Part shown: positions 1-39,036 of the stretch, one piece after another
Numbering within the stretch: the stretch's first letter is position 1
Layout of the letters: every line of letters begins with the position of its first letter
Source of the DNA: an uncultured Planctomycetota bacterium
GTDB lineage: Bacteria > Planctomycetota > Phycisphaerae > Sedimentisphaerales > UBA12454
Reading direction: 5' to 3'
Assembly (NCBI GenBank): GCA_903847315.1
Contig: CAINDG010000043.1
Coordinates: forward strand, 1 to 39,036
DNA: 39,036 nt
Program-made: the position numbers and the translations under genes
Notes under the pieces: generated by a model
The model's database searches: none
Told to the model about the DNA's origin: nothing
Seen by the model: only the letters and a program-made list of their open reading frames with translations

Positions 1-29
1 AAAGATAAATTAATAATAAATATTTTAAT

Positions 30-878
30 ATGAAAAAATCAAATTCAATAGTTTTATTCAACCAAAAGCAAGTTCGTCGCATTTGGGACGAAAAAAAAGA
101 GTTTTGGTATTTTTCAATTATTGATATTATCGGGATATTAACTGAAAGTCCAAGACCAAGAAAATATTGGAACTCTTTAAAAACAAAATTAAGACAGGAA
201 GGGAGTGAGTTGTCCCAAAAAGTGGGACAACTGAAATTAGAATCTCCTGATGGAAAAAAGTACCTTACAGATGTTGTTGATACAGAAACGCTTTTGAGGC
301 TTATTCAGTCAATACCATCTCCAAAGGCAGAGCCTTTTAAACGGTGGCTTGCAAAGGTCGGATATGAACGGATAGAAGAAACTGAAGACCCAGAACTTGC
401 TTTTGACAGAGCGATGAAAACATATCTGCAAAAAGGTTATTCGAGAGAGTGGGTAAATCAACGATTAAAAAGTATCGAGGTTCGCAAAGAATTAACCGAT
501 GAATGGCAAGAACGGGGAATGAAAGAAGGATTGGAATACGCGATATTGACGGACGAGATTACAAGAGCGTGGGCGGAAAGAAGCGTAAAAGATTACAAAA
601 AGCTTAAGGGGCTGAAGAAAGAAAATCTAAGAGATAATATGACAAATCTCGAATTGGTATTGAATATGCTTGCTGAAGTTTCAACGGCAGAAATATCCAA
701 AAAGAAAAAGCCAAAAGGTCTGGACAGCAATAAACAGATCGCCAGAGAAGGAGGATTTGCGGCAAAGAAGGCAAGACTGGAAATAGAAAAACAGACAGGT
801 GAAAGTGTTATAACTTCTAAAAGCTCAAAATATTTGAAGGCCAGACAAACGCCTGTTTTACCTGATAAAAATAAATGA
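30..878 (+). CDS. Bro-N / DinD-like protein
   Basis: A 282-residue protein. Residues ~8-110 look like a Bro-N (BRO family, phage antirepressor-type) domain, with WYFSIIDIIGIL near the start and a conserved YLTDVVDTETLLRLIQSIPS stretch. The C-terminal ~45 residues (GLDSNKQIAREGG, then EIEKQTGESVI) match the pattern of DNA-damage-inducible protein D (DinD), which in E. coli is LexA-controlled and inhibits RecA filaments. Family assignment is from recognised motifs; the RecA role here is inference. The upstream region lies outside the window, so no LexA site can be checked. Its TGA stop overlaps the ATG of the next gene (ATGA), suggesting translational coupling. The middle part is lysine- and glutamate-rich and probably helical. 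It could also be a plain Bro-N protein of mobile origin. Confidence 0.75.
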   Translation: MKKSNSIVLFNQKQVRRIWDEKKEFWYFSIIDIIGILTESPRPRKYWNSLKTKLRQEGSELSQKVGQLKLESPDGKKYLTDVVDTETLLRLIQSIPSPKAEPFKRWLAKVGYERIEETEDPELAFDRAMKTYLQKGYSREWVNQRLKSIEVRKELTDEWQERGMKEGLEYAILTDEITRAWAERSVKDYKKLKGLKKENLRDNMTNLELVLNMLAEVSTAEISKKKKPKGLDSNKQIAREGGFAAKKARLEIEKQTGESVITSKSSKYLKARQTPVLPDKNK

Positions 879-1405
879 ACGAAAAAGTCATAACCATCTT
901 CGGCACGAGCAACGCTAAAGACGGGGATAAGGTTTTTAATCTCGCGTATGAGCTTGGCAAATTGTGCGCGAAAAACGGATTTGCAATCGCCAACGGCGGA
1001 TACGGCGGGACAATGCTGGCGGCGGCTAAGGGAGCGAAATTGGCCGGCGGAAAGACAATCGGGGTAACCTGCTCGGCATTCGGCAGAAAAGGGCCAAACG
1101 AATTCATAACGGAAAATATAATTACCGAAAATCTTACTGAAAGAGTGGCGAAACTCGTCGAAATAGGCGATGCTTACGCCGTTTTGCCCGGCGGGACGGG
1201 TACACTGCTGGAACTGGCAGGAATCTGGGAGTCGGCAAACAAAGGCTTTATTAATCCGGCAAAACCAATTATACTTATTACGGATTTCTGGAGGCCCCTG
1301 GTGGAATTGATTGGAGCCGAGGACCCAGACAGCGCCGGATATGTACGGATTGCCTGCGGCGCGAAAGAAACTGTGGAAATATTAAAGGAATGCCTTTCAA
1401 AATGA
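875..1405 (+). CDS. LOG family protein (TIGR00725-like, Rossmann fold)
   Basis: A 176-residue single-domain protein of the LOG/'lysine decarboxylase-like' family. Visible motifs are IFGTSNA at the N-terminus, GGYGGTM around residue 42, and the signature PGGTGTLLE around residue 106. In characterised LOG enzymes the PGGxGTxxE motif forms the site for cytokinin riboside monophosphate phosphoribohydrolase activity. Many bacterial members have no proven substrate, so only a nucleotide-phosphoribohydrolase-like role is suggested. The start overlaps the stop of the DinD-like gene by 4 nt, and its own stop is overlapped by the start of the next gene. The three therefore look co-translated. Confidence 0.82.
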   Translation: MNEKVITIFGTSNAKDGDKVFNLAYELGKLCAKNGFAIANGGYGGTMLAAAKGAKLAGGKTIGVTCSAFGRKGPNEFITENIITENLTERVAKLVEIGDAYAVLPGGTGTLLELAGIWESANKGFINPAKPIILITDFWRPLVELIGAEDPDSAGYVRIACGAKETVEILKECLSK

Positions 1406-2217
1406 AAAAGACACAGATTAACACGGATATTTTTAGACACGGATTAACACGGATTAACACTGTAATTTTGTTTTTTTCAGTAATCCTGTTAATGTTAAAT
1501 AGTATCTGCTTTGCGCAAAATTCAATGCAAAAAACGCTGGCGATACGTGATGGTTTTGTTCTCGACGGCGTTGACGGCAAAATAACGTCGGAAAACGGGC
1601 AGTGGTTTTTTACGGTTTTCGAGCCGCAGACTGACGGCAAAGGCGTAATGAATCCTCAGACCGCTGTCGCTATTCTGCCTTCGAGTATGCTCGAAAAACT
1701 GGCGAGCACTATCTCGGCGCAAAATGTTCCGTTCCGCATCTGGGGCAAACTTACAAAATACGGAAGTAAAAATTTTGTTTACCTGTCATACTTTTTGCGG
1801 GTGACGGAAAACAACGAGCCGACTAAACAAGCAGACAGCAACGACACTAACGAAGCCAAGATTATACCGGACGACGTGCTTTTGCTTTTGAAACCCAAAA
1901 GAGTTATAAGTCTGGCGGAACTTAAAAAACCAATCGGCACCGAGGCGGATGGGATACTGGCAGACAGGACGGGATTTTTGCGGAAAACGAAAGACGGCGT
2001 TTATTTCGGCTTCGACGGTATGGGCAGAAATATAGATTTGCTGCAATTGCCGCTGCTGGAATGCCAGGAACTTGAAAATATGGAAGCTCTACAGGGGCAG
2101 ACTGCAATTCCTTTGCGGTACAATATTTCCGCTATCGTTACAAGATATAAGGACAGGAATTACCTGCTGCTGCAAAGGGCGACAAGGGTTTACAGTCACG
2201 GCAATTTCATAAGATAA
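1402..2217 (+). CDS. Secreted protein of unknown function, signal peptide coding region contains a tandem repeat
   Basis: About 271 residues, no family recognised. A hydrophobic stretch (VILFFSVILLMLNSICFA) followed by QNS looks like a cleavable signal peptide, so the protein is likely exported. I chose the ATG at 1402 (ATGA overlap with the LOG stop); the ATG at 1390 directly abuts the AAAGGA and leaves no ribosome-binding spacing. The codons before the hydrophobic core, at 1411-1460, consist of a degenerate repeat of unit CACGGATTAA, the same class as intergenic repeats elsewhere in this window. The signal peptide's n-region therefore appears to have been formed or extended by a repeat. The mature part has two similar-looking sections that may be beta-rich; this is a weak impression. 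hisD starts 3 nt after its stop. Confidence 0.6.
   Translation: MKKTQINTDIFRHGLTRINTVILFFSVILLMLNSICFAQNSMQKTLAIRDGFVLDGVDGKITSENGQWFFTVFEPQTDGKGVMNPQTAVAILPSSMLEKLASTISAQNVPFRIWGKLTKYGSKNFVYLSYFLRVTENNEPTKQADSNDTNEAKIIPDDVLLLLKPKRVISLAELKKPIGTEADGILADRTGFLRKTKDGVYFGFDGMGRNIDLLQLPLLECQELENMEALQGQTAIPLRYNISAIVTRYKDRNYLLLQRATRVYSHGNFIR
1411..1460 (+). repeat. Degenerate tandem repeat, unit CACGGATTAA
   Basis: Several imperfect copies of a 10-bp unit (CACAGATTAA, CACGGATAT, CACGGATTAA twice) in one stretch. It lies inside the 5' coding part of the secreted-protein gene. Similar period 8-10 repeats occur between genes at about 10595, 17835, 17971, 18133, 18185 and 22978. Confidence 0.7.
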
Positions 2218-2220
2218 ATT

Positions 2221-3537
2221 ATGAAAAAAGATTTACAGAACATATTGATAACAGCCGATTCCGCAAATTTTGCGAAGAAACTCTCCGCTCTTCGAAAAAA
2301 TGTCAGCAGCGCGGCAACATTTGACCTCGCAGGCGCAGAGGGCGGAAAAGCAGCTCGAATTATAAGCGATATAAGAAAACAAGGCGATAAAGCCGTAAGC
2401 CGATATACATTGGCCTTTGATAAAGTCAAACTAACGCCCGCACAATTCAAAATCTCCCCAAAGGAACTTAAAGCATCGCACAAAAATATTGATAAAAAAC
2501 TTCTGGCCTCTATTCGCAAAGCAATAGCAAACGTAAAAAAATACCAGCAGAAAATTTTTATAGGCAATAATAAATCATTCGGCGAGACAGGCATAAAATA
2601 TACTCCGATGAGCCGTGCGGGCTTATGCATACCCGGCGCATCAGCTCCGCTACCGTCAACGGTAATTATGACCGCAGTTCCCGCTCTGGTTGCCGGCGTT
2701 AAGGAAATAGTTGTTGTATCTCCACCACGATATAATGGCAGTATTCATCCTGTAATTCTCGCGACTTGCTATGAACTGGGAATCGAAGAAGTTTATCGAA
2801 TCGGCGGCGTGCAGGCGGTAGCGGCTATCAGCTTTGGAACAGAAACAATCAAGCCTGTCGATATGATCGCCGGTCCCGGTAATCAGTGGGTCTCTACGGC
2901 CAAGAAAATGGTTTACGGACAGGTAAAAATCGATTCCATCGCAGGTCCGAGCGAAGTTTTGATAATCGCAGACAAAAACAGTAATCCCGCTTATTTGGCT
3001 GCTGATATGCTCAGCCAAGCCGAACACGCTCCTGCCGGCGGCGCAGTGCTGTTTACCGATTCAAAAACAACAGCGAATAACGTTATTGAAAATTTAAGCA
3101 AACAGCTCAACCTTATGCCAAGGAAAACACAGACTTTGGAAATTCTTAAAAAGTTTAGCCTTGTTGCTGTTTTTAAATCTATCGCCGACTGCATTGACTG
3201 GGCAAATAAATTTGCATCAGAACATCTCGAAATTCAATGCGGCAAGAACAGTAGAAAAATTGCTGAAAAAATTAAAAATGCCGGCGCGATTTTTATAGGC
3301 GAATATTCGCCTGTGGCTGTCGGCGATTATTTTGCGGGGCCGAGCCATACTCTGCCGACAGGCGGATGCGCAAGATTTTCAAGCGCACTTACAAGCAACG
3401 ATTTTATCAAATCAATAAGCATTATAGAATACGATAAAAAGAAACTTGCCAAAAGCGCTGATGATATTATCCGTCTTGCAGAGGCTGAAGGACTTGACGG
3501 GCACGCGAAGAGCGTAAAAATCCGGTTTGAAAAATAA
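2221..3537 (+). CDS. hisD: Histidinol dehydrogenase
   Basis: 438 residues, close to the usual ~430. HisD carries out the last two steps of histidine synthesis, oxidising L-histidinol to L-histidine with two NAD+, and uses a zinc ion. Family motifs in order are SRAGLCIPGASAPLPST, GGVQAVAA, DMIAGPGNQWVSTAKK, DSIAGPSEVLI, the zinc-binding LSQAEHAPAG segment (Gln and His ligands), GDYFAGPSHTLPTGG, and the C-terminal GLDGHAKSV with the last conserved His. All key elements are present, so it should be active. It starts 3 nt after the upstream stop. No other his genes are in the window, so the pathway must be scattered in this genome, or this is a relocated copy. Confidence 0.97.
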   Translation: MKKDLQNILITADSANFAKKLSALRKNVSSAATFDLAGAEGGKAARIISDIRKQGDKAVSRYTLAFDKVKLTPAQFKISPKELKASHKNIDKKLLASIRKAIANVKKYQQKIFIGNNKSFGETGIKYTPMSRAGLCIPGASAPLPSTVIMTAVPALVAGVKEIVVVSPPRYNGSIHPVILATCYELGIEEVYRIGGVQAVAAISFGTETIKPVDMIAGPGNQWVSTAKKMVYGQVKIDSIAGPSEVLIIADKNSNPAYLAADMLSQAEHAPAGGAVLFTDSKTTANNVIENLSKQLNLMPRKTQTLEILKKFSLVAVFKSIADCIDWANKFASEHLEIQCGKNSRKIAEKIKNAGAIFIGEYSPVAVGDYFAGPSHTLPTGGCARFSSALTSNDFIKSISIIEYDKKKLAKSADDIIRLAEAEGLDGHAKSVKIRFEK

Positions 3538-3553
3538 CGAACCCCCTGAACAA

Positions 3554-3594
3554 CGAGATTTCTCCACTGCGCTGCGCTCCGGTCGAAATGACGA
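3554..3594 (+). repeat. REP-like short dispersed motif
   Basis: Just after hisD the sequence reads GAGATTTCTCCACTGC, then GCGCTCCGGTCGAAATGAC. This form (GAGATTTCTC...TCGAAATGAC) resembles a short dispersed intergenic motif seen in many bacterial genomes. Assignment rests on pattern memory only. It lies in the convergent gap between hisD and alaS. Confidence 0.45.
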
Positions 3595-3598
3595 CGAA

Positions 3599-3620
3599 CC
3601 CTGCCATAGTAATGGCAGGG
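3599..3620. terminator. Hairpin between convergent hisD and alaS
   Basis: A perfect 9-bp stem, CCCTGCCAT with ATGGCAGGG, and a 4-nt loop AGTA. It sits between two converging genes and could end transcription from either side, but neither side has a clear T-run, so it may rather act as a processing or stabilising hairpin. Confidence 0.5.
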
Positions 3621-3635
3621 CTAACCACAAATTAA

Positions 3636-6323
3636 TTATTTCCTCAGTTTAGATTTTATAAGTTCTGTTGCTCTTGCGAGGGCATCGTCGAGTTTTGCGG
3701 GGTCTTTTCCGCCTGCCTGAGCCATTTGTGGTCTTCCACCGCCGGCGCCTGCGACTATCGGAGCAATTTCCTTAACAAGATCGCCTGCGCTCAATCCTTT
3801 TTTGACAAGGTCGTCTGTAACAGCCGCGAGCAATGTAACTTTATCGCTGCCCTCGGCCATACCAAAGACAACCGCGGCAGAAACTGCCTTGCTTTTTATC
3901 ATATCAATAGCGGTGCGAACCTGCTCAACCGGCACAAAGTCGATTTTGCTTACTACTATAACGGTCGTGCCGACAGATTCGGCCTGGCTGAGCAATTGTC
4001 TTGCCTTATCGAGAAAATTAGTTCCGCTCTGCAGCGGCGCGGATTTTAATTGTTTGGCAAGTTTTTTATTTTCATCAATCAATTTATTTACTCGCGCGGG
4101 CAATTCTTCCGCTTTTGCCTTGAATGTCTGGCAAAGCTGCTCGATAACATCTCCCTGCGCGGCGAAATAATCCAACAGAGCGCTGCCGGCAAGAGCGGTT
4201 ATTCTCCGGATGCCTGCCGAAATGCTTTCTTCTTTTATAATTTTAAAGCCCGCAATTTTGCCGGTGTTATCGACGTGCGTTCCGCCGCAGAATTCCCTGC
4301 TGAAAGCCGGCGAGAGATTTTTCTCGTCCGGGGCGCCAACCGCGATAACCCTGACGGTGCTGCCGTACTTTTCGCCGAACAGAGCCATCGCACCCAGTTT
4401 TTTTGCCTGCTCTATCGGCAGAACAGCACAGGTCACGGGCAGGTTCTGGCGGATTTTTTCATTCACGAGTTTTTCAACTTCCTTAATTTCCTGAGGTTTG
4501 AGCGCTTTGGGCGAAGTAAAATCGAATCTCAAATATTCCGGACAAACGAGACTGCCCTGCTGGGCGACATGTCTGCCGAGAACCTGCTGAAGCGCCCACT
4601 GCAAAAGATGTGTTGCGGTATGATTGCTTCTGCTCTGCCGGCGGGATTCATCCACGATTGCGTCGACTTCATCGCCGACCTGCATCGAACCTTTTACCAG
4701 TTTTCCCCGATGGACGATGCAATCGGCTATTTTTTCAGTTGCCTGGACGGCAAATTCGCCTGACGAAGATTTTATAATTCCCTTGTCGCCGACCTGCCCG
4801 CCCGATTCGGCATAAAAACAGGTTTTCTCAAGTATAACCGCGGCGTCATCACCAATGGCAAGAGCGCCGCTGGTTTTGCAGCCGGCCTGGTCGATAAAAC
4901 CTGCAATTTTCGTTCGTATTCTATCTGAGTTATATTTTGCCGAATCGTCCGTAACGGGCAATTTGGCATCAGCGACGACCGAAATAAAACTGCTGCTTTT
5001 TTGCGATGCCCTGGCACGCTGCCGCTGCTGGTCCATAAATTTTTCAAAGCCTTCGGTATCGACCGAAAGATTGGCTTCTCTTGCCATAAGCTGGGTCAAA
5101 TCGAGCGGGAAACCAAATGTGTCGTAAAGCTGAAACGCGTCCTGACCGCTGATAACGCCATTGCTTTTGGCTTTTTCGGCGGCGGCGGCGAAAATCTCAA
5201 GACCTCTGTCGAGCGTTCTGCCGAAACTTTCTTCTTCCGATTTTATAACGGTTTTTACAAGCTCGGCTCTCTGCTTTATTTCTCCAAAGGCCTGTCCCAT
5301 CAAATTGACAACGACATCCACCAGTTTATAAATAAACGGTTCGTGCATATCGAGTGTGCGGCCGAACCTTGCGGCTCGTCTTAAAATCCTGCGAAGAACA
5401 TATCCCCTGCCATCGTTGCTCGGCATACAGCCATCGGTTATCGCAAAGGCAAGCGTACGCAAATGGTCTGCGATAACGCGAAACGCGATGTCGGCTTTTT
5501 TGTCCAGACCGGCAGTGTATTCCTGATTGCATAATTTGCCTATTGCTTCGAGTATCGGCACAAATAAATCGGTATCGTAATTCGACTGTTTGCCCTGCAG
5601 GATGCGAGTTACTCTTTCCAGACCCATACCTGTATCGACGTGTTGTGCGGGCAGCGGAGTTAATTGGCCGGCCGCATCGCGGTTATACTGAATGAAGACA
5701 AGATTCCAAATTTCAATTACATTCGAATTGTCCGTATTTATAAATTCCGCTCCCGATTTGTCGAGGGTGCCGTCATAATGAATTTCGCTGCAGGGGCCGC
5801 AGGGGCCTGTTTCGCCCATTTCCCAGAAGTTGTCTTTTTTATTGCCCTTGTGAATTCTTTCGTCCGGCAAAAACTTACGCCATAAATTCATCGCTTCGGT
5901 ATCGGCAGCGAGACCTTCGTTCTGGTCGCCCTGAAAATATGTAGCGTGCAGGCGTGATGGGTCGATATTCCAAACCTTTGTCAAAAGCTCCCATGCCCAT
6001 TCAATCGCTTCGGCTTTGAAATAATCGCCGAACGACCAGTTGCCGAGCATTTCAAAAAAGGTGTGATGATATGTATCAGTTCCGACATCCTCAAGGTCAT
6101 TGTGCTTGCCGCCTGCGCGGATGCATTTTTGGCTGTTCGCCGCCCGCTTATATTCCCTGCTGCCTGTGCCGAGAAAAACATCCTTAAACTGATTCATCCC
6201 GGCATTGGTAAACAGAAGGGTATCATCAGCAATCGGCACGACCGGCCAGCTCGGTACGAAGGTGTGACCTTTTTTGACAAAAAAATCTATAAATGAACTT
6301 CTGATTTGTGCGGCTGTCAACAT
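3636..6323 (-). CDS. alaS: Alanyl-tRNA synthetase
   Basis: 895 residues, slightly longer than the usual ~875. AlaRS charges tRNA-Ala in the cytoplasm and edits mischarged Ser and Gly. The N-terminal class II catalytic core begins with the typical FIDFFVKKGH and TNAGMNQFKD stretches. The editing domain carries the zinc motif HTATH at about residue 567 and CGGTH at about residue 677. The C-terminal DHHA1-type domain ends with GAGGGRPQMAQAGGKDP. The gene starts 14 nt after the recA stop, so it is the last gene of the gltX-to-alaS operon. The recA/alaS neighbourhood is common in bacteria, but the recX that often lies between them is absent. Confidence 0.98.
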   Translation of the reverse strand: MLTAAQIRSSFIDFFVKKGHTFVPSWPVVPIADDTLLFTNAGMNQFKDVFLGTGSREYKRAANSQKCIRAGGKHNDLEDVGTDTYHHTFFEMLGNWSFGDYFKAEAIEWAWELLTKVWNIDPSRLHATYFQGDQNEGLAADTEAMNLWRKFLPDERIHKGNKKDNFWEMGETGPCGPCSEIHYDGTLDKSGAEFINTDNSNVIEIWNLVFIQYNRDAAGQLTPLPAQHVDTGMGLERVTRILQGKQSNYDTDLFVPILEAIGKLCNQEYTAGLDKKADIAFRVIADHLRTLAFAITDGCMPSNDGRGYVLRRILRRAARFGRTLDMHEPFIYKLVDVVVNLMGQAFGEIKQRAELVKTVIKSEEESFGRTLDRGLEIFAAAAEKAKSNGVISGQDAFQLYDTFGFPLDLTQLMAREANLSVDTEGFEKFMDQQRQRARASQKSSSFISVVADAKLPVTDDSAKYNSDRIRTKIAGFIDQAGCKTSGALAIGDDAAVILEKTCFYAESGGQVGDKGIIKSSSGEFAVQATEKIADCIVHRGKLVKGSMQVGDEVDAIVDESRRQSRSNHTATHLLQWALQQVLGRHVAQQGSLVCPEYLRFDFTSPKALKPQEIKEVEKLVNEKIRQNLPVTCAVLPIEQAKKLGAMALFGEKYGSTVRVIAVGAPDEKNLSPAFSREFCGGTHVDNTGKIAGFKIIKEESISAGIRRITALAGSALLDYFAAQGDVIEQLCQTFKAKAEELPARVNKLIDENKKLAKQLKSAPLQSGTNFLDKARQLLSQAESVGTTVIVVSKIDFVPVEQVRTAIDMIKSKAVSAAVVFGMAEGSDKVTLLAAVTDDLVKKGLSAGDLVKEIAPIVAGAGGGRPQMAQAGGKDPAKLDDALARATELIKSKLRK

Positions 6324-6337
6324 TCGATATTCTAATC

Positions 6338-7381
6338 CTATCCCTTCACTCCCACCGCAACGAGAATTTTGTCGGCGATTTCCTTTGTTAATTGACGGTT
6401 CTCAATGAGATACTTTCTGGCGTTTTCCCTGCCCTGTCCGAGTTTTGCGTCGCCGTAGAGTATCCAGGCGCCGCTTTTTGTAATAACTCCACTGGTTGTG
6501 CCCAGGTCTATCAGGTCGCCTTCATAACTAATTCCGCTGTCGAACATTATATCAAATTCAGCTTCGCGGAAAGGCGGAGCGATTTTATTTTTGACGACTC
6601 TTGCTCTTACCCTGCTGCCGAGCGCTATATTGTTTTCCTTGATTGTAGAGATTCTTCTTACGTCCAATCTGACGGAACTGTAAAACTTCAGGGCATTGCC
6701 GCCGGTTGTGGTTTCGGGATTGCCGAACATAACGCCGATTTTCATTCTTATCTGGTTTATGAAAATCAGGCAGGTTTTGCTTTTGTTTATTACGCCGGTG
6801 AGTTTTCTCATCGCCTGGCTCATAAGTCTTGCCTGAAGTCCCATGTGAGATTGTCCCATTTCGCCCGCCAGTTCAGCGGCCGGTATAAGAGCCGCGACAG
6901 AATCGATAACAATTACATCAACAGCGTTGGACTTTATCAGCATCTCTGTGATATCAAGAGCCTGTTCGCCCGTATCGGGCTGACTGACTAAAAGACCGCT
7001 GACGTCAACGCCGAGCCTTTTTGCCCAGGTCGTATCGAGAGCGTGTTCGGCATCGATAAACGCCGCGACGCCGCCTAATTTCTGGGCGTTCGCTATAACA
7101 TGCAGTGCAAGAGTCGTCTTGCCGCTGGACTCAGGGCCGAACAGTTCAATCACTCTGCCGCGCGGTACTCCGCAGCCGCCCAGCGCAATATCGAGCGAAA
7201 TGGAACCGGTCGGAATGCCTTCAATTCTCGCGTACCGGCTTTCGTCCATCTGCATAATCGAGCCGCTGCCGTACTGCTTTTCTATCTGTGCAATCGCTCT
7301 TTCAAGGGCACTATTCTTTACCGATGTTTTTTCCGCCTTCTCTTCAGAAACCGTTTTTTTTGGTTTGCCTGTCTTGGTCAT
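6338..7381 (-). CDS. recA: Recombinase A
   Basis: 347 residues. RecA forms filaments on single-stranded DNA, catalyses strand exchange, and stimulates LexA self-cleavage. The Walker A motif GPESSGKTT is at residues 82-90; [12 protein letters not shown] (Walker B), the MAW-type region [20 protein letters not shown]-like segment, FINQIR and [10 protein letters not shown] (loop 2 area) are all present. It has an N-terminal lysine-rich extension of ~15 residues before the usual RecA start. A Shine-Dalgarno AAGGA lies ahead of the ATG at 7381. Only 22 nt separate it from thpR, with no obvious LexA box there, so SOS control, if any, must come from further upstream in the operon. Confidence 0.98.
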
Positions 7382-7403
7382 AACTATCCTTCCTATCTGA
7401 ACC

Positions 7404-7964
7404 TTACGTAAAGTTAATTTTCCTCAACAGCGTATATACAGGACCGTCCGATGTCAACTGACTTTTATAAAAGCATACGGCATCAGCCGTTATCGCGCCG
7501 GCATCGACTTTGCCAAAACCAGTGACAACCTCCGCAAGCTGTTTGCCGGGGCGGTCATCCTTTATCCGGGCAAGCGTAAGATGGGCACTGAAAGGCCTCT
7601 GTTCCTTTATAAACCCAAGTTCCTCAAAAGCCTGTTCAAAATCCTGCACAAGTTTTTCAAGCTCGCTATTTGCCTTTTCGGTTCCGAGCCAGAGCACTTT
7701 CGCGGGTCTGCCGAAAGTGCCGACCGTTGAAAATTCGAGTTCAAAACTTTTGTGTGCCGCGCAGATACGCTCAATCGCTCCGCTGATTTCTTCGGCTCTG
7801 TCGTCCTCAACATCGCCCAAAAATTTCAGAGTAAGATGAATAAGTTCGGGCCTGGCCCACTTTATGCCCGATTGATTTTTCAGCCGTCTTTGAAACTCTC
7901 TCTGGAGCCTATCAATCCGGCTGCGAAGTTTATCATTAATATCGATTGCAATAAAGCATCGCAT
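7404..7964 (-). CDS. thpR: RNA 2',3'-cyclic phosphodiesterase (2H/LigT family)
   Basis: 186 residues, the usual size. Two HxTx catalytic motifs of the 2H phosphoesterase family are visible, HLTLKFLG (first third) and HLTLARIK (last third). The family hydrolyses 2',3'-cyclic phosphate ends of RNA to 2'-phosphates, and E. coli ThpR can also ligate tRNA halves in reverse. The start [10 protein letters not shown] at 7964 is typical for the family; a GTG at 7973 would add three residues and is less likely. It sits between the sugar kinase and recA with 22 nt to recA, so it is expressed with an information-processing operon. Confidence 0.92.
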
Positions 7965-7982
7965 AATTAACACAGCACAAAA

Positions 7983-8888
7983 TCAGAATTCAGTCATTGC
8001 CTTCATCTCGTTGAATCTTTTGTCAATTACGCTTCTGCTGACCGACGCGATTGACGACATTGAAAAGCCTTCGATTACAAACGACGCTGTAACCGTACCA
8101 TAGGCTATTGCGGTTTTAAGATATTTGGCGTCCGTGCGGTCAGCCGAGGCAAGATAACCCATCAGTGCTCCTGCAAAGGCGTCGCCTGCGCCTGTTGGGT
8201 CTTTAAGATGCGCAGTCGGATATGCGCCGAGCACAAACCAGTTGCCGTCTCGGTCGAGTGAAATCGAGCCGTGCGAGCCTTTCTTGATTATTACCGCTTT
8301 GGGGCCCATCTTTACCAACTCTTGCGCCGCTAAGGCAAGATTGTCGCATTTGGTCAGCATCTTCGCCTCGCCGTCATTGAGTATTAGAGCATCTATCCTC
8401 TGCAGTAATTTTTTTAATTCGTCCGCCTGGCCGTCAATCCAGCAGTTCATCGTATCAGCAACGACAAATTTTGGTTTTTTAAGCTGGTCGAGAAGCTGCA
8501 TCTGCAGCGACGGATGAGTATTGGCAAGAAAAACATATTCGCTGTCTCTGAAATGCTCCGGCACAATCGGCGGTCGCTCCGACAAGACGTTAAGCTCCAT
8601 CGCATCGGTAATCGCCTGGCTCATATCGCCCTGATACGAGCCTTTCCATCTGAACGTCCTGCTGCCGGGGCGAACTTCAAGGCCGGAAAGGTCAACGTCC
8701 CTGCCGGAAAAAACCTTTGTCAAATCAAACGGGCAGTCCGAGCCGACAACGCCGACAAACCGCACCGGCGAAAAGAAACTGGCCGCCATCGCAAAATACA
8801 CAGCCGAGCCGCCGATACAGTTTTCGCTTTTGCCCAGCGGCGTCATTACCGTGTCTATTCCTATCGAACCTGTTACAAGCAAACTCAT
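7983..8888 (-). CDS. PfkB family carbohydrate/nucleoside kinase
   Basis: 301 residues of ribokinase fold. The N-terminus has the substrate-binding GGSAVYFAMAASFF segment, and the C-terminal signature DPTGAGDAFAGA carries the catalytic aspartate and anion hole. These are the PROSITE-type PfkB motifs. The substrate cannot be read from sequence; sugars, nucleosides or sugar phosphates are all possible. Its start overlaps the gltX stop by 4 nt (ATGA), so translation is coupled to gltX. A kinase inserted between a tRNA synthetase and thpR is unusual. Confidence 0.9.
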   Translation of the reverse strand: MSLLVTGSIGIDTVMTPLGKSENCIGGSAVYFAMAASFFSPVRFVGVVGSDCPFDLTKVFSGRDVDLSGLEVRPGSRTFRWKGSYQGDMSQAITDAMELNVLSERPPIVPEHFRDSEYVFLANTHPSLQMQLLDQLKKPKFVVADTMNCWIDGQADELKKLLQRIDALILNDGEAKMLTKCDNLALAAQELVKMGPKAVIIKKGSHGSISLDRDGNWFVLGAYPTAHLKDPTGAGDAFAGALMGYLASADRTDAKYLKTAIAYGTVTASFVIEGFSMSSIASVSRSVIDKRFNEMKAMTEF

Positions 8889-10531
8889 TTTATCTCCTTT
8901 GCAACTTTATTGGCAAATTTTTCTATTGTCCGTTCCATCCTGCGGACTGTTGCCTTAAGACCAAGCATATCAATCGATTCAAATATCGGCAGAGAAACCA
9001 TCGTGCCGCAAATCGCCAAACGCAGAGGCTGAGCAACCTTGCCCAGGCCAACCTGTTTCTGCTCGGCAATGCCACGAAGTAAATTCTCAATCGACTCTTC
9101 GCTGATTTTATCAAGAGCCAAAAGTTTTTCTTTCAACTGGGCAAGCATCGCAATGCCTTCGCCGTTATTTTTGAGCAGCACTTTCTCTGCGTCTTTTTGA
9201 TTATATTCTATTTTATTATCTTCAATAAATAGAAATCTGCTTTTATGGTCGATTTCCGCAAGCGTTCTTGCGCCTTCGCCGGCCTTTAGTATCCTTTTAA
9301 GCAGGATATCGTCTGCGTTTACAGCGGGCGAGTTTGCCGCTTTAAGATAATCCTTATATCTGCTCAAAAGCTCATCGGCGGAGAGCAGTTTTATATGCTC
9401 CATATTAAACGCCAATAGTTTTTTGCGGTCAAAGAGGCTGTTTGTCTTGTTAAACCGCGTCGGGTCAAAACTATCTATAAGCTCCTGTAAAGTAAGGATT
9501 TCCTTATCGAGCGGTGAACTGTAGCCTAAAAGGGCAATAAAATTCACAAGTGCCTGGGGCAGATAACCGCTTTTAAAGAAATCCACGATATTTATTTCAG
9601 GCAGTTCAATTCCCAGATACTCTGCCATTAGGTCTATGGCAGGACCGTCCGGCATACTATCTCCGGCGAGAAATTCCTCAAATTCAGTTGCGCTTATTTG
9701 GGCAACGGAGGCAAGTTTTACTTTATCCAAACCTTCTGTTTTTTTTATCGCGTCTTTTAAAACTTTTGCCTTGTCGCGTTTTGACATTTTCCCGCCGCCT
9801 TCGCTGACGGTCAAAGACAGATGCGCGTAAACAGGCGTTTTAAATCCGAGCGCTTTTTGCAAAGCGATGTGGCCGGGCGTATTCATCAGATGTTCCTGTC
9901 CGCGAATAACGTGCGTAATACCCATAAGCTCATCGTCAATAACACAGGCAAAATGATATGTAGGAAAGCCGTCGCTTTTGAGAATTATAAAATCGCTTAT
10001 GTCGTTACTATTAAATTTAACCTGCCCGCGAATTGTATCCTCGACAACAATTTCGCCGGCCGGCATACAGAAACGTACCATTACATCTTTGCCCTGCGCT
10101 TTTGCCTTTTCAACTTCCGATGCATCGGGAAATTTATTCGGACGAGGATAGGTAAAATTCTGCTTATTACCGGCAGCCTTTTTGCGCATCTGTTCCAGTT
10201 CCTCTGCCGTGTCGAAACAATAATAAGCATTGCCTGATGTCAAAAGCTGCTGGATATAACGGTTATAAATATCGAGTCTTTGGGATTGATAATAAGGACC
10301 TGCCGGCCCACCGACCTGCGGCCCTTGGTCCCATTGAATCCCCAGCCATTGCAAGTCGTCCATTACCTGTTTTGCCGCAGTGGGGCTGTTTCTGCTCTGG
10401 TCGGTGTCCTCAATTCTGAGGACAAACTTCCCACCGGTCTTCTTAGCCCATAAAAGGTCAAAAAGAGCTGTACGAGCCCCGCCTATATGAAGATAACCAG
10501 TTGGAGATGGCGCAAATCGCGTAACTGCCAT
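8885..10531 (-). CDS. gltX: Glutamyl-tRNA synthetase, with a ~55-residue insertion
   Basis: 548 residues against ~470 in E. coli. It charges tRNA-Glu (and possibly tRNA-Gln, if the indirect pathway is used). The class I signatures are HIGGARTALF (HIGH motif, residues 15-24) and KMSKR at 248-252. The extra length includes ~55 residues inserted right after KMSKRDK (about 258-312: DAIKKTEGLDKVKL, then DLMAEYLGIELPE) before the motif KSGYLPQALVNFIALLGY. The insertion lies near the ATP/tRNA acceptor site, so whether it is a lineage trait is worth knowing. First gene of the operon. Confidence 0.97.
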   Translation of the reverse strand: MAVTRFAPSPTGYLHIGGARTALFDLLWAKKTGGKFVLRIEDTDQSRNSPTAAKQVMDDLQWLGIQWDQGPQVGGPAGPYYQSQRLDIYNRYIQQLLTSGNAYYCFDTAEELEQMRKKAAGNKQNFTYPRPNKFPDASEVEKAKAQGKDVMVRFCMPAGEIVVEDTIRGQVKFNSNDISDFIILKSDGFPTYHFACVIDDELMGITHVIRGQEHLMNTPGHIALQKALGFKTPVYAHLSLTVSEGGGKMSKRDKAKVLKDAIKKTEGLDKVKLASVAQISATEFEEFLAGDSMPDGPAIDLMAEYLGIELPEINIVDFFKSGYLPQALVNFIALLGYSSPLDKEILTLQELIDSFDPTRFNKTNSLFDRKKLLAFNMEHIKLLSADELLSRYKDYLKAANSPAVNADDILLKRILKAGEGARTLAEIDHKSRFLFIEDNKIEYNQKDAEKVLLKNNGEGIAMLAQLKEKLLALDKISEESIENLLRGIAEQKQVGLGKVAQPLRLAICGTMVSLPIFESIDMLGLKATVRRMERTIEKFANKVAKEIK

Positions 10532-10594
10532 TTATTGCCTTTCATAATCATCAAGGAAGTAAGGAAAAGAGACCAAACAATTTATGTTTAAAAT

Positions 10595-10625
10595 TCCTTG
10601 CGTCTTTACGTCCTTACATCCTTAA
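10595..10625 (-). repeat. Degenerate 8-bp tandem repeat (TAAGGACG type)
   Basis: On the minus strand the units read TAAGGATG, TAAGGACG, TAAAGACG, CAAGGAAT: four 8-mers differing by 1-3 bases. Same class as the other period 8-10 repeats in the window. Confidence 0.65.
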
Positions 10626-11073
10626 CTTTAAGTGCCATAAATAGTAATGTCAAGGACATAAACCCTTAATTGTTGCACTCCGTACTCCAATAAGTCCTAT
10701 AACCGTTCTTCAAAAGCAGCTTAAATAGACACTTTGGGCGAATACGACATAAGTCGTCTTTTTTATGTATCCCCCTTTTCTTCCCTCTCCTTTTTTTCTT
10801 TCCTTTCTTACTTATTCCTATTTTTTTGTTGACAGCATAGTGACATCTTGTTACCTTATACTTGTGTTTAGTAAGAGCTAAAAGCAGGGCATATAGCTTT
10901 ATAATTAAATAACGTCATTATAATTTTTTTAGTTTTCATATCATTAGCCCCTCTTTTTAGCACTTTTTAGCGTTAAGATTTAAAGTTAGTTTGTCTTTTT
11001 TTCGATGTATTCTAAGATATGCATCCTCGATGGTTTAGCGAAATTACGCTATTTTTTAAAAAGTGTATAAAAA

Positions 11074-11212
11074 GTGCTGCCTTTCGGCAAAATTTGCTTA
11101 TCAACAGAGAGATTTGCAAAAAAGCCGACCTAGGACCGAACAGTGCAGATAATTTGCTCTTATATAATTTAAAATGTCGCCGAAGACAGCACCTTACGCA
11201 AATCTCTCGGCT
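11074..11212 (+). promoter_or_regulatory. Putative structured 5' leader of the prepilin gene
   Basis: Three pairs of complementary segments cross one another. GTGCTG (11074-11079) pairs with CAGCAC (11187-11192). AGAGATTTGC (11108-11117) pairs with GCAAATCTCT (11198-11207), 10 bp. AGCCGA (11123-11128) pairs with TCGGCT (11207-11212). The order means these helices either form a pseudoknot or exclude each other, as in a switch. The last arm ends ~25 nt before the start codon. I could not match it to a known riboswitch class; chance AT-rich pairing is possible for the short pairs but less so for the 10-bp one. Confidence 0.4.
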
Positions 11213-11237
11213 GTAAAAAATTGAAAGGAAAAATATC

Positions 11238-12293
11238 ATGGAGACACAAAAGATGAAAAAGAAAGGTTTTACATTGGTTGAGTTGTTGGTGGTTATCGCC
11301 ATCATAGCAATGTTGCTGGCTATTCTTATGCCCGCCCTAGGCAAAGTCAGGCAGCTTGCTCAACGTATCATGTGCAGTACAAATCTTGCAGGCATAGGAA
11401 AAGCTATGCTTACCTATTGCAACGATGACAAATATGAATCTTTCCCGGTTAGTGGAAGTTCAGATGCCATCTGGTCAAGAGGCACAAGCGGAAACGAGGG
11501 TAAGTGTTCATGGGACTGGAGAGACCCAAATCCATTCCCCACAAATGACAGGACCCCTCACACGGCTACCATAACTTCCTGTTTTTACCTGCTTGTAAAA
11601 TATGCCGATGTCGCACCAGACCAATTTGTTTGTCCAGGTTCGGATCAGAAAAAGTTTGAACTGTCAAAATACACTTTGAGTCAATTTTCGACAAATGACT
11701 TCACCACTGTGTGGGACTTCGGTGTAGGCACGAATCAGATTTCTAATTCCAGAGGCAAAGGACACGTTAGTTATTCTTATCAGTATCCTTTCCCGGTTGT
11801 TGCCGGCCAGAAAGGCTATCCTACAGTGATAACAACAAATCCAGCCAAGGCGGTCGCTGCCGACAGAAATCCATTCTGGCAGTCACCAATGCCAACGGAT
11901 GCATCCTCTGATTCTCCTCGTATGTACATCTGGGATGTATCAGTAACACCAAATAAGCTTTATGCACCATCGATAACATTCGGCAATGCCACCTATCACC
12001 AGAAAGACGGCCAGAACGTTCTTTTCGCCGATCAGCATGCAAAATTCGAAAAGAGCGCCAATTGCGGTATCGAAATGGATAATATCTATACCATTTGGGG
12101 ACAGGCCTCTATAAATCCGCAGACCGCCGGTGACGAAGGCAAAAGACAGTGTGGAAAGAATTATACTACTGATACGACCAGCCCGGGATTTCTACTGGTA
12201 ACATCATCATTCCAAGGGGATGTTAGCTATTGTCCATTAAGCAATGACGACTGCTACCTGGTCAGTGATGTAGATAAACCCAGAAGTGATTAA
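11238..12293 (+). CDS. Prepilin-type N-terminal cleavage/methylation protein
   Basis: 351 residues. The N-terminus KKKGFTLVELLVVIAIIAML is a type IV pilin/type II secretion pseudopilin signal: charged head, cut after Gly by a prepilin peptidase, Glu+5, and a hydrophobic helix. The C-terminal half contains HQKDGQNVLFADQHAKF, a variant of the H-X9-DG motif of the planctomycete prepilin-like family (TIGR04294); the usual DG is DQ here. The body has several Cys residues. It is probably a surface or periplasmic filament-like protein. A Shine-Dalgarno AAGGA precedes the ATG. It has its own terminator and no operon partners. Confidence 0.88.
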   Translation: METQKMKKKGFTLVELLVVIAIIAMLLAILMPALGKVRQLAQRIMCSTNLAGIGKAMLTYCNDDKYESFPVSGSSDAIWSRGTSGNEGKCSWDWRDPNPFPTNDRTPHTATITSCFYLLVKYADVAPDQFVCPGSDQKKFELSKYTLSQFSTNDFTTVWDFGVGTNQISNSRGKGHVSYSYQYPFPVVAGQKGYPTVITTNPAKAVAADRNPFWQSPMPTDASSDSPRMYIWDVSVTPNKLYAPSITFGNATYHQKDGQNVLFADQHAKFEKSANCGIEMDNIYTIWGQASINPQTAGDEGKRQCGKNYTTDTTSPGFLLVTSSFQGDVSYCPLSNDDCYLVSDVDKPRSD

Positions 12294-12342
12294 TACTGCC
12301 TACGCAGTAAGAAAAATAAGACTGTAATCAGGCTGCAGTCGC

Positions 12343-12375
12343 ACCGGCCTTTCGCCCCTAAAGCGAAAGGCCGGT
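12343..12375. terminator. Rho-independent terminator after the prepilin gene
   Basis: A 13-bp GC-rich stem (ACCGGCCTTTCGC with GCGAAAGGCCGGT), 7-nt loop, followed by TTGTTTG. Strong hairpin placed 50 nt after the prepilin stop. Confidence 0.85.
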
Positions 12376-12421
12376 TTGTTTGTGAGATTAAAGATAAAAA
12401 ATTAAAATGAAAAAATGCGGA

Positions 12422-12445
12422 ATCCGCCTCTGGCGGATATTTTTT
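12422..12445. terminator. Bidirectional terminator between prepilin and parA genes
   Basis: Stem ATCCGCC/GGCGGAT with a 3-nt loop, followed on the plus strand by TATTTTTTT and on the minus strand by a run of Ts after a few bases. It lies between two converging genes and serves mainly parA (minus strand). Confidence 0.75.
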
Positions 12446-12473
12446 TATGGTGTCCCCTTCCCCATTCTTTCTG

Positions 12474-13739
12474 CTATTTCACTTCCAGCACAGAATTGTA
12501 TTCGCCGAAAGGATTCATCTCAACGCTTTCGTTATACGGGTCCCGCTGCCACTGACCGTCAACAACCATACGATAGCGGTATTTGCCCGGAGCAAGTTCC
12601 AGAGCCAATTCCCATTTTCCGTCTTTGCCCGGCTGCATAATTGTCTGCTGCGGCTGCCAATTATTAAAGTCGCCTGCAATCTGCACAGTTTTGGCCCGCG
12701 GATAAAGCGTAACAAATCTTACAGAACCTTCAAATTGGCGAACGCCATAAAAATCATTGAGTTTGCTGTCTATATCTTTCTGCTTGCTCTTGGCCTTGGG
12801 CTGGCCACTTTTCAGGCCGGCCAGAAGTTCCTGTGCCGAAGAACTTATCGACTCAAGATTATCGTCCAGCGCCTCAATAACCTCTTTTCTTTCCTTTGCC
12901 CGTATAGATGACTGTATAGCCACCGGTTCCTGCCTGGCCTGTATAATCGGTCTCTGTTTTGGTTCGATTTGTGTATCGGAGGCAATCAATTCCTGAGCGA
13001 GACTTTGAAAATCCTTGTGCCCTCTGCTTGCCGGGTCGTATTCGCAAATCGGCTGGCCAAGACTTGCGGCCTCTTTGAGGCGGGTATTGAAATTAACAAC
13101 CGTCCAGAACATCTTGCCGGAAAAATTCTTCCGCAGTTCAACCAGAATTTCCCTGCCCATTTTTGTGCGGATGTCGTACATACTGGCAAGTACCATAACA
13201 TTTATATGCTGCGAGCACTGCTTGCAGAGAACGCTTAAAGTATCGAGCTGTTTACTTAAACCGTGCAGCGAGAAGTATCCGGTTTCCACCGGCACGACAA
13301 CATCGGTCGCTGCGCGAATCGCATTGAATGTCAACAGTCCCACAGCAGGCGGGCAATCCACAACCACATAATCGTAATCCTTCGAGACGGCCGCAAGCAC
13401 ATCTTTCAAACAGTTTTCGCGGTCAACGGTACCGCTGAGCTGCTGCTCGAAAGCCGCAAGGTCGATGCTTGCCGGCGCAAGCTCGAAATTGTCGCTTATC
13501 TCCCACAGAATTTCAGTAAGCTTGACAGGTTCGCCCCGCCGAGAGCCGACTAAGCAATCGTAAATGCTCTGCTCAATCTGCTCTTCCGGTACAGCAAGAC
13601 CAACAGCACAATGCCCCTGCGGATCCACATCAACCAATAAAGTTCTTTTGCCTTCGGCGGCAAGAGTACTTGCAAGATTTATAGAAACAGTTGTTTTTCC
13701 ACATCCGCCTTTTTGGTTAACTACAGCTATAGTTCTCAT
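12474..13739 (-). CDS. ParA-type ATPase fused to a C-terminal CBM48/AMPK-type domain
   Basis: 421 residues in two parts. Residues 1-~255 are a ParA/Soj ATPase: deviant Walker A KGGCGKTT at 10-17 with the signature lysine, DVDPQGHC, and YVVVDCPPAVGLL. After an ~80-residue, helix-prone linker, residues ~338-421 match the AMPK-beta/CBM48 glycan-binding fold: VQIAGDFNNWQP, then WELALELAPGKYRYRMVVDG and a late N-P-FGEYNSVLEV. ParA proteins place chromosomes, plasmids or large protein cargo; CBM48 domains bind alpha-glucans or act as scaffolding. The fusion suggests positioning of a polysaccharide or protein body, but this is inference. No parB partner is adjacent, and the gene has its own palindromic upstream site. 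Confidence 0.9.
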   Translation of the reverse strand: MRTIAVVNQKGGCGKTTVSINLASTLAAEGKRTLLVDVDPQGHCAVGLAVPEEQIEQSIYDCLVGSRRGEPVKLTEILWEISDNFELAPASIDLAAFEQQLSGTVDRENCLKDVLAAVSKDYDYVVVDCPPAVGLLTFNAIRAATDVVVPVETGYFSLHGLSKQLDTLSVLCKQCSQHINVMVLASMYDIRTKMGREILVELRKNFSGKMFWTVVNFNTRLKEAASLGQPICEYDPASRGHKDFQSLAQELIASDTQIEPKQRPIIQARQEPVAIQSSIRAKERKEVIEALDDNLESISSSAQELLAGLKSGQPKAKSKQKDIDSKLNDFYGVRQFEGSVRFVTLYPRAKTVQIAGDFNNWQPQQTIMQPGKDGKWELALELAPGKYRYRMVVDGQWQRDPYNESVEMNPFGEYNSVLEVK

Positions 13740-13768
13740 TAGATAATCCTTTATCCACTTAAAAATGC

Positions 13769-13786
13769 GTTTTTAATATTAAAAAC
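13769..13786. promoter_or_regulatory. 18-bp perfect palindrome upstream of parA
   Basis: GTTTTTAATATTAAAAAC is its own reverse complement. It lies 30-47 bp upstream of the parA start, a place where a self-repressing ParA or another regulator could bind. A near copy (TTTTTAATATTGAAAA) lies at 13889-13904. Confidence 0.45.
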
Positions 13787-13873
13787 GGTACTTTAAGCGC
13801 GTACTAAATTTTAGTCCTATATCTGCTTTTTCGGCCTTCGGAATATAATAACTTTAGTCTTTATCGGACAAAA

Positions 13874-13904
13874 GGCAAAATTTTGCCATTTTTAATATTG
13901 AAAA
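13874..13904. promoter_or_regulatory. Second palindrome cluster in the parA/TPR gap
   Basis: A perfect 14-bp palindrome GGCAAAATTTTGCC (13874-13887) is followed at once by TTTTTAATATTGAAAA, a one-mismatch relative of the 13769 palindrome. Function unknown. Confidence 0.35.
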
Positions 13905-14096
13905 GGCCTCTGAGCACAGCCAATGATTTATGCCACTTAAATTATCAAATTTGCGCAAACTGCCTGTTTTGAATTTTTGTTCGTTATCCTCCTTTATATT
14001 TTGATTATTTGGTTAGTCTTGCTGTATTTTAACATCTCTGTTATACTAATAATCCAGATGGTTTTAAGGTTGTATTGATACTGTAATGGAGACAGA

Positions 14097-16448
14097 ATGC
14101 AGCAAGAACTTAATAAATCAGTAGAGGAAATAGCTACATCAAAAGTCAAAGCACTGACGATTCTGATTATTGTCGTTTGTGCAGCTGTTCTAATAATTCA
14201 CTGGCCGGCTTTGTCGGCGAAGGCATTATCTTTTGATGACAATCGATACTTTGTCGAGAATTTTCTTGTGCGAAGTCCCAGTTTGGAGTCGACGCGGCGG
14301 TTTCTCACCGAGGTATTTAATCCGTCAACCGTAAGTGGGTACTATCAGCCGTTGACTATGATTTCATTAATGTTGGATTATGCGATAGGTGGGCAAACAG
14401 ATAGTTTGCTGCCGTTCCATCGAACGAGTCTCTTACTGCATATTGCAAACACGGCTCTAATAATCGTACTGTTGTATTATTTGTTTGGTTCGGAATGGAT
14501 AGCGGCAGGTGTAGGATTGCTCTTCGGAGTTCATCCATTAACGGTAGAACCGATTCCCTGGATCAGTGAGCGTAAGACCCTGCTTGCAGCGTTTTTTGCA
14601 TTTTGGAGTCTGATTCTTTATATCCGTTCCACTCGCAGCGGCAATTCTAAAACTCGTATCGCCTCTATTGTTATGTATGCGCTGGCCCTTGTGTCCAAAC
14701 CGACCAGTACACCGCTTCCGGTTCTTATGCTGCTGATGGATTATTGGCCGCTAAGACGGCTGAAATGGCAGACTATTTTGGAAAAGTGGCCGTTCTTTAT
14801 TATTGGAGGTATCTCAGCCGTCATAACATATACTTCGCAGAGCCGTACCGCTTCGGTAATTACGCCTGAAGCGTATGGGCTAATACGAGTTCCGCTGGTT
14901 ATTTGCCATAATATCATTTTCTATCTTTATAAAATGATTTGGCCGGTCAATTTATCCTCGCACTACGCTCTTCCTGACCAGATTGGATTCTCAACTCCAA
15001 TGGTAATGGCTGGTGTCATAGGTACTTGTATACTGGTTGTTTTGTTGCTTGTCTCCTGGTGGTGGACGCGAGCGGCGATAACTGGCTTCGCTGTTTTCTT
15101 TATTGCAATTTTTCCAACAATGCAAATGCTTCAGTTTAGCGACGTAATTGCATCTGATAAGTTTGTTTATCTGCCTTCGATAGGAATACTGATGATACTG
15201 GCGGTATTTTTAGTCTGGGTATGCAAAACTGGCGATACAAGCCGCCATACGGCAAGGTACATAGCGGTTGCAATTATAGTTCTGATATTGGCTACAGCGG
15301 AATCTTTTGCTACGCGAAAATATCTCGCTTGCTGGAAAGATACTACCAGTCTTTTTACTCAAATGGTAAAAGTGGCGCCTAACGCCACATCGCCGCGCAA
15401 CAATCTGGGTGTGGCACTTGCCGAAAATGGCCATAAAAAAGAGGCTGTGGAATGTTTCACACAGGTGCTGAAACAAAAGCCGAATGATCTTATGGCGAAT
15501 CTTAACATGGGCAAAATTTTAAGTGAGGAGGGTAAAAATGACGAAGCTATGAAACAATATTATAAATTGTTGCGTATAAAACCCGATGAGGTGCTCGCTT
15601 ATCAAAATATTGCGGTGACGCTGATGAATGAAGGACATATTGATGAAGCTATTGCTGTATACCGCAAAGGACTGGAGAATATCACCCGAAATCCCGCTTT
15701 GATGCATGTGGGCATTGGTACACTTTTGTTTCAGCAGGGCAAAATTGACGAGGCGATATATGAGCTTCAAATTGCCATGAAGATAGGTCCCAATTCAACG
15801 GCACTTAACAACCTGGCAGTAGCATTGTCATTGAAAGGCAGAACTGACGAGGCAATGGTATGCTGCAAAAGGGCTATTGGACTTGACCCGAACAATCCCG
15901 AGGCACACTATAACCTTGGAAATATTTTGCTTTCGCAAAACAAACTTAAGAAGGCGATTAGCGAATATGAGAAGGCGGTGAGCATAAAGCCGAAATATAC
16001 TAAAGCAAATATTAACCTTTCCGTGGCATTGACGCGGGAAAACCAATTTGATGAGGCAATAAAATATGCTGCTAAAGCGGCGAAAACTGAGCCGAATAAT
16101 TTTGATGCGCAATACAACCTTGCTATGTCGCTGGGGCAACGGGGCCGAATTGATGAAGCTATTAACTGCTTTGGTAAGACAGTAGAAATCGAACCGAATA
16201 ACGCTGACGCACACTTCGGTTTGGCCCAGGCGCTGGTTTATAAAAATCGGCTTCAGGAAGCTGCCAATGAGTATCGTCAGGTATTGAATCTGCAACCTCA
16301 AGATATTGATACTCGTTGTATTCTCGGCGACGTTTTAGCTAAGCAGAACCGGTTTGATGAGGCGGCTGTCGAGTATCGCCAAGTGCTTAAAATAGACCCC
16401 AATAATTCTCATGCGCAACAAGGATTGAAAAATATTCAGCAGAAGTAA
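14097..16448 (+). CDS. Membrane protein with C-terminal TPR repeats, TMTC-like
   Basis: 783 residues. Residues 1-~430 contain about ten hydrophobic helices with FDDNRYFVEN near residue 46 and GYYQPLTMISLMLDY near 81, a pattern shared with TMTC/PMT-type membrane glycosyltransferases. Residues ~433-783 are about ten TPR units of 34 residues (typical ANLNMGKILSEEGKNDEAMK spacing and NNLAVALSLKGRTDEA). Such proteins are abundant in Planctomycetota; some eukaryotic relatives transfer mannose to proteins, but here a sugar-transfer role is inference. The start ATG is supported by GGAGA 5 nt upstream. It is read away from the parA gene. Confidence 0.85.
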   Translation: MQQELNKSVEEIATSKVKALTILIIVVCAAVLIIHWPALSAKALSFDDNRYFVENFLVRSPSLESTRRFLTEVFNPSTVSGYYQPLTMISLMLDYAIGGQTDSLLPFHRTSLLLHIANTALIIVLLYYLFGSEWIAAGVGLLFGVHPLTVEPIPWISERKTLLAAFFAFWSLILYIRSTRSGNSKTRIASIVMYALALVSKPTSTPLPVLMLLMDYWPLRRLKWQTILEKWPFFIIGGISAVITYTSQSRTASVITPEAYGLIRVPLVICHNIIFYLYKMIWPVNLSSHYALPDQIGFSTPMVMAGVIGTCILVVLLLVSWWWTRAAITGFAVFFIAIFPTMQMLQFSDVIASDKFVYLPSIGILMILAVFLVWVCKTGDTSRHTARYIAVAIIVLILATAESFATRKYLACWKDTTSLFTQMVKVAPNATSPRNNLGVALAENGHKKEAVECFTQVLKQKPNDLMANLNMGKILSEEGKNDEAMKQYYKLLRIKPDEVLAYQNIAVTLMNEGHIDEAIAVYRKGLENITRNPALMHVGIGTLLFQQGKIDEAIYELQIAMKIGPNSTALNNLAVALSLKGRTDEAMVCCKRAIGLDPNNPEAHYNLGNILLSQNKLKKAISEYEKAVSIKPKYTKANINLSVALTRENQFDEAIKYAAKAAKTEPNNFDAQYNLAMSLGQRGRIDEAINCFGKTVEIEPNNADAHFGLAQALVYKNRLQEAANEYRQVLNLQPQDIDTRCILGDVLAKQNRFDEAAVEYRQVLKIDPNNSHAQQGLKNIQQK

Positions 16449-16463
16449 CAAGCAAACAATAAA

Positions 16464-17054
16464 CTATTTAACTTTCTTAGGTTTAGCTAATTTGTCAATG
16501 TCCAGCTTGTGGAAGACCAGCTTTCCAGGGTTAGCGTTAACTTCATCAATGTTCGGCGGACTGCCGCCATCGAGAGAACTATAAAAGAACCAGTCTGCTT
16601 TCCAGGTTTTGCCGTCTTTAGACACCTTACCCTTAAAATAATCGTCCGATTTTCCTGTTATCTCGCCTTGAGGGAGTTTCATATCAAATTCATCGAGTAC
16701 AATATGTACAGTAAAAATGCCTGTTGCCGCATCAAAAGAACTTTTACACGGACCCATTACAAAAGTTGCATAAGTGCCCGGATCCGGCCCTTCTGCTTCA
16801 TACCCCCCCTCTTTAACATTTACCTTACCAGCTATTGGATGTACCAATTTAGGAATAGAACCATCGGGCTCAATTTCAAATGCCCATTTAGCGCCTTCTT
16901 CACTCGAATTTGCTTCCCAAACACCTACCATAATTTTAGGGATTTTTTGAGTTTTCATATTACTTTCAGGTTTTTGTTTTTTTGCGGTTTCCTGACAACC
17001 GGCAATTAACGATACGCAAAGACAATAAACAAGGCAAAAAATAGCTCTTTTCAT
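16464..17054 (-). CDS. Lipoprotein of unknown function
   Basis: 196 residues. The start MKRAIFCLVYCLCVSLIAGC has a clear lipobox (LIAGC), so the mature protein is likely anchored by a lipid at Cys20. The rest shows no family I recognise; it is likely beta-rich, with a repeated G-D-K pattern (ITGKSDDYFKGKVSKDGKTW) and a terminal FHKLDIDKL. The stop lies 15 nt from the stop of the convergent TPR gene, with no hairpin visible between them. Confidence 0.72.
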   Translation of the reverse strand: MKRAIFCLVYCLCVSLIAGCQETAKKQKPESNMKTQKIPKIMVGVWEANSSEEGAKWAFEIEPDGSIPKLVHPIAGKVNVKEGGYEAEGPDPGTYATFVMGPCKSSFDAATGIFTVHIVLDEFDMKLPQGEITGKSDDYFKGKVSKDGKTWKADWFFYSSLDGGSPPNIDEVNANPGKLVFHKLDIDKLAKPKKVK

Positions 17055-17149
17055 ATCTAATCCCTTAATTAATAAGCCACAAAGACATCAATGCACGAAG
17101 TTGACATAAAATATTAAACACAGTGCGGCTTTTTGCAAGCATAAAAAAA

Positions 17150-17168
17150 CCCCGGCACAAAGCCGGGG
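17150..17168 (-). terminator. Rho-independent terminator after PEP-CTERM gene 1
   Basis: 7-bp stem CCCCGGC/GCCGGGG with a 5-nt loop. On the minus strand it is followed by a run of seven Ts, on the plus strand by TTTT. It ends the 17201-17731 transcript and insulates the lipoprotein gene beyond it. Confidence 0.88.
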
Positions 17169-17200
17169 TTTTAAAAATCTAAACTAAATAGATTCCGGTC

Positions 17201-17731
17201 TTATTTCCTGCGACGAAGGAACAGGCCGCCAATGGCCAAAAGGCTCATCGTAATCGGCTCCGGAACATTAATCTGGCTAACTAAGGTGAGTGAATCCTGT
17301 GACATACTATTATCCGTCGTATACAGTTGAACTTTGGTTGCGCCTTGTAAAAGTGAATAAGTATCCGCCCAGACACCACCTGGTGTTGCATTAAAGTTGT
17401 CAGTTGTAGCTCTGAACTCACCATAAGTGCCCACGCCGTAAGGAAATAGACCGGTGTCGCCGGCATCGCCTTCATTGGCGCTTGACAGACTAAGTATCGT
17501 AGCTATTGGGGCTGGCATAGTCAGCGAACCACTTCCCGGATCCACGCCGATAACTATGAAGTAGACACCTGTAAAAAGGGAACCAGTTGTACTCGTCATA
17601 CCATTTGGCACATTAATGCCATAGGTGTGATTACCGTTATCGACCAGATTCATTTGCGGTATACCATCAGCAGCATTTGTAAAAGGTGCGATACTAAGAA
17701 TTACCACCAACATTAACAACATTTTTTTCAT
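17201..17731 (-). CDS. PEP-CTERM sorting-signal protein, copy 1
   Basis: 176 residues. It has a cleavable signal peptide (KKMLLMLVVILSIAPFTNA) and ends in VPEPITMSLLAIGGLFLRRRK: the VPEP motif, a hydrophobic helix and a basic tail that exosortase/PEP-CTERM systems recognise. The body shares LVDNGNHTYGINVPNGM and NEGDAGDTGLFPYG with its neighbour at 18279, so the two are paralogs from a tandem duplication. It is probably exported and processed at the cell surface; no exosortase gene is in the window. A strong terminator follows. Confidence 0.9.
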   Translation of the reverse strand: MKKMLLMLVVILSIAPFTNAADGIPQMNLVDNGNHTYGINVPNGMTSTTGSLFTGVYFIVIGVDPGSGSLTMPAPIATILSLSSANEGDAGDTGLFPYGVGTYGEFRATTDNFNATPGGVWADTYSLLQGATKVQLYTTDNSMSQDSLTLVSQINVPEPITMSLLAIGGLFLRRRK

Positions 17732-17834
17732 CGTTCGGTCTCCAAAAAAAAGGAATTAAACCACATTGCTTTAGCCTGAAAACAGGCACAATTTACATTA
17801 AAAACGTTTGCGCGTTTTAAAGCCGAATTTGAAA

Positions 17835-17864
17835 CCGCGGATTTCACGGATTTCACTGATTTTT
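17835..17864 (+). repeat. Degenerate tandem repeat, unit GGATTTCAC
   Basis: Units GGATTTCAC, GGATTTCAC and TGATTTTT, period 9. Confidence 0.6.
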
Positions 17865-17970
17865 AATTTCAATATTCGATACTCTTTCTGCTGCCAAATA
17901 CCAAATACTGAATACCAATTGTGTTTTCTCTTACCCCGATTAAAATTGTCAAAAAGCTACTACTGTTTTA

Positions 17971-17998
17971 GCCGTTAAGGCACCAAGACACAAAGAAA
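17971..17998 (+). repeat. Short dispersed repeat (AAGGCACCAAGACACAAAG)
   Basis: Period-8 type repeat; its reverse-oriented relative lies at 18185-18210 and a related form at 22978. Confidence 0.6.
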
Positions 17999-18132
17999 CA
18001 ACAATTTTCAATTACAAATATCAAGTGAGTTTCTTCTGTCCAAATAGTAATAACTTCGTCTCAACCCCATTTAGTTTATGTATTATATCACAAAGAAAAA
18101 GCGAATGCAAGAGAAAAAATAAAAAAATTTGT

Positions 18133-18160
18133 AGCCGCCAAGACACTAAAACGCTAAGAC
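18133..18160 (+). repeat. Short dispersed repeat (GCCAAGACACTAAAACGC)
   Basis: Degenerate copy of the same CAAGACAC-type family as 17971. Confidence 0.5.
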
Positions 18161-18184
18161 TATAAAAATAAATAACTTATAAAA

Positions 18185-18210
18185 CTTCGTGCCTTGGTGC
18201 CTTTGTGGCT
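18185..18210 (-). repeat. Short dispersed repeat, inverted orientation
   Basis: On the minus strand it reads AGCCACAAAGGCACCAAGG then CACGAAG, the reverse of the family seen at 17971. Confidence 0.6.
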
Positions 18211-18217
18211 AAAAAAA

Positions 18218-18243
18218 AGAGGCAGGTCCGAAAACCTGCCTCT
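18218..18243 (-). terminator. Rho-independent terminator after PEP-CTERM gene 2
   Basis: 10-bp stem AGAGGCAGGT/ACCTGCCTCT with a 6-nt loop, then a run of Ts on the minus strand. It ends the 18279-18785 transcript. Confidence 0.9.
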
Positions 18244-18278
18244 TACATTTCACTAAACAAGCTTTTTAAAGCAAAAGC

Positions 18279-18785
18279 TTATTTCTTCCTAATCAGCAAG
18301 CCGCCAAGGCAAAGCAGGGCGATTGTTGCCGGTTCCGGAACAATAATCTCATCGGCTAGAGTGAGTGATTCCTGTGTCATACTATTATCCATAGTATACA
18401 GATCGATCACGGTTGCACCCTCTAAAAGTGTGTAACCAGTTATCCATTCTCCGCCTGGTGTTGCGACATAGGTGATGTTCGTAGCTCTGAACTCGCCATA
18501 AGTACCCGTGCCGTAATCAAACAGACCGGTGTCGCCGACATCGCCTTCATTGGCATTTGACAGGGTTCCCAGTATCGCAAGTATTGCAGTTGGCATAGAC
18601 AATGAACCATTCTCTACACCGATAATCGCGAAATACTGTCCCGTCTGATCGGCTGCGCCCGTCATACCATTTGTTACGTCGATACCATAGGTACCGTCGC
18701 CATTGTCGACTAGCGTCATCGCTACCGTTGCACTGGCCAACGAGGTCATTGCAAGAACTAAAACTAAAACTAACAACTTCTTCAT
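18279..18785 (-). CDS. PEP-CTERM sorting-signal protein, copy 2
   Basis: 168 residues with the signal peptide KKLLVLVLVLAMTSLASA and C-terminal VPEPATIALLCLGGLLIRKK. It matches copy 1 along its whole length: VDNGDGTYGIDVTNGM, NEGDVGDTGLFDYGTGTYG, and SLTLADEIIVPEP. The small difference in the tail (IRKK versus LRRRK) fits the family. Likely a secreted, surface-processed protein. A perfect palindrome at 18807-18824 lies just upstream of its start. AGGAGG-like bases precede the ATG (TACCTCCTTT on the plus strand). Confidence 0.92.
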   Translation of the reverse strand: MKKLLVLVLVLAMTSLASATVAMTLVDNGDGTYGIDVTNGMTGAADQTGQYFAIIGVENGSLSMPTAILAILGTLSNANEGDVGDTGLFDYGTGTYGEFRATNITYVATPGGEWITGYTLLEGATVIDLYTMDNSMTQESLTLADEIIVPEPATIALLCLGGLLIRKK

Positions 18786-18806
18786 CTTAATACCTCCTTT
18801 AAAAAA

Positions 18807-18824
18807 TTAACATTCGAATGTTAA
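18807..18824. promoter_or_regulatory. Perfect 18-bp palindrome upstream of PEP-CTERM copy 2
   Basis: TTAACATTCGAATGTTAA, 22-39 bp before the start codon. It could be an operator or a short 5' hairpin. The copy 1 leader has no exact match. Confidence 0.45.
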
Positions 18825-18857
18825 ACGTTTCATTTTTGTTTAACTTACATAATTACT

Positions 18858-20333
18858 TTAATTCGACCAGAAATTAACAGAACTGCTGGAACACACTGTT
18901 ACATAGGTTTGATTCTTGCCATAGTAAGCAACAAGAACGGTCAAATCATTAGCCTGAACTCGCTGAACGCCGACCTTTGCGTGGTCAAAGTCTGCGCAAA
19001 GATATCCCGGATTCTGAGTTAACCAGGTCAGATTTTTACCATAAGCAGCAACAAGTGCGGTCAAATCATTTGCTTGTACCCATTGTACGCCTACTTTACC
19101 GCCGTCAAAATCGCCGCGGCAATATCTCTGGAAGCACCAGCAAGATGGTCTGCCAAGGTTAACCCAGTCAGAATAACTAGCACCTGAGCTCTTGTAGCAT
19201 TCTTCAACTCTGAAGTTCCAAACAAGGCCAGCAGTAGAAGTACTGCAGGCACCCTTTTCATTTATACGCCAATAGTAGAGTGTACCCTGAACTAGTGTTC
19301 CAGTAGGATAGGTTGTGGCTGTCTGGATACCTTTAGATACTGTTGGTGTACTTGCTGTTCCGAAAAATACTTCGTGTGATAAAGCGCCGGAACCAGCCGA
19401 CCATTGCAGGTTAATGCCTGTACGAGATTGCCCTGTAGCTCCACTGGCCGGACTTACAATCGCAGCCTGTCCTGGTGCTGCATTCGTAGTGGTAAATCTC
19501 CAAACCGTACCGGTTGTAGTGCCAATACCGTTCTTTTCATCAATGCGCCAATAATAATTTGTGCTATTGGCCGGTGCAGAAGCGGCATATGTTGTAGCCG
19601 TCTGAATGCCTTGAGAGGCAGTCGGCGGATTTGCTGTTCCGAAAAATACCTCGTGAGAATTGGCACCGGTGCCAGCAACCCAACTGAGAGTCGGGTTCAA
19701 CGCTACGCATGTTGCCAAGTCAGTTGGGGTTGGACCAGAAGCCGGTTGCGGTGGTGCACCAAGGGTGTAAGTTATCCCGGTGTTTACATCAACCTGATTA
19801 CCCTCTTCCAAAACAACTCCACCGCGATAGGTTTTTTCACCAACCATATTGATGTCAAAACTGGTTGCCTGACCATTAAGTTGAATAATCAAACTGCCCA
19901 ATTTGCCGCTCGTATTACCGGCTACTACAGGAGCATTGACATCACCAAAATATAGTGAAGCGAACTCAAGCACTACTTCATTCGTGCCGAGAGCACCTGG
20001 AGCCGGATCATTCGGACTGGCAACTGGAGTGCCCCAACTAAGAACACTTCCATTACCAGTGGAATCGATATTTATCCTTGCGGGATAAATACCATAGCGA
20101 CGATTAACAGAAGAGCTTTCGCCCTGCTGATAATTGGTAACGGCGAAAAACTTAGCATTGCCGGTCTTAATCTTCATATCAAGAGCAAATGCCCTTGGGG
20201 GATTAGCCACATCTGCGCCGCTGTAGTTGACATCCACAACATTGGAGTCACCTTCTCTTTGCAGATAGACGTTTAGAGCGAACGCTGGTGAGGCAATCAA
20301 AGCAATCGCTAAAACTAAAATCAGCTTCTTCAT
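18858..20333 (-). CDS. Secreted protein with FN3-like repeats and a dockerin-like C-terminus
   Basis: About 491 residues from the ATG at 20333, chosen because MKKLILVLAIALIASPAFA is a clear signal peptide and AGAGG lies about 8 nt upstream. Upstream starts at 20351 and 20393 would only add charged residues. An N-terminal ~180-residue part resembles the cohesin-like region that in planctomycetes often contains a YRGGVVLEEG segment. Two ~90-residue repeats with SHEVFFGTA and YYWRIDEK/YYWRINEK follow, then a C-terminal pair of dockerin-like loops (CRGDFDGGKVGVQWVQANDL and CADFDHAKVGVQRVQANDL). Possible role: cell-surface or polysaccharide-related scaffold. No cohesin partner is in the window. 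Confidence 0.8.
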   Translation of the reverse strand: MKKLILVLAIALIASPAFALNVYLQREGDSNVVDVNYSGADVANPPRAFALDMKIKTGNAKFFAVTNYQQGESSSVNRRYGIYPARINIDSTGNGSVLSWGTPVASPNDPAPGALGTNEVVLEFASLYFGDVNAPVVAGNTSGKLGSLIIQLNGQATSFDINMVGEKTYRGGVVLEEGNQVDVNTGITYTLGAPPQPASGPTPTDLATCVALNPTLSWVAGTGANSHEVFFGTANPPTASQGIQTATTYAASAPANSTNYYWRIDEKNGIGTTTGTVWRFTTTNAAPGQAAIVSPASGATGQSRTGINLQWSAGSGALSHEVFFGTASTPTVSKGIQTATTYPTGTLVQGTLYYWRINEKGACSTSTAGLVWNFRVEECYKSSGASYSDWVNLGRPSCWCFQRYCRGDFDGGKVGVQWVQANDLTALVAAYGKNLTWLTQNPGYLCADFDHAKVGVQRVQANDLTVLVAYYGKNQTYVTVCSSSSVNFWSN

Positions 20334-20383
20334 TTCACTTACCTCTTTCATTAAACAATTCTCTTTTTTTCTTACACTATCCA

Positions 20384-20400
20384 CTGAGCCCAAAGCTCAG
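20384..20400 (-). promoter_or_regulatory. Hairpin in the 5' region of the dockerin-like gene
   Basis: CTGAGC/GCTCAG stem with a 5-nt loop, about 50 nt before the start codon. A longer imperfect inverted repeat (TGACC...GGTCA, 20488-20516) lies further upstream. Confidence 0.3.
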
Positions 20401-21092
20401 CAGAGTTTTGATTTCTTTATTTTATTCTTTTCTTCCATTCACCCTTCCTGCTCGAAAGAAACCGAACAAGCAAGAAAAACAAATTGTTGACCACGCTCGG
20501 AAGATAAGCACGGTCATGAGTTTTCTTCCTTTTCCGCCACCTCCTTTCTGCACAAATGGCAAAAAGTAAAGATAAACTTTCTTATGCGCCACATCGTTCG
20601 GCATGTATGTAGCACACCGCTATATTATCATTTGACGATTTAAAAATCAAGTAAAAAATGAAAAAAAGCCAATTATTAATATTGAAAACGCAATTCAAGA
20701 GCTTAAAGGGTCACATCTTTTCTGCTGTTTCTGTCTTGAGTATGTCCTATAAAATAATTTTTTTTATAAAAAAATTTTCACGAAAAGTTATTATTTTTTT
20801 CATTAATACCACCTTAAAAAATGAGCTAAAAAGTGATATTTCAAAAGATATTAAGGATTAAAAGGTGATACAAATACTTGATGTCTTGTTTTTTTGGTTT
20901 AATTTTTTTAAACTAAAAAATACATAACTAAAAAGACATAAAATTACGGATAAAAAGATTTTTTCAAATTTTATAACAATAAGTTTGACTTTTTTGCCTA
21001 AAATTTTTAGTATTCGGCGGTTTTTGCGCGTGCTGCGGGAAAATTTCCACAAGAACCATAAATAATACTTTTCAAAAAATATCGGAGACATT
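20394..21092. other. Divergent intergenic region before pckG
   Basis: About 700 bp, AT-rich from 20640 to 21060. It contains the imperfect inverted repeat 20488-20516 (arms TGACCACGC and GCACGGTCA), a weak pckG promoter (20985), and short open frames at 20422 and 20658 that I do not believe are genes: biased composition and no good ribosome-binding site. Confidence 0.55.
20985..21013 (+). promoter_or_regulatory. Candidate promoter of pckG
   Basis: TTGACT, 17-bp spacer, TAGTAT (4 of 6 to consensus), about 80 nt before the start codon. Tentative because the surroundings are AT-rich. Confidence 0.35.
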
Positions 21093-22979
21093 ATGGCAGT
21101 AAAAGACGTCAAACAGTACCTGCAGGAAAAATTAGACAAAGACAACTTTGCTAAATTAACGGCACTTTCAAATGACAGGCTTTATAAGTTCGTAGCTGAT
21201 GCCATCGAGCTTACAAAGCCGGCAAGCGTTTTTGTTTCCACAGATAAGCCGGCAGATATCGAATATACCCATAAGCAGGCAGTAGCAACCGGCGAAGAAA
21301 AGCCGCTTAAAATTAAAGGACATACTATCCACTTTGATGGAATGCAAGACCAGGGGCGTGATAGAGAAGTTACCAAATACCTTGTTCCGAAAAACGAGAC
21401 TCTCAGCAAGGCTCTTAACCAAATCGAAAGAGAAGAAGGCTTGAAGGAAGTTTGCGGCCTGCTGGACGGCGCAATGAAGGGCCGAACTATGGTTGTCCGC
21501 TTTATGACACTGGGACCTAATAATTCAGATTTCAGCATTCCATGCGTCGAATGCACCGATTCTTTTTATGTTTCGCATAGTATGAATCTGCTGTATCGTC
21601 TTGGCTACGAAGAGTTTAAGCGATTAGGAGCAAAGGCGCAATTTTTCGCTACGCTGCACTCCTGCGGTAAAATGGACGAGCGTATGGTCAGCATCGAATC
21701 CGACAAAAAACGCATCTATATAGATTACAAAAACGATACAGTCTATGTTGCCAACACACAATATGGCGGTAACACTATAGGATTAAAGAAATTAGCTTTG
21801 CGGCTGACTATCCGCAAGGCCGACCGCGAAGGCTGGCTGGCCGAGCATATGTTTCTTTCCGGCGTTTATGGCAAGGGCGGAAGAAAGACTTATCTGGCCG
21901 GTGCATTTCCGAGCGCATGCGGCAAAACATCAACAGCAATGCTGCCGGGCGAAACTATCCTCGGCGATGACATCGCGTATTTCCGCGCGGTCGATGGCAA
22001 ATGCAAGGCCGTTAATGCTGAGTTCGGCATCTTCGGGATTATTCAAAATGTTACCGCACAAGACGACCCGGCAATATGGGAAACGCTGACGAAGCCGGGC
22101 GAAGTGATATTTTCCAATGTGCTGGTAAAAGATGGAAAACCTTACTGGCTGGGTATGGGAATCGACATCCCCGCCGACGGCGAAAACTACTCCGGCGCCT
22201 GGCACAAAGACGCAATAGATGCCAATGGCAAGGAAATTCTCTGTGCCCATAAAAACGCACGATATGCGGTAGCTCTTGACGCACTAAAGAACTGCGACCC
22301 GGAATTGGACAATCCTAAAGGAGTCGATTTGGCAGGCGTTATGTACGGCGGACGCGACGCGAAATCTTATGTACCCTGCCAGCAGGGTTTCGACTGGGAG
22401 CACGGGATTATCGCTTACGGCGCATCGCTGGAAACCGAAACGACTTTTGCGACCGTCGGCAAAGAAGGCGTGCCGGAGATAAACCTGATGAGCATCCAGG
22501 ACTTTGTCGCTATTTCGCTGGGCAAATATATTAAGAATAACCTCGACTTCGGCAAAAAACTCAAAAAACCGCCGCTGGTGTTCGGCGTAAATTACTTCCT
22601 CCGGGATAAAGACGGCAAATTTACCAATGGCGTCCGCGATAAACACGTATGGGTAAAGTGGATGGAGCTTAGAGTTCATAATGAAGCCGGCTGTATGGTC
22701 GCTCCGACCGGATTAATTCCAAAATTTGAAGATTTGCAGAAACTATTTAAGGAAGTTCTCAAAAAGGATTACACTCGGCAGGACTATACAAATCAGTTTA
22801 CAATCCGCGTAAAAGAGAACCTCGCCAAGATAGACAGGGTTGAGAAATTCCACCGCGAAAACGTTGCCGAGGCACCGGCTGAGGTATTCAAGGTTTTGGC
22901 CGAGCAGAAGAAACGGCTCGAAGCGGCAGGGAAAAAGTTCGGCGATTTCGTTTCGCCGTTTGACCTTGAAAGACGATAG
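21093..22979 (+). CDS. pckG: Phosphoenolpyruvate carboxykinase (GTP)
   Basis: 628 residues, close to the usual ~600 of the GTP-type enzyme. It interconverts oxaloacetate + GTP and phosphoenolpyruvate + CO2 + GDP, the entry to gluconeogenesis or, in reverse, an anaplerotic step in fermenters. The P-loop FPSACGKTSTAM lies at about residue 272, with its reactive Cys; QYGGNTIGLKK, GDDIAYFRAVDG and VFGVNYFLRDKDG are also characteristic. The start has GGAG about 7 nt upstream (ATCGGAGACATT before ATGGCA). It stands alone with its own promoter region. Confidence 0.97.
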   Translation: MAVKDVKQYLQEKLDKDNFAKLTALSNDRLYKFVADAIELTKPASVFVSTDKPADIEYTHKQAVATGEEKPLKIKGHTIHFDGMQDQGRDREVTKYLVPKNETLSKALNQIEREEGLKEVCGLLDGAMKGRTMVVRFMTLGPNNSDFSIPCVECTDSFYVSHSMNLLYRLGYEEFKRLGAKAQFFATLHSCGKMDERMVSIESDKKRIYIDYKNDTVYVANTQYGGNTIGLKKLALRLTIRKADREGWLAEHMFLSGVYGKGGRKTYLAGAFPSACGKTSTAMLPGETILGDDIAYFRAVDGKCKAVNAEFGIFGIIQNVTAQDDPAIWETLTKPGEVIFSNVLVKDGKPYWLGMGIDIPADGENYSGAWHKDAIDANGKEILCAHKNARYAVALDALKNCDPELDNPKGVDLAGVMYGGRDAKSYVPCQQGFDWEHGIIAYGASLETETTFATVGKEGVPEINLMSIQDFVAISLGKYIKNNLDFGKKLKKPPLVFGVNYFLRDKDGKFTNGVRDKHVWVKWMELRVHNEAGCMVAPTGLIPKFEDLQKLFKEVLKKDYTRQDYTNQFTIRVKENLAKIDRVEKFHRENVAEAPAEVFKVLAEQKKRLEAAGKKFGDFVSPFDLERR

Positions 22980-23042
22980 CCACGAAGACGCAAAGACACA
23001 AAGATATTAACCACGAATAAACACGAATCGACACGAATTTTT
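22978..23042 (+). repeat. Compound degenerate tandem repeat (CACGAAGA then CACGAATMAA types)
   Basis: Three 8-mers (CACGAAGA, CGCAAAGA, CACAAAGA) followed by three period-10 units (CACGAATAAA, CACGAATCGA, CACGAATTT). It sits directly against the pckG stop and the 3' end of the DUF2971 gene. Confidence 0.75.
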
Positions 23043-23830
23043 TATTTATTAATAAGTTCAAAGTCCAGAGCGTAGGCATCAGATTGTTGCTTTGCCTGAA
23101 ATAAACGGATATTACTGTGCGATGATACTGAGCCAACACGACGAAAAATTTCATTGCGATTTTTCGGGGATATTTTACAGCCAAGATATATCGCTGAGAT
23201 GATTCCTGATGGTAATGCGATATATCTTGAGTCCCGAATAGTATCAGCAATTACTATTCGCCGTTCCTTCTCATATTCCCAGTGTTTTGCCTTTGTTAGG
23301 ATGAAGGCTTCTAGTTGCTTGATTAGGGGCGTTGCGTAGTAATTAATACTGGGCAACTCTTGCTGGTACTTAACGGGGAACGCCTGTGCAAGGAAATCTG
23401 CATGTCTCTTGTCAGTACAGCTAAACTCTATACACACACCGTTGTGCCTTCCTGCATAGTGAGACCACATTAGTATATCGTCATTGATTTCAGAAAATGA
23501 TACCACCCTCGTATCGTATTGAAGCCATCTCAGAAATTCTTCGGGGTTTCCTTCATCCATCTGCTTCACTCGATTAGGTGTGAGCGCCTCCAGTATCTTC
23601 GTCATTAAAGGATTTATCTTCTTCAAACGCTCTTTGGCTCGCTTGTTTTTAACAAAAGAAATTTCCACTCTGCACTCGAACGGATCATTGAATGAAACTG
23701 GGGCAGAACAATAAAGCCGGTGATTATCAAAAATGTCAAGTGTATAGTTTCTTTCGGTTTTTGTCGCCATTGATCTATACTTAAACAAGATGGTGCCTGA
23801 TTCCTGCAATTGGTCAGCTACGTTTTTCAT
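23042..23830 (-). CDS. DUF2971 domain protein
   Basis: 262 residues. LFKYRSM near the start, LYCSAPVSFNDPFEC, INDDILMWSHYAGRHNGVCIEF and KHWEYEKERRIVI are the recognisable features of DUF2971. The function of this domain is unknown; it is often found in accessory and defence-related contexts. The start at 23830 has AAGGA about 9 nt upstream. It follows a relic of an alpha/beta hydrolase (stop at 23860), so it may have arrived at or near a deletion site. It may share a transcript with DUF2339. Confidence 0.9.
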   Translation of the reverse strand: MKNVADQLQESGTILFKYRSMATKTERNYTLDIFDNHRLYCSAPVSFNDPFECRVEISFVKNKRAKERLKKINPLMTKILEALTPNRVKQMDEGNPEEFLRWLQYDTRVVSFSEINDDILMWSHYAGRHNGVCIEFSCTDKRHADFLAQAFPVKYQQELPSINYYATPLIKQLEAFILTKAKHWEYEKERRIVIADTIRDSRYIALPSGIISAIYLGCKISPKNRNEIFRRVGSVSSHSNIRLFQAKQQSDAYALDFELINK

Positions 23831-23859
23831 CTGGGCTACATCCTTTTAGGTGGTATTTT

Positions 23860-23940
23860 TCATCCTTCAAAATAACCCTTTATTTGTGAAAATACAAGCT
23901 CTCGTATTTTTTCAGATTCGTTAAACAGTTCGTGCCGGCC
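23860..23940 (-). pseudogene. 3' relic of an alpha/beta hydrolase gene
   Basis: In this gap the minus strand encodes GRHELFNESEKIRELVFSQI, then KGYFEG and a stop at 23860-23862. It aligns with the C-terminus of the intact hydrolase at 30084-30953 (GQHELLNESEKIQELVFSLI, then DSYLEN): 18 of 26 residues match, and 17 DNA bases are identical. The upstream part is missing: ~20 nt to the left of the match is already the DUF2339 stop. This is the leftover end of a duplicated or related gene whose body was deleted. Confidence 0.72.
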
Positions 23941-23960
23941 AAATACTGCTTTTTGTCGTC

Positions 23961-26621
23961 TCAATCTGAAAGTTTTTTATCTACGAATAAAGCATCAAAG
24001 AAACCCTTTTTCTTCAAATACTGATAAAGATAAGATATGCCGACAAGAGTAACGCCGGTGACCATAAACGCTGCAACACGATATATATTTTTAATTTCCT
24101 GAGTGTCTATCAGGAATACTTTTACCAGTAATATAGCAAACAGACCGATGCTGATATATCGCAAAGTCCTGATTTTTCGCCAAAATCCTATTACCATTAA
24201 AACCGCTCCGTAAAGCGCCCACATTATGGATATATACATCTGGGCGAGAAATTTCCAGTTATAGACCGGCCCGGCAAAACAATTTTTACAATACCAGTAA
24301 AGATATATTTCCTGGGTGAGAATTATCCATAGCATAAATATCGCCCCAAGTGCAAATACAGCAGTAAAACTTTTACCGTTATATTCTTCATCTTTAGTCC
24401 GCCCAAACAGCCAGGCTGCCAGAAATAAACCAACTATAAAAGAAAGAGCTACTGCGAGATTGGTATTTACAAAAATTACGAAACTACTGTTATGGAATGC
24501 GGGAAAATTAACCATAGTAAATATCGCTCCGATTCCCGCCAAAGCCGCTGCCAGAACAGCGGAGATAATACCGCCCGGAGAAATCGGCCGAATAACAAAA
24601 AGCAGCATAATCACCGTAAATATGATTACCAGACCTTTCAACAAAATATTTTCCTCCGTAACAATATTATATTTGCAATGCCAGTACCATTCAGCAGCCA
24701 CCGTTGACAAGAGCAGTAAGCCTAACAAACCGTAAATAATCTGTGAAATCCGGCCGGCATCTGAAACTTGTCTATACTTAATCTGGCAGATTAATATAAC
24801 CAAAAGAAAAGTAAAAACGGCCGCGAAATCCGGGTTTGCAAAAATTATAAAGCTGCTGCTATGTAAATGTCCTAACGCGATAATCGTAAATATTGCGCCG
24901 CTTACCAGTAAGACCCATGACAAAACCTCAGATAATATTCCCCCTGGACAGATAAACCGGGGAAGAAACATCAATACGACCATAGAGAAGATTATTAATT
25001 GACCTTGTGCAATACAATGTATGCCGGTGCCGATAAGCAGATTATATCTGCAATGATAGTACCATTCCATTGAACCTGCCGCGAACAGTAAAAGCACCGA
25101 CAGCCCGTAAAGAATTTGTGAAAGGAATGCATAATTCTGCAACTGCAATGTATTTTTCCGATACAACAGATGGCACAAATATATTGCGACAGATACAAAA
25201 CACCATGTCCCAAATTCAGGGTTAAGTATGAAATTAAATTTATATGAGTGCATCGGTATATTAATAATCAGGCATCCGATGCTTAAAAACATCACTATGA
25301 TCCCACCGGCCTGTGTAAGATAGCTGGCGTAACGCAGGCCGATTAAAACAAGCACGAGCGATTCACACGCCCAGGCAATCGTTGTCGCGTCCAATCTGTA
25401 ATAGAACGGTACGGCAAGAGTAATAAAGAAAATCCCTATCGCCTGCAGAACCAGCCGCAGATTAACATCCTCTTTGCATCGGCGATTTACTATTACCGAA
25501 AACGCGAAATGTATCAAAGCCAAAATAACCGCTTCAAAGGCAAGGCAGCCCCTGTACGAATCAAAAAGAACAACGCATAGATAATATAAAACTGCCGCGG
25601 CATTGGCCAGAATCAGCAACACGTCCTCTTTATTAGATTTGACTTTCTTTACTAATCCATAAAGTATCGGCATAACCAGATAAATCATGAAAAACACGCC
25701 CAGCCAGCCCAATACAAAAGATATTTGATTAAGGTCAAGAGCTTTGCCTTCGCAGAGTATGGAATTATATTTTGAGCCGTTGAACCAAATCGTATAAAGT
25801 GTAAATGTTCCTATAAACGAAAGGAAATTTATCGCTTTCCATCTACGATAATAAGCACAGAGCATCGCGCCAGCTCCGAGAATTAGAATATACACAAACA
25901 GCGGAGTTGGTGTAGTAATCTTCGACAACACAATAACAGGGGTTGAAAATCCGCCGAGCAAACTCAAAAATGCAATTAATATTTCATCCAGTACAACAGC
26001 ATAAATCATCGCCGCGACAGTAATAACTATCGCAAAGATACAGGCGGGTATATAACCGATTAATCCGTAAATCTGATATGCCGCAAAAACCGCCGCGTAT
26101 AATATGGCAAATCCTAACGCCGTCACACCTTTGGCAACTATGCCGTAATCTCTTCGCCTTGTTATTTCACCAGCTAAAAGAGCTATAAAACCAAAAACCG
26201 TAACCGCAGTTATCTTACCAAGCGGGCCTATCGAAAAATTGTCATAGGCATATTTGAGAAAGAAACAGACACCCGCAAAAACAGTAATCACTCCGGCAAT
26301 AAGTATCCACCGTGTGCCTATTTTCTGTTCAAGAGCGGCTGTTTCTCTATCGTCTTTCTTCTTTTCCTGCTCGATATATGAATCAACCGCCTTTTGCGGT
26401 ATCGGCGGCACTGGCGGCGGCAACTGTTGTTTGATTTTCGGCGGTTCAATTACAGGCTCTTGAACAGTCTCATAAAGCTTAGAAACAGCTTTAATTCCCT
26501 TTTGAGTCTCATGAGATTTCTCTCTTGTTCTGTTTAGGGCGATAAGCGATATGATAAGCGCGGCCGGTCCTGTCAAAACACAAAGGACGACTAATAAAAT
26601 CAAAACAATAAAATCATCCAT
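23961..26621 (-). CDS. DUF2339 polytopic membrane protein
   Basis: 886 residues. An N-terminal membrane helix is followed by a proline-rich, charged linker (residues ~55-95), then IGTRWILIAGVITVFAGVCFFLKYAYD and GPLGKITAV, the DUF2339 signature, and a long series of about 20 or more helices. The C-terminal half holds a ~125-residue unit at least twice (start points SQILYGL at 501 and SQIIYGL at 626, with EWYYHCRYN/EWYWHCKYN), and a third, weaker version further on. Role unknown; probably a large integral membrane complex part. AGGAG precedes the ATG at 26621, 25 nt after the LplT-Aas fusion stop, so it is in that operon. Confidence 0.9.
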   Translation of the reverse strand: MDDFIVLILLVVLCVLTGPAALIISLIALNRTREKSHETQKGIKAVSKLYETVQEPVIEPPKIKQQLPPPVPPIPQKAVDSYIEQEKKKDDRETAALEQKIGTRWILIAGVITVFAGVCFFLKYAYDNFSIGPLGKITAVTVFGFIALLAGEITRRRDYGIVAKGVTALGFAILYAAVFAAYQIYGLIGYIPACIFAIVITVAAMIYAVVLDEILIAFLSLLGGFSTPVIVLSKITTPTPLFVYILILGAGAMLCAYYRRWKAINFLSFIGTFTLYTIWFNGSKYNSILCEGKALDLNQISFVLGWLGVFFMIYLVMPILYGLVKKVKSNKEDVLLILANAAAVLYYLCVVLFDSYRGCLAFEAVILALIHFAFSVIVNRRCKEDVNLRLVLQAIGIFFITLAVPFYYRLDATTIAWACESLVLVLIGLRYASYLTQAGGIIVMFLSIGCLIINIPMHSYKFNFILNPEFGTWCFVSVAIYLCHLLYRKNTLQLQNYAFLSQILYGLSVLLLFAAGSMEWYYHCRYNLLIGTGIHCIAQGQLIIFSMVVLMFLPRFICPGGILSEVLSWVLLVSGAIFTIIALGHLHSSSFIIFANPDFAAVFTFLLVILICQIKYRQVSDAGRISQIIYGLLGLLLLSTVAAEWYWHCKYNIVTEENILLKGLVIIFTVIMLLFVIRPISPGGIISAVLAAALAGIGAIFTMVNFPAFHNSSFVIFVNTNLAVALSFIVGLFLAAWLFGRTKDEEYNGKSFTAVFALGAIFMLWIILTQEIYLYWYCKNCFAGPVYNWKFLAQMYISIMWALYGAVLMVIGFWRKIRTLRYISIGLFAILLVKVFLIDTQEIKNIYRVAAFMVTGVTLVGISYLYQYLKKKGFFDALFVDKKLSD

Positions 26622-26646
26622 TTTTCACTCTCCTAAAATCCTTCTT

Positions 26647-29600
26647 CTAAACAATACTGTCGTCTTTTTTAAGCGATAAGGCAATTTCTTTCAGTTTGAC
26701 AATGTCAAGTTTTCCGGAGCCGAGGGTCGGCATCGATTCAATCCTGATATAATTATTGTGATGCGGCCGGGATATATTCGGCAGACCGCTGTTTGCGATA
26801 ATCTCGTGCAGTTTTTCGGCGTCACCAGCCTGCGAAAGATACAGAACGACAAGCTCTTCGCCTTTTTTCTCGTCCGGAACGGCCGATACGGCAACGAGCT
26901 GCTCACTTGTGCCGAGGGCGTTTAATAAAGCTTCCTCAATGCCGACGTGCGAAACCATTTCGCCGCCGATTTTGCTGAATCGCGACAGCCTGTCTGTAAT
27001 CGTCAGGAAACCATCAGTATCAATTTTCGCGACGTCGCCGGTATCGTACCAGCCATCTTTCAAAACCTCGTCAGTCTTGTCCCTGGCATTAATATAACCG
27101 AGCATAACGTTTGGCCCCTTTATCAAAAGCAGGCCTTCTTTTCCGGCGGGCAATGGTTCTTTAGTTTCAAAGTCCACGATTTTTACCGCCACACCCGGAA
27201 TCGGATGGCCGACAGAGCCATCCTTGGTGCCTACCTGATACACGCCATCGGCCTGGACATTGGGAATATTCAAAGAAACTACCGGTGAAAGCTCCGTGGC
27301 ACCGTAACCTTCCAGCGGCCTAATCCCGAACTTTTCCTCGAACATATCGGCCAGCCGTTTTTTAAGTTTTTCCGCGCCGGCAGCTACCAGCCTGAGACTT
27401 GCAAAATCCTTCCGCTCAATGCGTCTGATATAATTCAAAAGAAATGTTGGCGGCGCAAATAAAACGGTTGAATGATTTTCGCGGACGCTTTGTCCTGTCG
27501 CCGGCGCGTCAAGCGGATTGGCGACGAAGCTAACCGAACCGCCGCTGATAAGAGGCAGCCACAGGCCACAGTTAAATCCGAAAGAATGAAAGAACGGCAA
27601 AACGCCGCAGAGATTATCGTCCGGCTTTATACGGACAATCAGCCGTACGGCTTCGATATCTGAAATGATATTATGATGACTGAGCATTACCCCTTTCGGT
27701 CTGCCGCTGCTGCCGGAAGAAAATATAACTGTCGCCAAATCGTCGCCGAAATATCGCAGGGGTTTAGTTAAAAACGATGCCGGCAAAAAACGCGCTTTCA
27801 AATATGCCCTGATTTTCGCCGGCCGACTGATTTTGGCGGCGATGTCTTCAAGAAAAACAACGCTTTGGGGTGCGAGAGAAATTTCTGTTTTTTCCAGAAA
27901 TTTGCGGGATGAAATAATACACCTGATGCCGCATTGCTGGATGGCAAAATCTCTCGCCTGTGGGCCGGCGGTGTAATTCAGATTTACCGATACCCTGCCT
28001 GATAGGGTCACCGCCAAATTGGCAATCGCTCCGCCTGCCGACGGCGGCAGAAGTATTCCCACCTTCTCATCGGGTTTTGTGAGTTTATTTATTGTCTCAG
28101 CAACCGCTACAGCACTTACAAAAGTTTGGCCGTAATTGAGGCGTTTGCCGGTAGTATCGGCAATGCAGCGTTTAGACCAGTTTTTTCGAGCCACCTTAAT
28201 AAAGTGATGCGCCAATGACCGCCGGGGCGATTTTAAGCTGTCGAAATACTCGCAGGAAAGCTCCGTTACTTTTTGCATTATCCCAATCACCGGCGAATCG
28301 GCGGGCATAGGTTTTCCAAAATGGATCGAGACCGGATACGGAAATTTTCTGGGCAGCATCGATAATACTTTGCCGCTGTAGTAACTGAAAATACTGCCCC
28401 ATAACCCGCCCAGATACACAGGGATAATATCATAGTCGCTGTGTTTGATTATTCTTTCAAATCCGCCTTTGAATCCGGCCATCATTCCACTGCGGGTTAC
28501 CATCCCTTCGGCAAATATACATACGATAAATCCCTCGTCCATTGCCGAGCGGGCATGTCTGAGCGAGGCGATAAGCTTCTTTGGCGAATCTGTGGCTGAT
28601 ATCGGAATAACCCCCATCAGTTTCGCAATCGGCCGCAGATACCACTTGTCGTAAAAATGCTTTTCCATAATAAAACGGATTCGCCGCTGCTGGGTGGCCG
28701 CTAAAATCAGCGCATCGGCCCACGAAACGTGATTGCAGACCAGTAAAACACTTTTGTCAGTAGGAATATTTTCAGTGCCTGAAACTTTAATCCGATAGCA
28801 CAGGCGGGTAAGCAGTATGCACAGAAAACGGACGAAAAAATCCGGCAGCAGCATTATCGTCGCAATGGTCGGCACCAATGTCATCACGCCAAGGGCGATA
28901 AACATTTGTTCCGCCGACAATTTCCAAAGGCCGGCGAAACAATAAATCAGTCCCGAAGCCATAAGCACGCCGACCCAGCCTAAAAAGTTCGACGCAGCCA
29001 CGATTTGGCCGCGATGCTGCGACGGACTGCGAAGCTGAATAAACGTATTAATGGGAACAATAAACAGACCTGCGCTTACGCCCATTAAAAAAATCAGCAA
29101 AAAAACTGAATAAAATCCCTGTGCAAATCCGAGCCCTGCCGACGAAAGAGTCAGGCCGATTGCTCCGAGCGGAACGACGCCGAATTCCACGTTCCGGCCG
29201 GAAAGTTTGCCCGCCCAGAAAGAGCCAGCTCCGATGCCTATCGCCGCAATAACAAATAAATATCCGCTTTGCGTTTCGCCAAGTCCGAGATGTTTTATGC
29301 CGTACGGAATAAGATTCGAGTAAATAAAACCGCCAATCAGCAAAAAATACGCCGATGCGATGACGGCCAGGAACAGGTCTCTGTCGCGGCGGATTTCACG
29401 CAGAGTTCGCCAGATGTCACGCAGGAAAAATAACGACATCGAATCGGCTGCGCCGGCAGCGGGTGTGCGGGGTATAAATAAACTGGCTGCTAATCCTGAA
29501 ACCGCAACTGCAACACAGATTACTCCCATAAACCCGAAACGTCCGCCTGTTGTCTGCGACAAAAACGGGCCTAACGCGGTTCCTATGACAATAGCCAGAT

Positions 29601-30054
29601 ATGTAAAAGCCTCCATTGCGCCGTTGGCCTGCGACAATTGCTCGCTTTTGACAAGTTCCGGAATAATGCTGTATTTGGCCGGCGCGAAAAGAGCGCTGTG
29701 GGATGCCATCAGGAACAATACGCAATACAAACCTGTTACACTATGCGACAGAAACGCTGCGCACCCGAGAGTCATTACTATAACTTCCATCACTTTGGCC
29801 AGAACGATAATGCTGCGTTTGCTGAAACGGTCAACCAGTTTGCCCGCCATCGCGGTGAAAATTAAAAACGGCACTACAAATACCGCACCTGCCAGGGCTG
29901 TTACATTGCTGGCGGAGTCCGGCCCATGCACCCTGATTGCGAAAAGGATTAAAAACAGTTTGAAAATATTGTCGTTAAGTGCGCCGAGAAACTGCGTGGC
30001 GTTGAGCCACCCAAAAGAAGCTCCAAGTTTTATTTTGGCCTCGGAATTCATCAT
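26647..30054 (-). CDS. LplT-like transporter / PlsC acyltransferase / Aas acyl-ACP synthetase fusion
   Basis: 1,135 residues in three parts. Residues 1-~420: a 12-helix MFS transporter (LplT-like) with GKLVDRFSKRS. Residues ~425-610: a PlsC-type acyltransferase with the catalytic NHVSWAD (441-447) and FAEGMVTRSG. Residues ~620-1135: an AMP-forming adenylate ligase with FSSGSSGRPKG (778-788) and YGATELSP. Together they import lysophospholipid, activate a fatty acid and reacylate the lipid, repairing inner-membrane phospholipids. In E. coli LplT and Aas are separate proteins; fused forms are known. The next gene downstream is DUF2339 and upstream is a lipase-like hydrolase, so the cluster may handle lipid remodelling. 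Confidence 0.93.
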   Translation of the reverse strand: MMNSEAKIKLGASFGWLNATQFLGALNDNIFKLFLILFAIRVHGPDSASNVTALAGAVFVVPFLIFTAMAGKLVDRFSKRSIIVLAKVMEVIVMTLGCAAFLSHSVTGLYCVLFLMASHSALFAPAKYSIIPELVKSEQLSQANGAMEAFTYLAIVIGTALGPFLSQTTGGRFGFMGVICVAVAVSGLAASLFIPRTPAAGAADSMSLFFLRDIWRTLREIRRDRDLFLAVIASAYFLLIGGFIYSNLIPYGIKHLGLGETQSGYLFVIAAIGIGAGSFWAGKLSGRNVEFGVVPLGAIGLTLSSAGLGFAQGFYSVFLLIFLMGVSAGLFIVPINTFIQLRSPSQHRGQIVAASNFLGWVGVLMASGLIYCFAGLWKLSAEQMFIALGVMTLVPTIATIMLLPDFFVRFLCILLTRLCYRIKVSGTENIPTDKSVLLVCNHVSWADALILAATQQRRIRFIMEKHFYDKWYLRPIAKLMGVIPISATDSPKKLIASLRHARSAMDEGFIVCIFAEGMVTRSGMMAGFKGGFERIIKHSDYDIIPVYLGGLWGSIFSYYSGKVLSMLPRKFPYPVSIHFGKPMPADSPVIGIMQKVTELSCEYFDSLKSPRRSLAHHFIKVARKNWSKRCIADTTGKRLNYGQTFVSAVAVAETINKLTKPDEKVGILLPPSAGGAIANLAVTLSGRVSVNLNYTAGPQARDFAIQQCGIRCIISSRKFLEKTEISLAPQSVVFLEDIAAKISRPAKIRAYLKARFLPASFLTKPLRYFGDDLATVIFSSGSSGRPKGVMLSHHNIISDIEAVRLIVRIKPDDNLCGVLPFFHSFGFNCGLWLPLISGGSVSFVANPLDAPATGQSVRENHSTVLFAPPTFLLNYIRRIERKDFASLRLVAAGAEKLKKRLADMFEEKFGIRPLEGYGATELSPVVSLNIPNVQADGVYQVGTKDGSVGHPIPGVAVKIVDFETKEPLPAGKEGLLLIKGPNVMLGYINARDKTDEVLKDGWYDTGDVAKIDTDGFLTITDRLSRFSKIGGEMVSHVGIEEALLNALGTSEQLVAVSAVPDEKKGEELVVLYLSQAGDAEKLHEIIANSGLPNISRPHHNNYIRIESMPTLGSGKLDIVKLKEIALSLKKDDSIV

Positions 30055-30083
30055 TACATCACTATAATGTTAATAACTAATCC

Positions 30084-30953
30084 TTAATTTTCAAGATAAC
30101 TATCTATCAGCGAAAACACCAATTCCTGAATTTTTTCAGATTCGTTGAGCAATTCATGCTGACCTTTTTTAATCAATTTTATTTCTGCTCTGCCGAATTT
30201 CGACTGAATGAATTTCAGGTTGTACCGCCACGCCACCGTAGTGTCGCTTTTGCCCTGGATAACCAATATCGGCCTGCCGATAATTGGGACGCCGGCAATT
30301 TTGCGATTCCATTTGAACATAGCGCCAATCCAATTGAGGGAAATTTTTCTGGATTGTAACGGGTCCTGATATTTTACAAATCTTAAAAAATTCTCATCTG
30401 AAGAATTCCTTGGAAAGAGGCGAAATATATTTTCCGCAAAATGGCGATAGATGCCGTAAGCAATCCTCGCCCAAAACCACTGTGCGCAGTGTACCAGGGG
30501 GGCAGTTAAAATAACTTTGCCGAAACAATCGCCCCGCTGCGAAAAAAGATAATCCATAACGGCCGCAGCGCCGGTACTGTGGCCGATTATATGGTATGGG
30601 CCGTGTAACTGCGTTTTGATTATGTCCATAAAATCGTTCAGCGAATCGCTGTACTGCGAAAAATCGCTGATGTCCGTCCGCCTGCCGTCAGAGAGGCCGT
30701 GGCCGGGCAAATCGAAAACGGCAACGGCGAAACCCGCTTCTGTCAGATATTTAATTAGTTTGCTTAATAACCCGCAATGATTCAGAAAGCCGTGCAAGAC
30801 AACAACCGTCGCCTTGTAATCGACCGGCTTAAATACGTGGCCTGCCAATTCAAAACCGTTCGATTTAAAAGGTACAAATTCGTGCCTACCGGCAGAAATC
30901 TTCAGTCCGTAAAATTCCAGATAGTTTTCGATTGAACCAAAGCAGTTAATCAT
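30084..30953 (-). CDS. Alpha/beta hydrolase, monoacylglycerol lipase-like
   Basis: 289 residues, alpha/beta hydrolase fold. Visible are VVLHGFLNHCG (oxyanion region), FDLPGHGLSDG, and the nucleophile elbow GHSTGAAA with serine in the middle; the C-terminal part has QGKSDTTV and GQHELLNE (acid and catalytic His regions). This pattern is that of monoglyceride lipases/lysophospholipases, which would supply lysolipid or fatty acid to the neighbouring LplT-Aas fusion. A relic of a similar gene is at 23860. Its ATG overlaps the 30946-31350 stop by 8 nt, so they are co-translated. Confidence 0.9.
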   Translation of the reverse strand: MINCFGSIENYLEFYGLKISAGRHEFVPFKSNGFELAGHVFKPVDYKATVVVLHGFLNHCGLLSKLIKYLTEAGFAVAVFDLPGHGLSDGRRTDISDFSQYSDSLNDFMDIIKTQLHGPYHIIGHSTGAAAVMDYLFSQRGDCFGKVILTAPLVHCAQWFWARIAYGIYRHFAENIFRLFPRNSSDENFLRFVKYQDPLQSRKISLNWIGAMFKWNRKIAGVPIIGRPILVIQGKSDTTVAWRYNLKFIQSKFGRAEIKLIKKGQHELLNESEKIQELVFSLIDSYLEN

Positions 30954-31350
30954 TTTTGGCCTTGCTTTTCATTTCAAATACGCGAACAATAACATAGGCC
31001 ACGAGCGCGAAAATAAAGAAAACCAAAAGCATCCACGCAATACCCTGAAGCGTTCCGATTGTCGCTCGATAAACCTCAAATACCCAGCGTTCTGTGGTCA
31101 ACTGGACAATCTCGGCATCTTTATAAACTTGTGATTTTGTAATATATTTTTCGAGGTCCCAGATTCTTACGCCGCTGGAGATGCCGGTAACGTATATGGC
31201 AAACTTAAGGTATTTCGACCATGCTTTGCTTATCTGGTCTGAGATGATTCGGTCAAGAATTTTATCCAGCGGCCTGCTAAAAAACAAAACTACAATCGTC
31301 GAGACAACAAACGCAATAATAAAAGTCGCAACTAAAAGTGTAATAAACAT
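30946..31350 (-). CDS. Small two-TM membrane protein of unknown function
   Basis: 134 residues. Two membrane helices (LLVATFIIAFVVSTIVVLFF near the start and AWMLLVFFIFALVAYVIV near the end) enclose a charged central part (DKILDRIISDQISKAW). No family recognised. Its last codons overlap the hydrolase start, so it is the first gene of the lipid-remodelling cluster. GGGAAAAA lies before the ATG. Confidence 0.75.
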   Translation of the reverse strand: MFITLLVATFIIAFVVSTIVVLFFSRPLDKILDRIISDQISKAWSKYLKFAIYVTGISSGVRIWDLEKYITKSQVYKDAEIVQLTTERWVFEVYRATIGTLQGIAWMLLVFFIFALVAYVIVRVFEMKSKAKND

Positions 31351-31583
31351 TTTTTTCCCTTTCTGACAATCTTTTCTTATTTTTATCTTGTAAACTAACT
31401 ACAAAATATTTCTGGAAACGTCAATTTTCATACACCGCACGTCAAGGTTACAGATACACCCACGGTTAAATTCACCTGCGGTCCGCCAAATATAAAACGC
31501 AAAAGCAAAATCGCCAATCTCAACGGCCCTATATACACAATAGCTGAAACTAATCCATACACAAACGGCCTGAGTCGGCAGTC
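31351..31583. other. Short gap upstream of the hydrolase operon
   Basis: 233 bp. Candidate minus-strand -35 TTGACG followed 17 bp on by TAGTTA, a poor -10. No hairpin found at the end of the marR operon. Confidence 0.35.
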
Positions 31584-31889
31584 TTACAGCAGTCCGGCTG
31601 GTTCTTCCACACCTGTTTTCAACGCCTGGCGTATATCGATGATTGGATGCAGCTTGAATTCGACTGCATCACCGAAGACAGTCTGTATCGACAACAGGCT
31701 GGCCAGATGGTTTTGGTCGTCCATTTCAAGCAGCAAATAGCCTACAAGCGCTGATGGATCGACAAACTCGTGGATAACGTTAACCCGTTTGCGAAATGCT
31801 TCAGAGTATTTTTCCTGCCATCGCTGTCGAAGACGAATCGCCTCCGCACCTTTGCCCGGATATGCTCCGTAACTCAACATAAACAACAT
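31584..31889 (-). CDS. DUF3303-like small protein
   Basis: 101 residues. The start MLFMLSYGAYPGKG, a Y-S-E-A-F block, and FGDAVEFKLHPIIDIRQALK near the end fit the small DUF3303-type fold (ferredoxin-like, function unknown). AAAGGAG lies 8 nt before the ATG. It is the last gene of the marR-linked operon. Confidence 0.65.
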   Translation of the reverse strand: MLFMLSYGAYPGKGAEAIRLRQRWQEKYSEAFRKRVNVIHEFVDPSALVGYLLLEMDDQNHLASLLSIQTVFGDAVEFKLHPIIDIRQALKTGVEEPAGLL

Positions 31890-31930
31890 TGCTAAACTCC
31901 TTTCAATAATTCGCGAAAATTAAATAATGA

Positions 31931-32551
31931 TTAATTGTCTTCAGTGGCTGCATTATCGTTAACATCATCGGCGAGCCAGATAAATTCCATCGGTTTATCG
32001 AAAATCGAGTTTGCATCATCTACTGCGTTTATGCCGCATTTGATAACAAATCTCTGAAGTTCTTTGGTTTCGGCCGTCAGAATAAACCTGTCATCTACCG
32101 TTTCATGTTTGACGATGTTAGGGTCTGCCTTGATGATTTTATCAACTTTTCCGGAATCCACTATAGTGATTTTCAGCGTTGGGCGCATCTGTGAAACTTT
32201 CATAAACGAATGGGCGCCGAGAAGATGTTGTTGGTATAAATCAATTCCCTTCTCGCCTGATTCGAGCGGAAGGACATCGAGGAAAAGATTATTCTGTAGT
32301 TCTCCGAGACCGGCCAGGAAAGTGCCCTTCTTGCCATCCTTTTGCGTTACAACAAGTTTATAACAGTCTTTGTCCTCGAACCGGCTGAAATGCCAGGTCT
32401 CGTTGGAATCTGCCGCTTTCCACACTCCCGAAAGATTCGGGTCAAAAAATGCCTCGTCTTCTGTAAAAAGCGGATGCAAAGACGGCTGCACACAGCCGCC
32501 CAAAACAACAGCCAGCAGATAAAACGCGATAATCTTTATTTTCGTTTTCAC
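31931..32551 (-). CDS. Lipoprotein of unknown function
   Basis: 206 residues, starting at a GTG that is supported by AAGGAG 7 nt upstream. The N-terminus (IAFYLLAVVLGGC) ends in a lipobox with Cys20, so it is likely anchored to a membrane. The following part (GVWKAADSNETWHFSRFEDK) may be a small beta-barrel-like domain. Not recognised further. Genes on both sides are envelope proteins. Confidence 0.75.
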   Translation of the reverse strand: MKTKIKIIAFYLLAVVLGGCVQPSLHPLFTEDEAFFDPNLSGVWKAADSNETWHFSRFEDKDCYKLVVTQKDGKKGTFLAGLGELQNNLFLDVLPLESGEKGIDLYQQHLLGAHSFMKVSQMRPTLKITIVDSGKVDKIIKADPNIVKHETVDDRFILTAETKELQRFVIKCGINAVDDANSIFDKPMEFIWLADDVNDNAATEDN

Positions 32552-32585
32552 AACATATCTCCTTAAAAATTGTTTTGAAACCTGT

Positions 32586-33092
32586 TTAAATCGAACCGCT
32601 AATTTCTTTTTTTCTCAACCTGTCAGATATGAGAATTACAATGCTTCCGAGCATACCGACAGCGAACAATGCCGGGCAGACTATAACAGCGAGGATGAAA
32701 AAGACGGCCTCGTCCTCCCCAGCTTTTCCATGAAAGAACAGGCCGTAAACCAGATTATGCAGAATGGCAAAGATTGGAATTCCTACAGCCGAGGCGCCGG
32801 TCAATAAGAAAAATATTCTTCGCATGAGCGGCTCTTTGAGCTTCAAGGTCAGTACCAATAGTGCTATCGCAAGAGTGAAAAAGACAACCGCGATAACAAC
32901 TAAAAGAAGCCTCTTATACTCCCAAAACCTCAACCGGGTCGCCACCATGATTGGGCTGGCGACCAGTGCGGCAAAAATTACAACCATCGCCCAGAAAATA
33001 ATGTTTCTTATTCGAAGTGCTTTAGTTTCCATTTTTTTCTCTTTCAATAATTCGTTAATATTATAAATCTTTGTTTTATTCAAGTCGCTCAT
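32586..33092 (-). CDS. Four-TM membrane protein of unknown function
   Basis: 168 residues with four hydrophobic stretches (NIIFWAMVVIFAALVASPI; LLLVVIAVVFFTLAIALLVL; IFFLLTGASAVGIPIFAIL; FFILAVIVCPALFAVGMLG). The start could also be the Met at 33032. Function unknown; the gene begins 18 nt after the secreted protein's stop and is co-transcribed. Confidence 0.75.
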   Translation of the reverse strand: MSDLNKTKIYNINELLKEKKMETKALRIRNIIFWAMVVIFAALVASPIMVATRLRFWEYKRLLLVVIAVVFFTLAIALLVLTLKLKEPLMRRIFFLLTGASAVGIPIFAILHNLVYGLFFHGKAGEDEAVFFILAVIVCPALFAVGMLGSIVILISDRLRKKEISGSI

Positions 33093-33110
33093 TTACTCTA
33101 TTTCTTCAAT

Positions 33111-34232
33111 CTACTTAAGCCTTTTGGCAAGTCGCTCAACGGCTAATCGGTCGCAGTCTTCGATGCTCTTTGGCACAATCCGCTGAAAATCTTCGTGTGT
33201 GCTGTTCTGGAAATCGGTTAGCACCCAGTCGCCTGACTTTTCGCAGATGACGAAGTGCACCGCACCGGCAGGTCCGCCGGCAGGATTAACAAAATACTCC
33301 GCCAGCATCGCATAGTTGGAATCGGCAGGATTTGCACGCAGATAGTCGCGAAACGCTCGTGCCAAATCCCACAAAAGTTTCTGTTCGTTGCCTGTTGGCT
33401 GACGCTGGAAGGAGACCTGCTTATCCACCTTTATCGTCTTACAGCCAATCTGCTGCGTAATCAATGAAGTCAGGTGAGCTGCGCTTTCGGCATTGTACTT
33501 TTCATTAACAAAGGTGGAGTAAATAGCAATTTGCACTGTCTTGATATTGGCTTTGAACTTTGCAAAAGATTTTTCCATAGCCGCATTTTCGCTATCGCTG
33601 GGTATTCCAGATGCTTGAGCCCACTTATGTGCAAATTTTCCATGTGGTTCCCCTTCGACCTTTTGCCAGCCGAGTCGAGAAAACAGCCGTTCCGCTACAA
33701 GCACGGAACACCCCATCGCGTCCGGGTCACCGGACACTATTCGCTTGAAATCCTCATCTTTGTCAGTCTGGCGGTCACTAAGCACTAAATTGCCCACTGC
33801 ATCGGTTACCACAAAACGAATTTCGGTCGGTCCGCCATTTGGGTTTCCAAGATACTGTGCGTAGAGGACGTATTCGCCCTTCGGCTGATTTTTCTTCAGA
33901 AATTCAGCCAGATGCACCGGCACCTGCTCCCACGTAGCCTCGGCAGGCGGGATAAATTCCGCATCGAGTGCGTCAAGATTGTTCATTCCATACGATTCGG
34001 CTACCCCGCCGAGCACGTCAGCGACTATACGGCTTGTAATCATAGGGTGTTTAAACCAAATTTGTACCGGCAGCATGACAAGCGATACATTATTCGGGTC
34101 GCATTTTTTCAGTGCGGCAAGACTCTTCGCCTGCGGCGAATTCACATCAGAGGCCGCCTGTACCGACAGCAATGCCGTACACAACATAGATGCAGCGATA
34201 ATCAAACAAATTGTAACTTTCCCCTTAACCAT
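33111..34232 (-). CDS. Secreted protein with an internal duplication
   Basis: 373 residues with a signal peptide (VTICLIIAASMLCTALLSVQA). Two related segments each begin with Y-V/M-L, then a GGP turn, a V-L-S/T-D stretch, and end in E-D-F-x-R-I-V and ER-L: YAQYLGNPNGGPTEIRFVV / VLSDRQTDKDEDFKRIV and AEYFVNPAGGPAGAVHFVI / VLTDFQNSTHEDFQRIV. The protein arose by duplication of a ~150-residue module. Function unknown. AAAGGAG precedes its ATG, and a candidate MarR operator lies 28-47 bp upstream. Confidence 0.78.
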   Translation of the reverse strand: MVKGKVTICLIIAASMLCTALLSVQAASDVNSPQAKSLAALKKCDPNNVSLVMLPVQIWFKHPMITSRIVADVLGGVAESYGMNNLDALDAEFIPPAEATWEQVPVHLAEFLKKNQPKGEYVLYAQYLGNPNGGPTEIRFVVTDAVGNLVLSDRQTDKDEDFKRIVSGDPDAMGCSVLVAERLFSRLGWQKVEGEPHGKFAHKWAQASGIPSDSENAAMEKSFAKFKANIKTVQIAIYSTFVNEKYNAESAAHLTSLITQQIGCKTIKVDKQVSFQRQPTGNEQKLLWDLARAFRDYLRANPADSNYAMLAEYFVNPAGGPAGAVHFVICEKSGDWVLTDFQNSTHEDFQRIVPKSIEDCDRLAVERLAKRLK

Positions 34233-34259
34233 TTTTTCTCCTTTATTGTTTAAATATAT

Positions 34260-34279
34260 ATTGTTAATATCTTAACTAT
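34260..34279 (-). promoter_or_regulatory. Candidate MarR operator in front of the envelope operon
   Basis: ATTGTTAATATCTTAACTAT (plus strand) contains the inverted repeat GTTAA/TTAAC. It matches the site before marR at 18 of 20 positions and at a similar distance from its start codon. Confidence 0.6.
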
Positions 34280-34306
34280 TCTGTTAAAAAAATATAAGTT
34301 TGGCTT

Positions 34307-34783
34307 TTACGCCGATTTATTTATGTTGGCCCTTACCTTTTCAAGGACGGCCATCAGTTTTTTCTGCTCTATCTGATTAACGCCTGCCATCGCCTGCTTT
34401 ACCTGTTCCACATAGAAAGGCTCGGCCTTTTCAAACATCTTTTTTCCTTTTGCGGTCAGTTTGATTATGTTTGTCCGCCTATCGGCTGAATCGTTTGTAC
34501 GAATAACAAACTGCGCTTTTTCCATTCTGTCTATCAGTGTCGTGATGTTGGCACGGTTGACAAGCATCATATCGCTTAGCTTCGCCTGGCTGAGACCATC
34601 AGGGCCGCCCTGATAAGTAAGCAGCATCATAACGTTGAACTGGACATCCGTCAGGCCAAAGGTTTTAAAAAACACATCGGCACGTTTCTTGAGACTTGTC
34701 GTCGTATAATAGATATTCAGCAGGGCTTCGTGCTCGGCCATTTCAAAACCTTTTTTCAATTTTAATTCTTCTTTAAGCGGCAT
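34307..34783 (-). CDS. MarR family transcriptional regulator
   Basis: 158 residues. A winged helix-turn-helix of the MarR type: QAKLSDMMLVNRANITTLIDRMEKA is the recognition region and NDSADRRTNIIKLTAKGKKMF the wing. MarR dimers bind small phenolic or lipid-like ligands and release DNA. A start at 34741 (MAEHEALLN) with AAAGG upstream is also possible. It precedes four envelope or unknown genes on the same strand, and the shared 20-bp sites imply that it represses itself and them. Confidence 0.92.
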   Translation of the reverse strand: MPLKEELKLKKGFEMAEHEALLNIYYTTTSLKKRADVFFKTFGLTDVQFNVMMLLTYQGGPDGLSQAKLSDMMLVNRANITTLIDRMEKAQFVIRTNDSADRRTNIIKLTAKGKKMFEKAEPFYVEQVKQAMAGVNQIEQKKLMAVLEKVRANINKSA

Positions 34784-34803
34784 AATAAACTTTCCATTAT
34801 TAA

Positions 34804-34823
34804 ATTGTTAATATATAAACTAT
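34804..34823 (-). promoter_or_regulatory. Candidate MarR operator before marR
   Basis: ATTGTTAATATATAAACTAT (plus strand), 21-40 bp from the marR start. It overlaps a candidate promoter at 34819-34845 on the minus strand. An outer inverted pair TTGTTA/TAACAA spans 34805-34837. Confidence 0.6.
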
Positions 34824-34845
34824 ATATGTACTAACAAACTGTCAA
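34819..34845 (-). promoter_or_regulatory. Candidate marR promoter
   Basis: Minus strand: TTGACA (34840-34845), 15-bp spacer, TATAGT (34819-34824); the operator at 34804-34823 covers the -10. The spacer is short, so the promoter call is tentative. Confidence 0.4.
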
Positions 34846-34935
34846 GGGAAATTTTTAAATTTTTTTAAAAATTTTTTAAATCATCCCCGTAGGCATATAA
34901 AAAGTTGGATATTTACTTTATTTTTAACAAAATTA

Positions 34936-34944
34936 TGTTATAAT
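34936..34944 (+). promoter_or_regulatory. Extended -10 promoter of the disrupted HNH gene
   Basis: TGTTATAAT on the plus strand, about 67 bp before the ATG at 35012, preceded by a weak -35. Fits an extended -10 element. Confidence 0.4.
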
Positions 34945-35126
34945 ATACAAAAATTCAAACGGCAACCGTAGCAAATCGACGTAACCTTAGTAATTTAAAA
35001 GAGATACGAAAATGGCAAAATTGAGTGGCATTAATTACCGCCTGTTAAAAGTAAAGAATAAATTAGTCAAGCTCGACCCCGATATTTACGCCAAAATAGT
35101 AAATACAAATCCTGAATTCCCTCACA

Positions 35127-35134
35127 AAAAATTT
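35127..35134 (+). repeat. Target site duplication, left copy
   Basis: AAAAATTT, identical to 37365-37372. 8-bp duplications are typical of IS1595-family insertion. Confidence 0.9.
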
Positions 35135-35158
35135 CGGAACTATACCTTTGACAAACCA
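35135..35158 (+). repeat. Left terminal inverted repeat (IRL)
   Basis: Outer end CGGAA, inner end TTGACAAACCA. It contains a TTGACA at 35148-35153 pointing into the element, toward the 54-codon ORF; no good -10 is seen downstream. Confidence 0.9.
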
Positions 35159-35195
35159 TTTCTTTTCCTGTAATCTATACTATTGACTTTCATAA

Positions 35196-35244
35196 AAGCC
35201 GATAAAACTTGTTCTGGTTTTAACGGATAAAACGATATTGGCTT
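35196..35244 (+). promoter_or_regulatory. Long hairpin upstream of the 54-codon ORF, inside the element
   Basis: A nine-pair stem, AAGCCGATA with TATTGGCTT (one G-U pair), encloses a second small stem AAAC/GTTT. Could be a protected RNA leader, or a structured non-coding RNA of the element. Confidence 0.4.
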
Positions 35245-35307
35245 AAGCTGATATTTGTTAGTTTTTTTCTTTTTCATAAGGATAGCTTTCTGCTCAGGGA
35301 GGTTTTT

Positions 35308-35472
35308 ATGAGCCTATTCAATGACATTTATGATGAAATAATGAGACGGCTAAAACTCAAAAAGCCATTGCAACAATCCAATATACAGCAAAATAACATA
35401 CCAAAGCAACCCTCCAATGAACCTAAAGTTTACGCAAATGTTAGGATTTTTAATTCCAAAGATAGCAAATAA
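35308..35472 (+). CDS. 54-residue ORF inside the element
   Basis: MSLFNDIYDEIMRRLKLKKP, then a glutamine- and asparagine-rich stretch and KVYANVRIFNSKDSK. The Shine-Dalgarno is excellent, AGGGAGG about 6 nt before the ATG, which argues for a real gene. No relative known to me. It converges on the membrane-protein gene, overlapping its 3' end by 23 nt. Being inside the inverted repeats it moves with the element. Confidence 0.6.
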   Translation: MSLFNDIYDEIMRRLKLKKPLQQSNIQQNNIPKQPSNEPKVYANVRIFNSKDSK

Positions 35473-36058
35473 CAAACAAGGCAATACTTGTCAAAATAGG
35501 ATATATTATAACCATACAGAAACATCGTTTTATGTCTCTTGCCGCCTGATAATTCTGTTTTAAGTTAAGATTTATTCTGTGTTGATAATATTCAAGTTGT
35601 GAAACTACTATTTTTTTATAATCAAAAGCCATTTCTTCTTTTGTTAGAAGATTTTCAGGAACATTCCCTAACGCCTCATAATCCAAAGAAGGCAAAAGAT
35701 ATTTTATTAAAATAAAAAAAACGCAAATTAAAACCACAAAATAAGCCGCCAGTGGCCATACATACCAATCATCCATATTAAACTGTTTAAACTTTAATAT
35801 AAACTCAACAAAAATATAACTGATTGCTCCGCCGATTAGCGTAATGAGAAACGTGGCCTTTTGGCTCAAATAACCGAGACTGTCAAATATATTTTGCAAA
35901 CACAAACGGCCTTCTTCGAGTATAAATTTAAGTTTTTCTTCTGTTAAATTGTTCCAGTCGGCCTTGTTGTTTTCATTGTTAATGAAATATCCACTGCGCC
36001 AAGACAACCTGTCGTTTATAGACTCTTTTTGCATTTTTCGCCCTGCCTTTCTTAGCAT
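35450..36058 (-). CDS. Passenger membrane protein with three TM helices
   Basis: 202 residues from 36058, or 194 from the internal ATG at 36034, which has AGGCAGGG upstream. The 36058 ATG overlaps the transposase stop (ATGCTAA), giving translational coupling. A soluble helical head (NNLTEEKLKFILEEGRLCLQ) leads into TM1 (ATFLITLIGGAISYIFVEF), TM2 (PLAAYFVVLICVFFILIKYL), a cytoplasmic helix and a C-terminal TM3 (MVIIYPILTSIALFVICYLW). The head-TM-TM-helix-TM plan recalls small membrane effectors of bacterial defence systems such as SLATT or PycTM, but I see no specific motif. Function unknown; it is an unusual passenger. Confidence 0.75.
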   Translation of the reverse strand: MLRKAGRKMQKESINDRLSWRSGYFINNENNKADWNNLTEEKLKFILEEGRLCLQNIFDSLGYLSQKATFLITLIGGAISYIFVEFILKFKQFNMDDWYVWPLAAYFVVLICVFFILIKYLLPSLDYEALGNVPENLLTKEEMAFDYKKIVVSQLEYYQHRINLNLKQNYQAARDIKRCFCMVIIYPILTSIALFVICYLWN

Positions 36059-37002
36059 ATAACTTCTTTAAATGGCAATTTTTTGCCTTCAATTCCTTGT
36101 ATGGCCGCAACTGCTCGCTGGCCGTCCGTTACTTCTCTTTGATTCCAGCGAAAAGCAAACTCGTCGCAATATCTGGCAAGATGTTTCTTTGAGATGTGAT
36201 GGAAAATACCGTGAACGCCCCTTTTAAGTAAAGAAAAATAACTCTCTACCGTATTTGTTGTTATATCGTGATAAGCATATTCTCCGTATGAATGATTAAC
36301 CGTTTTATGGCCGCCATCAAAGCTCTTACCTATTCCGTGATAACTACTGCACTCATCCGTCATAATTGTCGATTGCTTGCTTACTACCGCCTTAATAGCG
36401 GATTTTAAAGTCTTGTGATTTACAACGCCCAAAGGCTTTGATACTGCTTTGCCGTCTCTTTGGACAATAGCAAGAACTGGAGTCTTTTTTGTTCCTCGCC
36501 CCCTTATGTGAGCTGTGCCATCTCTTCTCGGCCTGCCGCCAACATAAGTCTCATCAACCTCAATTATTCCTTTTAGCATATCCTTTGACGGTTGCTGATT
36601 CATTGCCTTGCGTATTCTATGGCAAAGATACCAAGCTGATTTATAAGAACCTAAGCCTAAATTCCTTTGCAACTGTAAAGCGGATACGCCTTTTTTACTG
36701 CTGCACATTGCATAAAAAGCCTGAACCCATTGCCTTAAAGTGATATGCGAGCCCTGCATTATAGTTCCAACTGTTACCGTAAATTGCTTGCGGCAATCTT
36801 TACATTTAATTACGCCATCTCTGACTTTCTCCGATTTAGCCTGCAACCTCGTAACTCTCATACTGCCGCAATGCGGACAGGCTATTCCATTAGGCCAACG
36901 AATGTTTTCAATAATAGCCCTTGCTTCGTTTTCAGTTAATCGGCCAACGTCTATTGAGGCCATATCATTTAGCTTTTCAAATTTTGGGGGTTCATACTTC
37001 AT
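36052..37002 (-). CDS. IS1595 family transposase (ISXO2-like)
   Basis: 316 residues. An N-terminal zinc ribbon (CPHC at 42-45 and CKDC at 67-70) is followed by the DDE core: D150 in IIEVDETYVGG, D216 in IMTDECSSYHG, and N250/E253 in TNTVESYFSLLKRGVHGIFHH, the DDN-type catalytic set of IS1595. All present, so it looks intact. Its ATG overlaps the zinc-ribbon gene's stop (ATGA), and its stop overlaps the next gene, so the three genes are translated as an operon. Confidence 0.97.
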   Translation of the reverse strand: MKYEPPKFEKLNDMASIDVGRLTENEARAIIENIRWPNGIACPHCGSMRVTRLQAKSEKVRDGVIKCKDCRKQFTVTVGTIMQGSHITLRQWVQAFYAMCSSKKGVSALQLQRNLGLGSYKSAWYLCHRIRKAMNQQPSKDMLKGIIEVDETYVGGRPRRDGTAHIRGRGTKKTPVLAIVQRDGKAVSKPLGVVNHKTLKSAIKAVVSKQSTIMTDECSSYHGIGKSFDGGHKTVNHSYGEYAYHDITTNTVESYFSLLKRGVHGIFHHISKKHLARYCDEFAFRWNQREVTDGQRAVAAIQGIEGKKLPFKEVIC

Positions 37003-37289
37003 AATTCCGTTTTCTCCTTTGCGTTGTTTATAGAAATGCGGAAAAATATTTTATTAAGAGTCTCATTAGCATTTTTATAAAATTCTTTAAAGCCTTCGAT
37101 GGCGTAGCCTAATGCGGCATCGCAAGCCGAACCACATACGCCGCATTTATATCTACCTATATTGTTCTGTAGCTTATTTTGCTCGGCGGAGGACACATCT
37201 AACATTTGTTCAGCACCGCACTTATGGCATATCCAACCAACTCGTTTAAGTTCATCGCACGATAATCTCAATTCTTTTTCACTTGTCAT
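36999..37289 (-). CDS. Zinc-ribbon accessory protein of the element
   Basis: 96 residues with two paired cysteine motifs, CHKC and CGVC, separated by ~26 residues, a zinc-ribbon arrangement. The second half is helical (YAIEGFKEFYKNANETLNKI). It sits upstream of the transposase in the same operon, its start having AAAGGA 6 nt upstream. A DNA-binding or regulatory role for transposition is an inference. Confidence 0.75.
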   Translation of the reverse strand: MTSEKELRLSCDELKRVGWICHKCGAEQMLDVSSAEQNKLQNNIGRYKCGVCGSACDAALGYAIEGFKEFYKNANETLNKIFFRISINNAKEKTEL

Positions 37290-37323
37290 ATTGTATCCTT
37301 TCTATATCCAATATTGTATATCT

Positions 37324-37351
37324 ATTATACCATTAAAGTTTGGTTTGTCAA
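37324..37351 (-). promoter_or_regulatory. Operon promoter with -35 inside the right inverted repeat
   Basis: Minus strand: TTGACA (37346-37351), 16-bp spacer, TATAAT (37324-37329). Both hexamers are perfect. The -35 hexamer is inside the IRR. Start codon of the zinc-ribbon gene is ~35 bp downstream of the -10. Confidence 0.82.
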
Positions 37352-37364
37352 GTAAATAATTCCG
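37341..37364 (-). repeat. Right terminal inverted repeat (IRR)
   Basis: Reverse partner of 35135-35158; 19 of 24 positions match. It doubles as the -35 region of the operon promoter. Confidence 0.9.
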
Positions 37365-37372
37365 AAAAATTT
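37365..37372 (+). repeat. Target site duplication, right copy
   Basis: AAAAATTT, the same as 35127-35134. Confidence 0.9.
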
Positions 37373-37945
37373 AATATGCACATCAATATCGACAAATTGG
37401 GCTATGCTTATGTCTTCACCAACACCAAGCCCTTAAAACGTCAGGCCCTTTCTCATTTTGTATTAAACGCCCAGCCAGGCCAGGTTGTTGACCATATTAA
37501 TGGCTGCAAATTGGACAATAGAAGATGTAATTTGAGACTGACCGACTACCGTCAGAATAGTTTGAATACCAAATGTAGAAATACCACCGGCTTTTATGGC
37601 GTTTCCGTAAAACAAGTTGGAAATTATAAATATTATACTGCGGAATTTAAATCAAAAGATGGCAAACGCCTTAGTTTCAAAGCTCCCTTTACGGATGCAG
37701 GCTTAATCCTCGCCGCCATAGCTCGGGACAGTTTCATTTTACAGGCCGGCGAAGAAAATTATGCAAGAATGAATTTTGAAAATTTCAAATTCAGAACGTT
37801 CAAATTCCTGTTGTTAAATGCAGACCTCAGGAAAATCAAACATCAGCTCCGTGACACCGATAAAATCTCACGGCAAAATAACATCGTTTTAAAGAATGCT
37901 ATCAGCCGCTCTGATAGTGCGGCAAATCTCCCCCGCCCCGCCTAA
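37373..37945 (+). pseudogene. 3' half of the disrupted HNH/AP2 endonuclease
   Basis: 190 codons continuing the frame of the 5' half. The HNH part is visible as LSHFVLNAQPGQVVDHINGC then KLDNRRCNLRL (the D-H-I-N-G and NRR-CNLR motifs of HNH_3 endonucleases), followed by a region like an AP2 DNA-binding domain (GFYGVSVKQVGNYKYYTAEF). The whole restored protein would be 231 residues, a free-standing homing-type endonuclease. The ATG at 37376 might still start a shortened protein, but no Shine-Dalgarno is visible there, so I treat it as inactivated. Confidence 0.82.
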
Positions 37946-37953
37946 CTCCTCTT

Positions 37954-38217
37954 TTACCTGTGCAGCAATATTCTATAGATAAACGCCTTAAGAAATGAAA
38001 TAATAACACTGATAATTTTTAACAGTTTTTTAAAAATTCTTTTCTTCTCCTCAGTTTCCAAGTTTCCTTGGATAGATGTGCTACTCCCAATGTTTATGGC
38101 ATGAACATCTCCGAAAATGTTTATGTTGCTTTTTCCCATCTCGCAATTTCCTTTCATAACCCCCAGAGCTTTGGTGTTTAAAAGTTGACAACTGGTTTGA
38201 TTTGTTTCTTTCTGCAT
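37954..38217 (-). CDS. Small protein with an INIG-type segment and a hydrophobic C-terminus
   Basis: 87 residues from 38217 (GGAG upstream), or 61 from the ATG at 38139 (AAAGGA upstream). Its centre, NINIFGDVHAINIGSSTSIQ then GN, resembles the G-x-V...INIG/GN linker that occurs in accessory proteins. It ends with an amphipathic or membrane-seeking helix (FKKLLKIISVIISFLKAFIYR). Function unknown. The stop lies 8 nt from the stop of the HNH gene's 3' half. Confidence 0.5.
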   Translation of the reverse strand: MQKETNQTSCQLLNTKALGVMKGNCEMGKSNINIFGDVHAINIGSSTSIQGNLETEEKKRIFKKLLKIISVIISFLKAFIYRILLHR

Positions 38218-38327
38218 TTTTCTGGCTCCAATTTAATAAAACATTTTGTACTTACTGGAGACAATATAAGCAAAGCATGATGTGTAGAGCAAAACTAATC
38301 ACTTAAAGTTGTTCTTCTGTTCTTCGG

Positions 38328-38367
38328 TGCGCACTAAAAAACAGTGCGCTAAAGAAATTAGTGCGCA
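38328..38367. repeat. Inverted repeat cluster downstream of the zinc-protein gene
   Basis: TGCGCACTAA (38328-38337) and TTAGTGCGCA (38358-38367) are perfect inverted copies, with a third half-site AGTGCGCT between them. Just after the stop of the 38373 gene on the minus strand, they could act as a hairpin terminator (no T-run) or as binding half-sites for a neighbouring regulator. Confidence 0.45.
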
Positions 38368-38372
38368 GACTA

Positions 38373-39036
38373 TTAATCGTTTGAGATGAATTTTTTCTGT
38401 AGGTTTTGGTCTTGCCAATTTTCTTCTGGATTTCTACCAATTTTTTCCAACCATCGTTTATATCGAATCCACTCAAGGGCACATTTACTTTTCTTATTAC
38501 CTCGATTACCGGGGCAAGATGTAGCGTTCTCTCTTGCTGTTAAAAAAGTAGCCTGACAATATGGTGAACGACAAACTTTTTCGTATTTAGGACTCGAATA
38601 TTGTTCCGCTAATAATTGAGATAATAAAAAAGCAGGTTGTGCAAGAGCTGCTATCGTTACTTTATGTAAATCATACAGATTAATCATATTAACATTTACG
38701 CCAAGAGATGTTTCAAAATGTAACATTCCCTTTTCATCTTTAATATTTTGTAAAACTGGATGTCCTTCCCAGTAAAAGTTATTGAGTAAAGCTATATCAT
38801 CTGAAGAAAGTGGATAATGTACTTCTGCAAGTTTTTTTATTCGTAACAACTCATTCATAGCATTTTTAATAAATATCCAGGCACAATTCCACCAAGCTTC
38901 TTCTTCTGAAATTTCATTTTTGAGAGCTTTTAACAACCAAGCAAAAGCGCCATGCAAAGTCTCTTCAATCAGAGCAACACGCGGAGACTCTTCGCTGACA
39001 ATCAGTGACGCCGAACTCGATCTGTTCCGAGACTGG
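38373..39036 (-). CDS. CGNR-like zinc protein, truncated by the window edge
   Basis: Read in from the right edge with no stop: ~221 codons are visible. A start at the TTG of 38957 is possible, but the frame stays open beyond (SEESPRVALIEETLHGAFAW), so the real start is probably outside. The C-terminal region (VCRSPYCQATFLTARENATS, then CPGNRGNKKSKC and EWIRYKRW) looks like the CGNR/zf zinc-binding tail of ABATE-type stress proteins, with C-x4-C and a C-rich second cluster. Function unknown. Confidence 0.6.
   Translation of the reverse strand, partial: QSRNRSSSASLIVSEESPRVALIEETLHGAFAWLLKALKNEISEEEAWWNCAWIFIKNAMNELLRIKKLAEVHYPLSSDDIALLNNFYWEGHPVLQNIKDEKGMLHFETSLGVNVNMINLYDLHKVTIAALAQPAFLLSQLLAEQYSSPKYEKVCRSPYCQATFLTARENATSCPGNRGNKKSKCALEWIRYKRWLEKIGRNPEENWQDQNLQKKFISND

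Follow-up and report, generated by a model that had tools for sequence, protein, structure and literature searches.

Several described systems resemble the locus considered here in its regulator or in its genes. In Enterococcus and Streptococcus, FabT is a MarR-family repressor encoded by the first gene of the membrane-lipid operon that it regulates, and it governs fatty acid synthesis (PMC13046290, available in part). MepR of Staphylococcus aureus has the MarR fold and reads a GTTAG signature (PMC8044140, likewise in part), and the title of reference 36 in that article places a multidrug efflux operon under its control. In Pseudomonas aeruginosa, the arc3 defence brings together LplT-Aas and the DUF2339 protein Arc3A. 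According to excerpts of a 2022 article (PMC8926400), Arc3A keeps lysophospholipids from accumulating when a phospholipase toxin is at work, many bacteria carry aas next to arc3 genes, and arc3 is subject to Gac/Rsm control. The same excerpts describe arc clusters as widespread and Gac/Rsm as confined to gamma-Proteobacteria, and call for further signalling systems to be identified. Extracts of PMC13274423 assign homologs carrying two PF01869 domains to the PlsA/Ger type of ether-lipid enzymes, and a TetR-like regulator adjoins pls in E. faecalis (PMC13274423 and PMC9702350, both in extract).

The locus analysed here lies in a stretch of 39,036 nucleotides (the window) from an uncultured Planctomycetota bacterium. 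A marR-family gene is followed on the same strand by a run of eight genes, extending from 34232 down to 23961, and operator-like sites are present both in the marR promoter (site 1) and between marR and the next gene (site 2) (Table 1). Judged from sequence comparison, this is very probably an autoregulated MarR that controls membrane phospholipid repair and remodelling. As with FabT, the predicted repressor is the first gene of the membrane-lipid operon that it would regulate. FabT governs fatty acid synthesis, whereas the predicted substrates of the window genes are lysophospholipids and the acyl chains of phospholipids. The eight downstream genes include no fab gene, and an exact-pattern scan of the window's own genome as a whole revealed no site elsewhere. 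Similarity of the regulator to the NCBIfam FabT equivalog is weak and falls short of the cut-off (40.7 versus 200 bits).

Assignment of the regulator to the MarR family is supported by a PF01047 domain scoring above its cut-off (46 versus 24.6 bits) and by an AF2 model with a pLDDT of 90.7, whose best PDB matches are MarR folds. MftR-DNA and PecS-DNA complexes rank at the top of the structure search, with a MepR-DNA complex lower (4lln, whose chains share 20-22% identity with the model). The GTTAG signature of MepR is close to the GTTAA half-site of the window, although the efflux operon under MepR differs from the lipid genes found here (PMC8044140, available in part). Orthologs of the window's marR are present in 16 of 39 relatives at 48-82% identity.

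On the plus strand, site 2 reads attgttaatatcttaactat and site 1 reads attgttaatatataaactat over the intervals given in Table 1. On the minus (coding) strand, the corresponding sequences are TAGTTAAGATATTAACAA (34278-34261) and TAGTTTATATATTAACAA (34822-34805), and both sites match TAGTTWANATATTAACAA. The original prediction described two 20-bp sites with two differences, an inverted GTTAA-type core in each, and distances of 21 and 28 bp to the start codons, and these details agree with what we find. The sites are identical at 18 of 20 positions and share the same orientation, as do marR and the next gene. The core of site 2 is a perfect GTTAA-N4-TTAAC, while site 1 carries GTTTA-N4-TTAAC, with one half-site base off. 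Site 1 lies 21 bp before the marR ATG (34783), and site 2 lies 28 bp before the gene that starts at 34232.

Table 1. Features of the window at the marR locus and in the downstream gene run
Feature	Coordinates	Strand	Basis
Conserved marR promoter -35 box, TTGACA	34840..34845	-	Exact match before site 1 at 24 of 34 loci
Probable marR promoter -10 box, TAGTTT, lying within site 1	34817..34822	-	N17 spacing to TTGACA; inference
Site 1, pseudo-palindrome resembling an operator, in the promoter of marR	34804..34823	-	Sequence, genome scans, relatives
marR-family regulator, 158 aa	34307..34783	-	Pfam, AF2 model, orthologs
TTAACA, the window's form of the conserved T-rich TTTTTTGR just before site 2; possible -35	34282..34287	-	Role inferred
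Site 2, GTTAA-N4-TTAAC palindrome resembling an operator, in the gap after marR	34260..34279	-	Sequence, genome scans, relatives
Secreted protein (N-terminus, by eye), 373 aa	33111..34232	-	78% identical copy in L112
Small membrane protein; orthologs begin near residue 21, METKALRIR	32586..33092	-	Relatives
Lipoprotein-like, GTG start	31931..32551	-	
DUF3303 protein	31584..31889	-	Pfam
'MFITLL', a small membrane protein highly conserved alongside the module	30946..31350	-	74% identical in the G036 remote operon
Alpha/beta hydrolase, relative of phospholipase BipL	30084..30953	-	Hydrolase_4, 126 bits
Fused LplT-PlsC-Aas: lysophospholipid transporter, acyltransferase and acyl-ACP synthetase	26647..30054	-	MFS_1, Acyltransferase, AMP-binding
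DUF2339 membrane protein (Arc3A family)	23961..26621	-	PF10101, 278 bits

The surroundings of site 1 resemble a promoter. Site 1 attained p<=0.005 at 34 loci; at 24 of these an exact TTGACA is found 17-19 bp before the site, and 28 retain this element with at most one mismatch. Judging from this spacing, site 1 probably extends over the -10 region; in the window it overlaps the TAGTTT that would be the -10 of a marR promoter of the form TTGACA-N17-TAGTTT. A conserved palindromic site resembling an operator appears to lie within the predicted promoter of marR itself. There is no clear sigma-70 promoter at site 2 in the window, which has TTAACA instead of TTGACA. However, a T-rich element (TTTTTTGR) is kept before site 2 (of 27 loci, 24-25 have T at each of positions -11 to -8 and 19 have G at -7), and therefore a second promoter at this position is plausible.

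Within the window's own 2.4 Mb genome, an 18-mer spanning both sites occurs exactly at these two places only. There are no matches at one mismatch, and the next appear at two. Matches with two or three mismatches were rejected as evidence for a larger regulon and regarded as background, because with up to three mismatches allowed the 18-mer is matched less often than a reversed-pattern control. Seven weak matches had no lipid enzyme beside them when the first 60 residues of the neighbouring ORFs were inspected by eye. A near-palindromic two-mismatch site 1 bp before a response-regulator-like ORF (G000:C10:16830-16847, L051) is probably background as well. A candidate third site before the MFITLL gene (31380-31397) was rejected, as it has three mismatches and a score of 3.5; the equivalent position at six other loci scores -0.9 or less.

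Comparison with relatives indicates that sites 1 and 2 are real, conserved and largely specific to marR loci. The exact 16-mer AGTTWANRTRTTAACA has 19 matches in 40 genomes, the window's own included, compared with five for the reversed pattern. All but one of the 19 are at marR loci, the exception being in G020. One marR-locus match is 2.5 kb upstream of the regulator in G007, where marR is the second gene of its operon and site 1 is instead positioned at the operon head, before a DUF2339 gene. Of the nine same-family relatives, G007 among them, seven have site 1 before marR, and in G010 no site 1 was found within 150 bp. Site 2 is a perfect GTTAA-N4-TTAAC in all eight same-family relatives that carry both the ortholog and the stretch after marR on the contig (G001, whose marR was kept despite masked bases, and G002, G003, G005, G006, G007, G009 and G010). 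Over the marR loci of all 16 relatives, nine have a perfect site 2, and G036 and G017 retain eight of ten half-site bases. Site 2 is absent from the stretch seen after marR in G037, G022, G032, G020 and G004, the last of which has a contig that ends 53 bp after the gene.

More widely, many marR orthologs, with identities as low as about 48%, again have one site or the other, or an equivalent of site 1. We examined 61 non-redundant marR loci, of which a scan of named genomes supplied 57, after dropping 13 loci duplicated between our genome set and named records, the distant loci L152-L156, and L157-L158, which lack a marR match. With a matrix trained on close relatives and p values from shuffles drawn as first-order Markov samples, the floor of p 0.005 was reached by site 1 at 34 of 59 loci and by site 2 at 27 of 60. 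For held-out loci, the corresponding counts are 25 of 48 and 18 of 49. In 20 further genomes reached via the named loci, a wider pattern has 13 exact matches distributed over eight genomes, ten of them at marR by position, and a reversed control has six. One of these genomes, G057, has three exact pattern matches away from its marR position (C41:962, C157:30528 and C463:5527). The original prediction expected the sites to be conserved before orthologs, which is true of the window's own family and holds only partially further out.

The presence of site 2 is related to the space available after marR. The gap is longer where site 2 is found (median 97 bp at 24 loci) than where it is lacking (29 bp at 27 loci; Mann-Whitney p=7e-4), although these lengths were measured to longest-ORF starts and a site would not fit in a very short gap. 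This difference is expected if site 1 alone serves closely packed loci. The simplest account is that close-packed genes use the marR promoter alone and spaced genes keep an operator of their own.

The original prediction placed site 2 before four small proteins. Instead, it heads the eight-gene run, whose first product, at 373 aa, is not small. This first protein was not found in the 39 relatives searched and is patchily distributed, with a 78% identical copy in a Phycisphaerales MAG (L112) that has the same marR. Gaps of -8 to 233 bp suggest that all eight genes share one transcript. The description of the targets as having unknown function proved too pessimistic, because the run extends into identifiable phospholipid enzymes. 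The LplT-PlsC-Aas protein passes the NCBIfam NF006386 equivalog for acyl-ACP--phospholipid O-acyltransferase (1392 bits, cut-off 1221). The hydrolase scores 253 bits against the BipL model NF052543 (cut-off 450) and is therefore a relative of BipL rather than a member. BipL itself is a predicted lipase whose deletion altered some lipid species (PMC10597414, in part). As one component of our best explanation, the operon very likely encodes lysophospholipid handling by a phospholipase-like hydrolase, LplT-Aas and an Arc3A-family protein, together with small envelope proteins. Lysophospholipids have also been reported as signals in E. coli (PMC13170283, in part).

Similar genes accompany the regulator in other lineages. 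In tblastn searches within 9 kb, phospholipid-acyl genes were found downstream of marR at 38 of the 55 loci with at least 1.5 kb of downstream sequence (39 of 55 if the upstream DUF2339 gene of G007 is counted), compared with two of 53 upstream. The query set was picked after some loci had been seen, and so this contrast measures position more than independent discovery. The other 17 of the 55 loci have no gene of the phospholipid set downstream. In G037, for example, whose MarR is 77% identical and preceded by site 1, an rlmN-like gene and arginine-type genes come next. Other lineages have CN_hydrolase proteins with similarity to Lnt, GDSL lipases, or proteins of about 1500 aa with two PF01869 domains and DUF2229 after the same marR; proteins of 1300 aa or more are excluded from our Pfam counts of marR neighbours. 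Lnt takes an acyl chain from a phospholipid and leaves a lysophospholipid behind. At 14 loci with PlsA/Ger-like genes, site 2 never reaches p 0.005, the best value being 0.05. Throughout Phycisphaerae, and in some MAGs whose titles name other phyla, the regulator appears to sit mostly beside enzymes predicted to cut, move or rebuild phospholipid acyl chains, and comparison shows the gene content to be conserved in theme.

Copies of the module located away from marR bear on whether the regulator could act in trans. G036, a 3.0 Mb genome from another family, has three exact occurrences of AGTTTANRTRTAAACWA, two at marR and one at C78:37104. The latter is about 43 bp before a 31-codon ORF (by eye) that heads a remote operon without marR, in which DUF2229/HGD-D-like, BcrAD_BadFG, TPR, MFITLL, BipL-like hydrolase, LplT-Aas and DUF2339 genes are present. 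Its MFITLL and hydrolase proteins are 74% and 42% identical to those of the window. Under a matrix built without the sites of G036 itself, the remote site scores 19.9, within the training range of 13.9-24.5. Ortholog-bearing genomes have seven Aas loci off the marR contig, of which six encode LplT-Aas fusions and one (G032) an Aas without LplT. The operator is present at two of these, in G036 and G004. In G004, it scores 20.1 and heads a run of membrane protein, Lnt-like, GDSL, hydrolase and LplT-Aas genes, but its position 234 bp from the contig start means that this may simply be the marR locus itself. No operator was found at the off-contig Aas loci of G001, G005 (both on short contigs), G017, G032 and G033, and therefore the trans link is not general. 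Off-contig DUF2339 loci of G004, G005, G022 and G033 likewise have no operator. A G033 candidate of 10.8 bits was rejected because it is inside a sigma-54 activator gene. Genes of this type are divergent to the lysophospholipid module in both G036 (L201:8285-9754) and G033 (L260:10348-11916); the former encodes a Pfam Sigma54_activat domain and the latter is similar by eye.

Self-regulation of MarR and control of the next operon, as originally predicted, are well supported by comparison, since the sites recur at orthologs and hardly any exact copy lies away from a marR locus. Presumably, a MarR dimer would bind the GTTAA-N4-TTAAC-like half-sites at both operators flanking marR. At site 1, it would cover the -10 region of its own promoter and so cause autorepression. 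At site 2, it would gate the downstream operon, either by occluding a second promoter or by stopping read-through from marR. In the absence of a signal, dimers would occupy both sites and keep expression of marR and the operon low, and a lipid signal would free MarR. Direct binding to both sites is likewise a prediction. The family and the geometry point to repression rather than activation and to a lipid-derived inducer, which might be an acyl chain, a fatty acid or a lysophospholipid.

Other explanations account for less of this evidence. MarR might repress only itself, leaving site 2 as a relic or a road-block on read-through and the operon under separate control. This arrangement would fit the lack of a clear -35/-10 pair at site 2 in the window, the occurrence of the hydrolase-LplT-Aas-DUF2339 module in G021, which has no marR ortholog, and the absence of the operator from the module of G017 and from the hydrolase-LplT-Aas pair of G033. 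We nevertheless judge it improbable, given that site 2 is a perfect palindrome in every testable same-family relative, persists ahead of differing next genes, and has a counterpart at the remote module of G036.

It is less probable still that another transcription factor binds the sites and marR is a passenger of the operon. The sigma-54-type activator genes beside the remote modules of G036 and G033 indicate that other regulators exist, but the exact sites follow marR across families. Furthermore, eight Aas loci whose genomes have no close marR ortholog (eight of the 14 such genomes that bear Aas; five LplT-Aas fusions and three Aas alone) score at most 8.0, compared with 13.9-24.5 in the training set. 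The palindromes could also work at the RNA level by forming an attenuator or hairpin in a marR-operon transcript, since a palindrome between co-directional genes could be transcribed. This we regard as highly improbable. RNA from site 2 folds no better than shuffles (z -0.12), and the overlap of site 1 with the likely -10 places that palindrome at or before the start of the transcript.

An autoregulated MarR operon is of a familiar kind, and it is the targets that make this one of interest. The window shares DUF2339 (Arc3A) and LplT-Aas with the arc3 defence of P. aeruginosa, which is under Gac/Rsm control rather than a one-component MarR (PMC8926400, in excerpt). The double PF01869 and DUF2229 proteins next to marR in other lineages match plsA/Ger as far as the PF01869 part is described, with MarR in place of the TetR-like regulator of E. 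faecalis pls (PMC13274423 and PMC9702350, in extract); these extracts mention no connection to a MarR. Among the open-licence articles that our searches listed, judged largely by title, we found no description of this regulator. We tentatively suggest that this MarR might be a sensor of membrane damage, which would detect a lysophospholipid or a freed acyl chain and derepress the LplT-Aas and Arc3A genes. It could then be one of the missing arc3 signalling systems outside gamma-Proteobacteria, with a regulon swapped by lineage among lysophospholipid repair, lipoprotein N-acylation (Lnt-like), GDSL lipase and ether-lipid (PlsA/Ger-like) enzymes. The locus offers a defined one-component candidate for arc3 signalling, with its candidate operators mapped, and it places DUF2339 and the small MFITLL protein in a functional context. 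The occurrence of such different genes beside one regulator suggests that one signal may lie behind several routes of phospholipid remodelling in little-studied bacteria.

Two other features of the window were noted. Upstream of marR is an IS1595-family transposase gene (36052-37002, minus strand; NF033547, 214 versus 75 bits) with small ORFs on both sides. An HNH-endonuclease-like frame (37340-37945) and a short frame at about 35010-35170 flank this region, and by eye the insertion looks to be in or beside such a gene. A small secreted-looking protein is encoded at 18279-18785 (minus strand), and its tail, VPEPATIALLCLGGLLIRKK, resembles a PEP-CTERM sorting signal.
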